Positions 1-53,020 are shown, counted from the stretch's first letter. The stretch is DNA of 53,020 nt from a virus (IMGVR_UViG_3300043419_000168:1-53020); one strand, 5' to 3'. Translations and numbers: made by a program. Notes: generated from the sequence alone by a model not told the origin.

Positions 1-597
1 TTTAAACTGATCAGACGTCAAATTATTAACAAACTCTTCAAGTTCTTCTTTTGATTGTTCTTTGGCATAGTAAACTTGGCTGCCATCGTAAATGTAATCG
101 ATAGAACTTGTGATAATTTTGAAAACGGCATCAACATCATCTCCGTTAGTCTTTTCGATTAACTGGATCATGTCTACTGATGGATACTTCATCATAACAC
201 CTACATCATCAAACAAATCTATCTTTTTATTATGCCCTTCTTTAAATTCCACCTTTAAGGATGTTAAATCGATACCGATTTTAACTTTAGCCTTCTCGTC
301 ATCGCAATGTGCACAAGGAAATATTAAAGAGATATCTTCACCAACTGACTTTGCTCTAATTTGCGTGAAGATGTATTCCAAATCAAATGTTGCTAATTCA
401 TTAACATCGATCGAATCTTTGATGCATGAATCTAAAATTTCTTTTAAGGTATTTACCATTACCTGAGCATCATCAGATTGTTGAGCAATCAATAATGCTT
501 TTTCTTCCTTAACAAGGAATGGTCTAAACTTAACAACCTTTTTACTAGAAGGAATCTCTAGTGAATAGGTCGGAGTTGCGTTCATCGGTAATGCCAT
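1..597 (-). CDS. 26: Baseplate hub subunit gp26-like (partial, C-terminus beyond window)
   Basis: The first 199 codons of a minus-strand gene are present; the stop lies left of the window. The protein opens MALPMNATPTYSLEIPSSKK and continues with a KFRPFLVKEEKALLIA-type segment, the N-terminal signature of the T4 baseplate protein family that includes gp26 in T4-like marine phages. A short CAHC motif follows in the middle, which could be half of a metal site. In T4, gp26 helps assemble the central baseplate hub. It is the last visible gene of a leftward block gp4, gp2-like, gp54, holin, gp16, gp26 and starts 2 nt after the gp16 stop, so it is probably on the same late transcript. Identification is by remembered family resemblance; gp51, a related small hub factor, is the main alternative. 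Confidence 0.75.
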   Translation of the reverse strand, partial: MALPMNATPTYSLEIPSSKKVVKFRPFLVKEEKALLIAQQSDDAQVMVNTLKEILDSCIKDSIDVNELATFDLEYIFTQIRAKSVGEDISLIFPCAHCDDEKAKVKIGIDLTSLKVEFKEGHNKKIDLFDDVGVMMKYPSVDMIQLIEKTNGDDVDAVFKIITSSIDYIYDGSQVYYAKEQSKEELEEFVNNLTSDQFK

Positions 598-599
598 AA

Positions 600-1019
600 T
601 TATTCTCCTTTAGTCATATTCTTTATTAGCTTATTCAACTCAGCTGTGCTACCGACAAAGATAGCATTATTATTTGTCACCTTAGCCTGTTCAGCTTTAT
701 TCGGTGCGTCAAGTTTTTGCTTTTGTTGATGTAAATCCATAAGCTGTTGGTTTACATCTGCAAGTTGTTTCATTAAGTTACCAACAACCTCAAAGGCTCT
801 CGGATGTTCAGATTGTTTAGCAACTTCAAGTGCCTGAATCAATGCTTCTTGTCCCTTAGTTAAAAGTTCACGAAGGTTTGCTCGAGCAACATCATAATCG
901 TCTTCAATTTTTTGTTCTGGTTTCTGGATAATTTCTCCAGTTTCAGAATCAATAACTTCTACTTCTGTAGTTTTAGTTATTGATGGCACGTCAAAAACTT
1001 CTGATAATCTATCATTCAT
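600..1019 (-). CDS. 16: Terminase small subunit gp16
   Basis: A 139-residue protein. Its middle contains DYDVARANLRELLTKGQEAL and AKQSEHPRAFEVVGNL, and the end has the IFVGSTAELNKLIK segment, all typical of gp16 in T4-like marine phages. Gp16 forms the ring that recognises viral DNA and stimulates the gp17 motor at the start of headful packaging. The predicted structure is mostly helical with a coiled-coil core, as expected. The gene lies between the holin and gp26 on the minus strand, whereas gp17 lies about 40 kb away on the plus strand; in T4 the two are adjacent. The start at 1019 gives MNDRLSEVF; the Shine-Dalgarno is weak, suggesting translational coupling to the holin gene 6 nt upstream. 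Confidence 0.85.
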   Translation of the reverse strand: MNDRLSEVFDVPSITKTTEVEVIDSETGEIIQKPEQKIEDDYDVARANLRELLTKGQEALIQALEVAKQSEHPRAFEVVGNLMKQLADVNQQLMDLHQQKQKLDAPNKAEQAKVTNNNAIFVGSTAELNKLIKNMTKGE

Positions 1020-1025
1020 ATTTGT

Positions 1026-1454
1026 TTAATCATTTCTAGTGTTTCTAGTTGGGGGATCTCCTGGATCCAACTCAGGAACAACTGGTTTAGGTGTTGGTCT
1101 TGGGATTGTTGGAGTTGTAGGAACCGTAGAACTATTTATTGGCGCAACAGCAGTTGGTGCAGTCACACCAGCTTTATCGTTTAGTTTTTCCTGTGTTCTA
1201 CCATAAGCTGCGATACCTAGGATAGCACCCATAGCCATATGGAATAAGCCAGCACCCTGTAGAGTTATAGGTGACCATTGAGTTCTAACTTCTCCACCAC
1301 CAATCATTTGAACGATTGACCAAAGAACTGGGAAAAGAACGAAGTCGGCGGTACATACAACCATATACATCCAACCCATCATTGGACGCCATTTACTATT
1401 CATCCAATCTTCGTTTTTCTTTGCGCTTTCGCTTTTTTCTTCTTGAGGTGCCAT
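1026..1454 (-). CDS. Putative holin
   Basis: A 142-residue membrane protein. After a charged, Lys/Glu-rich N-terminus it has a WRPMMGWMY motif and two to three hydrophobic stretches, about residues 24-51 and 63-86. The C-terminal 55 residues form a Pro/Thr-rich cytoplasmic-type tail. The Trp-Arg-Pro plus aromatic membrane segment resembles the three-TM holin family found in gene transfer agents and marine phages. A holin would make the inner-membrane lesion that times lysis. No endolysin gene is next to it; the neighbours are terminase small subunit and gp54. The family call rests on the hydrophobic pattern and motif only, so a non-lytic membrane protein remains possible. Confidence 0.6.
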   Translation of the reverse strand: MAPQEEKSESAKKNEDWMNSKWRPMMGWMYMVVCTADFVLFPVLWSIVQMIGGGEVRTQWSPITLQGAGLFHMAMGAILGIAAYGRTQEKLNDKAGVTAPTAVAPINSSTVPTTPTIPRPTPKPVVPELDPGDPPTRNTRND

Positions 1455-1465
1455 CTCGTTATTCC

Positions 1466-2179
1466 TTAAAAGAATGATAATTTATCTGTTATACCAGTTG
1501 AGTAGTTTTGAACTTCTGGTAGTTGGTTTGCGTTACTTTGAAAACCAGAATTGTTTCCGAAGTAATCACCAATCTCTCTATTATTAATTGTTGGTAGTTT
1601 AAATACAGAATCCCATGCTCCTGGTTCAGCTTTAGTGCTTGGAGCAATTTTATAATATGTCCAGTTTCTATAATTCATTGAAACCTGTAATTTCATAACT
1701 TCTTTGTTATCATATCCCAACTGAATAGGCGATAGTCCCTTAGGATATGCCTCATGCAAAATAACAAGATATCTAGAATCATCTCTAGCGTCTTCAACCT
1801 GAATATACATTTCTGTTATATAATTTTTATAATATTCAAATTTTCTTGTTACTGGATTTTGTATAGAATTTATCCAAGCATCAAAGTATTCTTTAACGTC
1901 CATATTTTGGTCGACATAGAATGTTAAATTGATGTTGTCGTAAATTCTATCATACGGTGCTTCTCTAACTTCGCCGAATGTTCTGTTTTGCGCAGTTACT
2001 ATGTTTAGTCCAGGGATTTGAATATCAGAACAGAACAATAAAATCTTTCTTACATCTGCCTTTTGTTTACCCTGAATTGATGTTGGCGTTTGCATTAAAA
2101 CGCTGTAGCGAGAAGTCTTCATTAAACCACCAGTTTTTACGTTGGCGATGAAGTCTTTTAGTTTGGTTGATTTAGCCAT
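1466..2179 (-). CDS. 54: Baseplate tail-tube initiator gp54-like (gp19 fold)
   Basis: A 237-residue protein with tail-tube-family features: an N-terminal KLKDFIANVKTGGLMKTSRY segment, central IPGLNIVTAQNRTFGEVREAPYD-type loop, and a LTFYVDQNMDVKEYFDAWINSI strand-helix. In T4, gp54 is a gp19-like protein that sits on the gp48 cap and starts tube polymerisation. A separate gp19 is present at 44707-45300 and gp48 at 3279-4397, so gp54 is the remaining member of this fold set. Its gene follows the gp2-like gene by one base. The position beside gp48 (across the divergent promoter region) fits the gp48-gp54 neighbourhood of T4. Confusion with another tube-fold baseplate protein cannot be excluded. 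Confidence 0.75.
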   Translation of the reverse strand: MAKSTKLKDFIANVKTGGLMKTSRYSVLMQTPTSIQGKQKADVRKILLFCSDIQIPGLNIVTAQNRTFGEVREAPYDRIYDNINLTFYVDQNMDVKEYFDAWINSIQNPVTRKFEYYKNYITEMYIQVEDARDDSRYLVILHEAYPKGLSPIQLGYDNKEVMKLQVSMNYRNWTYYKIAPSTKAEPGAWDSVFKLPTINNREIGDYFGNNSGFQSNANQLPEVQNYSTGITDKLSFF

Positions 2180-2180
2180 T

Positions 2181-2780
2181 TTAGTTTATTTTTCTTCTTG
2201 AGTCTAACCATACTTCAGTCTTGGTCGCACCAACGAATCTTTCAACTGGTAACATCATAGCAGTCGCCCAATCTTGAGAGAACACCTGTCTCATTGGAGA
2301 TCTAAGGTGAGCAGTCAAATAATGTTTAACACATGGAGCTGCTGGTGCGTATCTTGCTACTCCATCAATCAATGCCCATGAATATCTTAGTCTGGTCGTT
2401 TCATCCATTTTAGAATTGGACTTAAATGCCATTAACTTATCTAACAGTTTAACACGCATCTGGTATGGAAGATAATGCATGTTTAGCCCAAGAAAACCAC
2501 CTTCAACTTTTCTAAATGGAAACACCAAAGGAAATCTATCATAGTATGGTAGGGTTGCCTTTAGTTTCGGGTCATATAAGAACATATACAAGTTTCCAGG
2601 AACCACGTTAGTTCTTAAAGCAGAAGCGTCTCCCTTTAAAACTTTCTGTGGTGTGATCTGCTGCTTAGACATAAGCAGAACCTGTTGTTCGAACCACGAC
2701 TTGGACTTTCTAGCAGCTGTTAGAAGGTCGTACTGATTGCGTTCGAAAACGTCTTGTAGGGTGGATGGGTTTTTAGCCAT
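2181..2780 (-). CDS. 2: gp2-like DNA end protector protein
   Basis: A 199-residue basic protein with a conserved-looking core: GNLYMFLYDPKLKATLPYYD, then RFPLVFPF, GLNMHYLPYQMRVKLLDKL and a C-terminal LPVERFVGATKTEVW. I associate this pattern with the protein annotated as gp2 in T4-like cyanophages; T4 gp2 (longer, about 274 residues) binds packaged DNA ends and protects them from RecBCD. The next gene upstream is gp4, the classical partner of gene 2 in head completion. Identification is from memory of the family without an alignment. If it is not gp2, it is still a conserved head or tail completion protein of this phage group. Confidence 0.6.
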   Translation of the reverse strand: MAKNPSTLQDVFERNQYDLLTAARKSKSWFEQQVLLMSKQQITPQKVLKGDASALRTNVVPGNLYMFLYDPKLKATLPYYDRFPLVFPFRKVEGGFLGLNMHYLPYQMRVKLLDKLMAFKSNSKMDETTRLRYSWALIDGVARYAPAAPCVKHYLTAHLRSPMRQVFSQDWATAMMLPVERFVGATKTEVWLDSRRKIN

Positions 2781-2784
2781 TTAA

Positions 2785-3231
2785 TTATTTAGGTGTTGCA
2801 AGACCGAGTTCATACTCAGTTATGATTTTAAATTCCCAACCCCTATCCTTTGCATACTCACTAGCTGCCTTCCACTTAGCCTGATTTTTGATAAAAGTCA
2901 TTGATTCTGTAAGGTAGCGTTGAGTCTGGCGTCCAGGATAGACTGGCGGAACTGTTTGTTTATGTGGTTTCACTTCTATCAGATAAGTCTTAATTAGACC
3001 ATCTTTTTGTCTAATTTGTATCTGAAAGTCTATAAAGTATCTATGTAATCTATCGTCAGTGGGGCATCTATAAGGGACTACTGTTTCTTCAGATTTCCAC
3101 TTCAATACAGCTGGGTTTCTATCGCACCAGTTGGCGAACTTAGTCTCCCAAGAACTTCTCATTATAATGTTCGTTGGATCACCAGAATACTTCTCTGGAA
3201 ACATAGGTTTGTATAATCTTTTGTGAAACAT
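2785..3231 (-). CDS. 4: Head completion nuclease gp4
   Basis: A 148-residue protein, matching the about 150 residues of T4 gp4. It shows a PD-(D/E)xK nuclease arrangement of the TnsA-like type: Glu29 in SSWETKF, Asp68 in YFIDF, and Glu86-Val-Lys88 in LIEVKPHKQ. In T4, gp4 acts with gp2 after packaging to finish the DNA-filled head before neck attachment. This is the first gene of the leftward block. Its start is 3231, 47 bp from the rightward gp48 gene, and the gap holds opposed late-promoter elements. The nuclease motifs are directly visible; the gp4 role follows from family and context. Confidence 0.85.
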   Translation of the reverse strand: MFHKRLYKPMFPEKYSGDPTNIIMRSSWETKFANWCDRNPAVLKWKSEETVVPYRCPTDDRLHRYFIDFQIQIRQKDGLIKTYLIEVKPHKQTVPPVYPGRQTQRYLTESMTFIKNQAKWKAASEYAKDRGWEFKIITEYELGLATPK

Positions 3232-3233
3232 GC

Positions 3234-3240
3234 CTAAATA
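3234..3240 (+). promoter_or_regulatory. Late promoter -10 element for the gp48 operon
   Basis: CTAAATA followed by an A/T-rich stretch, close to the T4 late consensus TATAAATA read by gp55-type sigma factors. Transcription would start about 6 nt downstream, giving a leader of about 33 nt before the gp48 ATG at 3279. It lies opposite a mirror-image element at 3264-3270. Confidence 0.6.
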
Positions 3241-3263
3241 AATAATAGAATAACACTCTTACT

Positions 3264-3270
3264 TATTTAG
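3264..3270 (-). promoter_or_regulatory. Late promoter -10 element for the gp4-gp26 operon
   Basis: On the minus strand this reads CTAAATA. Expected transcription start is near 3258, about 27 nt before the gp4 ATG at 3231. With the plus-strand element it forms a perfect 9-bp inverted repeat (3233-3241 and 3263-3271). Confidence 0.6.
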
Positions 3271-3278
3271 GTAAATCA

Positions 3279-4397
3279 ATGGCAAACAAAGCTACTCCGT
3301 CTATACCAAAACCGAACCCTCCAAGAGCTCCATTATATAAGAGTAGAGATACAGACAAGTTTTCGGCAGAGAAGTATAACATAAAAAACTACTCATATCC
3401 AGAAGACATTATGAGTGATGTCTATGGTAAAAACTACGCTATTTTCTACATTAATGTAGCCATAGACTCAAAATTGTTTAATGATAAAACAGTTGAGACT
3501 GTTGAGGATTATGCTCCAAGAGATCGTGGTCAATTGATCGCTATTAACACGAATCTATACAGTAATCCAACAAGTGCTGGTGCTAAAGCTGGTATGGTTG
3601 GATTAAATGCTACTGGCGCAGCTATTCAGGGTGGTCTTATCGGCGGTTTGTTTGCTGGTAAAAAGGGTGCAGCTATCGGTGCGGCAGCAAACGCAGCTCC
3701 TGATGCTTTAATGATTGGCGCAGCTGCAACTCAAGCAGCTTCAGTCACTCGTGCTCAGAAAAGATTAAAAACAGCAATTGCTTTACATATACCTAACCAA
3801 TTAGCAGTTCGTTACTCAACCAACTGGGGTGATGAAGACACCTTTGGTTATCAGGCAGCAGCTTCTGGAGCTGAAGCAATCACTAAAGCAATTCAGGGTG
3901 GTGGTGCTAAAAACCTTGGTAATGATGCAGCATCTATCGTTGGAGCTATTGGTCTTAAGAGTGATAAACAAGGTGCAGCTGCATCAGCTTCTTTAGGGTT
4001 GGCAGCTAACCCAAAGAAAGAACAAATCTTTAAGGGTGTTGATTATAGAACATTCCAATTTGATTATCAATTTTTCCCAAGAAGCCCAGAAGAAGCTCAA
4101 AATGTATTGAACATTATTCAAGAGTTTAAGTATCACATGCATCCAGAATTTAAAGATACTAATAACTTTTTGTATATCTATCCTTCTGAGTTTGATATTT
4201 TCTACTATCAAAACGGCGAAGAAAACTTAAACATCCATCGTCATACATCATGCGTGTTAAAAGAATTGAACATTAATTATACACCTAATGGTATGTTTAC
4301 TACATTTGATAATGGTATGCCAACTCAAATTAATATTCAAATGACATTCGTCGAGTTGGGTTTAATGGACAAAGATAAAATCAAGAACGGACTATAA
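3279..4397 (+). CDS. 48: Baseplate tail-tube cap gp48
   Basis: A 372-residue protein (T4 gp48 is 364). It starts with a Pro/Lys-rich segment, then FSAEKYNIKNYSYPEDIMS, contains an unusual Ala/Gly-rich hydrophobic stretch around residues 105-155 (GGLIGGLFAGKKGAAIGAAA), and ends with a β-rich tail-tube-like part (FKGVDYRTFQFDYQFFPRSP and LKELNINYTPNGMF). Gp48 caps the baseplate dome and, with gp54, seeds the tail tube. It is the first gene of a long rightward operon, and its stop overlaps the gp53 start as TAATG. The Ala/Gly segment looks membrane-like but is probably an internal flexible or helical hairpin of the cap protein. Confidence 0.8.
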   Translation: MANKATPSIPKPNPPRAPLYKSRDTDKFSAEKYNIKNYSYPEDIMSDVYGKNYAIFYINVAIDSKLFNDKTVETVEDYAPRDRGQLIAINTNLYSNPTSAGAKAGMVGLNATGAAIQGGLIGGLFAGKKGAAIGAAANAAPDALMIGAAATQAASVTRAQKRLKTAIALHIPNQLAVRYSTNWGDEDTFGYQAAASGAEAITKAIQGGGAKNLGNDAASIVGAIGLKSDKQGAAASASLGLAANPKKEQIFKGVDYRTFQFDYQFFPRSPEEAQNVLNIIQEFKYHMHPEFKDTNNFLYIYPSEFDIFYYQNGEENLNIHRHTSCVLKELNINYTPNGMFTTFDNGMPTQINIQMTFVELGLMDKDKIKNGL

Positions 4398-4888
4398 TGT
4401 ATTTCGAAGAATTTCCTAATTTCTTATACGACTTCGATGTAAACGATAAGCGTAAAGCCATATTGATGACTGACATTACAAGAAATGTCAGATTCCGTAG
4501 AGACATATTATCTAACATAACTGTTTATGATGAGTATGATATAATTGATGGTGAGACTCCAGAACTTATTGCTGAGAAGTTTTACGGCGACGCTCAATAT
4601 CATTGGGTTGTTATGTTAGCAAATAACAGATTTGATTATATCAATGATTTTCCATTAGACTATCCAAGACTTGTTGCGTATATGGAAGATAAGTATGGCG
4701 ATTCGTTAGATGATGTTCGCTATTATGTCGATGCTAATGGTAATATCGTTCACCAGACAGCAGTTGGAGCAGCTCCAGTTTCAAACAGAGAGTATGAAGA
4801 AAGACTCAACGAATCTAAACGCAGAATTAAAATTATTTCTAGAGATCTTCTCGCGACAGTATTAAATAATTATAAAGAATTTATGTAA
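4397..4888 (+). CDS. 53: Baseplate wedge gp53
   Basis: A 163-residue protein with the gp53 signature: MYFEEFPNFLYDFD at the N-terminus, TDITRNVRFRRDILSNITVYDEYDI-like segment, then GETPELIAEKFYGDAQYHWVVMLAN, which resembles the small LysM-like domain known in gp53. T4 gp53 is 196 residues and completes each baseplate wedge, linking it to the hub. The start overlaps the gp48 stop (TAATG) and its own stop overlaps the next start in the same way, indicating translational coupling through gp48-gp53-hub-gp5. Confidence 0.85.
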   Translation: MYFEEFPNFLYDFDVNDKRKAILMTDITRNVRFRRDILSNITVYDEYDIIDGETPELIAEKFYGDAQYHWVVMLANNRFDYINDFPLDYPRLVAYMEDKYGDSLDDVRYYVDANGNIVHQTAVGAAPVSNREYEERLNESKRRIKIISRDLLATVLNNYKEFM

Positions 4889-6165
4889 TGCAGACATCAC
4901 AAAATCTAAGATTCGCTGGTGATGTTGAGATTGAACAGGTTAGAGTAGTTACTTCTACTGGGTTTTATCAAGACATCACAAATCAGATTATCGGTATTCA
5001 AATCTTTGAAGATTTGTTATCACCATTCATCACAGGTACACTGATTCTTAAAGACACATTAGATTTAATCAATGTTATGCCATTCGTTGGCGAAGAATAC
5101 TTAGATTTAAAGATTAGCACACCTACTCTTAAAACTGGAAATATATCTGGTAAATTTTACATATTCAAAATGACTGACCGAGATATGGTTGGTGATCGAT
5201 CTGTAGTTTACCAATTACATTTTACATCTCAAGATGCTTTATTAGATTTAAATAAAGCCATTAGTAAAACATTCTCTGGTAAAGTTTCTGATGTGGCGAA
5301 AACATTATTGACTGATAAAGTCAATGGTATGCAGGTTACAAAGAAATATAATATTGAAGAAACAGATAACTCTACAAAGTATACTTCTAATTTCTGGTCT
5401 CCATTAAGAAACATTTTATACCTAACTGAAAACGCATTGAGTAAATCTAAAGCTCCAGATTATGTGTTTTTTGAAAATAGAGATGGGTATAACTTCACTT
5501 CTTTATCTTCATTATATAAGCAACTTCCACTTCAGAATTTTATATTCGATAATTATAATAGAGATGATAGAGCTGGTGGCGGTAGCATTAAAAACTTGAA
5601 CGAAGATTACAAACGAATCCAATCTATAACTATCCCAGAGGGGTTTGACTATATCGATAGAATAACCAGTGGTATGTATGGTTCTAGATTATATACACAT
5701 GATATAACTTCTAAAAAAGTTACAAGTAAAAACTTTGATATGCTTGCTAACTTTAAAACCAAAACTCACTTAAACACATACCCAGCTGCTTCGAGTAAGG
5801 TTGTTTATCGTTATGGCGCAAAGGTTATTACTGAACCTAAGTATTATAATAATTTTAGTAACTTTGGTAATGCAACAAATACGGAATTCATTCAAGAGCG
5901 TCTATCTCTGATGAAACAGGCTGAGTCAACTAAAATAGAAATCGTTGTTCCTGGTAGAATGGATTATACCGTCGGAAGAACTGTTTCAGTGAAACTGAAT
6001 AAAATACAACCAATAGCTAAAAACGACAGAGATACATTAGACAATGTGTTCTCTGGTAATTACTTAATCTCTGCGATCAATCATTTTATTACCAGAGAAA
6101 AGCATGAGTGCACTTTAGAGTTGATTAAAGATTCGTTATTAATAAATCTTGATGGGAAGAAATAA
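4888..6165 (+). CDS. Baseplate central hub protein (gp27-like)
   Basis: A 425-residue β-rich protein immediately upstream of the gp5 spike. Visible features include ITNQIIGIQIFEDLLSPFIT and GTLILKDTLDLINVMPFVGE near the N-terminus, a VYQLHFTSQDALLDLNKAIS segment, and a C-terminal part with VPGRMDYTVGRTVSVKLNKI. The strand pattern and the first-domain motif of two linked tube-like folds fit the trimeric hub that T4 builds from gp27 (391 residues), which holds the gp5 spike. Position is the strongest argument: it lies between gp53 and gp5 with TAATG overlaps on both sides. I cannot confirm sequence homology to T4 gp27 itself, so the functional name is provisional. Confidence 0.6.
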   Translation: MQTSQNLRFAGDVEIEQVRVVTSTGFYQDITNQIIGIQIFEDLLSPFITGTLILKDTLDLINVMPFVGEEYLDLKISTPTLKTGNISGKFYIFKMTDRDMVGDRSVVYQLHFTSQDALLDLNKAISKTFSGKVSDVAKTLLTDKVNGMQVTKKYNIEETDNSTKYTSNFWSPLRNILYLTENALSKSKAPDYVFFENRDGYNFTSLSSLYKQLPLQNFIFDNYNRDDRAGGGSIKNLNEDYKRIQSITIPEGFDYIDRITSGMYGSRLYTHDITSKKVTSKNFDMLANFKTKTHLNTYPAASSKVVYRYGAKVITEPKYYNNFSNFGNATNTEFIQERLSLMKQAESTKIEIVVPGRMDYTVGRTVSVKLNKIQPIAKNDRDTLDNVFSGNYLISAINHFITREKHECTLELIKDSLLINLDGKK

Positions 6166-8990
6166 TGCAGTTATACACTGGTGTAGTCGAAAATCGTAAC
6201 GATCCATTAAAACTTGGCAGATGTCAGGTTCGCGTAGTTGGTCTTCATACAGACAATAAAACTTTACTGCCGACTGAAGATTTACCATGGGCTTATCCAA
6301 TGCAGCCAGTAACATCTGCAGCTGTTAGTGGTTTAGGTCACTCTCCGACAGGTCCAGTTCCTGGAAGTTGGGTTGTTATTATGTTCAGAGATGAGGATCT
6401 TCAACAACCAGTTATGTTGGGAACTATCGGTGGTATCCCGCAAACAAAATCTGGCGAACGAGCGATTGAAGATTCTTCTGATGAGATCATTCCTCAAGAA
6501 GGTATCTTAACAGATTCTTCTGGTAATCCAGTTTTAGATAGTGATGGTAATCCAATCACAACTGGAACTAATCAGGCTAATAACTCTGCGCCAAATACAC
6601 CATCAACACCAGTCGCACCAGTAGTTACCCCAACAGAAATTCCAACTAATCCACCACCTAAGTCTGGTGCTGGTTCTAATGCATCAGCAGGTATCAAAGC
6701 GTTAATTGCTGCCTGTGATAAAGTTGGATTAACAACGAAGTACGCTAAGTGTGCATTGTTGGGTATTGCTGGTGGTGAATCTAAGTGGGTTCCGCAAAAA
6801 GAAGCACATAACTACAACCCAACAAGATTAAAACAAATTTTTCCAAATGCTACTCAACAAATTTTAGATGAGTATTCTTACGCAGTTAAGAAGGGATTAT
6901 CAAAAGAAGACTTCTTCTCATTCTTCTATGGTCCAACTTATCGTGGTAAAAATTTCTTAGGTAATAAAACTGACCAAGATGGTGGTAAGTATTATGGTCG
7001 TGGGTTCATTCAGTTGACTGGTCGTGGAAACTACGAGCGTTATCAAAAACTTGGTACTGCTGCTGGTTTGAATATTGACATTGTCGGAAATCCAGATTCG
7101 CTTGATGCAGACTTAGACACATCAGCTTTAATCGCTGCTCTTTATATTAAAGACAGAGTTAAAGGTTGGGAAAAGTTAATGTATGAGCCAGGATTTTTCC
7201 AGGCTGCTAAAAATGCGGTTGGTGTTAATAGCCCAGATATCGCATTGGCTAAACAACAGTACTATGAATATTTCTTAGGTTCTTCAACAGATCCAGTATC
7301 TACAAATAAAAACGCAACAGCGACAGAACCTAACTTATCTCCAGAAGAGATCGCAAAACAACCTCTAGATAAACAAGAAGCATACAAAGAAGATCGTTCT
7401 GGTAACGCTACACAATTTGGATTCACAGATCCAACTGGTAAGTACCCATTGCGTGACCATATGAACGAAGCCGATACTAATAGACTAGCACGTGGTATCA
7501 TTGACGGAACATGCTTTAAGTTTAAAGACGCAACAAGAAAACAAGATATCCCAGTTGCTGGTGGAAAAACATGGTCACAACCATTATCACCATACAACGC
7601 AGTATATCCATATAACAAAGTATTTGAATCTGAGTCTGGCCACATTATGGAGTTTGATGATTCTCCAGATGGCGAGCGTATTCACTTATATCATCGTAAG
7701 GGAACATATCTAGAGATAGATCCTAATGGTTCTCAGTTAAACTTTATCGTTGGTGATGGTTATCAAATTGTTTTACGAAACAATAACATTTATGTTGTTG
7801 GAACTGCAAACTTAACTGTCGGTGGAAATATCAATATTCTTTGTCAGGGTGATGCTAAGATTGAGGTTGAAGGACGAAGTAACATTGCACTAAAAGGTGA
7901 TGCTGAGTTAGGTGTTGCTGGTAATCTAGACATGACTGTCGGTGGTGATTACAAACTTAAAGTTGATGGTGACTACAACATTGAAACAACAAACTTAACT
8001 ACAAAGACTTCTGGTTATCAGATACATGACTCTTCTGCTGATTGGTCAGTTAAATCTGCAGGTAATGTTATGGTTAACGCAGGTGGAAACTTTAATGCTG
8101 ACTACGCTGAGATGCAGTTCGCCAATGGTCAGGCAGAAGTTAATGATGCTCCGACAACTGGATTATCTGCTCCAGAATTGATTAACGCAGTTGTTCCTGA
8201 ATTTAAAAACTTGGAACCACCAGAGCGTTCTTTCGATGAAGTCGCTAAGTTTGAAACTCCAGATGAGTGGGAAACTCCAGCTGGTAAATTAGAAAAAGAA
8301 AAGCAGTACGATACTCCAGCATATAAAGCTCCAGAAAATAAAAACGGAGAAGCTCAAGAAGCTGTTGTTCCTCCACCGAATAAGGTTGAAGGTAAGAAGA
8401 TTGATACTGCTCCGTTCTATAATACGACAGATTTCTCTCCATCATACAAGTTATCAAAGAACTTCACTGTCGGACATTTAGTTGAACCATCAGTAATTCT
8501 GCGCGATGCAAGTATTATGGGTAAACTTTACACCAAACAAGATTTAATTGCAAACTTGGCTGCAATGTCAGAAAATATCTGCGAACCATTATACGAATTA
8601 CTTGGACCAACTAGCGGAAAATTTGCTGCTCAGTCTCCACGTGGCGCATGGTGCATTAACTCTGGTTTAAGAAATGGTACTAATAATTCTGACCACAATA
8701 AAGGTAGAGCGATTGACCTTAGATATAATCCTAAGCGTTCGTTCGAAGATATGTGGAAGTTGGCTGTTCAGTTAGAAAAGATTTTACCATATAATCAAAT
8801 TATTTTAGAGTACAGAAAACCAGGTGCCAACTATAATCCAGGTCCAGGTTGGATGAACTGGATTCATATTTCGTATTCTACTGAAGGTAACTTGAAACAA
8901 GCATTCACTATGATTGATGATAAGTCAGTTGATTCTTCTGGAAATATTAAACCAGGAAGTCGTGGTCTATTCTTGTTCGGATCAAGTTAA
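6165..8990 (+). CDS. 5: Central spike gp5 with GH19-like lysozyme and M15-like peptidase domains
   Basis: A 941-residue multidomain protein. Residues 1-92 form the gp5 OB-fold (LYTGVVENRNDPLKLGRCQV; later SWVVIMFRDEDLQQPVMLG). A Ser/Pro-rich linker leads to a GH19 chitinase/lysozyme-like domain, about 175-380, with Glu205 in GGESKW and a GRGFIQLTGRGNY motif at 278-290. Residues about 470-680 are the repetitive β-helix of the spike (runs of VGGNINIL and KLKVDGDYNIE type). After a Pro/Glu linker, residues about 780-935 resemble a D-Ala-D-Ala carboxypeptidase-type M15 domain, with His844-Asn-Lys-Gly-Arg-Ala-Ile-Asp851 and His901 in NWIH. T4 gp5 has a single lysozyme domain and 575 residues. The protein would puncture the outer membrane and open peptidoglycan during injection. 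Confidence 0.9.
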   Translation: MQLYTGVVENRNDPLKLGRCQVRVVGLHTDNKTLLPTEDLPWAYPMQPVTSAAVSGLGHSPTGPVPGSWVVIMFRDEDLQQPVMLGTIGGIPQTKSGERAIEDSSDEIIPQEGILTDSSGNPVLDSDGNPITTGTNQANNSAPNTPSTPVAPVVTPTEIPTNPPPKSGAGSNASAGIKALIAACDKVGLTTKYAKCALLGIAGGESKWVPQKEAHNYNPTRLKQIFPNATQQILDEYSYAVKKGLSKEDFFSFFYGPTYRGKNFLGNKTDQDGGKYYGRGFIQLTGRGNYERYQKLGTAAGLNIDIVGNPDSLDADLDTSALIAALYIKDRVKGWEKLMYEPGFFQAAKNAVGVNSPDIALAKQQYYEYFLGSSTDPVSTNKNATATEPNLSPEEIAKQPLDKQEAYKEDRSGNATQFGFTDPTGKYPLRDHMNEADTNRLARGIIDGTCFKFKDATRKQDIPVAGGKTWSQPLSPYNAVYPYNKVFESESGHIMEFDDSPDGERIHLYHRKGTYLEIDPNGSQLNFIVGDGYQIVLRNNNIYVVGTANLTVGGNINILCQGDAKIEVEGRSNIALKGDAELGVAGNLDMTVGGDYKLKVDGDYNIETTNLTTKTSGYQIHDSSADWSVKSAGNVMVNAGGNFNADYAEMQFANGQAEVNDAPTTGLSAPELINAVVPEFKNLEPPERSFDEVAKFETPDEWETPAGKLEKEKQYDTPAYKAPENKNGEAQEAVVPPPNKVEGKKIDTAPFYNTTDFSPSYKLSKNFTVGHLVEPSVILRDASIMGKLYTKQDLIANLAAMSENICEPLYELLGPTSGKFAAQSPRGAWCINSGLRNGTNNSDHNKGRAIDLRYNPKRSFEDMWKLAVQLEKILPYNQIILEYRKPGANYNPGPGWMNWIHISYSTEGNLKQAFTMIDDKSVDSSGNIKPGSRGLFLFGSS

Positions 8991-9445
8991 TGTTTACACC
9001 TACAGAAAGAAATCTTGGGACAGTTAACGAAGAAGTAAATTTTTCGTTTTCTGTTACCTATGAAGTTACCGACGAAATGACTATGGAAACTATATCACAT
9101 CCAGTTATAATTACAGCTGAAGAGAGTGTTGATACAGTTTTAGTTTCTGGTAATACTATCTCTGGTTATTACACAGATAGCTTTAATAATAACATACAAT
9201 ATTTGAATCAGGGTAAACAACTTGTAACAACAGATAAGTTTGGTAAGGTTGTTAATCTATATGAGATGGTTAAGTATGGTGCCGACAGATCAAGAACTAA
9301 AATCTTTAACTATACAGCAAACGCTATGGATGAAGACACTGTTGTAGACTCTCAGGTTTACACAATAACAGTTCAAAATGATTGGACACCTGGAAAAAAT
9401 ACTCTACAAGCATACGTGAGGTCGACAGATGCCAGCAGTAGTTAG
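8990..9445 (+). CDS. Hypothetical protein between gp5 and PAAR tip
   Basis: A 151-residue acidic protein that I do not recognise. It is predicted mostly β-strand (VNFSFSVTYEVTDEMTM; QVYTITVQNDW) and has no signal peptide or membrane segment. Its start overlaps the gp5 stop (TAATG) and its end overlaps the PAAR gene by 17 nt, so it is translationally tied to the spike and tip. This suggests a spike-associated or baseplate protein, for instance an Ig-like decoration or assembly factor. No catalytic motif is visible. Confidence 0.65.
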   Translation: MFTPTERNLGTVNEEVNFSFSVTYEVTDEMTMETISHPVIITAEESVDTVLVSGNTISGYYTDSFNNNIQYLNQGKQLVTTDKFGKVVNLYEMVKYGADRSRTKIFNYTANAMDEDTVVDSQVYTITVQNDWTPGKNTLQAYVRSTDASSS

Positions 9446-9731
9446 ACTTGGAGATACGTCAACTGGACATGGTTGTTTCCCACCAACAAATTTGGTGACT
9501 ACAGCTGCGACCAAAAGTTATATCAATGGTATTTTAGTAGGTCTTCAAGACGAAGCCAGCCAATTTTCTGCCCATGCCTGTGGTAATACCACCCACCAGC
9601 AGGTTACCAGATACATTAGTAGCGGTTCTTCGAAGTCTTTTATAGAAGGTAAACCAGTAGCAAGGATTGGCGATGATATTTCCTGTGGGGACGCATGTGC
9701 CCAAGGTTCTCACAATTCCTTTCTACAATAA
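9429..9731 (+). CDS. PAAR-motif spike tip protein (gp5.4-like)
   Basis: A 100-residue Gly-rich protein starting MPAVVRLGDTSTGHGCFPP, the classical PAAR opening. Candidate metal ligands near the tip are His14, Cys16, His49, Cys51, His56, Cys86, Cys90 and His95; PAAR proteins use His and Cys residues to bind one metal ion at the sharp end. Repeats such as KSYINGILVGLQD and KSFIEGKPVARIGD give the three-sided cone. It would cap the gp5 β-helix and make first contact with the membrane. The start codon lies inside the end of the previous gene. Confidence 0.9.
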   Translation: MPAVVRLGDTSTGHGCFPPTNLVTTAATKSYINGILVGLQDEASQFSAHACGNTTHQQVTRYISSGSSKSFIEGKPVARIGDDISCGDACAQGSHNSFLQ

Positions 9732-9733
9732 AG

Positions 9734-9740
9734 CTAAATA
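9734..9740 (+). promoter_or_regulatory. Possible late promoter element at the gp25 start
   Basis: CTAAATA lies with its last base 6 nt before the gp25 ATG (9746), so initiation at the usual distance would fall on the start codon. The same string occurs inside some genes, so this site is uncertain. Confidence 0.35.
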
Positions 9741-9745
9741 ATAAA

Positions 9746-10138
9746 ATGGCACGTAATACAAGAATATTCTCTGATTTAGACCTCAATTTCACTGCTCACC
9801 CAGTGACTAAGGACATTACTCGTAGATATGACGAGAATGCGATTAAGACCAGTCTAAAAAACCTAATTTTAACATCAAACTATGAGAGACCATTTCATAG
9901 TGAAATTGGTTCTCCAATAAAGCGTTTATTGTTCGAGCCAGCTACACCTATGCTAGAGAACTTGATTCAACGAGCAATAGTTGATGTTGTGACTAACTTC
10001 GAACCACGTGTTCAGTTAATAGATGTTAATGTTCAGTTAAGTCCAGATACAAATTCACTGTATGTGACAATAGAATTTAAAATAGTTAATACCGAGAGTC
10101 CTTTAACTCTTGACCTAGTATTAGAGAGAACCCGATAA
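9746..10138 (+). CDS. 25: Baseplate wedge gp25
   Basis: A 130-residue protein starting MARNTRIFSDLDLNFTAHPV; T4 gp25 is 132 residues. The NYERPFHSEIGSPIKRLLFEP segment is the hallmark of the gp25/GpW-like lysozyme-related baseplate family, followed by FEPRVQLIDVNVQL and a β-strand end. Gp25 sits at the top of the wedge and nucleates the contractile sheath. I chose the ATG at 9746 rather than an upstream in-frame ATG at 9695, which would overlap the PAAR gene and add residues foreign to the family. No clear Shine-Dalgarno precedes 9746. The stop overlaps the gp6 start (TAATG). Confidence 0.9.
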   Translation: MARNTRIFSDLDLNFTAHPVTKDITRRYDENAIKTSLKNLILTSNYERPFHSEIGSPIKRLLFEPATPMLENLIQRAIVDVVTNFEPRVQLIDVNVQLSPDTNSLYVTIEFKIVNTESPLTLDLVLERTR

Positions 10139-11967
10139 TGGCAAATAAAAAGATCAATGTAACCGAATTAGATTTTGATAAAATCAAGGCTAATCTAAAG
10201 ACGTTTTTACAAGGACAAACAGAATTTCAAGATTACGATTTTGAGGGATCTGGTTTATCTATTTTGTTAGATGTGTTAGCATATAATACACACTACAATG
10301 CTCTTTATAATAACCTAACAATAAATGAGATGTTCCTTGACTCTGCCAGCAAAAGAAACAGTGTAGTTTCTCTGGCTAAGATGCTTGGTTATGTTCCAAG
10401 ATCGGCTAAGTGTTCAGAAGCGTCTCTACGCATAACTGTAAATAATGGGGTTTTAGGACCAAGCAGTTTAACACTACCAGCATATTCTACATTCAACACT
10501 ATCGTTGATGGAACTTCTTATACGTTCCACACTACAGAATCTTATACTATTTCTGGTTCTGGAACATCATACACATTCGATAATGTTAAAGTAGTTGAGG
10601 GAACACCACTATCATTTAAGTATACAGTTGCTTCTGGTGCAAGATACGTAATTCCTAACGCTGATGTTGATTTGACAACATTACGTGTTAAAGTTCAAGA
10701 ATCTGCGTCTTCATCTATATATGAAACATACATTAGTTCTTCTTCTATAACTACAGCTGATAAAGATACTAAAGTATATTTCGTTAAAGAAATCGACGAT
10801 GGTCTTTACGAATTAACATTCGGTGATGGGATTATCGGTAGACAATTATCAAATGGTAATGTTATCCACATCGATTATTTCACATCAAGTTTAGATGCGC
10901 CAAATGGTGCACGTTTGTTTACGTACACTGGTCCAACTCTATTAAGCAATTCAACTGTTAATATCACATGCTTGAGTATTGCTCAGAGTGGTTCTTCCGC
11001 TGAAGATATTGAAAGTATCAGATTTAACGCACCAAGAACTTATGCTGCCCAAAACCGAGCAGTAACTCCAGAAGATTATAAGGCGATTATCTACTCAGCT
11101 ATGCCAGAAGCTAAAGCAGTTTCTGTTTGGGGTGGCGAAGATAATAATCCACCTGTTTATGGTAAAATTTTCGTGTGTATTAAGCCACGCGATGCAAGCA
11201 AATTGACTCAGTTACAAAAAGCCAATTTAAACTCAACAATATTGGCAAATAAAAACGTAGTTTCTGTTATACCAGAAATCGTAGATCCTGAGTTTATCAA
11301 TATCTCTTTGGATGTTAAAGTATATTTCAACGAAAGAGAAACTACGAGAACTGCTGCTGAGATTGAAACTATCGTAACAAATACAATATTTGATTATGAT
11401 GATTCAGACCTACAGAACTTTGATGGTGTATTCAGATTCTCTAAACTATCTCGCTTAATTGACGAGTGTGAGCAGGGCATCCTAAATAATATTACAACAG
11501 TAACTATCAGAAGAAAATTACAACCAAGATATAACGTCTCAGCCCAGTATCTATTGAACATTATTAACCCAATTTATACTGCGGGTTTACCAGAGGGTGC
11601 TGTTACTACAACTGGATTCTATATTGCTGGATCTGACGATATACATTATATCGATGACGATGGTGTTGGTAACCTTCGTTTATTTAAGTATGGAACTAAT
11701 GCCACAAAGATTATTGTTGATGAATCTATTGGATTTGTTTACTACGATAAAGGTATTTTAGATATTAGAAATTTACATATTGTTGCTTTGGCTGACATTG
11801 ATTTTGAAGTATCTATCAAACCAAGTTCTAATGATGTTGTTTCAGCATTAACTCAAATTGCGCAAATCGCAAGAGATCACTTAACAGTGACAGCGATTGC
11901 AGATAAGTCAGCTAATGGTGATTTACGTGGTGGTTACAATTACACATTCTCTCCAAGTAGAACATGA
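10138..11967 (+). CDS. 6: Baseplate wedge gp6
   Basis: A 609-residue protein (T4 gp6 660) beginning with LDFDKIKANLKTFLQGQTEF and the motif FEGSGLSILLDVLAYNTHYNAL, which is diagnostic of gp6. A baseplate J-like core follows (AAQNRAVTPEDYKAIIYSAM). Gp6 dimers link the wedges into the inner ring of the baseplate. The gene is between gp25 and a large wedge or fibre-type protein; the downstream start overlaps its stop by 4 nt. Confidence 0.9.
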   Translation: MANKKINVTELDFDKIKANLKTFLQGQTEFQDYDFEGSGLSILLDVLAYNTHYNALYNNLTINEMFLDSASKRNSVVSLAKMLGYVPRSAKCSEASLRITVNNGVLGPSSLTLPAYSTFNTIVDGTSYTFHTTESYTISGSGTSYTFDNVKVVEGTPLSFKYTVASGARYVIPNADVDLTTLRVKVQESASSSIYETYISSSSITTADKDTKVYFVKEIDDGLYELTFGDGIIGRQLSNGNVIHIDYFTSSLDAPNGARLFTYTGPTLLSNSTVNITCLSIAQSGSSAEDIESIRFNAPRTYAAQNRAVTPEDYKAIIYSAMPEAKAVSVWGGEDNNPPVYGKIFVCIKPRDASKLTQLQKANLNSTILANKNVVSVIPEIVDPEFINISLDVKVYFNERETTRTAAEIETIVTNTIFDYDDSDLQNFDGVFRFSKLSRLIDECEQGILNNITTVTIRRKLQPRYNVSAQYLLNIINPIYTAGLPEGAVTTTGFYIAGSDDIHYIDDDGVGNLRLFKYGTNATKIIVDESIGFVYYDKGILDIRNLHIVALADIDFEVSIKPSSNDVVSALTQIAQIARDHLTVTAIADKSANGDLRGGYNYTFSPSRT

Positions 11968-13787
11968 TAACTAGACCAAGAATTTCTTCACTTGTAGCGA
12001 GTCAGTTACCTGAGTTCGTTAGAGAAGATCATCAGACGTTCGTCCAATTTTTAAAAGCGTATTATGATTATCTGGACGGAGAAACTCCAGATATCAAAAC
12101 ACTAAGAGATTTAGATACAACTCTAGAATCTTTTATTAAACATTTTAAAAATGAGTTGGCAGTAAATCTACCAACCACTGTTGTTTCTGAAAGATTTTTA
12201 TTACAACACATTAAAGAACATTACTTAGCCAAGGGTTCAGAAGAATCATTTAAGCTGCTGTTCAGATTGTTATTTAATAAAGATGTTACTGTTGAGTATC
12301 CATCTAAACAGATGCTCCGTGCTTCTGATGGTAAGTGGAATCAAGACGTTTCTATTATATGTAAAGTTTTAACTGGCCACCCAGACGAGGTTGTTGGTAA
12401 ACTAATTGACGTAATCACACCAAACAGAATCATTCGTGTTTTAATTGACAGACGTCAATATGTTGAAATTGAAGTTGAGCGTGTAGTTGAAATCGCTCCA
12501 GATATCTATGAGTTTTATATTGACCGTAGATTCTTCGGTGACATTTCTATCGGCGACAGACTTCGTTATCAAACAGATGACATTTATTTCACTGCAGAAA
12601 TATTAGCGACAACAGCAAAATTAGATATATTGCAGGCTGGAACTGGATTTAGAGTTGGACAACTATATCCTATCAGAAATGGTAGAGGATATGGTTCTAT
12701 TATGAAAGTCACTAAGGCTAGTTCTGAGGGTGGTATATTATCAGCTGAGTTTATTAAGTTCGGAACTGGTTATTCTACAGATTTCACATCAACAATTTAT
12801 GCTGACTTGGGACAATCGTCAACAGGTACTGGTGGAACTACATTACAAGTCATTGGTGGTAATATTTCTATTAGTGAAACCACTGATGGTTTTTCTGAAT
12901 CAGGAACATTAAACAGAGCAGACTACGCTTTAACTGCTATTGATGGAACATATGCTGGTGAAGTTTTAAGAGAATTCGGTAATCAAGAAGCAGCTATTGA
13001 AAGTCCATTTGAACCAGCAGTAATTAAAGTTTCTCTTGGACCTCTTGGTAAATATCCAGGTTATTACATCAATAATGATGGTTTCTTGAATGACGCTATT
13101 TTTATTCAAGATAGTCGTTACTATCAGGCATTCTCATATGTACTTAAGATTGACGAGCTTCTAGATTCTTATAAGTCATTAGTGAAAGCATTAGTTCACC
13201 CAGCTGGTATGGCTGTATTTGGTGAATATGATATTCGTAACGAGTTTGATATCGGATTAGAATTAGAATCAATGATTAAAATTCTTGCTGTTACTGAGCA
13301 AGAAGAACAGTTTATCGAAGACTCTATTTCAGAGATTTTCTTGACTAAAGGCTTTGAACATAGTGTTTCTTTATCTAATGATTTTATTTCGACTAAAGGC
13401 TTGCATAAACCTTTAGCAGATACTACATCATACTCAGACGAAATTTCAAGAAGAGATTTCGGTAAATTATTAAACGGTAATGGCGAAGCAGTTCTGTTGG
13501 GTGATGATGGTATTCAACAGAAAGATTTCGGTAAATTATTGACAGATATTCAATTAATGTCTGACAATGGTAATGGGGCATTTAAGAGAGATTTCGGTAA
13601 GTTACTAGAAGATATTCCTGTTGTTATAGAGACGCCTTACCTAACTGTGACTAAATATATTGACCCTGCAATTTCTGGTGTTGACGAGACTATACCTGTC
13701 GATGCTGGCGGTTTTATGATTATAAACCCTTATGCTGACGCTGGTTGGTTCTTAGAACAATACGTCGGCGAACCAATCAATTTTTAA
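11964..13787 (+). CDS. Large baseplate wedge-like structural protein (gp7 position)
   Basis: A 607-residue virion protein following gp6, where T4 has gp7. The N-terminal LPEFVREDHQTFVQFLKAYYDYL helix segment is common in structural proteins of T4-like marine phages. The middle is β-rich with a short GFRVGQLYPIRNGRGYGSIM repeat-like part, and residues about 470-550 contain three copies of a RDFGKLL motif spaced by acidic, Gly-rich linkers. The C-terminus is a short extended tail. Similarity to T4 gp7 (1032 residues) is not visible, so the role as wedge protein is inferred from position. ATGA overlap with gp6 suggests coupling. Confidence 0.7.
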   Translation: MITRPRISSLVASQLPEFVREDHQTFVQFLKAYYDYLDGETPDIKTLRDLDTTLESFIKHFKNELAVNLPTTVVSERFLLQHIKEHYLAKGSEESFKLLFRLLFNKDVTVEYPSKQMLRASDGKWNQDVSIICKVLTGHPDEVVGKLIDVITPNRIIRVLIDRRQYVEIEVERVVEIAPDIYEFYIDRRFFGDISIGDRLRYQTDDIYFTAEILATTAKLDILQAGTGFRVGQLYPIRNGRGYGSIMKVTKASSEGGILSAEFIKFGTGYSTDFTSTIYADLGQSSTGTGGTTLQVIGGNISISETTDGFSESGTLNRADYALTAIDGTYAGEVLREFGNQEAAIESPFEPAVIKVSLGPLGKYPGYYINNDGFLNDAIFIQDSRYYQAFSYVLKIDELLDSYKSLVKALVHPAGMAVFGEYDIRNEFDIGLELESMIKILAVTEQEEQFIEDSISEIFLTKGFEHSVSLSNDFISTKGLHKPLADTTSYSDEISRRDFGKLLNGNGEAVLLGDDGIQQKDFGKLLTDIQLMSDNGNGAFKRDFGKLLEDIPVVIETPYLTVTKYIDPAISGVDETIPVDAGGFMIINPYADAGWFLEQYVGEPINF

Positions 13788-13799
13788 TAGGAGATACTC

Positions 13800-14243
13800 A
13801 TGGATTTAAATGAAAATCTAAAGATGAAAGGCGAATTATCTATCGTCGTTCGTGGTGAAAATGGACAAGTTAAGAAGACTCTCCATGTTCCAAACTTAGT
13901 TGTTACAGTTGGTAAAAACTACATCGCTTCACGTATCGTTGGAACTGCTTCCAACATTATGTCTCATATGGCTATTGGTACTGGCACTGCAACTCCAGCA
14001 GCTGGTGATACAACTCTAGGTACTGAAGCTGGTCGTGTAACTTTAGCTTCTGGCACATCTTCAAACAACACTGTAACTTATACTGCTACATTCCCAGCTG
14101 GTACTGGTACTGGTGCTATTACTGAAGCTGGCGTATTTAATGCTGGATCTTTAGGTACTATGCTTTGCCGTACTACATTCCCAGTTGTTAACAAAGCAGC
14201 TGGTGACTCTATCGCTATTACTTGGGTTGTTACAGTAAGCTAA
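13800..14243 (+). CDS. Small tail/fibre-associated structural protein
   Basis: A 147-residue protein with a charged N-terminus, then VPNLVVTVGKNYIASRIVG and SHMAIGTGTATPAAGDTTLG, a pattern found in small tail or collar-associated proteins of many phages. The rest is a Gly/Thr-rich β-structure ending IAITWVVTVS. A good Shine-Dalgarno (TAGGAGA) precedes the start. Lying between the wedge-like protein and gp8, it is probably a baseplate or fibre-connecting component; no specific function can be assigned. Confidence 0.6.
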   Translation: MDLNENLKMKGELSIVVRGENGQVKKTLHVPNLVVTVGKNYIASRIVGTASNIMSHMAIGTGTATPAAGDTTLGTEAGRVTLASGTSSNNTVTYTATFPAGTGTGAITEAGVFNAGSLGTMLCRTTFPVVNKAAGDSIAITWVVTVS

Positions 14244-14263
14244 TTTTTCCGTAAAGAGATACA

Positions 14264-16834
14264 ATGGCAAATTCATCGCTATTAAAATCATCATTGCACA
14301 ACTCCATTGCTGAGGGGTTGTTCAATGAGATTCAGACACGTTCTTCTCGTTATTACTACTTTTTAGGTAAAACTTTAGAGTGGTCAAACGAAGTTACTCC
14401 ACCATTTCCTATTGATAGTTTCGACTATGAGTTGCAAACTCGTAATGAAATTATTACTATGAAAGAAATTAAATCCACCGACGTAGCGTTTATTGTTAAT
14501 CGTGTTGATTGGGTTTCTGGAACTGTGTATGATATGTATGATGATAATTATGATGATGAACTTGACGGTATCAATTTAATTTCTGGTGGATTTGGTTATG
14601 CCGATCCTCCTACAGTGACAATCACTGGCGGTGGTGGTACTGGTGCCACAGCAGTTGCTTCTATCGTAGAAGGTGTTGTTATTGATATAACAATAACGAA
14701 TGCTGGTCGTGGTTATACATCAGCACCAACTGTCGCATTAACTGGTGGTGGTGGCGAAGGTGCTTTAGCTCAGGCTGTTATATCAAAAACACCATCTGGT
14801 GTTCAAAGAATGGAAGACGCAAACTTCTATGTTATGACAGACGAATACAACGTGTATAAATGTCTAGATAATAACTTAGGTGCAGAATCTACATATAAAC
14901 CAGTAGGTACTACTGTCGATCCAGTTATTATGCCAGATGGATATATGTGGAAATATTTGTATAGTATTCCAATCGCATTACGTAATAAGTTTTTAACAGA
15001 CGTGTATATGCCAGTAGTTACTGCTCTTCGTGGACAGTTCTACTCTAATGGTGGTATCGAAACTGTTCAAATTTTAAGTGGTGGACAAAATTATACTTCT
15101 GCTGCGATAACTTTGCAGGGAGATGGTAATAGAGAAAGTGATCCTCTATTCATAACAGGAACTACAATTACTTCTGGTGGCAGTTCTTATACTGGCGGTG
15201 CAACTGTTGAAATAGATCCACCGATCTCATCAAATGCGTGGATTGATGGAACTACAGTTCTTCTCGGTCAAAAAGTTAATCACAATGGTAACATTTACGA
15301 AGTGACATTACCAGGTGTTTTAGACACACCTGCACCTACTCACAGAATGGGTATCGTTGCTAACGGAACTGCTGCGTTAAAGTTCATTGGTGCAACTGCT
15401 AGAGCTGAAGCTATTGTTACTGGTGGTGTTGTTACTGCAGTAAACTTAATTGGTGGCGTAAGAGAAGTTAATATGACCAATGGTGGTTCTGGTTATACAT
15501 CAGCACCTGCGGTAACTTTCTCTGGTGGGTCTGGATCTGGTGTAGTTGCAACTGCGGTTATGATCGGAACTTCAGTTTCTCATGTTGTAATTTCAAACTT
15601 TGGTGATGATTTTACTTCTGTGCCAACTGTAGTTTTCGGAAACCCGTGGGCAGCAACAACTACATATACAGTTGGCCAGCAAATTTTCCAATCAAATAGA
15701 TTATATACTGTTACTGTTGCAGGAACTACAAGTTCAACCCCACCGACACATACTTCTGGTGCAGTTCTTAATGGTACTGCAGAATTGACTTATGCAGGAG
15801 AAACTGCTTCTGGTGTTGCAGTATTACGTTATGGTTATGGATACTCTGCTTTACCAGACGTTTTAATTCAACCAGTTTCTGGTGGTTCTGGCGCAGCATG
15901 TTATTTCTCTGGTGTTAAATCTGAAGCTAAGTTAATACCAAGAATTCAAGATGGTCAAATAGTTGGTGTTCAGATTGATGATCCAGGTGTTGGTTATACG
16001 TATGCTAATATCTCAGTTACTGGTGATGGTATTGGCGCAGAACTACAGGCAGACTTATCTCCTGGCGACATCAATACTCTACAAGCCAACACTGAATTGT
16101 TGACACCAGATGGTAGAATTATGTCATATAAAGTTACTTCTGGTGGTTTCGGATACGCAGCAGCAACTGTAACTATCGAGGGTGATGGTAATGGCGCAGC
16201 AGCTGAGGCTGTCATTGAGGGCGGTAAGATTGTTAAAATTAGAGTAATTAATTATGGTACTGGATATCGTTGGGCAAGAGTAACTATAACTGGTAACGGA
16301 TACGGAGCTAAGGCTCGTGCTATCATTACTGTTTATGGTGGTCATGGTAAAGATTCTATCAATGGTTTATATTGCAGAACATTGATGTTTTACACTAACG
16401 TCTCTAAAGATAAAAACCAAGGATTCGACGTAAACAACGACTTTCGTCAGGTTGGTATTATTAAAAACCCAAGAAAATATGGAACAACATATAAATTAGA
16501 TTCAGCTATTGGATCTGCATGTTGGGTTGTTACAGGAAGTATTAACACAAGTAATTTTGAACAAGACATGATTATTCGTTTAGCTTCAAATAATGCAAGA
16601 TTCAGAATTGTTAATTTGACAGCTAACTCTGCGTTACTGCAATCATTGGATAACGCAGCCCCTACGATTGGTGGGGTTATGGTAAATGAAAGTGCGCAAA
16701 CATTTGGTATCGCTGGTGTAACTGCTCCAACAGCTGATAAATATTCTGGAGATTTATTGTTTATTGATAATAAGCAAGCGTTTACACCGACACAAGACCA
16801 AACAGTTACACTACGAACTGTTATTAAGTTCTAA
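14264..16834 (+). CDS. 8: Baseplate wedge gp8 with inserted Gly/Tyr-rich repeat domains
   Basis: An 856-residue protein, far longer than T4 gp8 (334). Gp8-like parts are visible at both ends: the N-terminal [20 protein letters not shown] and [18 protein letters not shown], the central [16 protein letters not shown] and [14 protein letters not shown], and the C-terminal [19 protein letters not shown]. Between them are about eight β-repeats of the form [12 protein letters not shown] plus Gly-rich turn, near residues 105-165, 270-310, 400-440, 520-545 and 565-690. Two copies of a W-x3-T-x-Y-x2-G...PTHTSG module are also inserted. Gp8 links wedges to the peripheral fibres, so the insertions may decorate the baseplate rim. 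The repeats reappear in gp14 and gp18. Confidence 0.75.
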
Positions 16835-16840
16835 TAAATA
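16834..16840 (+). promoter_or_regulatory. Late promoter -10 element before the DUF4815 gene
   Basis: ATAAATA directly after the gp8 stop, followed by TAGTAG. A start about 6 nt downstream leaves a leader of about 28 nt before the ATG at 16874. Confidence 0.55.
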
Positions 16841-16873
16841 TAGTAGTAATCAACTTATAGATAAGAGCAAAGA

Positions 16874-19800
16874 ATGATCGATTTCAATACAGAACCGTAT
16901 AATGACGATTACGACGAGAATCAGAAATTTTACCGTATTCTATTCCGTCCAAGTTTCGCTGTGCAAGCCCGAGAGCTTACTCAGATGCAAACTATTTTAC
17001 AGAAACAAATTTCCCGTCATGGTGACCACGTATTCAAACAAGGTGCAATGGTTATCCCAGGACAGATCTCTATCGATAATAAAGCACAGTATGTTAAGCT
17101 AAACCCATTATATGCTGGTGTTGCGGTAGAAACATTCTTATCCAACTTAGAAGGTAAGATCCTTGTTGGCAGTAGCGGTCTAAAGGCAGAAGTTATTAAA
17201 ACTCAAAGCCAAGAAACTACAGAACCAACAACAATTTACGTTCGTTATAAGAACTCTGGTACAAATACAACAACAAAAACATTTGCTCCTGATGAAGTTA
17301 TCACAACAGAAGATTCAGTATATTCTGTTCAAGTATCTCCATTAGAAACAACTCCGACTGGTGTCGGTTCAATTGTAACAATTCAACGTGGTGTTTACTA
17401 CGTTAACGGACACTTCGTTTTAGTTGATACTCATTCTTTAATTTTAGAAAAATATTCTGACACACCATCATATCGTGTTGGTTTGGCTGTTCAAGAAACA
17501 GTTATAACTCCAGAGGATGAAGATAGCTTATTAGACAATGCTCAAAACAGTTATAACTTTGCTGCTCCAGGTGCTCATCGTTATTTCATTGATTTAACAT
17601 TGGCTAAGTTACCTTTAACTTCAGTTGAAGATAAAGACTTTATTGAACTTCTTCGTGTTAACGAAGGTGTTAATCAGAAACAAGTTTCTAAGACAGAATA
17701 TGCTGAATTAGAAAAGACTTTAGCACGCAGAACTTACGACGAATCTGGTGATTACACTGTTCGTGAGTTTGCAATCGATGTTCGTGAACATCGTAATAAT
17801 GATCGTGGCGCATGGACTGGCACTACATCATTCCTATTGGGCGACGTAGTTACTAATGCTGGTAAAACATACGTAGCTAAAAATAATGGAACATCTGTTT
17901 CAATTGCACCGACACATACTTCTGGCACTGCATACGATGGTCCAGGTTCTACTGGTATTAACTGGGAATATAACGAGAACCCAGTTTATAATCGTGGTAT
18001 CTTCAGAACAGGCGATGTCAACAAATTAGCTATTGGTTTGGAGCCAGGAAAAGCATATGTTCGTGGTTACGAAATTGAAAAGATTTCTACAGAATATGTT
18101 GCTGTAAATAAAGCACGCGATTATGTTCAGGCTGATAATGCGTTCGTTACTGCAACAGTCGGTAACTTTATCTACGCAACTAACCTTAATAATCTACCTC
18201 CAATCAATACATTTGACACAGTAGATCTATACAATAGAGTTACTGGATCAGCTGGTCGTGGAACTGCTGTTGGTACTAAAATTGGTACTGCCCGTGTTCG
18301 TTTTATCGAATGGGATAACGGAACTATCGGTTCAGCTTCAGCAGTGTGGAAAGTTTCTCTATTTGATGTTAAATTAAACTCTGGTTACACTTTCGATCGC
18401 CATGTTAAATCTGTATTCTTTAATGGTGGTTCTGCAGCTACAAGTTTTACTGCAGACGTTAATCCAATAACAACTCAGTTAATTGGATCAGTAACTGCTG
18501 CGGGAACTACAGTAACTGGTACTGGAACTTCATTCCAAACAGATTTAATCGTTGGCGATTATATCTCTGTTGCTGGTGGATTATATCGTGTTACTGCTAT
18601 CGCTTCTCAAACATCATTAACGATTGATGCTTCTTTAACTACAACTGGTGCTACATATAGCTTAGTTGAAACTAGATTGATCGAGTCTGATAAAGATAGT
18701 TTAGTATTCTCATTGCCATACTATGCTATTCGTTCTTTAAGAAGTTCTCTTGGAACTAATGATACTTCTTATACAGTTTACGAAAGATTCACAGGAACAA
18801 CTTCTTCCTTATCTGGCGGTAACTGCACATTAACAGTATCAACATCATCTGGTTCTATGGCATCAGGTGCTGTTTCTGGTAACTACATTTTGATTGACAA
18901 TACTACTGGTGATGTTGTGTTACCATCTGCCATTGTTCCATCTGGTGCTTCTGTTACATTTACGATCCCAGGAGCTTATGCATCAAGACCATTCGTAGTT
19001 ATCGGTGCTGTTAATAAAACTGGTTCTACAAATACTGAAAAAACTAAAACTCTTAACAGTGCAACAGTAACATTTACTACTCAGGCTACTGCAACAGCAA
19101 CTACTTTGTCTCTAGGTAAGTCTGACGCGTGGAGAATTGTTTCTATTAAAATGAAGTCTGGAACATTCGCAAGTCCAGGTTCTACTTATGACATTGATAT
19201 TTCAGATCGTTATAGTTTCGATAATGGTCAACGTGCCACTTATTACGATCTAGGTAAAATTAACCTAAAAGATACATTCGTCCCACCATCAGCACCAATC
19301 GAAGTTGTGTTCGAATACTTCACACACTCTACTGGTGACTACTGCTCTGTTAACTCATACCCATCTGAAGTTTCTTACAATGATATCCCAGCTGAGTTGC
19401 GCGATTCATTAGACTTCCGTCCACGAATTGATGATGCAGGAACAACATTCACTGGATCTGGTTCTGCAGTATTAGTACCTAAGCGTGGTGCCGATGTTAG
19501 AACAGACTTCACTTACTACCTATCAAGAAAAGAAAAAGTTGCTGTTGATATCAATGGTAACTTCTTTAGTATTTCTGGAACATCTTCTTTAACTCCTGGA
19601 GAGCCAGAAGATCCAGCTACTGGCATGGTTCTTTACAAGTTAACACTTGAGCCATACACATTCGGCACTTCTTCAGAGAACGTAACTATTTCTAAAGTAG
19701 ACAATAAACGCTACACAATGCGTGATATCGGTAAGCTAGAAAAGCGTATCGATAACTTGGAATACTACACTTCATTATCATTGTTGGAGCAAGAAACTCA

Positions 19801-22800
19801 GTCATTGAAGATTTCTGATTCAACTGGTTTAGATCGTTTGAAGAATGGTTTCATTGTTGATAACTTCTCTGGCCATGGTGTTGGTAATGTATCATCACCA
19901 GACTATAAGTGTTCAGTTGATATGGAGAAAGGCGAACTACGTCCATTCTTCACAATGACCAACGTAAACTTAATCGAGAAGAACTCGAACGACACACAAA
20001 GAGAAGCCAGCAACTACGCTCAATATGGTGATGTTGTAACATTACCAATTCTTGAAGATGTTGTTTTAGTTAAACAAGAATTTGCTTCTCGTTTAGAAAA
20101 CATTAACCCATTCGCTATCTTCACTTTTATCGGTGACGTTAAGATGAACCCAGCTGCCGATGAGTGGTTCGAGGTTGATCGTCGCCCAGATATTGTGAAT
20201 AATATTGAAGGTAACTTCTCAACAATCGCTACACTTGCTGAAAAAGCTGGTGTTCTTGGAACTGTTTGGAACTCATGGCAGACTCAGTGGTCTGGAGTTC
20301 CTGTATCTCAAGGAGTTAGAGGTCTTTCTCGTAGCGAAATCGTTTCACGTTTCGGTAATGGTCCAGCTCGTCAGGTTACAGCTGAGTTCTTCGCAACTGA
20401 AATTGGTCAATCAAGAACTGGTGTTAGAAGTTCTGTTGTAGCTAAAGTTGATAAGCAAGTAGTTGCTGATCGTGTTTTATCTACTGCAGTTATTCCTTAC
20501 ATTCGTTCAAGAAATGTATTAGTTCAGGTTCGTGGTCTAAAACCACAAACTCGTTTCTATCCATACTTCGATAATATCGATGTTTCTTCTTACTGCACTC
20601 CAGCATCTAAGATTACTTACACTGGAACTCAAGCGTTCGACTTTGAAAGTAATGTTGGTGGTACTGCATCAGAAACTGCTCGTAGAATCGCTGGTGATTC
20701 ACAAGTATGTTTGAACAGAGGTGATGTTATCACTGGTGTTACTTCTGGAGCTACAGCGGTTGTTGTTGGAACAGAACTAGACCCAGATACTGGTGCTAAA
20801 GCGTTATTGGTCGTTAACATTATTGGAACATTCCAAACTAACGAACAGATTACTGGTTCTATCACTAACTCAACTGCGACAATCAACTCTGTGTCATTAG
20901 CAACAGTTGGTGGAACTTTAACATCAAATAAGAATGGTAACATTAACTTACTATTCAACATTCCTAACACTGATGCGGTTCGTTTCCGTACTGGTTCTCG
21001 TGAGTTCAAGTTAATCGACAACTCAGTTGCAACTGGTGATTACACTTCTCGTGGTCGCTCAAACTATAGAGCTGAGGGTATTATTGAAACTCGCCAGTCA
21101 TTGGTTAACGCAGTTCGTAACGCAGAAATTGCTCAAGAAGTTGTTCAAGATTCTCAAACTATCATTGAAACTTCTCAGCGTGTTATTTCTGATACTGGTT
21201 GGTATGACCCTCTTGCTCAAACATTCTTGGTTGAGAATAAGGGTGGCGCATTCTTGACAGCTGTTGACATTTTCTTCGCTTCTAAAGATTCACAAATTCC
21301 TGTGACTTTAGAGATTCGTGAAGTTGTTAATGGATATCCAGGTAAGCGTGTTCTACCATTCTCACGTGTAACTCTTAACCCAGAACAGATTAACTTGTCT
21401 ACAACTACAGTAGATCTAGATGGTGTTGCTACTCCTAAGTATGACACACCTACACAATTTAGATTCACTTCTCCAGTTTATGTTCAGGACGCTGGTGAAT
21501 ATTGTATCGTCTTGCAATCTGACTCTAACAAATACAAGTGCTGGATTTCTCAGGTAGGTGATGCTGTTCCAGGAACATCTAGAACTATTTCTGAGCAACC
21601 GTATGCAGGTTCTTTATTCAAGTCTCAGAATGCTTCTACTTGGACAACTGATCAAACACAAGACTTGAAGTTTACTATCCATCGTGCTAAGTTTGATACT
21701 TCAGCTGTTGGAACAGTTCAGTTCGTAAACGATGTTCTACCATATAAGTCTTTAGTGGCTGATCCATTCCAGACTACTACTGGTTCTACAATCGTTCGTG
21801 TATGGCATGATAACCATGGCTTGGTAGCTGGTTCTAAAGTTATTATCTCTGGCGCAACTGGAACTCTAAACGGAATTCCTTCTGCTCAGCTAAACGCAAC
21901 ACATACTGTTGCTAACGTAGATCTAGATTCTTATACGATAACAGTTACTACAGCTGCAACAGCAACTGGTTATGCTGGTGGTTCAACTATCCGTGCAACT
22001 GGTCAGGTTCAATATGATGCTGTTTATCCAATCGCTCAGGTTCAAAGTTTCTCTGAGACATCTGTAAACTACTCAGTTAAAACAACTTCTGGTGCGTCTG
22101 TTGATGGAACTCAAACTGCCTACATTCAGGATGTGAGTTTCGGTGATTGCTTGGCCAATGAAAATAATTACTTCTACAGCCCTCGTTTGGTTGCTTCTGA
22201 AGTGAACGAAAATAATTCTCTTGGTGGTAACAAGTCTGTTACATTCGCAGTTAACCTATCTTCAACTAATGACTCTTTGTCTCCAGTTTTAGATACACAA
22301 AGAATGTCGCTAGTTGCTATTTCTAATAGAATTAACTCTCCTACACACGCTAACGTGGACGTAACTCCAGTAGATTACACAACACTGTTTACTGGTGCGA
22401 CTGGAGCGTTTAGCTTCTCTGGTTCTACAATTACATCAACTAATACTACTGTAAGAAACTTAATTTCTACAATTGGTATCGGTCAATACGTTAAGATTGA
22501 GTCTGCAACAACTTCTGGTAATAACGGACAATTCTTAGTAACTGATTTGACTGATGATGGAACAACAGGAACTATAACTGTATCTGGTGTAACATTCACC
22601 AGCGAAGCAGCTGTTACTGGAACTACAGTATCAACTGTAAACTTGTTCACAGATGAAATTGCACCGATTGGTTCTTCGACTGCTTCTAAGTATGTAACAA
22701 ATGCAGTTAAATTGGCTCTTCCATCAACATTCGTGAAGATCCGTTTTGCAGCTAATGTTCCTTCTGGAGCAGACGTTGATGTTTATTATAAAACTTCTCT

Positions 22801-23020
22801 TGGTTCTACTGGAACACTGGATAAGACTAAATATACTTTAGCAACTCCAGTTGTCCCTGCCGTTAAGGTAGAGAATGGAAATGAAACATTCTACGATGTT
22901 GACTATTCTTTAACTAACCTAAACCCATTCGATACGATTCAGGTTAAGGTTGTTATGAAGTCTACAAATAGTTCTGCAATTCCTAGAATCAAAGATTTAC
23001 GAATTATTGCTTGTGCGTAA
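16874..23020 (+). CDS. Giant DUF4815-type virion structural protein
   Basis: At 2048 residues this is the largest protein of the window. The N-terminal YNDDYDENQKFYRILFRPSF and VQARELTQMQTILQKQISRHG segments are typical of the DUF4815 family of large tail or baseplate proteins in T4-like marine phages. Internal modules include a W-x3-T-x-F...PTHTSG unit near residue 315, a HGLVAGSKVIISG module near residue 1640, a region rich in KRIDNLEYYTSLSLLEQET helix, and long Thr/Ser/Gly β-segments. No enzyme motif is visible. It probably forms a long peripheral fibre or baseplate skirt. The stop overlaps the following small gene (TAATG). Exact role is unknown. Confidence 0.75.
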   Translation: MIDFNTEPYNDDYDENQKFYRILFRPSFAVQARELTQMQTILQKQISRHGDHVFKQGAMVIPGQISIDNKAQYVKLNPLYAGVAVETFLSNLEGKILVGSSGLKAEVIKTQSQETTEPTTIYVRYKNSGTNTTTKTFAPDEVITTEDSVYSVQVSPLETTPTGVGSIVTIQRGVYYVNGHFVLVDTHSLILEKYSDTPSYRVGLAVQETVITPEDEDSLLDNAQNSYNFAAPGAHRYFIDLTLAKLPLTSVEDKDFIELLRVNEGVNQKQVSKTEYAELEKTLARRTYDESGDYTVREFAIDVREHRNNDRGAWTGTTSFLLGDVVTNAGKTYVAKNNGTSVSIAPTHTSGTAYDGPGSTGINWEYNENPVYNRGIFRTGDVNKLAIGLEPGKAYVRGYEIEKISTEYVAVNKARDYVQADNAFVTATVGNFIYATNLNNLPPINTFDTVDLYNRVTGSAGRGTAVGTKIGTARVRFIEWDNGTIGSASAVWKVSLFDVKLNSGYTFDRHVKSVFFNGGSAATSFTADVNPITTQLIGSVTAAGTTVTGTGTSFQTDLIVGDYISVAGGLYRVTAIASQTSLTIDASLTTTGATYSLVETRLIESDKDSLVFSLPYYAIRSLRSSLGTNDTSYTVYERFTGTTSSLSGGNCTLTVSTSSGSMASGAVSGNYILIDNTTGDVVLPSAIVPSGASVTFTIPGAYASRPFVVIGAVNKTGSTNTEKTKTLNSATVTFTTQATATATTLSLGKSDAWRIVSIKMKSGTFASPGSTYDIDISDRYSFDNGQRATYYDLGKINLKDTFVPPSAPIEVVFEYFTHSTGDYCSVNSYPSEVSYNDIPAELRDSLDFRPRIDDAGTTFTGSGSAVLVPKRGADVRTDFTYYLSRKEKVAVDINGNFFSISGTSSLTPGEPEDPATGMVLYKLTLEPYTFGTSSENVTISKVDNKRYTMRDIGKLEKRIDNLEYYTSLSLLEQETQSLKISDSTGLDRLKNGFIVDNFSGHGVGNVSSPDYKCSVDMEKGELRPFFTMTNVNLIEKNSNDTQREASNYAQYGDVVTLPILEDVVLVKQEFASRLENINPFAIFTFIGDVKMNPAADEWFEVDRRPDIVNNIEGNFSTIATLAEKAGVLGTVWNSWQTQWSGVPVSQGVRGLSRSEIVSRFGNGPARQVTAEFFATEIGQSRTGVRSSVVAKVDKQVVADRVLSTAVIPYIRSRNVLVQVRGLKPQTRFYPYFDNIDVSSYCTPASKITYTGTQAFDFESNVGGTASETARRIAGDSQVCLNRGDVITGVTSGATAVVVGTELDPDTGAKALLVVNIIGTFQTNEQITGSITNSTATINSVSLATVGGTLTSNKNGNINLLFNIPNTDAVRFRTGSREFKLIDNSVATGDYTSRGRSNYRAEGIIETRQSLVNAVRNAEIAQEVVQDSQTIIETSQRVISDTGWYDPLAQTFLVENKGGAFLTAVDIFFASKDSQIPVTLEIREVVNGYPGKRVLPFSRVTLNPEQINLSTTTVDLDGVATPKYDTPTQFRFTSPVYVQDAGEYCIVLQSDSNKYKCWISQVGDAVPGTSRTISEQPYAGSLFKSQNASTWTTDQTQDLKFTIHRAKFDTSAVGTVQFVNDVLPYKSLVADPFQTTTGSTIVRVWHDNHGLVAGSKVIISGATGTLNGIPSAQLNATHTVANVDLDSYTITVTTAATATGYAGGSTIRATGQVQYDAVYPIAQVQSFSETSVNYSVKTTSGASVDGTQTAYIQDVSFGDCLANENNYFYSPRLVASEVNENNSLGGNKSVTFAVNLSSTNDSLSPVLDTQRMSLVAISNRINSPTHANVDVTPVDYTTLFTGATGAFSFSGSTITSTNTTVRNLISTIGIGQYVKIESATTSGNNGQFLVTDLTDDGTTGTITVSGVTFTSEAAVTGTTVSTVNLFTDEIAPIGSSTASKYVTNAVKLALPSTFVKIRFAANVPSGADVDVYYKTSLGSTGTLDKTKYTLATPVVPAVKVENGNETFYDVDYSLTNLNPFDTIQVKVVMKSTNSSAIPRIKDLRIIACA

Positions 23021-23247
23021 TGGAAAATTTTCTTAAAGTTCAGGGTCATGATGGCTTGGTTAGAGATACCTCTTCCAATGCCATCATAAATACTAGTATG
23101 GTTGATTATGTTCAATATATGAACCAACGTAAGGCTGCAGAACAAAAAGAAAATATTATAAAGACTCAAGCAGAAGAAATAAATAATATTAAATCAGAGC
23201 TTTCTGACATTAAGCAGATGCTTACTGTGTTACTAAAAGATCGCTAA
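23020..23247 (+). CDS. Small conserved coiled-coil virion-associated protein
   Basis: A 75-residue protein, MENFLKVQGHDGLVRDTSSN onward. The first half has a short VRDTSSNAIINT motif typical of small proteins beside fibre genes in T4-like marine phages. The second half (about residues 40-75) is a Lys/Glu-rich heptad-like helix likely to form a coiled coil. I use the ATG at 23020, which overlaps the upstream stop as TAATG, rather than the TTG at 23011. A trimeric fibre connector or assembly chaperone is plausible but unproven. Confidence 0.65.
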   Translation: MENFLKVQGHDGLVRDTSSNAIINTSMVDYVQYMNQRKAAEQKENIIKTQAEEINNIKSELSDIKQMLTVLLKDR

Positions 23248-23262
23248 GAATAAGGGAAAATA

Positions 23263-24435
23263 ATGGCGACACTCGTTCTCCGACAAGTCAAGGGGTCTCC
23301 TCTTACAAACGCTGAGGTTGATGCCAACTTCACGAATCTAAACAATGAATTATCAACTAAGCTAACAGCTACAGACTATAACGCTGCTGACATTCTCACA
23401 AAACTTAAAACAGTTGATGGGTCTGGTTCTGGTTTAGATTCAGACTTACTAGATGGTCTATCAGCATTATCAACACTTCCTGTACCGACAGATAAGAGCT
23501 CTATCGTAGCTCGTGATTCTTCTGGTAACGCAACCCTAAATGCATTGACTTTGGTTGGTGCTTTAGCTGGAACTTCTGGTACGTTTTCTGGAAATTTATC
23601 AGTTGGAAGTATCACTATCAATGGTGGTTCTATTCCAGTTTCTGTTGGTGGTACTGGTGCAACAAACGCATCGAACGCTAGAGCGAATCTTGGCTTGGCG
23701 ATCGGGTCTGATATTCAGGCTTATGATGATTCGTTGCAAGCTATTTCTGCTGTAACACTGACAGCAGACTCTATTCCATATTTTACAAGTTCTACTGCAG
23801 CTGCAGCAACTACGCTAACTGCCTTTGCCAGAACTCTATTGGATGACGCTAACGCATCAACTGCCAGATCTACTCTTGGTTTAGTTATCGGTACAGATGT
23901 TCAACCATTCGACGCTGACTTGTCTGGATTCTCTGGTTTATCTACCAATGGTATTATTGTTAGAGTTTCCAGCGGTAACATCGTTTCAAGAGAAATTACT
24001 GGTGTTATCGGCGACATCGATGTAGTAAATGGTGATGGTGTTGCTGGTTCTCCAGCTTTATCTGTTGGCGCAAATATTCCTCGTCTAGCTTCTAATAATA
24101 CATTTGCTGGAACTACAAATACATTTGTTAATGTGGTGGCTACCTCTTACCAAACTACTTCTGATGCAAGATTAAAAGAGAATGTTCAAACGCTAAATAA
24201 TGCTGTAGAAGTTGTAAATAGACTTCGTGGTGTTTCATATACAAGAAACGGTAAACCAGAAATTGGTCTTATTGCACAAGAAGTTGAGGCTGTTATTCCA
24301 GAGGTTGTTGGTGAATCTGGTGAATATAAGACAGTTTCTTATGCTAACATTGTTGGTTTATTGATCGAAGCTATTAAAGAACAACAAAAAACTATTAAAG
24401 AATTAACTACTCGCGTAGAGAACTTGGAGAAATAA
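23263..24435 (+). CDS. Tail fibre with C-terminal S74 self-cleaving chaperone
   Basis: A 390-residue fibre. The N-terminal LRQVKGSPLTNAEVDANFTN is a common fibre attachment motif, followed by β-repeats (VGGTGATNASNARANLGL occurs twice in related form). The last 90 residues match the intramolecular chaperone/peptidase S74 domain: Ser300-Asp301-Ala-Arg-Leu-Lys, EIGLIAQEVEAVIPEVV and VSYANIVGLLIEAI, ending in a coiled-coil helix. S74 domains trimerise the fibre, then cut themselves off at the conserved Ser. This fibre is probably host-binding. It is followed 1 nt later by the Cys-rich gene. Confidence 0.85.
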   Translation: MATLVLRQVKGSPLTNAEVDANFTNLNNELSTKLTATDYNAADILTKLKTVDGSGSGLDSDLLDGLSALSTLPVPTDKSSIVARDSSGNATLNALTLVGALAGTSGTFSGNLSVGSITINGGSIPVSVGGTGATNASNARANLGLAIGSDIQAYDDSLQAISAVTLTADSIPYFTSSTAAAATTLTAFARTLLDDANASTARSTLGLVIGTDVQPFDADLSGFSGLSTNGIIVRVSSGNIVSREITGVIGDIDVVNGDGVAGSPALSVGANIPRLASNNTFAGTTNTFVNVVATSYQTTSDARLKENVQTLNNAVEVVNRLRGVSYTRNGKPEIGLIAQEVEAVIPEVVGESGEYKTVSYANIVGLLIEAIKEQQKTIKELTTRVENLEK

Positions 24436-24436
24436 T

Positions 24437-24805
24437 ATGCCTGTAAGCGCAACTGGATTTAAAATTTCGTCTGGAGCAGACCTTAATGGTGTGTTCTGGG
24501 GATGGCAGGGTGATACTGGAAATCGTGGTGTAAACGACAGTAATGGTAACTGCGGATGGAACTGTGCATGTAACGCATGTAACTCAGCATGTAACTGTAA
24601 CTGTGGTAACTGCGACGCTGCTGACTTAGCATTAAACGTACACGTTACTGATTGGCGTTTAAACGTATTCCGCAATACTGCATACAATGATGGTCTCCGT
24701 CACGACTCACAAGAACAATCAATGGGACATTTCAAGTATTTACGTGTTAATTGCAACTGTAACTGTGCATGTAACTGTAACTGTGCATGTAACTGTAACT
24801 GCTAA
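24437..24805 (+). CDS. Cys/Asn-rich structural-like protein, candidate radical SAM substrate
   Basis: A 122-residue protein with 17 cysteines. Residues 1-22 (ATGFKISSGADLNGVFWGW) resemble the opening of small phage tail proteins. A first cluster has Cys at 39, 43, 45, 48, 52, 54, 56 and 59, with Asn and Ala between them. Residues 60-104 are ordinary, with Trp, His and Arg. The C-terminus alternates Cys with Asn or Ala at 106, 108, 110, 112, 114, 116, 118, 120 and 122. The GGAG site at 24426 lies within the end of the fibre gene. There is no leader-peptidase motif, signal peptide or homologue I recognise. A ribosomally made, post-translationally modified tail component is one reading because a radical SAM/SPASM gene lies two genes downstream; a metallothionein-like metal binder is the other. 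Confidence 0.7.
   Translation: MPVSATGFKISSGADLNGVFWGWQGDTGNRGVNDSNGNCGWNCACNACNSACNCNCGNCDAADLALNVHVTDWRLNVFRNTAYNDGLRHDSQEQSMGHFKYLRVNCNCNCACNCNCACNCNC
24752..24802 (+). repeat. Tandem 18-bp repeat encoding the C-terminal Cys-Asn/Ala array
   Basis: Two full 18-bp units (24752-24769 and 24770-24787) and a 15-bp partial unit (24788-24802) encode CNCNCA, CNCNCA, CNCNC. Unit changes are third-position only (TGC/TGT). Asn is always AAC. The structure suggests growth by slippage or unequal recombination. Confidence 0.9.
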
Positions 24806-24817
24806 GGAATAAATTAA

Positions 24818-25840
24818 ATGTATAAGTTAATTAAAACAAAAATTACTGGCTTTGACGATATTGAAGATAGCCCTATTGGTGTTAACTCTAATTATAGAGC
24901 TACTATGGGATATGATTCTACAAACGAAACCATTAATGTTAAAGTAGAAAAAATTATTCGCCCTGAGTTAACTAGAGACGAAGAAGTTGAATTTTCTTAT
25001 CAGATTGTTGATGAAAAGTCTTTCACTAAAGCAGACTTTGTTCAAACTAAAGAAAATATGGCATGGCAGGTAGACTTTGATGTTCAGAGTGAGAAAATTG
25101 TAGCTCCTTTAGACGTTTATGCGTACACATCAACTATCGCTACTGGTTCATTATTCCATCGTGTAATGTGGAGAAAAATTAAAGAGCGTTATTCTAGCGA
25201 TACTTTACTTCCACTATTCACTGTAGATTCTTTCTATAAACAAGCTGAAGGGTTTTCCCTTTCAACGCTACAGTTCCACGTGGCTGATAATCCAGGACAA
25301 ATTTCTGACACTGTTATTACAAATTCTGACGTAGAAGAAATGACACAAGCAGAAAAGATTTCTTATTTGTTTGATAATATCAATACTGCAGTTTTTTATG
25401 AAGTGTTTGATGCAGATGATAATTTGTTATCAACCATTGTACCAGTCCCATGTCCTTACCCACAAGTTGCTGTAGCTGCTCGTGAAGGTGATGCAGTAAG
25501 ATCTAGAGGTGGTAATCAGTATAGAACTACATTACCTAAGGCTAGCTCATATAAAGTTGTAGTGTTTTTCCTTAGACTTAATCACAACACAACAATTCCA
25601 TGTCAGTTTGATGTTTCATGTGTTAATGGAGTTGCTTCTAAATCACGTGTTATTTCTGGACTAAAACCAGGTGAACCTACTTCTTATAGAGGAGTTAACC
25701 CAAGAGGAGAATTTACTAGATTTTCTGGAAGCGAAGTCATTAAAGTTAATGTGGACTTAGAATCTGGAGATTTCTTTAAATTGAAATTATCTTGTGGAGA
25801 TTTCTACTCATATTCAGAACTTTGGGCTGATATAGAATAA
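24818..25840 (+). CDS. Unknown 340-residue protein of the radical SAM island
   Basis: I do not recognise this protein. It is acidic overall and predicted β-rich, with a helical stretch near residues 120-160 (RVMWRKIKERYSSDTLLPLF). The C-terminal 130 residues contain VPVPCPYPQVAVAAREGD, a Gly/Arg loop (AVRSRGGNQYR), PCQFDVSC and KLSCGDFYSYSELW, so several Cys lie near the end. There is no signal peptide, membrane segment or nucleotide-binding motif. It begins 12 nt after the Cys-rich gene with an AAGGA site and is followed by a terminator/late-promoter junction, so the fibre, the Cys-rich gene and this gene form one unit. It may be a virion protein holding the Cys-rich subunit, or an assembly factor. 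Confidence 0.6.
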   Translation: MYKLIKTKITGFDDIEDSPIGVNSNYRATMGYDSTNETINVKVEKIIRPELTRDEEVEFSYQIVDEKSFTKADFVQTKENMAWQVDFDVQSEKIVAPLDVYAYTSTIATGSLFHRVMWRKIKERYSSDTLLPLFTVDSFYKQAEGFSLSTLQFHVADNPGQISDTVITNSDVEEMTQAEKISYLFDNINTAVFYEVFDADDNLLSTIVPVPCPYPQVAVAAREGDAVRSRGGNQYRTTLPKASSYKVVVFFLRLNHNTTIPCQFDVSCVNGVASKSRVISGLKPGEPTSYRGVNPRGEFTRFSGSEVIKVNVDLESGDFFKLKLSCGDFYSYSELWADIE

Positions 25841-25855
25841 TACTATTTACAGAGA

Positions 25856-25862
25856 CTAAATA
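25856..25862 (+). promoter_or_regulatory. Late promoter -10 element of the radical SAM operon
   Basis: CTAAATA overlaps the first bases of a terminator stem. Transcription would begin near 25868, in the hairpin loop, about 40 nt before the radical SAM start at 25908. The new transcript would lack the left arm and escape termination. Confidence 0.6.
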
Positions 25863-25886
25863 CCCTGTATAGAACAGGGTATTTTT
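25859..25886 (+). terminator. Intrinsic terminator before the radical SAM operon
   Basis: A 9-bp perfect stem, AATACCCTG (25859-25867) with CAGGGTATT (25875-25883), a 7-nt loop, and a T-run to 25886. It ends transcription coming from the fibre/Cys-rich unit. Confidence 0.85.
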
Positions 25887-25907
25887 CATTTATTATAAAG
25901 GAATAAC

Positions 25908-27377
25908 ATGGCTGCATATAAAATGATCTTACAGGGATCAAATGACGTGAAACAGGTTTTAGTATATGACCCGATGACATCAAAAATGTATTGGGAAGAA
26001 ACTGGCGAAAGACCATCGCTAAACTATATCGCTAATGGTTTGGAGTATCAAATTGATGCTAAAGTCTGGACTCCTGCAAATGTAACTAATCCACATAATC
26101 CAGATCTTCACGGAAAAAAATCAAGAAAACCTACAACTCTTAAGATAACTATGGGTCTTAAGTGTAATTATGCATGTTCATATTGTAACCAAGCTCATCA
26201 ACCACATGACCCAGTTGGTGGTCCAGAAGATGCTGAAGAATTGATTGCTAAGATGAAATCTAATTTCTCATTTGGCACTTATGATAAATTTAGACTAGAA
26301 TTTTGGGGTGGTGAACCTTTAGTTTATTGGAAAACATTAAAACCTCTAGCTGAAAAGGTTAGAAAAGTTTATCCCAACGCACAATTTATGATGGTCACTA
26401 ATGGATCTTTATTAGATCGCGATAAAGTCGACTGGTTCAACCGTATGGGATTTTCAATCGGTATGTCTCATGATGGACCTTTACATGCACAAAATCGTGG
26501 ACCTGATCCACTAGATGAGCCTAAGGCTAAAGATGCTGTTGTTTATGCTCTTAAAACTATGGGTCAGACTAGATTTACCTTTAACTGCGTATTGACAAGA
26601 GAAAACGTGTCAATCTCTGCAGTTCGTGATTTCATTTTAGACAAATTAAATCGTAAAGATTTTGGGTATGAATATACTGAAGTTTCTCAGATGGAACTTC
26701 AAGTGACGACAGAAGAACTGATGTTACCTTATGACGACTCTGGTATGGCACATTCTTTGCATACTACTGATGAAAAGAAAGAAATTTTACATTCTCTATT
26801 CTGGGAAACTATTCAATCTAAGAATCAGTTTAGTTGGACGATTAATCAAAAGATTCAATCTTTCTTTGAGTCTTTAGTGTATCAAAGACCTGCTGAAGTT
26901 ATTGGTCAAAAATGTGGTATGGATAAAGAAGATAATCTTGCCATCGATATGAAGGGTAATGTAACTACATGTCAGAACACTTCTTCTTTAACTAAACACA
27001 ATCTTGGTAATATCGAAGATATGGATAATGTCCGATTGACGAATTCATATCACTGGTCAACTAGAGCGGAATGTCCGTCATGCCCAGTTGTTCAATTGTG
27101 TCAGGGTGCGTGTTTGTTCTTAGAGGATCAGTATTGGACTCAGGCATGTGAAAACTTATTCTATTATAACTTGGGTATGTTAGCTAGTTCTCTTTTCATC
27201 CTTACAGATGGTTTAATTTTAACCGAAATTCATGGCGATAAAATTAGATTCGAAGGAGTTACTTCTATTCCAGTAATTGATATTGACTTCGTCAAGTCTA
27301 ATGGAAAGCAGAAATCTTGGAAAGTTAAAAAACCAATTAACATTCCTATCGTTACAGTACCAGCAGTACCACAATAA
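25908..27377 (+). CDS. Radical SAM/SPASM peptide-modifying enzyme
   Basis: A 489-residue enzyme. The radical SAM cluster motif Cys86-x3-Cys90-x2-Cys93 is in MGLKCNYACSYC, followed by GGEP at 134-137. The C-terminal SPASM domain has all seven cysteines in canonical spacing: Cys336-x13-Gly-x4-Cys355, then Cys389-x2-Cys392-x5-Cys398-x3-Cys402, and Cys414; it would hold two auxiliary 4Fe-4S clusters. Such enzymes mature peptides (thioether or C-C crosslinks) or sulfatases. No sulfatase gene is visible, so a peptide or protein substrate is likelier. Residues 1-80 precede the barrel and could bind substrate; no clear RRE fold is recognisable. AAGGA at 25897 precedes the ATG. The gene leads an operon with a 105-residue protein and a DctP-like protein. 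The substrate is inferred to be the Cys-rich protein at 24437. Confidence 0.9.
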   Translation: MAAYKMILQGSNDVKQVLVYDPMTSKMYWEETGERPSLNYIANGLEYQIDAKVWTPANVTNPHNPDLHGKKSRKPTTLKITMGLKCNYACSYCNQAHQPHDPVGGPEDAEELIAKMKSNFSFGTYDKFRLEFWGGEPLVYWKTLKPLAEKVRKVYPNAQFMMVTNGSLLDRDKVDWFNRMGFSIGMSHDGPLHAQNRGPDPLDEPKAKDAVVYALKTMGQTRFTFNCVLTRENVSISAVRDFILDKLNRKDFGYEYTEVSQMELQVTTEELMLPYDDSGMAHSLHTTDEKKEILHSLFWETIQSKNQFSWTINQKIQSFFESLVYQRPAEVIGQKCGMDKEDNLAIDMKGNVTTCQNTSSLTKHNLGNIEDMDNVRLTNSYHWSTRAECPSCPVVQLCQGACLFLEDQYWTQACENLFYYNLGMLASSLFILTDGLILTEIHGDKIRFEGVTSIPVIDIDFVKSNGKQKSWKVKKPINIPIVTVPAVPQ

Positions 27378-27378
27378 T

Positions 27379-27696
27379 ATGGCATTTCTTGATTGTTATA
27401 TTTGGGAAGTTAATAAGTTTCCCAGGTATGGTAAAAACCTTGATAGAAACACGATCTCTAACATATTTTATGTTAAATCTGACGAGAACGGATTTCAAAA
27501 TAATAATGTTAACATACAGATCCCCGATTTTTTAATTCAGGGAACTGAGGCTGAAAAACTCTTTGTGTATAAATATAAAGAGAAAATAATTAAACATTGT
27601 CTTCCAATAATCGTTTCTGTGAGTAATAGTTATGGTGAACTTGAATGGAAGCTAGACCTACGTGTTGCAGAACACGTTAAATATCTAAGAAACTAG
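27379..27696 (+). CDS. Small unknown protein coupled to the radical SAM gene
   Basis: A 105-residue protein starting MAFLDCYIWEVNKFPRYGKN, one nucleotide after the radical SAM stop. It is of mixed charge, with a β-rich N-terminal half and a helix (GTEAEKLFVYKYKEKIIKH) in the middle. I know no family for it. The ATG at 27379 is preferred to an in-frame ATG at 27277 that lies inside the radical SAM gene. Tight coupling suggests a partner, for example a substrate-recognition subunit like the discrete RRE proteins of RiPP systems; that is a guess from size and place. Confidence 0.6.
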   Translation: MAFLDCYIWEVNKFPRYGKNLDRNTISNIFYVKSDENGFQNNNVNIQIPDFLIQGTEAEKLFVYKYKEKIIKHCLPIIVSVSNSYGELEWKLDLRVAEHVKYLRN

Positions 27697-27706
27697 GAGA
27701 TTAAAA

Positions 27707-28654
27707 ATGCAACAAAAACACGTAAAATGGGTTATTGCCCATGAGCCGATTGGTTTGTTCTTAAAGGTAGCTGACGCATTCGCTAAAGAAGTGAACGAAC
27801 AAACTGGTGGAAAATTCAATATTGAAGTTCTATCATTATCTGACTATGCAGAAAAGTATAACGATGGTAAGAAAATTACTAAAGACGACTTGATGGCATT
27901 GGTTGATACTGGTGCAATCGAAATGAGTCACATCTATACAACATGGCTAGCTGACTATAACAAAGATCTACATGCTCTAGATCTACCATTCTTGTTCCGT
28001 GATCACGATCATGCTGACGCAGTTCTAGAAGGCGAAATCGGTACTGAATTGTTGGCTGGTGTTTCTAAACAGTCAAATATCAAGGCTATGTCTTTCACTT
28101 ATTCTGGTGGTTATCGCGTAGTTCCAGCTAACTTCCGTGCTGATACTGTAGAAGCATGGAAAGGTAAAGCTGTTCGTACCTCACGTTCACCAGTTGCTGT
28201 TGAAACATTCAAGCTACTTGGCGCAGAACCAAAAGAGCACATCGCTCTAGAAGAAATGAACGCAGCTGCTAAAGCTGGTCAGATCGAAGCTGGTGAATCT
28301 ACTTATGTTCGTGTATTCCCACTACAACAGAATGAAGCATTTGCTGTAGTTAATGATACTGCACATAGCTTGTTCTTAACTTCTATTATCGTTAACCAAG
28401 ATTTCTTCAAGCAGTTTGATCAAGAAACTCAAGAAATTATGGCTACTGCTGCATTCAATGCTGCTCGTAAAGAGCGTCGTGAATCAGTTGCTGATATTCC
28501 AAACATCCTAGCTGAATGTGCAGCTAAAGGTGTTGAAGTTGTTAAGATGTCTGCTACTGAAGAGCAGAAGTTTAAGGAAGTTACTTCTTCTGTGTATGAG
28601 AAGTTCGCTGACTACTTCACTCCAGGATTGGTTCAGAAGATTCAATTACATTAA
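27707..28654 (+). CDS. TRAP-type (DctP-like) solute-binding protein without signal peptide
   Basis: A 315-residue protein with the DctP family pattern: FLKVADAFAKEVNEQTGGKF at the N-terminus, HALDLPFLFRDHDHADAVLE, GELL-type lobe, WKGKAVRTSRSPVAVETFKL and the FAVVNDTAHSLFLTSIIVN hinge strand. Bacterial DctP proteins are secreted and feed C4-dicarboxylates or other acids to a TRAP permease. Here the mature fold begins at once (MQQKHVKWVIAHEP) with no signal peptide, and no permease genes are present. It would therefore stay in the cytoplasm or enter the virion. The start has a good AGGAG site. It ends the radical SAM operon, before a strong terminator. A bacterial gene captured and re-used is the likely origin. 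Confidence 0.85.
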   Translation: MQQKHVKWVIAHEPIGLFLKVADAFAKEVNEQTGGKFNIEVLSLSDYAEKYNDGKKITKDDLMALVDTGAIEMSHIYTTWLADYNKDLHALDLPFLFRDHDHADAVLEGEIGTELLAGVSKQSNIKAMSFTYSGGYRVVPANFRADTVEAWKGKAVRTSRSPVAVETFKLLGAEPKEHIALEEMNAAAKAGQIEAGESTYVRVFPLQQNEAFAVVNDTAHSLFLTSIIVNQDFFKQFDQETQEIMATAAFNAARKERRESVADIPNILAECAAKGVEVVKMSATEEQKFKEVTSSVYEKFADYFTPGLVQKIQLH

Positions 28655-28664
28655 TTTGTGAGCG

Positions 28665-28671
28665 ATAAATA
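28665..28671 (+). promoter_or_regulatory. Late promoter -10 element of the PP-loop gene
   Basis: ATAAATA stands one base before the stem of a strong terminator. Expected initiation near 28677 falls inside the left arm, so transcripts of the next gene start within the hairpin and do not form it. Confidence 0.6.
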
Positions 28672-28672
28672 T

Positions 28673-28698
28673 TGGGGAGCTTCGGCTCCCCATTTTTT
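28673..28698 (+). terminator. Intrinsic terminator after the DctP-like gene
   Basis: An 8-bp stem, TGGGGAGC (28673-28680) and GCTCCCCA (28685-28692), closed by a stable TTCG tetraloop and followed by six T. Confidence 0.9.
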
Positions 28699-28712
28699 CA
28701 TTTGAGGATATT

Positions 28713-29789
28713 ATGAGTAACATATTATTTTACAATGTAGGTTTCACCAAACAAGTGATTGACAAGAACCCAGAATCAATCTCTGAGTTTCTTAATCCAG
28801 ATTATAAACAACTATTTGATTTTTATGATAAACATAAAATGAATATGAATGTTGTCTATGATAGAACTGGAAACACACCTCATTATTTAAAAATTAAACC
28901 AGATCTACTGAAAATTCCTACAGTAGACTCTACATTCAATAAATCGTTTAGACAATGTGTAGAAGAAAGAACTAAACATCTTCTTTCGCTGGGTAAAAGA
29001 ATTAATGTCGTTTGGAGTGGTGGTATTGATAGCACTCTTGTATTGTTTGCATTTTTACATTACTGCAACGACCCATCACAAATAACAGTGTATGGAACTT
29101 ATAGTTCTGTACTAGAATCTGGAAGTTTGTTTGATAAAGTAATATTACCTTCTGGTGTTCACCATAAAATAAAGGTATCATCAAGAAGAGATTTTGATGA
29201 CTGTCCAGAAGATGAAATATTCGTAACTGGGTTTTTCGGTAATCAGTTGTTCGGTCCGACTGATAATTTTACTACAAATAAAACAGTAAAAACTGACATA
29301 TCATTTTTCCATCATCAGTTTAATGGAACAGATCCACTTGATGATTACACCAAGTACATAGATCCAGAGCTACATGAGTTTTTGACGCCATGTATTAAAG
29401 CAAGTCCGAAGCCAATAGAAACTTTGAGGGATCTAAGATGGTGGTTTATTTTTAATTTGGATTGGTATACTGCAGAATTTGCAACAAGAATTAACACTAA
29501 GCAACAAGACAACCAATATCACTTCTTTAATACTGACGATTTTCAGCGTTATGTTATAACAACTAAAGAACCATTCACGAAAGAAGTTGGTAATCCATTA
29601 ACCCATCGTTGGGTTATGCGCGAGTTAATTGAAGAGTGGAGTGGAGATAGCCATTATGCTTGGAACAAACCAAAAGGGGTTTCCAATCTAGGAAACCCCA
29701 ACCCTACATGGTTATTTTTATTAGACGACTATTCAGTCTATTATTTAAGAAACAACAGTCTTTTTAGTAGTTCGCGAAACTTACCATAA
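28713..29789 (+). CDS. Asparagine-synthetase-like PP-loop ATPase
   Basis: A 358-residue protein with the ATP-pyrophosphatase motif Ser102-Gly-Gly-Ile-Asp-Ser107 in NVVWSGGIDSTLVLFAFLH, and a VTGFFGNQLFG segment corresponding to the second ATP-site loop of AsnB. The N-terminal 90 residues do not start with the catalytic Cys2 of a glutaminase domain, so it cannot use glutamine in the AsnB way. Such proteins adenylate a carboxylate: free Asp in asparagine synthesis, or a peptide side chain or C-terminus in lasso-peptide cyclases and amidating enzymes. It has its own late promoter at 28665. Its 3' end overlaps the convergent minus-strand gene by 26 bp and carries that gene's terminator. Confidence 0.7.
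   Translation: MSNILFYNVGFTKQVIDKNPESISEFLNPDYKQLFDFYDKHKMNMNVVYDRTGNTPHYLKIKPDLLKIPTVDSTFNKSFRQCVEERTKHLLSLGKRINVVWSGGIDSTLVLFAFLHYCNDPSQITVYGTYSSVLESGSLFDKVILPSGVHHKIKVSSRRDFDDCPEDEIFVTGFFGNQLFGPTDNFTTNKTVKTDISFFHHQFNGTDPLDDYTKYIDPELHEFLTPCIKASPKPIETLRDLRWWFIFNLDWYTAEFATRINTKQQDNQYHFFNTDDFQRYVITTKEPFTKEVGNPLTHRWVMRELIEEWSGDSHYAWNKPKGVSNLGNPNPTWLFLLDDYSVYYLRNNSLFSSSRNLP
29672..29699 (-). terminator. Minus-strand terminator inside the PP-loop gene
   Basis: A perfect 9-bp stem, GGGGTTTCC (29676-29684) and GGAAACCCC (29691-29699), with a 6-nt loop. Read on the minus strand it is followed by TTTT (29675-29672), about 65 nt beyond the stop of the minus-strand gene at 29764. On the plus strand there is no T-run. 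Confidence 0.6.
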
Positions 29790-30402
29790 CATTGATAGTT
29801 ACGTAAGTTTGATCGTCTAAGTTAGTTTCTGTATATCTTTGGACATATCCAGGAGTTACAAAAATCTCTCCGATATTTCCTTTAATACCGTAACCAGTTC
29901 CAATAAGGTTTTGGCTTACGATATTTTTATCAACTGTTTGAACACCACCACGAGTGTCAGCGAAGTATGTCACTGGACTATTTTGACTAGCATTAACAAC
30001 AAATGTGAACACTAATGGAGTGAACTCATAACAGTGTAATGGGATATGCTCGAACTTTTGTTGGAACAATGTATTTGCACCAATAATCATTGGAGGTCTT
30101 TGGTTTTCTCCAGAAAATAGTGGAAGATTATCACAAATTTCATAAATCACTTCCTTTAGTCTATTTACAGCTGGATGGTCTAGTTTCATAACATCAACAT
30201 ACGCATTTGCTTCTGTAGCGTTAGATGAATCTGACAAATCCATTAATGTTTGCGCAATTTTGTTCCAATCAGAGAATGTATAGCTTCTGAATAATGTTGG
30301 AAACATTACTTTTTCATGAGTTTGCGTAACTGGGGTGTAATCAAAAGCAGGAAGTTCAGATTCTTGAACAATTCCGTTTTGTGGTGCTTGGATGTTTTCC
30401 AT
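29764..30402 (-). CDS. Possible oxygenase-fold (DSBH) protein with degenerate metal site
   Basis: A 212-residue protein, the only minus-strand gene after position 3231. The C-terminal half looks like a 2-oxoglutarate/Fe(II) dioxygenase barrel of the kind common in T4-like marine phages: a PLHCYEFTPLVFTFVVNAS strand pair, VTYFADTRGG, and GEIFVTPGYVQRY followed by a late strand (YVTINVMVSF). In active members the distal GxLxxFPxxxxH region carries the second His; here that place reads GYVQRY, so the metal triad may be incomplete. The gene has two late-type promoter elements upstream and a terminator within the neighbouring gene. If active it could hydroxylate a protein; if not it may be a binding protein. 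Family assignment is tentative. Confidence 0.45.
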   Translation of the reverse strand: MENIQAPQNGIVQESELPAFDYTPVTQTHEKVMFPTLFRSYTFSDWNKIAQTLMDLSDSSNATEANAYVDVMKLDHPAVNRLKEVIYEICDNLPLFSGENQRPPMIIGANTLFQQKFEHIPLHCYEFTPLVFTFVVNASQNSPVTYFADTRGGVQTVDKNIVSQNLIGTGYGIKGNIGEIFVTPGYVQRYTETNLDDQTYVTINVMVSFANY

Positions 30403-30444
30403 AGTATCTCCATAAGTTAAAAAGTATCGCTTTCGCTTGTATAT

Positions 30445-30452
30445 TATTTATA
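30445..30452 (-). promoter_or_regulatory. Perfect late promoter TATAAATA on the minus strand
   Basis: On the minus strand this is exactly TATAAATA, the T4 late consensus. Expected start is near 30439, giving a leader of about 37 nt before the ATG at 30402. It is the only perfect match I found in a gap of the window. Confidence 0.7.
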
Positions 30453-30458
30453 CAACAA

Positions 30459-30465
30459 TATTTAG
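30459..30465 (-). promoter_or_regulatory. Second minus-strand late promoter element
   Basis: The minus strand reads CTAAATA, 7 bp upstream of the perfect TATAAATA. It could be a second start for the same gene. Confidence 0.4.
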
Positions 30466-30479
30466 CGTTCCAAAATAAG

Positions 30480-30486
30480 ATAAATA
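30480..30486 (+). promoter_or_regulatory. Late promoter -10 element for the 30510 operon
   Basis: ATAAATA on the plus strand, with expected start near 30492, about 18 nt before the GTG start at 30510. It diverges from the two minus-strand elements in the same 107-bp gap. Confidence 0.6.
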
Positions 30487-30509
30487 AGTATGTATATTGG
30501 GAGAAATAA

Positions 30510-30845
30510 GTGGCTACAGTAACAAATCTTTATGTCGATCAGGGTTCTTTTTACAGAACATATGTAACAGTCGCGAATACCGACGGAACACCTATGGACT
30601 TAACTGGATATACAGCAGCTTCTCAAATGAGAAAGTCGTATCAATCAACAGTTGCATACAACTTCACTACTTCTATAAGTAATCCGACTCAGGGTAGAGT
30701 TCGAGTTGAACTATCTTCTGAGCAATCTAGGGCAATCCCAGCAGGTAAGTATCTATACGACCTAGAAGTAACATCTCCTTCTGGAGAAAGAACTAGAGTC
30801 GTAGAAGGTATTGTTTTGATTAACCCAGAAATAACTAAGATTTAA
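30510..30845 (+). CDS. β-sandwich baseplate/fibre structural protein (BppU N-terminal-like)
   Basis: A 111-residue protein with a GTG start preceded by GGGAG. The pattern NLYVDQGSFYRTYVTVANTD, MDLTGYTAASQMRKS, GRVRVELSSEQSRAIPAGKY and LYDLEVTSPSGERTRVVEG is characteristic of small β-sandwich domains in many phage baseplates and fibre adaptors (BppU-type). It heads a run of fibre genes and likely attaches or spaces a fibre. It ends 1 nt before the next start. Confidence 0.65.
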   Translation: MATVTNLYVDQGSFYRTYVTVANTDGTPMDLTGYTAASQMRKSYQSTVAYNFTTSISNPTQGRVRVELSSEQSRAIPAGKYLYDLEVTSPSGERTRVVEGIVLINPEITKI

Positions 30846-30846
30846 T

Positions 30847-31077
30847 ATGGCAGATATCATAGCAACTGTATCAGACCCATATGGTAATACTACTGAGAGT
30901 GGAGCTACTGTAACAGCTAGCCCAACATCAGTTGCACCAAACACAATAGAAAACATGTTGGATGTTGATTTACAGCAACTATCCAACGGATCGATTTTAA
31001 TTTACAAGAATAACACTGCCAAATGGACTGCGTCTGTAAACTTAGACGCCCAGAACATGGAAGGCGGAGAATTTTAA
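30847..31077 (+). CDS. Small fibre-associated protein
   Basis: A 76-residue protein with MLDVDLQQLSNGSILIYKNN and TAKWTASVNLDAQNMEGGEF. The NGSxLIYNxxTxKW motif is frequent in phage fibre proteins and resembles a short piece of a fibre shaft or adaptor. It sits between a β-sandwich protein and a long fibre with a good GGAG between them. No individual function is known to me. Confidence 0.6.
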   Translation: MADIIATVSDPYGNTTESGATVTASPTSVAPNTIENMLDVDLQQLSNGSILIYKNNTAKWTASVNLDAQNMEGGEF

Positions 31078-31089
31078 CGGAGACACAAG

Positions 31090-33282
31090 ATGGCATCTAT
31101 AATTCGCATTAAGCGTTCATCAGTTAGCGGAAATCCAAGTACACTTGGTGCTGGTGAGTTAGCCTACTCAAACTTAACAGATAATGGTTCGAATGGTGGT
31201 GATCGCTTATACATCGGTATGGGTAGTGAAACTGCTGGTAATGCTGCGAACCATATCGTTATCGGTGGTAAATATTTCACCGATATGTTGGATCACACTA
31301 AAGGTGTATTAACAGCAAACTCAGCTTTACTTGTTGACGCCAATAGTAAATTAGATAATCTTAAAGTTGATAACTTAGACTTAAATGGTAATGAGTTAAG
31401 TTCAACAAACGCCAATGGTAATATTTTAATTACACCAAATGGCACTGGTAAAACTATCGTTACTAATTTGTATACAGATAGTAACACATCATTAGCTGAA
31501 TACATTCAAGACGTAACTGGCGGTCAGTTAGTTGATAGCTCAGAAATTGCTCCTGCTTACAATGACGTAACAGGAACTACTACTTTAGCACTTAAGACTA
31601 CTGGTGTTACTGCTGGTTCTTATGGTTCTACTACAAAGATCCCTACATTTACTGTAGACACTAAGGGTCGTTTATCTGCAGCTGGTGAAGTTGACGTAGC
31701 TACAACTCTATCACTAATTGGTGATACTGGTTCTGATGGTATTTCATTACTATCAGAAACACTAACAATCGTTGGTGGTGAAGGTATTGATACTGCAGTT
31801 ACAGCTAATACTCTAACAATATCAGCTGAATTAGCATCAACATCAAATAAAGGTGTTGCATCTTTTGAAACTGCAGACTTTAATGTGACTTCTGGTGCAG
31901 TTGAACTAAAAGATACAGTAGTTAAATCATTTACAACTGATTCTGGTTCTCTAACTCCTACTTCACATGGTGTTTCTATTCTCGGCGGTGAAGGTATTGA
32001 TGTAACCCATTCTGGAAATGTTATTACAGTTGCAGGTGAAGATGCATCTACCACTAATAAAGGTGTTGCTTCGTTCAACACAGATAACTTCACTGTAACA
32101 AGTGGCGCAGTTTCTACTAAAACGATCACTCTTGGTAATACAACATTAACTAATGGTTCCACTACTACAGGTATAACTGGTTTAAGTGAAGTAGAAGTTG
32201 ACAACATCAGAGTTGATGGTAATACAATTAGTTCTACAAATACAGATGGTAATATCGTCATTTCTCCAAATGGTAATGGTAGTGTTGATGTTTCTTCTTC
32301 TAGAATAATTAACTTATCAGAACCAGTAGCTGATTCTGACGCAGCTACCAAGTACTACGTTGATGCTGCTCGTTCTGGTCTTGATATTAAGAACTCTGTT
32401 AAAGCTGCTACAACAGCAAACATAACATTAAGCAACACCCAAACCATTGATGGTGTTGCTCTTTCAGTTGGCGATCGTGTTCTTGTTAAAGACCAAACGA
32501 ACTCTGCGCAGAATGGTATCTACGTTGTTGCTTCTGGATCTTGGACTCGTTCTACTGATGCAGATGCTCCAGCTGAATTAAATCCAGGAACTTTCGTATT
32601 CGTTGAACAAGGTTCTGTAAATAGTGATACTGGTTTTGTTGTAGTTTCTGATGGTGCATTAACTATCGGTACTGATCCAATCCAGTGGACTCTATTCTCA
32701 ACATCTGGTACTTTAATCGCTGGTGCTGGTTTATCTAAGAACGGATATACTTTAGAAGTTAACGTAGCTGGTTCTGGTGGTATTGAAATTGTTTCTGACA
32801 ATTTACAATTAAAATCTACAATCGCTGGTGCTGGTTTAATCTATGATTCTGGTGTATTAGATATCGTTGGTACTGCCAACCGTATCACTGTTAGTGCCAA
32901 TGGTATTGACATCGCATCAACTTATGTTGGTCAAACTTCTATTACAACTCTTGGTACTATCACTACTGGTACTTGGCAGGCTGATGTAATTCAAGATGCT
33001 TATATTGCTAATGATTTAACAATCGTTGGTGGTACTATTAATAATACACCTATCGGTGCTACTACTCGTTCAAGTGGTGCCTTCACTACTTTAAGTGCGA
33101 ACAGTACTCTTGGTGTAACTGGTGCTGCTACTTTAGGTTCTACATTATCAGTAACTGGTGCAGCAACTCTAAGTTCTACACTATCTGTTTCTGGTAACGC
33201 TACTTTTGCTGCTAATTTGACTGGAGCTGGTGCTGATACATCTAACTTAGATGGTTTCAACATCGATGGTGGCACTTATTAA
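31090..33282 (+). CDS. Tail fibre protein without S74 domain
   Basis: A 730-residue fibre beginning IIRIKRSSVSGNPSTLGAGE, a standard attachment sequence shared with the next gene. The shaft has repeated units (ASTSNKGVASFETADFNVTSGAV, then a second copy near residue 320), a VGDRVLVKDQTNSAQNGIYV and STDADAPAELNPGTFVFVEQ domain common in phage fibres, and TGAATLGSTLSV-type repeats at the end. It stops with LDGFNIDGGTY and has no visible chaperone domain. It may need a chaperone in trans or serve as a proximal segment. It is followed by a hairpin region with a late promoter. Confidence 0.75.
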   Translation: MASIIRIKRSSVSGNPSTLGAGELAYSNLTDNGSNGGDRLYIGMGSETAGNAANHIVIGGKYFTDMLDHTKGVLTANSALLVDANSKLDNLKVDNLDLNGNELSSTNANGNILITPNGTGKTIVTNLYTDSNTSLAEYIQDVTGGQLVDSSEIAPAYNDVTGTTTLALKTTGVTAGSYGSTTKIPTFTVDTKGRLSAAGEVDVATTLSLIGDTGSDGISLLSETLTIVGGEGIDTAVTANTLTISAELASTSNKGVASFETADFNVTSGAVELKDTVVKSFTTDSGSLTPTSHGVSILGGEGIDVTHSGNVITVAGEDASTTNKGVASFNTDNFTVTSGAVSTKTITLGNTTLTNGSTTTGITGLSEVEVDNIRVDGNTISSTNTDGNIVISPNGNGSVDVSSSRIINLSEPVADSDAATKYYVDAARSGLDIKNSVKAATTANITLSNTQTIDGVALSVGDRVLVKDQTNSAQNGIYVVASGSWTRSTDADAPAELNPGTFVFVEQGSVNSDTGFVVVSDGALTIGTDPIQWTLFSTSGTLIAGAGLSKNGYTLEVNVAGSGGIEIVSDNLQLKSTIAGAGLIYDSGVLDIVGTANRITVSANGIDIASTYVGQTSITTLGTITTGTWQADVIQDAYIANDLTIVGGTINNTPIGATTRSSGAFTTLSANSTLGVTGAATLGSTLSVTGAATLSSTLSVSGNATFAANLTGAGADTSNLDGFNIDGGTY

Positions 33283-33288
33283 TTTAAG

Positions 33289-33295
33289 CTAAATA
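33289..33295 (+). promoter_or_regulatory. Late promoter -10 element before the 33366 fibre gene
   Basis: CTAAATA followed by TATT, immediately upstream of a hairpin. Expected start near 33301 is in the left arm of that hairpin. Confidence 0.55.
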
Positions 33296-33298
33296 TAT

Positions 33299-33320
33299 TG
33301 GTGGGATGAAAATCCCACCA
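33299..33320 (+). terminator. GAAA-loop hairpin after the fibre gene
   Basis: A perfect 9-bp stem TGGTGGGAT/ATCCCACCA with a GAAA tetraloop. No T-run follows directly; a second palindrome and a T-rich stretch come next, so termination may need both. Confidence 0.55.
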
Positions 33321-33336
33321 CTCAGTATATACTGAG
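33321..33336. repeat. Perfect 16-bp palindrome
   Basis: CTCAGTATATACTGAG equals its own reverse complement. It follows the GAAA hairpin directly and precedes TAATTTGTTT. It could form a second stem-loop in RNA, or be a protein-binding site upstream of the fibre gene at 33366. Confidence 0.6.
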
Positions 33337-33365
33337 TAATTTGTTTCTACATAGAATAGGTTATA

Positions 33366-33992
33366 ATGTCTAATTCAATTAAAATTAAGCGTTCTGCCGT
33401 CGCAGGAAAAGTTCCACTAACAACAGACTTGTCTCTTGGTGAACTTGCAGTAAACACATACGACGGTAATCTATTCTTCAAAAAATCTACCCTTGGTACA
33501 GAGTCTGTTGTAACAGTAGTATCACTGAATGGTAGTCAAACACTTACCAATAAAACACTAAACAATTTAACGCTAACTGGCACCTTAAATGCTGGTGGCA
33601 GCACAGGTGTAAACGGACAATTTTTAGTTTCTACTGGAACTGGTGTTCAGTGGAAAACACTAGATACAAATACGCTTGATGGGCTTTCTGATGTTGCAAT
33701 CAACTCACCAACTGCTCAGCAAGTTTTAAAATATAATGGTACCCAATGGGTAAATGCTAATAATGATGTTGCAGTAGCTTCAGCGGTTTTCGCTCCGCAG
33801 GCTATGAGCGATTTAGGATCTGTGACAGATTTGGTTATTGGTATATCTGAAGATTTGGGTCTCGTTACTGATATAGCGTATTTCGTTTACGATATGGGAC
33901 AATTGAGAATCGATGGTATTGTTTCTTTATCAAACATCGACCAATCTATCAAAGCAGATTACATTGGTTATTCTATTATTTTTGGATTCTAA
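33366..33992 (+). CDS. Short tail fibre/adaptor protein
   Basis: A 208-residue protein starting NSIKIKRSAVAGKVPLTTDL with the LGELAVNTYDGNLFFKK motif shared by fibre N-termini. The centre has QTLTNKTLNNLTLTGTLNAGG, another fibre staple, and the end is a compact, hydrophobic globular part (VTDIAYFVYDMGQLRIDG). It lacks an S74 domain. Probably a short fibre or a connector for the large protein that follows. Confidence 0.65.
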   Translation: MSNSIKIKRSAVAGKVPLTTDLSLGELAVNTYDGNLFFKKSTLGTESVVTVVSLNGSQTLTNKTLNNLTLTGTLNAGGSTGVNGQFLVSTGTGVQWKTLDTNTLDGLSDVAINSPTAQQVLKYNGTQWVNANNDVAVASAVFAPQAMSDLGSVTDLVIGISEDLGLVTDIAYFVYDMGQLRIDGIVSLSNIDQSIKADYIGYSIIFGF

Positions 33993-34004
33993 AGAGGATA
34001 TAAT

Positions 34005-36866
34005 ATGGCACGTCAATTAGTTGAAAAATACATTTTTACACCTGGTATTGCTGGTGAAGGAACGATCAAGTTTCCTGGAAAATGCGATGAAACTCAATTA
34101 TTAATTATCGCGAATAAAACATCTCAAGAAAACATTTACGCTATCGGCGATCCAACAAGAACAGGAACTCTTGTTTATGATCCAAACGATAACTCATCAT
34201 TCTTCTCAGAGCAGACTGGCAGCACAACAGTAACATTCTCTAAAGATACGTCAACAATGTTGGCGTCAGATAAGATTGCAGTTTATACTGATGCACCAAA
34301 ACAGGTTGGTAATATTGTTAGACCTTACGCTTTCGGTGTTGATGCTATTGAGCGTATGCGTACATCAAATCCACAGTCGCTGATTGACGCTGACTTTGAA
34401 TACGGTCTACAAACAACTAAGTGGCAAAACTACACAGATATCCGTGGTATTCCAGGTATCTACGAGCGTCCAGGTCTTGACTTATTCTTGACTAACATTA
34501 CAACTGATGGTAATACTCCATCGTTGATTACAGTAACATGTTCTGCTCCACACAATTTAAATGTTAACGACCCAGTTATTCTTTATGGTCTCGGCAACAC
34601 ATCTAATTATGCTCGTGCCGAAGGTGCGTTCGTAATTAACTCAGTTCCGCACACAACATCATTCACTTACTACGCCAAGGGTATTGTTGGCACAGCTGGG
34701 CAATCTATTTTCACTGGTTCTACTTATGGTCGTCGTGGTGGTTTCTATACTGGCGCATCATTACCGATCGGTTCTATTGTTTCTGACGGAGCAAACCCAT
34801 CAAGAATCACAGTAACATGTACTGCTAATCATGGCTTGGTTCCTGGAGCACCTTTAGTTTCAATCGCAACTTCTTCTGGAACTAATCATAATTTAATCAC
34901 AGGAAACTTCTTTGCAGAATCTGTTCCTTCACAAACATCATTCACTTTCACTGCCCGAGTTGGTGGCGCAGTTGCAAATACTGGGTTAGCATCAAATATG
35001 TTTGTTCGTTCAGATGCCTTTGCCCTACATCGTCCATTCGATGGTGGTGTTACTCTTGGACCATTTCTACCGTCTCATGGTGCTTCTATCTCTCGTCAGA
35101 CTAAGAAGTATATGCGTTACCAATCTGGTAAAGGTGTTCTTTGGACTTCTGGTGTTTTATTCAACCCAGTTCTTAACCTTGACCAAATTTCTGCGTCAGG
35201 AACAACTCCTGGATCTACAGTTACTGTAGTAACAGAAACTGACCACTGTTTACAGGTAGGTGCGACAGTTTTAATTTCTGGTGTTGTTACTGAAGGATAC
35301 AACGGAACATATGGTGTTTCTTCTATCGTGAATGAAAACACATTCACATACGCAGCTGCTAACACATTAGGTTCTACTAGTGCAATTATCACTAACTTAC
35401 CACGTGTAACTGTTAAAAATTGGCATGGAGCATCTGTTCGTGTTGGTGCGTTTGATGATCAAAACGGATTATTCTGGGAATATGATGGTAGAGAGTTAGC
35501 CGTTGTTCGTAGAGCTTCTACTTATCAGTTATCTGGTTTCGTATCAGTAACTCCAGGATCTCAAAGTGTAGTTGGTACTAGCTGCCGTTTCACACAACAA
35601 CTTAAAGTTGGTGATAATATTGTTATTCGTGGTATGACGTATAAAGTTGGTACTATCACAAATGATAATAACTTGACTATCAACCCAGAGTATCGTGGTA
35701 TTAATCCATCTTCTGGTATTAAAATTGCAACTGTTATTGATCAAAGAGTTTCGCAGACAGAGTTTAATATTGATAAGTTAGATGGAACAGGTATTTCTGG
35801 TTATAACATTAACCTTAACAAAATGCAGATGATGGGAATTTCATTCTCATGGTACGGTGCTGGTTTCATTGACTTTATGTGCCGTGGCGGTGATGGTAAT
35901 ATGATTCTTGCTCATCGTATGAAACAAAACAACGTAAATGATGAAGCGTATATGCGTTCTGGTAACAGTGCTGTTCGTTATCAGGCTATTAACGAATCTG
36001 TTATTGGTAGATTATCTGAATCTATGACCAATACTCAAACAACTATTCCTTTAGTTGACGCTTCGCGTTTCCCATCAACTGGGGGTACTGTTTTAATACA
36101 AAACGAATGTATTAACTTTACTGGCAAATCAGGAAATAACCTTACTGGTTGCACTCGTGGTGCAACATTCTCTCAATTCGTTGGTGGTAACAATAGAAAC
36201 TTCACTGGTGGTTCAGCTACTTCTCATAGCTCTGGTAATGGTTACACTTCTGTGACACTAATCAGCTGTACTGCTGCTCCAGTAATTAACCACTGGGGTT
36301 CTTCTTACATTATGGATGGTGGTTTTGACAGCGATCGTGGTTACTATTTTAACTACCCATCTCTATCAAACGAAGTAGCTTCTGGTGCAAGCGAAACAGT
36401 ATTCTTCTTAAGACTAGCTCCATCAGTTTCTAACTCTATCGCTGGCAACTTCGGAGATCGCGATCTAATCAATCGTTCACAATTATTACTACAAAAATTA
36501 CAGATTCAATCTGATAAATCTGTGCAGGTTTACGGTATGTTGAATCCAGGTAACATTGATGCTTCTACATTATCATGGCAGTCAGTTAACACTGCAGCAT
36601 TAGGTTCTCAACCTTCGTTCGCTCAAGTTTCTACAAGTGTTTCTACAGCAGCGACTCCAGGAGAACAGGTTTTCTCAACACTAGGGCAACCAAATGGTTT
36701 TGCTGAGATTGACTTATCAAATCTTAAAGAATTGTCAAACTCAGCTATCGGTGGTTACAGTAACTTCCCAGATGGTCCAGACGTTCTTGCTGTTGTTGTT
36801 AAAAATCTTGAACCTATTACTGCTAAAGTAAGTATAAACTTGTTCTGGTCAGAAGCACAAGCATAA
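34005..36866 (+). CDS. Large virion structural protein
   Basis: A 953-residue protein of a type found next to fibre genes in T4-like marine phages; RMRTSNPQSLIDADFEYGLQ near residue 115 is the most characteristic segment. Three β-modules of the form (H-x-L)-x2-G-x2-V-x-I-x-G are visible (APHNLNVNDPVILYGLG, ANHGLVPGAPLVSI, TDHCLQVGATVLISG); one like them occurs in the DUF4815 protein. Toward the end is a GGTVLIQNECINFTGKSGNN motif, often seen in phage structural proteins. No enzyme site is evident. It is presumably part of a long fibre or baseplate appendage. Confidence 0.65.
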   Translation: MARQLVEKYIFTPGIAGEGTIKFPGKCDETQLLIIANKTSQENIYAIGDPTRTGTLVYDPNDNSSFFSEQTGSTTVTFSKDTSTMLASDKIAVYTDAPKQVGNIVRPYAFGVDAIERMRTSNPQSLIDADFEYGLQTTKWQNYTDIRGIPGIYERPGLDLFLTNITTDGNTPSLITVTCSAPHNLNVNDPVILYGLGNTSNYARAEGAFVINSVPHTTSFTYYAKGIVGTAGQSIFTGSTYGRRGGFYTGASLPIGSIVSDGANPSRITVTCTANHGLVPGAPLVSIATSSGTNHNLITGNFFAESVPSQTSFTFTARVGGAVANTGLASNMFVRSDAFALHRPFDGGVTLGPFLPSHGASISRQTKKYMRYQSGKGVLWTSGVLFNPVLNLDQISASGTTPGSTVTVVTETDHCLQVGATVLISGVVTEGYNGTYGVSSIVNENTFTYAAANTLGSTSAIITNLPRVTVKNWHGASVRVGAFDDQNGLFWEYDGRELAVVRRASTYQLSGFVSVTPGSQSVVGTSCRFTQQLKVGDNIVIRGMTYKVGTITNDNNLTINPEYRGINPSSGIKIATVIDQRVSQTEFNIDKLDGTGISGYNINLNKMQMMGISFSWYGAGFIDFMCRGGDGNMILAHRMKQNNVNDEAYMRSGNSAVRYQAINESVIGRLSESMTNTQTTIPLVDASRFPSTGGTVLIQNECINFTGKSGNNLTGCTRGATFSQFVGGNNRNFTGGSATSHSSGNGYTSVTLISCTAAPVINHWGSSYIMDGGFDSDRGYYFNYPSLSNEVASGASETVFFLRLAPSVSNSIAGNFGDRDLINRSQLLLQKLQIQSDKSVQVYGMLNPGNIDASTLSWQSVNTAALGSQPSFAQVSTSVSTAATPGEQVFSTLGQPNGFAEIDLSNLKELSNSAIGGYSNFPDGPDVLAVVVKNLEPITAKVSINLFWSEAQA

Positions 36867-36869
36867 ATA
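36863..36869 (+). promoter_or_regulatory. Late promoter -10 element before the second S74 fibre
   Basis: ATAAATA overlaps the stop of the previous gene. Expected start near 36875 leaves a 15-nt leader with AGAGGA before the ATG at 36890. Confidence 0.55.
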
Positions 36870-36889
36870 TATCGAAAGAGGAATTTTAA

Positions 36890-38425
36890 ATGGCAACACA
36901 AGTACAGTTTAGAAGAGGTACCACTACTCAGAACAATGCGTTCACTGGTGCAGTTGGCGAATTAACATACGACGTTGATGTTAAGACCCTGCGAATCCAT
37001 GATGGAACAACTCCAGGTGGCGGTGCCATCGTAGCTACCTTACAGGCTAGCCAGACTTTGTTGTTTAAAACACTTAGTACTGGTTCTGTTTGGCAGGGTA
37101 ATGCTGTTGGATTACAGTACGGTGGTACTGGATCATCATTAACAGCAACACCAGGTGCTGTTCTTTATTCTGGTGTCAGTGGTCTATCACTTTCAGACGC
37201 AGGAACTTCTGGTCAGGTTCTTATCTCTGGTGGTTCTTCTGCGCCAACATGGGTTAATGCCACTTCTCTACAAACTGGTACTGCTGTTAATGCTACTTAT
37301 GCAACTAACGTGGCTGGTGGTTCTGCTGGTCAGTTAGTTATTCAACAAGATACTGACCTAACAACATTCATTACTGCTGGTGCTGCTGGAACATTCTTAC
37401 GTTCTGCTGGTGCTGGTTATGCTCCAACATGGGCGACAGCTGACATTACTATTGGTACAACAGTCATTGACCTTGGTTCTTCAAGCACATCACTAGCTGG
37501 TCTTAATATTTTAGCTGCAACTGGAACAAGTCACTGGACATTACCAGTTGGTACTACTGCACAACGTCCAGCATCGCCAGCCATTGGTATGGTTCGTTAT
37601 AACTCTACTCAATCTACATTTGAGGGTTATTCTTCTGGATCATGGTCATCACTTGGTGGTGTTAAGTCTGTTGATGGATTTACTTATATCATTGCAGAAA
37701 CATCAGCTGGAGCATCGAACGGAGAACTAGAGTTTTACGTAGAAAATTCTGCTGGTAATGGAACGACTAAGGCTGGTGGTTGGACGCAAGCTGCATTAAC
37801 TGTTAATAATAACTTGGTTGTTTCTGGAAACTTAACAGTAAACGGAACAACTACCACTATCAATTCTACAACATTATCTGTAGATGATTTAAACATTGTT
37901 CTTGCAGATGGTGCCACTACTGCAGCTGCAGCTAATGGTGCTGGACTTACAGTTTCTGGTGCTTCTGCAACTATCACTTATGCTAATTCTGACGATTCTT
38001 GGAACATCAATAAGAGATTGAATGTTTCTGGTAACTTGCATGCGACATTAGTTGGTACTGCAAATAACATTCGTGATTATACAATCAATCAAAACTTAGG
38101 AACAGGCAACTCTCCTACTTTTGCTGGCGTCACTTCTGGTTCTTTCCAAACTTCTTCTGACGTAAGATTAAAAACTAACATCGAAGATTCTAACTATGGA
38201 TTAACTGAGGTTCTACAGTTACGTTCTGTTAAGTATGTTAAAGACAGTAAGACAGAAGTAGGTTTTATCGCTCAAGAAATAGAATCAATTTTACCAGAGT
38301 TTGTTGCAGAAAATTCTGATGGTATGAAGACTGTTAACTATGGTCAACTAGTTTCTGTTCTAGTTAAAGCAGTTCAAGATCTTAAATCTGAAGTTGATGC
38401 ACTAAAAGCCCAATTAGGAAAATAA
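36890..38425 (+). CDS. Second tail fibre with S74 self-cleaving chaperone
   Basis: A 511-residue fibre. The N-terminus, MATQVQFRRGTTTQNNAFTG with GELTYDVDVKTLRIHDGTTPGG, matches the attachment domain of the major tropism determinant and similar fibres. The shaft is Gly/Thr/Ser-rich, with a TINSTTLSVDDLNIVLADGA unit typical of fibres. The C-terminal S74 domain starts at Ser423-Asp424 (SDVRLKTNIE), followed by EVGFIAQEIESILPEFV and a terminal coiled coil. It is related in its C-terminus to the fibre at 23263. It is likely receptor-binding, and it ends 1 nt before gp13. Confidence 0.85.
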   Translation: MATQVQFRRGTTTQNNAFTGAVGELTYDVDVKTLRIHDGTTPGGGAIVATLQASQTLLFKTLSTGSVWQGNAVGLQYGGTGSSLTATPGAVLYSGVSGLSLSDAGTSGQVLISGGSSAPTWVNATSLQTGTAVNATYATNVAGGSAGQLVIQQDTDLTTFITAGAAGTFLRSAGAGYAPTWATADITIGTTVIDLGSSSTSLAGLNILAATGTSHWTLPVGTTAQRPASPAIGMVRYNSTQSTFEGYSSGSWSSLGGVKSVDGFTYIIAETSAGASNGELEFYVENSAGNGTTKAGGWTQAALTVNNNLVVSGNLTVNGTTTTINSTTLSVDDLNIVLADGATTAAAANGAGLTVSGASATITYANSDDSWNINKRLNVSGNLHATLVGTANNIRDYTINQNLGTGNSPTFAGVTSGSFQTSSDVRLKTNIEDSNYGLTEVLQLRSVKYVKDSKTEVGFIAQEIESILPEFVAENSDGMKTVNYGQLVSVLVKAVQDLKSEVDALKAQLGK

Positions 38426-38426
38426 A

Positions 38427-39164
38427 ATGGCTGTTAATTCAAGAGAATCCCTAAAGCAATACGCACTTAGAGCGTTAGGTGCACCTGTTTTAGAAATTAA
38501 CGTAGACGACGATCAACTAGAAGATCGTCTTGATGAAGCTCTTGAGTATTGGAGACAATACCACTGGGATGGTGTTGAAAAAGTATATCTAAAACATCAG
38601 ATTACAAGTACAGATAAAACTAACAAGTATATTCCAATACCAGACTTAGTTTATGGTGTAACGAGAGTTATCCCTCTATCTCTACAGTCTTCATCTAAAG
38701 ATCTGTTTAATATTCAATATCAGTTAAGATTACACGATCTTTATGATTTAACTTCTACATCAATAATTTACTACAAGTCTATTATGAGTCATATCTCTTT
38801 GTTAGATATGGAACTTAATGGACCACAGATGTTTAGATTTAACAGACTACAAAACAAATTAAATTTAGAAATTAACTGGGATAGCGAAGTTGCTGTTGGT
38901 GACTATGTTATTGTAGAATGTTACCGTGTTTTGGATCCGACAGAATATACAAAAGTTTGGAACGAAGCATGGCTGAAACATTATGTAACTGCATTGTTTA
39001 AAAAGCAGTGGGCAGTTAACATTAAAAAGTTTTCTGGAATTCAACTTCCAGGTGGTGTTACTTTAGACGGTAATGCTTTATATGACGAAGCAACTGGAGA
39101 AATAAAAGAGCTTGAAGATGAGTTAATGAACAAATCTGCTCCCCTTGATTTCTTCTTAGGATAA
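38427..39164 (+). CDS. 13: Neck protein gp13
   Basis: A 245-residue protein (T4 gp13 309). The SLKQYALRALGAPVLEINVD and DDQLEDRLDEALEYWRQYHWD segments are the typical gp13 N-terminus. The C-terminal part has the LKHYVTALFKKQWAVNIKKFSG helix. Gp13 and gp14 build the head-to-tail connector onto which the tail docks. The gene is followed after 2 nt by gp14, then gp15 and gp17, the usual order. Confidence 0.9.
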   Translation: MAVNSRESLKQYALRALGAPVLEINVDDDQLEDRLDEALEYWRQYHWDGVEKVYLKHQITSTDKTNKYIPIPDLVYGVTRVIPLSLQSSSKDLFNIQYQLRLHDLYDLTSTSIIYYKSIMSHISLLDMELNGPQMFRFNRLQNKLNLEINWDSEVAVGDYVIVECYRVLDPTEYTKVWNEAWLKHYVTALFKKQWAVNIKKFSGIQLPGGVTLDGNALYDEATGEIKELEDELMNKSAPLDFFLG

Positions 39165-39166
39165 TA

Positions 39167-40069
39167 ATGACCACAACAAATGTTTATTTTTCTCATGGAA
39201 CTAGAAACGAACAGTATCTAGTTGAGGATTTAATTATTGAATCGTTACGTATGTATGGTAACGAGGTTATGTATATTCCAAGAACTTTGGTTTCTAAAGA
39301 CGAGATTCTTGGTGAAGATAGACTATCACAGTTTAAAACAGCATTCCCAATTGAAATGTATTTCGAGAACGTAGACTCGTTCTCTGGTCAGGGTGCGTTC
39401 ATTCAGAAGTTTGGTTTGATGATGGAACAGTCAGCTACATTGGTGGTTGCTCGTCGCAGATGGGAGCAGTTCGTTGGACGTTATGGTGTAACAACATTAC
39501 CGAATAGACCAAACGAAGGTGACTTAATTTACTTCCCATTAACAAAAGGGTTGTTTGAAATTAAATTTGTAACACATCAAGATCCATTTTATCAACTTGG
39601 TAAACTCTATGTTTACAAACTACAGGTTGAGTTGTTCCAGTATAGCTCTGAATTTATTGATACTGGTATTAGTCAGATCGATAACTTCGAAACACTGAAG
39701 TCATTTACCACAAATACAACTAGAACAGAAAACGCTAAAATTGTTTCTGCCACTGTAACTAATCAGGGTAATTTTTATACTTCTGCCCCAACGCTAGTTA
39801 TTAGCAATGGTACTGGTCGTGGTGCTGTTCTAGAACCAGTGATTCAGGCTGGTAAATTGGTTTCTGTTAATATTGTAAATCCAGGAATCGGTTTCAATTC
39901 AACACCAACTGTAACAGTAACTGGGGGTGGTGGTTCCGGAGCAACTGTCACTGTAGAAATCGCAGCCAATGTAGATGCTCCAGATTCTTATGGTGATAAT
40001 AACTCATTCAAAGAAGAAGCTGCTGACATTTTATTCAATGAGAATAATCCTTTCGGAGATGTAGTTTAA
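39167..40069 (+). CDS. 14: Neck protein gp14 with C-terminal repeat extension
   Basis: A 300-residue protein; T4 gp14 is 256. The N-terminal two thirds are gp14-like: DLIIESLRMYGNEVMYIPRT, DSFSGQGAFIQKFGLMMEQS and DPFYQLGKLYVYKLQVELFQ. Between about residues 190 and 265 there are two Gly/Tyr/Thr repeats (NQGNFYTSAPTLVISNG, NPGIGFNSTPTVTVTGGGGSG), the same module as in gp8 and gp18. The tail is acidic. With gp13 it closes the head and receives the tail. The stop overlaps the gp15 start. Confidence 0.9.
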   Translation: MTTTNVYFSHGTRNEQYLVEDLIIESLRMYGNEVMYIPRTLVSKDEILGEDRLSQFKTAFPIEMYFENVDSFSGQGAFIQKFGLMMEQSATLVVARRRWEQFVGRYGVTTLPNRPNEGDLIYFPLTKGLFEIKFVTHQDPFYQLGKLYVYKLQVELFQYSSEFIDTGISQIDNFETLKSFTTNTTRTENAKIVSATVTNQGNFYTSAPTLVISNGTGRGAVLEPVIQAGKLVSVNIVNPGIGFNSTPTVTVTGGGGSGATVTVEIAANVDAPDSYGDNNSFKEEAADILFNENNPFGDVV

Positions 40070-40815
40070 TGCTAAGCAACCAAGTATTCTACCATGGTAT
40101 AATTAGAAAAACTATCGTTGGCTTCGGTAGCTTATTCAGTAGTATCTATATTGATCGTAAACAGGGCGACTCTGTTAATGGAACAACTATTCAAAGAGTT
40201 CAGGTTCCATTGGCTTACGCACCGAAAGAAAAGTGGTTAGTTCGTATTGATTCAGATCCTAATCTGGAAAACAATACTTATACTACATTACCAAGAATGT
40301 CCTTTGAAATAACTGGATATTCTTACGATTCATCAAGAAAAACTAATCGTATGCAGAAGATAACATGTGGTGTTGGAACAACATCAATGAACACTCTGTA
40401 TACACCTGTTCCTTACAATATTGATATATCTCTTTATGTTTTAACTAAAACACAAGAAGATGGTCTTCAAATCATTGAACAAATACTTCCAACATTCACA
40501 CCAGAATACACTCTTGCTATTAAAACTGTAGAAGATATGAACATTGTTCTTGATGTTCCAGTTATACTGAATAGTATTTCTGTTCAAGACGATTATGATG
40601 GTGACTTCCAAACAAGAAGATTCGTCACTCATACATTGAATTTTACACTAAAGACTAATCTGTTTGGTTCCCTTAGCAATCAGGGAGTTATATCTCAGGT
40701 TAATGCTAATGTCGGTCAGAATGAAAATTTCTCTAATCCAAATAGAGTTTATGTCGCTGAGGGTGATACAGCTACGGGAACTGTGTCGCAAGAAAATTGG
40801 CAAGATAATTTTTAA
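40069..40815 (+). CDS. 15: Tail terminator/sheath stabiliser gp15
   Basis: A 248-residue protein (T4 gp15 272) with VFYHGIIRKTIVGFGSLFSS, the RVQVPLAYAPKEKWLVRI segment and RMSFEITGYSYDSSRKTNRM, all typical of gp15. The hexamer ends tail growth and joins the neck. It is translationally coupled to gp14 by a TAATG overlap and followed 2 nt later by gp17. Confidence 0.9.
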   Translation: MLSNQVFYHGIIRKTIVGFGSLFSSIYIDRKQGDSVNGTTIQRVQVPLAYAPKEKWLVRIDSDPNLENNTYTTLPRMSFEITGYSYDSSRKTNRMQKITCGVGTTSMNTLYTPVPYNIDISLYVLTKTQEDGLQIIEQILPTFTPEYTLAIKTVEDMNIVLDVPVILNSISVQDDYDGDFQTRRFVTHTLNFTLKTNLFGSLSNQGVISQVNANVGQNENFSNPNRVYVAEGDTATGTVSQENWQDNF

Positions 40816-40817
40816 AT

Positions 40818-42398
40818 ATGAGTAAAGTTTATAATGCTAATGTGAACCTAAAAGCTGCAAACGTCAGCGTTCAATTCACACCAGAACAGGTTCAAGAATA
40901 CTTAAAGTGTTCTCAAGATCCAATTTACTTCATTGAAAACTATTGTAAAATTGTTTCTTTGGATCATGGCTTAGTTCCATTTAAGCTGTATGAGTGTCAA
41001 AAAGAAAAGGTTAAAGTTATTCATGAGAATCGTAGAGTTATTCTTATGGAAGGACGTCAGCAGGGTAAGACTACTACTTCTGCTGCATACATTTTATGGT
41101 ATACATTATTTCAAGAAAATAAGAACGTAGCTATCTTAGCGAACAAAGCTACAGCTGCCAGAGAAGTTCTAGATCGTTACCAAACTATGTATGAACACTT
41201 GCCTAGTTGGTTACAACAGGGTGTTACTACATGGAACAAAGGTGACATTGAATTAGAAAATGGGTCAAAGGTATTTACCGCTGCGACATCTGCTTCTGGT
41301 ATTCGTGGCAAATCTGTTAACTTACTTTATGTTGACGAAGCTGCGATTATTCCAAACACTGTAGCTGAACAGTTCTTCACTTCTGTGTATCCAACTATTT
41401 CTGCAGGTGAAACAACTAAGATTCTTTTATCTTCAACACCATTGGGATACAATCACTTCTGGAAATTCTGGAATGATGCTGAAAATAAAAGAAATGGTTT
41501 CGTTCCTTTATTCATTCCTTACTGGAAAATTCCAGGTCGTGATGAGAAGTGGGCGAATGAACAAAAGGCTATGCTTGGCGATCTTAAGTATAACCAAGAG
41601 GTTCTGTGTAAATTCCTCGGTTCTAGCTTAACTTTAATTAATGCTGATACTATTGCCAGAATGTCATTGGCTCAGCCAGTATTTACTAAAGATGGTTTAG
41701 ATATATACGAACACCCACAAGAAGATCATACATATGTTATTGTAGCTGATACGGCTAAAGGTGTTGGTGGTGACTATTCTGCGTTTACTATTATGGACAT
41801 AACAGAAGTTCCATATAAATTAGTTGGTAAATACAGAAAGAATGATATAAGTCCTTTACTATATCCAAACGTAATTCACCAAGTAGCTACTAAATTTAAT
41901 GAAGCATATGTGTTGGTCGAAACCAACTCAAGCGAGCAAGTCCCTTATATTCTACATAATGAATTGGAATATGAAAACTTGATTTTTGTAAATAGAACTA
42001 CTGGCTTACAGACTGTATCTGGTGGTTTTGGTGGAGGTAAAACTCAGTTAGGTGTTACAACTGATAAAAAGGTTAAACGAACTGGGTGTCACAATTTCAA
42101 GTCTTTGCTTGAAGAAAGTAAAATGATTATTCAGGATGCTGATATTATTTCAGAAATATCAACATTTATTGAGACTAAAGGATCGTATGCAGCAGATGAT
42201 GGATACCATGACGACTTAGTTATGACATTAGTCTTGTTTAGTTGGCTCACAAGTACCAGCTATTTTAAAGACCTAAATAATGTTAATCTGAGACAAATTA
42301 TGTACGATAAAAAGATTAAAGCGATGGAAGAAGAATTGACTCCATTCGGCTTCTTTGATAATGGAGATACAACGGAAAAGTCGCCATTGAACTTCTGA
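40818..42398 (+). CDS. 17: Terminase large subunit gp17
   Basis: A 526-residue packaging motor (T4 gp17 610). Walker A is Gly79-Arg-Gln-Gln-Gly83-Lys84-Thr85-Thr86; Walker B is LLYVDEA with Asp173-Glu174. The C-terminal RNase H-like nuclease has the acidic TYVIVADTAKG strand and a later YHDDLVM motif. It cuts concatemeric DNA and pumps it into the prohead through the gp20 portal. Its partner gp16 is far away on the other strand. The gene is followed by a late promoter for gp18. Confidence 0.95.
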   Translation: MSKVYNANVNLKAANVSVQFTPEQVQEYLKCSQDPIYFIENYCKIVSLDHGLVPFKLYECQKEKVKVIHENRRVILMEGRQQGKTTTSAAYILWYTLFQENKNVAILANKATAAREVLDRYQTMYEHLPSWLQQGVTTWNKGDIELENGSKVFTAATSASGIRGKSVNLLYVDEAAIIPNTVAEQFFTSVYPTISAGETTKILLSSTPLGYNHFWKFWNDAENKRNGFVPLFIPYWKIPGRDEKWANEQKAMLGDLKYNQEVLCKFLGSSLTLINADTIARMSLAQPVFTKDGLDIYEHPQEDHTYVIVADTAKGVGGDYSAFTIMDITEVPYKLVGKYRKNDISPLLYPNVIHQVATKFNEAYVLVETNSSEQVPYILHNELEYENLIFVNRTTGLQTVSGGFGGGKTQLGVTTDKKVKRTGCHNFKSLLEESKMIIQDADIISEISTFIETKGSYAADDGYHDDLVMTLVLFSWLTSTSYFKDLNNVNLRQIMYDKKIKAMEEELTPFGFFDNGDTTEKSPLNF

Positions 42399-42411
42399 AA
42401 ATGACTTTTCA

Positions 42412-42418
42412 ATAAATA
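42412..42418 (+). promoter_or_regulatory. Late promoter -10 element for tail sheath gp18
   Basis: ATAAATA in an A/T-rich context, with expected start near 42424. The leader before the gp18 ATG at 42481 is about 57 nt, the longest late leader in the window, and ends in an AAGGAG site. Confidence 0.6.
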
Positions 42419-42480
42419 AATTAGTGCTTTCAAGTGCTCCTCGAAGCAAAACAGAATAACATGTAATAAGGAGAATTACA

Positions 42481-44676
42481 ATGCCTTTTCAATTAAGTCC
42501 TGGCGTTGCAGTTGTAGAAAAAGACTTCACTTCAATCGTTCCAGCAGTATCTACTGCAGCTGGAGCATTTGCTGGTGTGTTTCAATGGGGTCCATGCCTA
42601 CAGCCAGTAACGATCAATTCCGAAAATACTTTAGTAAGTCGTTTCGGTAAACCAACTGACGATATAACAATCAATCGTTCGTTTTTCACTGCTGCTAACT
42701 TTTTATCTTATACTAATAATTTATTGGTAACTCGCGCAGATACATTGGCTCATAGAAATGCGGTTGCCCGTGTTTCTGGTACATTACAGAGCGTAACATT
42801 AACTAATGGTGGTTCTGGTTATACATCAACCCCAACTGTAACTTTTAGCGCACCACAAGTTGTTGGTGGTGTTCGTGCTACTGGTAATGCAGTTCTTTCT
42901 GGTGGTGGCGTAACTGCTGCAACTATTGCGACTCAGGGTTCTGGTTATGTGACTGCAACTGTAACATTCAGCTTACCTAACATTACTGGTGGTGTTCGTG
43001 CTACTGGTACTGCTACTATCGTTGGTGGTCAAATTACTGCTATCGTAATCACTAACGCTGGTTCTGGATACTTAACAGCTCCAACTGTAACAATCACTTC
43101 AGACACTGGTACTGGTGCTTCTGCTGGTGTTGTTACTATTCAACCTTCTAGCGTTGTTAGCATTACTACAACTAATGGTGGTTCTGGTTATACTTCTGCT
43201 CCAACAATTACTATCACTAATGGTGGTGGTACTGGTGCTGCAGCTACTGCAACTATTCAGGTTGGTGGTATTAAAGTTCTAAACGAGAACGATTACTTAC
43301 GTAACTGGGACGGAGGTTCTGGTGTTACTGGTGAATGGGCTGCGAAATATCCAGGCTCACTAGGTAACTCTTTAACTGTAGGTTTATGCGATTCAGTTGG
43401 TTTCTCAACATGGGCATATAAACAAGAATTCGATGCTGCTCCTGGAACTTCTGATTATGCTGCAGGTGTTTCTGGTTCTAATGATGAACTTCATGTTATC
43501 ATTCTTGATAGAGATGGTCGTTGGACTGGTGTTCCTGGATCAATCCTAGAGAAGTTTTCTTTCTTATCTAAAGCAATCGACGCTAAGAAATCTGATGGTA
43601 CTAATAACTACTATAAAGATGTAATCAATTCACGTTCACAGTATATTTGGTGGACTGACTTCCCAGAATTGGCAGATTATTCAGGTCCAGTTACTAACTG
43701 GGGTGGGCCAGCTGCGAATATCGCATTCCAGTCTTCTGGTCCACACAACTATGATTTATCTGGTGGTGTAGATTCCACAGCCGTAACTGATGGACAATTA
43801 ACAACTGCCTGGAACGTATATCGTGATACAGAATTGTATGACGTATCATTACTTCCTGCTGGTTGGGCAAGCACAGTTGTTGCCAATTATGTTATCGCTT
43901 TAGCTGAAGAGCGTAAAGATTGCGTAGCATTCTTATCACCAGTTGATGTTTCTACTGGTGAATATGTATCAAACTTTAACTATGCTGGTTCAGAAGCAGT
44001 TGATACTTTAATTGAATATAGAAATGCATTAACATCATCTTCATATGCTGTTCTTGACTCTGGATTCAAATATCAATACGATCGTTACAATGACAAATAT
44101 CGTTGGGTTCCATTGAACGGCGACGTGGCTGGTTTATGTGCTCGTACTGACTACACTAATGACCCATGGTTCTCTCCAGGTGGTTTAAATCGTGGACAAA
44201 TTAAGAACGTAGTTAAATTAGCTATGCACTTACATAAGACTGATCGCGATAATCTATATAAAGCTGGTATCAACCCAGTTATTACAGTTCCAGGTGATGG
44301 TACTGTATTGTTCGGCGATAAGACTCTATTGGCTAAACCATCTGCATTCGATCGTATCAATGTACGTCGTCTGTTTATCGTTCTAGAAAAAGCGATCGCT
44401 ACAGCTGCTAAATATCAGTTGTTCGAATTAAACGACAGCTTTACTCGTGCTCAATTTAAGAACTTGGTAGAACCATTCTTACGTGATGTTCAGGGTCGTC
44501 GTGGTATTACTGACTTCGTTGTTAAGTGTGATGATTCTAACAACACTGGTGAAGTTATTGACCGTAACGAGTTCGTCGCTGATATCTTTATTAAACCAAC
44601 TCGTTCTATTAACTTTATTAGTCTTAACTTCGTTGCTGCTCGCTCTGGAATTAATTTCACAGAGATCGGTGCGTAA
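42481..44676 (+). CDS. 18: Tail sheath protein gp18 with inserted repeat domain
   Basis: A 731-residue protein (T4 gp18 659). It starts with the sheath signature SPGVAVVEKDFTSIVPAVST and AGAFAGVFQWGPC, and ends with VQGRRGITDFVVKCDDSNNT and the terminal INFISLNFVAARSGINFTEI, the core contractile domain. Between about residues 100 and 265 it has four Gly/Tyr/Thr repeats (GGSGYTSTPTVTF and similar) inserted in what should be an outward-facing protease-resistant domain. The repeats may form a surface decoration of the tail. The gene is followed by gp19 with its own promoter. Confidence 0.95.
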   Translation: MPFQLSPGVAVVEKDFTSIVPAVSTAAGAFAGVFQWGPCLQPVTINSENTLVSRFGKPTDDITINRSFFTAANFLSYTNNLLVTRADTLAHRNAVARVSGTLQSVTLTNGGSGYTSTPTVTFSAPQVVGGVRATGNAVLSGGGVTAATIATQGSGYVTATVTFSLPNITGGVRATGTATIVGGQITAIVITNAGSGYLTAPTVTITSDTGTGASAGVVTIQPSSVVSITTTNGGSGYTSAPTITITNGGGTGAAATATIQVGGIKVLNENDYLRNWDGGSGVTGEWAAKYPGSLGNSLTVGLCDSVGFSTWAYKQEFDAAPGTSDYAAGVSGSNDELHVIILDRDGRWTGVPGSILEKFSFLSKAIDAKKSDGTNNYYKDVINSRSQYIWWTDFPELADYSGPVTNWGGPAANIAFQSSGPHNYDLSGGVDSTAVTDGQLTTAWNVYRDTELYDVSLLPAGWASTVVANYVIALAEERKDCVAFLSPVDVSTGEYVSNFNYAGSEAVDTLIEYRNALTSSSYAVLDSGFKYQYDRYNDKYRWVPLNGDVAGLCARTDYTNDPWFSPGGLNRGQIKNVVKLAMHLHKTDRDNLYKAGINPVITVPGDGTVLFGDKTLLAKPSAFDRINVRRLFIVLEKAIATAAKYQLFELNDSFTRAQFKNLVEPFLRDVQGRRGITDFVVKCDDSNNTGEVIDRNEFVADIFIKPTRSINFISLNFVAARSGINFTEIGA

Positions 44677-44679
44677 AGA

Positions 44680-44686
44680 CTAAATA
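44680..44686 (+). promoter_or_regulatory. Late promoter -10 element for tail tube gp19
   Basis: CTAAATA just after the gp18 stop; expected start near 44692 gives a 15-nt leader with AAGGAG before the ATG at 44707. Confidence 0.6.
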
Positions 44687-44706
44687 AAGAGGACAAGGAG
44701 AAATAA

Positions 44707-45300
44707 ATGGCAAATATCGCTGATTTTAAAGCGCAAATGATTGGGGGTGGTGCTCGCCCTAACCAATTCCGTGTTGAATTGGTTTTCCCTTCATTCGTGC
44801 CACTAGGTATCGTTGCTGGTCAACGTGCTCAGTTCTTATGTAAAGCTACTACGCTTCCAGCTTCTACGATCGAAACTATTCCAGTTTTATATCGTGGTCG
44901 TCAAGTGCAGTTTGCTGGAGAAAGAACTTTCGCACCATGGTCAGTGACAATCTATAACGATACGACTTTCAATATTCGTAACGCTATGGAACAATGGCAG
45001 GCTGGCATTCAGAACTATTCATCAACAGAAGGTCGTGTTAACCCACGTGACTATCAGGTTGATTTGCAAGTTCACCAGTTGGATCGTTCTGGCGCAATCA
45101 TCAAGAGCTATAAGTTCGTTGATGCTTTCCCAACATTGATTGGTCCAATTGCTTTAGATTTCGATCAGCAAAACCAGATCGAACAATTTGATGTAGAGTT
45201 CAATTACAACTACTTCACTTCTCAGTCTACTGAGGGTGGTGGCATTAATATTAATGTTTCTGTTGATACGCCAATCGGTAGTTTCCCTCTACCAATTTAA
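44707..45300 (+). CDS. 19: Tail tube protein gp19
   Basis: A 197-residue protein (T4 gp19 163) with the tube fold: GGARPNQFRVELVFPSF, the FLCKATTLPASTIETIPVLY loop, RGRQVQFAGERTFAPWSVTI and a C-terminal EQFDVEFNYNYF strand. It forms the inner tube inside the gp18 sheath. The C-terminus has a short Gly/Asn extension. It has its own late promoter and is followed by gp20 after 21 nt. Confidence 0.95.
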   Translation: MANIADFKAQMIGGGARPNQFRVELVFPSFVPLGIVAGQRAQFLCKATTLPASTIETIPVLYRGRQVQFAGERTFAPWSVTIYNDTTFNIRNAMEQWQAGIQNYSSTEGRVNPRDYQVDLQVHQLDRSGAIIKSYKFVDAFPTLIGPIALDFDQQNQIEQFDVEFNYNYFTSQSTEGGGININVSVDTPIGSFPLPI

Positions 45301-45321
45301 TTTTAGGTTGACAATTTAATT

Positions 45322-46896
45322 ATGCAATTATTTGGATTCGAGATAAAACGTAAAGAAGAACCTAAGGATATCGGGGCTGTAGTAACCCCGATATCTGATG
45401 ATGGTTCAACAGTTGTATCCACTTCCGCCACTTCCTATTATGGAATGGTTATGGATTTGGATACGATCGTTAAAAACGAAAACGATTTAATTAGAAGATA
45501 TCGCGAAACAGCAATGTATGCTGATTGTGATGCTGCTATTGAAGACATCGTTAATGAATCTATCATCGCTGAGTCTGACGACCAAGCTGTTAAGATTGAC
45601 TTAGATAAAGTTAAATTATCTGAATCAATTAAAAACAAAATCAGAGCAGAGTTTGATGAAGTTCTTCGTTTGTATGACTTTGATGATAAAGGTCATGACA
45701 TTTTCCGTCAATGGTATATTGATGGTCGTAGTTACTACAATGTGCTTCTGGATCCAAAAAATCCAAAGGCTGGAATTCAAGAACTTCGTTACGTTGATCC
45801 ACGTAAAATTCGCAAGATTAAAAATGTGGAAAAGAAAAGAAACGAACGAGGTGTAGATATCGTTGTCAAGAATGAAGAATATTACTTGTATAACGATAAG
45901 GGTATTAGCGAAGCTACAGTACAGGGTGTTAAACTTTCTGTAGATTCTATTGTTTATTGTCCATCTGGTTTGATGGATCAAAACTCTGGTATGATGCTTT
46001 CTTATTTACATAAAGCAATCAAACCAGTAAATCAATTAAAGATGATTGAAGATGCGGTAGTTATCTACCGTATATCACGTGCTCCAGAAAGACGTGTGTT
46101 TTACGTAGACGTTGGTAACTTACCTAAGTTAAAAGCTGAACAATACGTAAATGATATTATGAACAAGTTTAGAAATAAGATTGTTTATGATGCAACTACT
46201 GGTGAGACTCGCGATGATCGTAGACATCTATCAATGATGGAAGATTTCTGGATGCCACGTCGCGAAGGTGGTAAGGGTACAGAAATTACCACACTTCCTG
46301 GTGGACAAAACCTTGGTGATATCGAAGATATTCGTTATTTCCAAAGAAAATTGTATCAGGCATTAAATGTTCCAATGTCACGTTTAGAATCTTCAACTGG
46401 ATTTGCTCTTGGTAGATCTACTGAAATTACACGTGATGAAATTAAGTTTAATAAATTTATCCAGCGTTTACGTAAAAAGTTCGCTGCCTTATTTAATGGT
46501 GCTTTACGTGTTCAGCTTATTGCAAAGAACATAATTACACCAGATGATTGGGAAATGTTAGAGCAATCAATTCAATATGACTTCCAGCAAGATAATAATT
46601 TTGCAGAATTAAAAGATAATGAATTGATGTTACAAAGACTAGCTGCTCTGCAACAAGTAGAACCTTATATTGGAAGATTCTATTCTTCTACTTGGATTCG
46701 TAAAAATATCCTACGTCAAACTGATGAAGAAATGGATATTATGGATAAAGAGATGGAAGAAGATAAGATGCGTGCGTTTGATCAGGCTGAACAGCAGGGT
46801 CAAATCGCTGGTGTTACACAAGTTGCTCAACAGCAACACTTGGCTGATAATGGTTTTGGTGGCAATGAACAGTCACCAACTGATAAAGGAGAATGA
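45322..46896 (+). CDS. 20: Portal protein gp20
   Basis: A 524-residue protein, the same length as T4 gp20. Diagnostic parts are YADCDAAIEDIVNESIIAES, DIFRQWYIDGRSYYNVLLDP, RISRAPERRVFYVDVGNLPK and SMMEDFWMPRREGGKGTEIT. The dodecameric ring initiates prohead assembly and is the DNA gate for gp17. The C-terminus is Gln-rich. The next gene starts at its stop codon. Confidence 0.95.
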   Translation: MQLFGFEIKRKEEPKDIGAVVTPISDDGSTVVSTSATSYYGMVMDLDTIVKNENDLIRRYRETAMYADCDAAIEDIVNESIIAESDDQAVKIDLDKVKLSESIKNKIRAEFDEVLRLYDFDDKGHDIFRQWYIDGRSYYNVLLDPKNPKAGIQELRYVDPRKIRKIKNVEKKRNERGVDIVVKNEEYYLYNDKGISEATVQGVKLSVDSIVYCPSGLMDQNSGMMLSYLHKAIKPVNQLKMIEDAVVIYRISRAPERRVFYVDVGNLPKLKAEQYVNDIMNKFRNKIVYDATTGETRDDRRHLSMMEDFWMPRREGGKGTEITTLPGGQNLGDIEDIRYFQRKLYQALNVPMSRLESSTGFALGRSTEITRDEIKFNKFIQRLRKKFAALFNGALRVQLIAKNIITPDDWEMLEQSIQYDFQQDNNFAELKDNELMLQRLAALQQVEPYIGRFYSSTWIRKNILRQTDEEMDIMDKEMEEDKMRAFDQAEQQGQIAGVTQVAQQQHLADNGFGGNEQSPTDKGE

Positions 46897-46898
46897 TA

Positions 46899-47084
46899 AT
46901 GAGTGAATCCGTACATAATTTAATTACTGCAATTGCTTCTGGCAATGCTATAGATACAGAAAATGCTTTTAATGCAGCAATGGCAGAGAAAATTTCTGCT
47001 AGATTAGATGATATGAAAATTTCTGTTGCTCAGAATTTATTTAAGGGTGAAGCCCAAGTAGAAACTACTGAAGATCAAGAATGA
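46899..47084 (+). CDS. 67: Prohead core protein gp67-like
   Basis: A 61-residue protein, MSESVHNLITAIASGNAIDT onward, in the T4 gene 67 position between gp20 and gp68. It has a helical N-terminal part, NAFNAAMAEKISARLDDMKI, and an acidic tail. Two ATG codons are possible (46893 and 46899); the GGAG at 46888-46891 is correctly spaced (7 nt) for 46899 and too close to 46893, so I use the second. Gp67 is a minor prohead core component whose absence alters head length in T4. Confidence 0.7.
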   Translation: MSESVHNLITAIASGNAIDTENAFNAAMAEKISARLDDMKISVAQNLFKGEAQVETTEDQE

Positions 47085-47500
47085 AATATAGAGAGTTCGT
47101 AAAGACTGTTAAATCTGACGATAAGTCAATAGATAATACACGTCAAGAAATCGTTAAAGAGTCTTACGAAGAAATCGAAGATGGTCGAATCGCTACTATC
47201 ATAAAAGAATACCACGACATTAAAGTAACGAATACACTAATAGAATCATATAAAGAGTTAGCTTCTTCTAATATATTTACTGTTGACCCAATCGTACAAA
47301 AAATTAGAAACTTAAATAAATTAGATTCGATCATCGAAGGTAAAATTCACTATCAATTAAATGATGGATGTGTAGTTACAATAAATGAACAGACACAAGA
47401 ACAACTAAATAATTTGTTGAACAATCAAAAAGAAATAGTTGAGTATATGAGAGAAAGTAAAAGCAATTTCTTTCATGTTCTTAATAAAATTAAGGAATAA
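47081..47500 (+). CDS. 68: Prohead core protein gp68-like
   Basis: A 139-residue protein (T4 gp68 141) in the gene 68 position. It starts MKYREFVKTVKSDDKSIDNT and is mainly helical, with a central KIHYQLNDGCVVTINEQTQE strand segment. The start overlaps the stop of the gp67-like gene by 4 nt. Sequence similarity to T4 gp68 is not obvious; length and synteny support the call. Confidence 0.6.
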   Translation: MKYREFVKTVKSDDKSIDNTRQEIVKESYEEIEDGRIATIIKEYHDIKVTNTLIESYKELASSNIFTVDPIVQKIRNLNKLDSIIEGKIHYQLNDGCVVTINEQTQEQLNNLLNNQKEIVEYMRESKSNFFHVLNKIKE

Positions 47501-47502
47501 AG

Positions 47503-48168
47503 ATGGCATTAACTAAAAGCATCTTAAAGATGACCGAAACCGAAACAGTTGTTAAAGTTGCTGGTGCGGGTGGTGATACTACCATCTCATTAGATGTAGA
47601 TTTACTTGACGTCAATCAAGTGTTCGTTGCAGCTACTTCTTCTGAGTTAATAACTTTACAAGAATCTTATGATGACGCTTTACAAAATTTAGCTGACGTG
47701 TTTGATTCATACTCATCTGACCCGAACTATCCATTCGGTGCCACTTTACCTGTATCTCATCTAACATATTCACAACTTATCGTAAATGCTCCTGGCATAG
47801 TTCCAACACCATTACTTCCTGCAGCACTGAATGTTCAACATATTAGAAGCGATTTACTAGAAGCTATTGGTGCGAATGTCACTATAACAGGAGTTCGTTG
47901 GAATGGTGAACTTGGTAACACTATTAAAATTTCAAGAAACTCTGTAAGAGTTCTTACTTTACCAACTGAGTCTGCAGATTATATCGCATTTGATGGCCAA
48001 GAAATGCCACCAGAAAAGACTGAATCTGATTATGATATAGTAGTTGAACAAACTGGTACAGGTCAAATTGAACTGTATTTAAAGTTGAGAAAAGTTTCTG
48101 GTTATGCACCAAAAGTTGAGACAGCTGAATTCAGCGTCTATGACGACACTAACACAGTAGGAAGCTAA
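47503..48168 (+). CDS. Head-associated structural protein of unknown function
   Basis: A 221-residue protein between the gp68-like gene and gp21, a place where T4 has no gene. It begins ALTKSILKMTETETVVKVAG, and the second half contains NVTITGVRWNGELGNTIKIS, RNSVRVLTLPTESADYIAFD and YLKLRKVSGYAPKVETAEFS. These sequences look like a conserved head-gene-cluster protein of T4-like marine phages, predicted to be a β-sandwich. Candidate roles are capsid decoration or core component. It is tightly packed with its neighbours. Confidence 0.65.
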   Translation: MALTKSILKMTETETVVKVAGAGGDTTISLDVDLLDVNQVFVAATSSELITLQESYDDALQNLADVFDSYSSDPNYPFGATLPVSHLTYSQLIVNAPGIVPTPLLPAALNVQHIRSDLLEAIGANVTITGVRWNGELGNTIKISRNSVRVLTLPTESADYIAFDGQEMPPEKTESDYDIVVEQTGTGQIELYLKLRKVSGYAPKVETAEFSVYDDTNTVGS

Positions 48169-48169
48169 A

Positions 48170-48823
48170 ATGAGATTAATTAAAGAAGTCTTTGATACAA
48201 CTAACGTAATCGTTGAATCAAAACTAGGTAAACCAAAACAATATTTCATTGAAGGTGTTTTCCTTCAATCAGAATTAAAAAACCGTAACGGACGTATGTA
48301 TCCAGAAGCAGTTATGGATAAAGAAGTTAAGCGTTACTGTGAAGATTATGTCGCCAAGAATCGTGCTTATGGTGAGTTAGGTCACCCAGAAACACCATCT
48401 ATTAACTTAGATCGTGTTTCTCACATTATTACTGACCTACGCAAAGAAGGTACGAACTACATTGGCAGAGCAAAGATTCTTGAAACTCCAATGGGTATGA
48501 TTGCACGTGGTCTATTAGATGGCGGTGCAAACCTTGGTGTATCAAGTAGAGCACTTGGTTCTCTTCAAATGAACAAAGAGGGTGTTCAAGTGGTTCAGGA
48601 CGACTTTATGCTGTCAACTGCAGCTGATATCGTTGCTGATCCATCCGCTCCAGATGCATTCGTTCAGGGCATTATGGAAAGCAAGGAGTGGGTTTTCGTT
48701 GATGGAAAGTTTGTGGAGAAGCATATCGATGAAGTTAGATCAATGATCAAGAAAGCGTCATCAAAGAATTTAGAAGAAGCGAAAATAATCGCTTTCCAGA
48801 AGTTTCTGAGAGAAATCAGATAA
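48170..48823 (+). CDS. 21: Prohead protease gp21
   Basis: A 217-residue protease (T4 gp21 212). Catalytic residues are recognisable as His72 in YGELGHPETP and the Ser pair 125/126 in NLGVSSRALGS, as in the herpesvirus-assemblin-like phage prohead proteases. It cleaves scaffold and capsid proteins after (Ile/Leu)-x-Glu and then itself. It is followed by tandem late promoter elements before gp22. Confidence 0.9.
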   Translation: MRLIKEVFDTTNVIVESKLGKPKQYFIEGVFLQSELKNRNGRMYPEAVMDKEVKRYCEDYVAKNRAYGELGHPETPSINLDRVSHIITDLRKEGTNYIGRAKILETPMGMIARGLLDGGANLGVSSRALGSLQMNKEGVQVVQDDFMLSTAADIVADPSAPDAFVQGIMESKEWVFVDGKFVEKHIDEVRSMIKKASSKNLEEAKIIAFQKFLREIR

Positions 48824-48833
48824 ATAATAAATA
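48820..48833 (+). promoter_or_regulatory. Tandem late promoter -10 elements for gp22-gp23
   Basis: Two ATAAATA strings lie end to end (48820-48826 and 48827-48833). Expected starts near 48832 and 48839 would both precede the gp22 ATG at 48867. Doubling may boost scaffold and capsid expression. Confidence 0.6.
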
Positions 48834-48866
48834 ATTACATAGAACTATTCCAGTTAGGAGAAAACG

Positions 48867-49778
48867 ATGTCAATCGAACAAAAAATCGCTGAACTTCTTG
48901 CCGAATCTAAAGCTGCTGAATTAACTCAGCAAGTTGAAGACCAAGCTGAAGAAGTTATCGCTGAAGAGACAGCTGAAGAAGTTGTAGCTGAAGAAGTTTC
49001 TGTAGAAGAAGCTGAAGAAGTTATCGCTGAAGAAGCTGAAGAAGAGTATACTGTTGATGTTTCTGCAGACGTAGAAGCTCTTATCAATGGTGAAGAACTT
49101 ACTGAAGAATTCAAAACTAAAGCTGCTACGATTTTCGAAGCTGCTGTAGTTACTCGAGTAAAGCAAGAGGTTGCTAAACTTGATGAAGAATATGCTGCTA
49201 AGTTAGACGAAGCAGTACAAAAGAATGTAGAGGGTCTTGTTGAACAAGTTGATGGATATCTCAACTACGTAGTTGAGCAGTGGATTGCACAGAATGAATT
49301 AGCCCTTGAGCATGGTATGAAGTCCGAAATCCTAGAAGGATTTGTTGCTGGACTAAAAGGTCTTTTCGAAGAAAACTATATTGAAATTCCTGAAGAGAAA
49401 TTCGATGTATTGGGTTCTATGGAAAGCAAAATCGAAGAACTAGAAACTAAGCTAAACGAACAAGTTGCTGCTAATGTTGAGTTGAGCAAAACTCTTGCTG
49501 AACAGAAGCGTATCGAAATCGTTGAGGCTGCATGTGAAGGTTTAACTGACACAGAAGTTGAGAAGTTCAAAGGTCTAGCTGAAGAGTTAGCATACGAAGA
49601 TGTTGAAACTTTTACTACTAAAGTTAAGACTATCCGCGAAAGCTACTTCACTACCAAAGCACAAGCAGATGTTACATCTGTAGTTACTGATGCTCCAGTA
49701 GAGTCATTAGTTGAGGAAAAGAAAGTTGACCCAACTATGGCGAAATATCTACAAGCACTAAACAACTTTAACAAGTAA
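48867..49778 (+). CDS. 22: Prohead scaffold protein gp22
   Basis: A 303-residue, strongly acidic helical protein (T4 gp22 269). Residues 20-65 are an AEEVIAEE-type Glu/Ala repeat. Later parts hold long helices (KIEELETKLNEQVAANVELS). Several (Ile/Leu)-x-Glu sites are present for gp21 cleavage. Gp22 forms the inner core that shapes the prohead and is degraded before packaging. The gp23 gene follows after 18 nt. Confidence 0.85.
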   Translation: MSIEQKIAELLAESKAAELTQQVEDQAEEVIAEETAEEVVAEEVSVEEAEEVIAEEAEEEYTVDVSADVEALINGEELTEEFKTKAATIFEAAVVTRVKQEVAKLDEEYAAKLDEAVQKNVEGLVEQVDGYLNYVVEQWIAQNELALEHGMKSEILEGFVAGLKGLFEENYIEIPEEKFDVLGSMESKIEELETKLNEQVAANVELSKTLAEQKRIEIVEAACEGLTDTEVEKFKGLAEELAYEDVETFTTKVKTIRESYFTTKAQADVTSVVTDAPVESLVEEKKVDPTMAKYLQALNNFNK

Positions 49779-49796
49779 TCTAAAAAGGAAAAACAA

Positions 49797-51065
49797 ATGA
49801 CTACTCGTCAAGAATTATTAGCTAAATGGGCTCCGATTCTAGAATCAGAAGCTGCCCCATCTATCAAAGACAACTACCGTAAGGAAGTTACTGCTGTTCT
49901 TTTGGAAAACCAAGAACGCGAAATGGCAAAACAAAACCAAGTTCTAACTGAAGCTACTCATGCTAACGCTGGTGGTTTAGGTGTTGCACTTGGTGGTGCT
50001 GGTACTAACGCAAACATGGCTGGTTACGATCCAGTGTTGATCAGCTTGGTTCGCCGTGCTGCTCCACAAATGATCGCTTATGACATCGCTGGTGTTCAGC
50101 CAATGACTCAACCAACTGGTTTGATCTTCGCAATGAAGAGCAAGTATACTAGCCAAGCTGGTACTGAGGCTCTATTCAACGAAGCTGATACAGACTTCTC
50201 TGGTACTGGTACTCATGCTGGTGCAAACCCAGTTGACGGTACTTACACTACTGGTACTGGTATGTCTACTGAGACTGCTGAAGGTCTTGGTGATTCAACT
50301 GCATTCAACCAAATGGCTTTCTCAATCGAGAAGACTACTGTAACTGCTAAGACTCGTGCTTTGAAAGCAGAATACACTGTTGAATTGGCTCAAGATTTGC
50401 AAGCTGTTCATGGTTTGAACGCTGAAGGCGAATTGAGCAACATTCTTTCAACAGAAATCACTGCTGAATTGAACCGTGAAGTAGTTCGTACAGTTTACAC
50501 TGCTGCTAAAGTTGGTGCTGAAGTTGGTACTGCTACTGCTGGTACTTTCGACCTAGACGTTGACGCTAATGGTCGTTGGTCTGTTGAGAAGTTCAAAGGT
50601 CTATTGTTCCAAATCGAACGTGAAGCAAACGCTATCGCTCAGACTACTCGTCGTGGTCGTGGTAACTTCATCATCTGTTCTTCAGATGTTGCTTCTGCTC
50701 TAGCTATGGCTGGTGTTCTTGACTATGCTCCAGCATTGTCAACTGGTTTGAACGTAGATGAAGCTTCTACTACTTTCGCTGGTGTATTGAACGGTAAGTA
50801 CAAAGTGTATGTTGATCCATATTCTGCTAACCAATCTGCTAGCCAGTTCTTCGTAGTTGGTTACAAGGGTACTTCAGCATTCGACGCTGGTTTGTTCTAC
50901 TGTCCATACGTACCACTACAAAAGGTTAATGCTGTTGATCCTAACACTTTCCAACCTAAGATTGGTTTCAAGACTCGTTACGGTATGGTTGCAAACCCAT
51001 TCACTAGCTTGTCTTCTGGCCAGAACATCTACTACCGCAAGGTTAAAGTAACTAACTTGATGTAA
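49797..51065 (+). CDS. 23: Major capsid protein gp23
   Basis: A 422-residue major capsid protein. Conserved parts include YDPVLISLVRRAAPQMIAYD, GVQPMTQPTGLIFAMKSKYT and the C-terminal FKTRYGMVANPF. The expected gp21 cleavage (after Ile/Leu-x-Glu) is Leu50-Thr-Glu52 before Ala53, removing a 52-residue propeptide; T4 gp23 loses 65 residues. It is transcribed with gp22 from the tandem late promoters and followed by the strongest terminator of the window. Confidence 0.95.
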   Translation: MTTRQELLAKWAPILESEAAPSIKDNYRKEVTAVLLENQEREMAKQNQVLTEATHANAGGLGVALGGAGTNANMAGYDPVLISLVRRAAPQMIAYDIAGVQPMTQPTGLIFAMKSKYTSQAGTEALFNEADTDFSGTGTHAGANPVDGTYTTGTGMSTETAEGLGDSTAFNQMAFSIEKTTVTAKTRALKAEYTVELAQDLQAVHGLNAEGELSNILSTEITAELNREVVRTVYTAAKVGAEVGTATAGTFDLDVDANGRWSVEKFKGLLFQIEREANAIAQTTRRGRGNFIICSSDVASALAMAGVLDYAPALSTGLNVDEASTTFAGVLNGKYKVYVDPYSANQSASQFFVVGYKGTSAFDAGLFYCPYVPLQKVNAVDPNTFQPKIGFKTRYGMVANPFTSLSSGQNIYYRKVKVTNLM

Positions 51066-51103
51066 TATTCAAGTTGTATTAAACCTACGTAGATAGGTAA
51101 TTT

Positions 51104-51130
51104 AAAAGGGATCTTCGGATCCCTTTTTTT
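51104..51130 (+). terminator. Strong intrinsic terminator after gp23
   Basis: A 10-bp stem AAAAGGGATC/GATCCCTTTT with a TTCG tetraloop and an extended T-run to 51130. It ends the gp22-gp23 transcript. Confidence 0.95.
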
Positions 51131-51136
51131 ATATGA

Positions 51137-51143
51137 CTAAATA
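51137..51143 (+). promoter_or_regulatory. Late promoter -10 element at the gp3 start
   Basis: CTAAATA ends 6 nt before the gp3 ATG at 51149, just downstream of the gp23 terminator. No Shine-Dalgarno is present between them. Initiation at the usual distance would make a leaderless gp3 message. Confidence 0.6.
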
Positions 51144-51148
51144 TCTGT

Positions 51149-51682
51149 ATGAACAATATTCTTTCTTGCCCTGTACCAGAAAACATTTCTCCATTATCAC
51201 CTAATGGATTCATGTTCAACATTCAAAAATTGCCAGAAGTTAATTTCTTCTGTCAACAAGTAAACCTACCTGGAATTTTACTTGGTGCTCCAGAATTTGG
51301 TAACCCATTTAATACAGCACCGATCCCTGGTGAAACATTGACATACGATCAACTTACTGTTCAGTTCTTAGTTGACGAAAATATGTCAAACTATAAAGCC
51401 ATATATAACTGGATCGTGGCTTTGGGATTCCCAGAAAATTACACACAGTATGTAAATTTCTTATCTCAATCTGAAGCATTAGTGACATCAGAGTTAGCAA
51501 AGAACTACTCAGACGCAACTCTTGCAATTTTAGATGGTTCAAATAATGTTGTGCAAACTGCACAATTTCATGACTTATTTCCAATATCATTAGACTCTCT
51601 AGTCTTTCAATCAACAAATCAAGATGTGCAATACCTAGTTGGGAATGCAACATTTAGATACGGTTATTACAAGTTTATTTGA
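51149..51682 (+). CDS. 3: Tail completion and sheath stabiliser gp3
   Basis: A 177-residue protein (T4 gp3 176). It has SPNGFMFNIQKLPEVNFFCQ with VNLPGI, a tube-terminator-like pattern, LTYDQLTVQFLVDENMSNYK and WIVALGFPENYTQY. Gp3 caps the completed tail tube before gp15 binds. In T4-like marine phages this gene commonly follows gp23, as here. The stop overlaps the -35 box of the next promoter. Confidence 0.8.
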   Translation: MNNILSCPVPENISPLSPNGFMFNIQKLPEVNFFCQQVNLPGILLGAPEFGNPFNTAPIPGETLTYDQLTVQFLVDENMSNYKAIYNWIVALGFPENYTQYVNFLSQSEALVTSELAKNYSDATLAILDGSNNVVQTAQFHDLFPISLDSLVFQSTNQDVQYLVGNATFRYGYYKFI

Positions 51683-51707
51683 CATTTTTGCAATTTAGTA
51701 GTAAAAT
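51679..51707 (+). promoter_or_regulatory. Sigma70-type promoter for uvsY-uvsW
   Basis: A perfect -35 TTGACA (51679-51684), a 17-bp spacer and TAAAAT as -10 (51702-51707). Expected start is near 51714, 20 nt before the uvsY ATG at 51734. It is a host-sigma promoter unlike the late elements, consistent with early or middle expression of recombination genes. Confidence 0.8.
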
Positions 51708-51733
51708 TATTATTACGAAAACTTGGAGTTATT

Positions 51734-52171
51734 ATGAATCTTGAAGAATTACAAAATATGTGGGACATCGATTGCGTCATTGATGATAATTATCTTGGCG
51801 AACAGTCAACAGCCACACCTAAACTACATGCTAAGTATGTTAAGTTATTAGTCAATGTTAAATTAAAACATACCAAATTAAGTTCTGATTATAATATGTT
51901 GCGAAAAAATAAATTTCGTTACTATCGTGGAGAACTTAGTCGTGACGAATTAACTCAGTTAGATTGGCCACAGTGGCAGGGTGTTAAACCATTGAAGAAT
52001 GAGATGGACGAATTTCTTCAGGGTGACACCGATCTAAATATATTACGAGTTAAGATTGATTATCTTGAAACGATGATATATTTTTTAGAATCTGTTCTTG
52101 GTCAAATTAAAGCCAGAGACTGGCAAATTAAGACCCATGTTGAATGGAAGAAATTTTTAGCTGGAATGTAA
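51734..52171 (+). CDS. uvsY: Recombination mediator UvsY
   Basis: A 145-residue protein (T4 UvsY 137). NLEELQNMWDIDCVIDDNYL opens it, KFRYYRGELSRDELTQLDW lies in the middle, with the KPLKNEMDEFLQGDTDLNIL region and the C-terminal IKARDWQIKTHVEWKKFLAG. UvsY loads UvsX recombinase onto gp32-covered single-stranded DNA. It is followed by uvsW with a TAATG overlap. The downstream position of gp23 and gp3 is usual in marine T4-like phages. Confidence 0.85.
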   Translation: MNLEELQNMWDIDCVIDDNYLGEQSTATPKLHAKYVKLLVNVKLKHTKLSSDYNMLRKNKFRYYRGELSRDELTQLDWPQWQGVKPLKNEMDEFLQGDTDLNILRVKIDYLETMIYFLESVLGQIKARDWQIKTHVEWKKFLAGM

Positions 52172-53020
52172 TGATTATTAAAATTGAGAAACTTGATGAA
52201 GTTTATGTTCGTGTATTTTCAGAAGCATCTATCGAACAAGAAATTTCTGACTTCTTTACCTATGAATATCCAGGTGCTAGGTTCACTCCACAATTCAGAG
52301 CACGTCTGTGGGACGGTAAAGTAAGGTTATATGATCAGGTTCGTAAAACTCTTTACGTAGGTTTAGTTTCTTACGTAGAAGAATTCGCTACTCGTAATGG
52401 TTATTCAGTTGAGTATGTGAATCAAGTTGTAAATATAAATCCAAACATCACAAACGAATCTATTGAATTGTTTGCTAAAACATTGGAACCACAGGGTCGT
52501 GGTAAACCAATCGAGATTCGTGACTATCAAATAGAAGCAGTGCAAACTGCTTTATCAAAAGAAAGAACATTGCTTCTTTCACCTACCGCATCTGGTAAAT
52601 CATTTATTATATACACAATTATGCGTTGGCACTTGCTGGCCAAGCGTAAGTGTATTATTATTGTTCCAACAACATCCTTAGTTGAGCAATTATTCGCTGA
52701 CTTTGAAGATTACTCATCAGCGAATAAATGGGATGTTTCTGGACACTGCCAAAAACTATATTCTGGATTCACAAAAGATTTCACTAAAGACGTTTTAATT
52801 ACGACATGGCAGTCAGTATATTTACAACCAAAAGCGTGGTTCCGTCAGTTTGATGTAATCTTCGGTGACGAAGCTCATCAATTTAAAGCTAAATCTTTAA
52901 CTACTGTTATGGAAAAGATGGATAACATTCGTTATCGTATCGGAACGACAGGAACATTAGATAATAAAAAAGTTCATAAGTTAGTGCTCGAAGGTATGTT
53001 CGGTCCAGTCCATAGAGTTA
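52171..53020 (+). CDS. uvsW: Helicase UvsW (partial, C-terminus beyond window)
   Basis: The first 283 codons of a superfamily 2 helicase. The N-terminal domain (FFTYEYPGARFTPQFRARLW, then GKVRLYD) is typical of UvsW, followed by Walker A Pro138-Thr-Ala-Ser-Gly-Lys-Ser144 and the DEAH box at Asp233-His236. T4 UvsW unwinds R-loops and recombination intermediates and helps switch from origin- to recombination-driven replication. The start overlaps the uvsY stop. The gene runs off the right edge in frame. Confidence 0.9.
   Translation, partial: MIIKIEKLDEVYVRVFSEASIEQEISDFFTYEYPGARFTPQFRARLWDGKVRLYDQVRKTLYVGLVSYVEEFATRNGYSVEYVNQVVNINPNITNESIELFAKTLEPQGRGKPIEIRDYQIEAVQTALSKERTLLLSPTASGKSFIIYTIMRWHLLAKRKCIIIVPTTSLVEQLFADFEDYSSANKWDVSGHCQKLYSGFTKDFTKDVLITTWQSVYLQPKAWFRQFDVIFGDEAHQFKAKSLTTVMEKMDNIRYRIGTTGTLDNKKVHKLVLEGMFGPVHRV

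Follow-up and report, generated by a model that had tools for sequence, protein, structure and literature searches.

Genes of the tail-fibre locus

The stretch of DNA analysed here, hereafter the window, is a contig of 53,020 bases from a T4-like phage, as judged by PHROGs matches to baseplate wedge, tail sheath, portal, major head protein and terminase genes. Four consecutive genes on its plus strand encode an S74 tail-fibre protein, a 122-aa cysteine-rich protein, a 340-aa protein and a 489-aa radical SAM enzyme. The fibre protein (390 aa; 23263–24435, +) carries a C-terminal S74 chaperone domain (Pfam S74, 1.3e-15; PHROG tail fibre, 3.6e-27), and a small structural gene lies 5' of it (23020–23247). 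An earlier note on this DNA had described a 122-residue protein with 17 Cys in C-x-C arrays, located in the tail-fibre cluster two genes upstream of a complete radical SAM/SPASM enzyme. The reading frames and the invariant cluster motifs of the enzyme confirm this description, the fibre gene being directly 5' of the cysteine-rich gene (24437–24805, +). The late promoters that had been proposed for the cassette found no support: TATAAATA occurs twice in the window versus 5.3 times expected, and nowhere upstream of 24437.

The 17 cysteines of the array protein, the presumed substrate, fall into two blocks (residues 39–59 and 106–122), and a 20-member alignment contains invariant cysteines. The inner block, CGWNCACNACNSACNCNCGNC (residues 39–59; 24551–24613, +), is followed by DAAD, and the C-terminal array, NCNCNCACNCNCACNCNC (residues 105–122; 24749–24802, +), contains nine cysteines that are invariant in the family. 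The pattern C-x-C-x-C-x-C-x-C gave five overlapping matches as opposed to 0.00 expected from 100 shuffles, and a crude pN/pS between relatives of 0.10 for the array, versus 0.36 for the remainder of the protein, indicates purifying selection on the array. With regard to the C-X3-D/E motifs of ranthipeptide substrates, the protein has a single CDAAD (C59–D63, with D63 nearly invariant); the terminal arrays are of the C-x-C type. The protein has no family match in Pfam, PHROGs or NCBIfam and no recognisable virion domain, and its AF2 model shows no confident fold (pLDDT 39).

The 340-aa partner protein (24818–25840, +) is likewise assigned to no named family by Pfam, PHROGs or NCBIfam, and tblastn among phage isolates gave no match for either this protein or the array protein. 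The family has 52 members, 51 of which are encoded directly 3' of an array gene, and on this comparison it is the third conserved member of the putative module. The AF2 model is beta-rich and in two parts (pLDDT 89, pTM 0.87), and this predicted fold is unlike the small winged-helix recognition element of RiPP enzymes. A fold search of the PDB with the model yielded no credible match (TM at most about 0.23 by query length), while the BFVD search returned six phage proteins without assigned function (TM 0.45–0.71). The protein could act as a partner at the fibre tip, or as a chaperone during maturation. Some systems may do without it, since at some loci the array and enzyme genes are only 17–19 bases apart and therefore have no partner gene between them.

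With regard to the enzyme (25908–27377, +), the presumed maturase, the 489-aa sequence matches PF04055 (37.5 bits, cut-off 29.5), the SPASM model TIGR04085 (36.3 bits, cut-off 27) and phrog_1802 (1.7e-63), a family of phage radical SAM proteins to which PHROGs assigns no role. The radical SAM cluster motif CX3CX2C is present as CNYACSYC (residues 86–93; 26163–26186, +), and C86, C90 and C93 are invariant across 37 diverse aligned sequences. The same holds for all seven cysteines of the SPASM stretch (residues 336–414; 26913–27149, +), which follows the canonical C..GX4C..CX2CX5CX3C..C as C336, G350-X4-C355, C389-X2-C392-X5-C398-X3-C402 and C414. Judged by its motifs, the protein is a complete radical SAM/SPASM enzyme, with the domain itself and a seven-cysteine motif predicted to bind two auxiliary [4Fe-4S] clusters. 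SPASM enzymes with two auxiliary clusters often form thioether or carbon-carbon links in peptides. The reaction of this enzyme is not readable from its relatives, however, because it scores far below every NCBIfam equivalog cut-off, the best by score being PapB (NF047865; 73.9 versus 340 bits), with the anaerobic sulfatase-maturating enzyme, anSME (63.9 versus 349 bits), and SCIFF (53.3 versus 425 bits) below it.

Several other genes accompany the module. A small conserved ORF of 105 aa (27379–27696, +) is found 3' of the enzyme in the phage lineage of the window, and next to it lies a gene for a DctP-like TRAP solute-binding protein (27707–28654, +; Pfam 3.8e-42). The latter protein begins with MQQKHVKWVIAHEP, has no obvious signal peptide and is 85–98% identical among related phages, which looks like a periplasmic fold in cytoplasmic or virion use. 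A PP-loop ATPase-like protein with SGGIDS and weak asparagine-synthase/QueC similarity (28713–29789, +) is kept 3' of the enzyme, immediately so in a distant locus (L019), and is possibly another modification enzyme of the cassette. Putative 2-oxoglutarate Fe(II) oxygenase genes are frequent between partner and enzyme (L020, L023, L198 and others) and occur in or beside the module (29764–30402, −, in the window; a 20-member cluster); these enzymes could hydroxylate tail-fibre residues. Two distant phages encode a pair of fatty-acid-desaturase-like membrane proteins between array and enzyme (L018:5155–6654 and L039:10308–11815). A second radical SAM gene, shorter or more distant, adjoins the first in five loci (L026, L092, L121, L122 and L076) and is perhaps responsible for a second modification step.

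Co-occurrence and distribution of array and enzyme

To survey array genes, 2.9 million viral contigs were scanned with a DNA pattern for N-C-N-C-N-C-x-C, and at least 120 stretches (L054–L173) were listed. Among these listed matches, an enzyme gene was present at 53 of the 53 genuine array genes for which 4.5 kb or more of downstream sequence was available, near relatives included; 52 of them were counted by an enzyme-family gene downstream on the same strand, and the remaining one is L160, where the enzyme gene overlaps the array gene. A further 28 array-ORF loci among the listed matches had too short a downstream sequence to be counted. Four apparent arrays without enzyme (L060, L145, L169 and L170, each with at least 4.5 kb downstream) were rejected because their ORFs are short or spurious and lack a tail array at the C-terminus. 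Listed matches that fell outside array ORFs were accompanied by the enzyme in 1 of 35 cases, and that one lies 39 bases from the contig end. A family of small proteins with CENCNCNCHC (L062–L064, L069, L080, L111 and L170) was set aside as unrelated, its array not being C-terminal and no enzyme being nearby.

Seeding was also done in reverse with the enzyme alignment, bacterial-genome loci being counted if the array was present or at least 3.5 kb of upstream sequence was available. An array was detected in 58 of 62 viral loci. Of 73 loci from bacterial genomes, 58 had one, which leaves about 15 relatives of the enzyme there with no array detected. In two of the four viral exceptions (L316 and L326) a protein with 14 Cys is encoded immediately 3' of the enzyme, and a third (L286) is the same contig as L018, whose array sits about 6 kb upstream. 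It should be kept in mind that these co-occurrence counts include many near relatives, so the loci are not independent.

Same-locus relatives were retrieved with the small structural gene that precedes the fibre gene (23020–23247) as bait. Nine T4-like relatives with other cassettes at this position (L335, L337–L340, L342, L343, L346 and L349) have neither array nor enzyme; two of them, L335 and L338, share the N-terminus of the fibre with the window, yet carry neither gene. The pairing that the earlier note had proposed to look for in phage genomes was thus found to be near-obligate when seeded from either side, and the cysteine-rich gene was not seen to be widespread without the radical SAM gene among the pattern, enzyme-seeded and same-locus loci. 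Some more distant radical SAM genes were considered as relatives and rejected. Those of Campylobacter phage CP220 and Salmonella phage SPN3US have no CxC-array gene beside them, although SPN3US (L332) has its radical SAM genes as an adjacent pair, close to a virion-structural gene; plasmids contained distant maturases only.

The module occurs in IMG/VR contigs, in marine and freshwater T4-like phages and in siphoviruses, among them the isolated siphovirus JWF (an Achromobacter phage, temperate and UV-inducible; PMC3899368) and its relative 2-1. It is also present in tail-gene clusters of bacterial genomes; the bacteria concerned include Limnohabitans, Thalassobacter, Nereida, Thalassovita, Burkholderia paludis, Paraburkholderia, Polynucleobacter and Magnetospirillum, and the Thalassobacter copy adjoins fibre-like genes. 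Short RiPP-like ORFs were found beside bacterial relatives of the enzyme: one of 71 aa with DCGC is directly followed by the enzyme homologue (L249:5627–5842), another contains DCGC (L242:5488–5844) and a third CACACGGPC (L224:7777–7965). The two examined for NCBIfam membership belong to no family there. These DCGC and CACAC ORFs point to modification of C-x-C motifs in peptides.

The array as a C-terminal element of tail proteins

The distance from the end of the last C-x-C to the C-terminus is 0–8 residues in 196 of 215 loci. The arrays are mostly of the form (N-C)n, as the residue between the cysteines is Asn in 608, Ala in 131 and Asp in 65 of 880 CxC. Many of the array proteins are tail fibres by PHROGs, with E-values down to 2.7e-200 (L327), and that of L137 is collagen-like by Pfam. 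The N-terminal type of the window fibre, LRxxKGSPLTNAEVDANFTNLN, is itself array-tipped in other phages (L120, L271–L274, L298 and L308). Since the N-terminal parts of the array proteins form ten groups with no detectable similarity between them (single linkage, E 0.001), the array is their common element. The array-ended proteins span 67–891 aa, unlike the short RiPP precursors from which a leader is removed after modification.

Most of the other 19 loci have the array followed by a domain of about 170 aa, often a Hint autoprocessing domain. In 12 loci the array runs straight into CFPAGT, or a sequence very like it, with which the Hint domain starts (L025, L052, L053, L084, L160, L189, L191, L192, L197, L204, L293 and L305), and the array protein of JWF (PJWF_00028) matches Hom_end_hint (Pfam, 3e-12), cleavage being predicted between CNCNCS and CFPAG. 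Examples of a Hint domain immediately after the cysteine array at the end of a tail protein are L084:1163–2593 and L052:9679–11127. The predicted Hint cleavage would again make the array the C-terminus. A third form has an SKIICTKL domain of about 170 aa behind the array (L082, L311, L313, L315, L318 and L325). Hint-bearing arrays are found on several branches of the tree, and since at least three changes are required, the Hint form was probably gained or lost repeatedly. We make no claim on origin beyond this, because enzymes without array are scattered over several places in the tree and some rows have very long branches. Compared with the earlier note, the third conserved gene, the Hint-processed variants, the wide distribution that extends to bacterial genomes, and the placement of the array at the C-terminus are additions.

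A putative maturation module and its alternatives

The array is shared, the remainder of the protein is variable and the enzyme is dedicated, so the most economical reading takes the array as the enzyme's substrate. This reading, which agrees with the earlier proposal that the enzyme acts on a cysteine-rich tail protein, is strongly supported by comparison, given the near-obligate co-occurrence, the position of the array at the C-terminus of fibres in many phages, and the joint absence of array and enzyme in cassette-less T4-like relatives. We therefore propose, with a probability of roughly 0.7, a three-gene tail-fibre maturation module in which the enzyme modifies the C-terminal array, most likely by thioethers, to give a compact modified fibre tip. 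A virion protein, here the 122-aa protein and elsewhere the tail fibre itself, would end in a C-x-C array, mostly (Asn-Cys)n, with the beta-rich partner encoded adjacent to it. The dedicated radical SAM/SPASM enzyme would recognise the array and modify several cysteines by radical chemistry before or during assembly, thioether bonds from Cys sulfur to neighbouring residues being the most likely product, and would thereby leave the free fibre end with a compact, modified tip. We infer that the array protein is present in the virion.

As to the chemistry, thioether bonds are the likeliest choice, at slightly better than even odds, because of the SPASM relatives PapB, CteB and anSME and the RiPP-like C-x-C ORFs beside bacterial relatives. 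PapB-type ranthipeptide maturases resemble the window enzyme in their radical SAM/SPASM core and adjacent cysteine-rich substrate (a presumed one in the window), but the score of the window enzyme places it outside the ranthipeptide group. PapB links Cys to Asp/Glu (PMC9413430), and its substrates are short precursor peptides, whereas the C-x-C arrays described here end virion proteins. Of the solved structures, PDB 5wgg, which is CteB, the SCIFF thioether maturase, matches most of the enzyme in a profile comparison (4.7e-14); this SPASM enzyme likewise acts on a short peptide as opposed to large tail proteins with C-terminal arrays.

The second-best solved relative is anSME (PDB 4k37), aligned along most of the enzyme (2.4e-16), and the JWF homologue carries the annotation anSME. 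The array cysteines could accordingly be modified without crosslinking, for instance to formylglycine, whose aldehydes at the tip could bond amines of the host surface, and the exposed C-terminal position would suit such a reactive tip. We consider this unlikely, as the aligned array proteins of the 20-member family contain no CxPxR or CxAxR sulfatase motif, the system includes no sulfatase, the enzyme is far below the anSME cut-off, and we know of no anSME substrate resembling CxC repeats. Even less probable is a metallothionein-like or Fe-S/metal-binding tip with the radical SAM enzyme acting elsewhere. Metallothioneins do have CxC spacing and phage spike tips can bind metal ions, but such a tip would explain neither the Asn bias nor why unrelated proteins are almost always paired with one and the same enzyme family, and the array protein matches no metallothionein family in Pfam, PHROG or NCBIfam.

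We give equally little weight to the idea that the enzyme really acts on the 340-aa partner or on a molecule of the host cell surface, with the array protein a mere neighbour in a host-recognition island. Pelagimyophage islands of this kind are rich in surface-modifying genes and have gained radical SAM cassettes (PMC7029224). These cassettes, compared here by the description in that paper, resemble the present one in belonging to T4-like marine phages and lying in the tail-fibre island, but were given no substrate or function, and the main text does not mention cysteine (PMC7029224). Against the idea, the array goes with the enzyme whether the context is a siphovirus, a myovirus or a bacterial genome, and at the loci with the 17–19-base gap no partner gene intervenes.

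Returning to the array as substrate, a dedicated, ribosomally made candidate substrate is encoded beside its putative maturase and co-inherited with it, which is RiPP-like. The system can be described as RiPP-like maturation apparently applied to virion proteins, with an enzyme that lies by cut-off outside the ranthipeptide and anSME families. As far as we are aware, radical SAM peptide maturases have been described for small peptides and for enzyme cofactors. In line with the earlier note, which knew of no phage virion protein matured in this way, the open-access literature yielded no description of a virion protein matured by a radical SAM enzyme, although absence there is not proof; nor did it yield a publication linking phrog_1802 to cysteine arrays, and the paper on Xylophilus phage Lumi, a possible JWF relative, does not mention radical SAM.

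With a fibre that ends in a Cys-Asn ladder and the enzyme and partner genes beside it, many tailed phages probably equip their particles with a tip modified by an enzyme of their own. Its placement at fibre ends hints that the tip might serve in stiffening, protease resistance or binding at the point of host contact. Whether widespread tailed phages and prophages use an (Asn-Cys)n tag that a radical SAM/SPASM enzyme and a new partner turn into a multiply crosslinked tip, with Hint exposing the tag in some and possibly attaching it covalently to a target, we regard as evenly balanced. The isolated phage JWF makes the reading directly testable. If true, it would account for phrog_1802, so far an orphan among phage enzyme families, as well as for a new family of partner proteins, and would provide a C-terminal tag and enzyme potentially portable to other proteins. 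Maturation of virions by chemistry of the RiPP type would then be a new kind of process, and a chemically unusual host-contact surface would be predicted.
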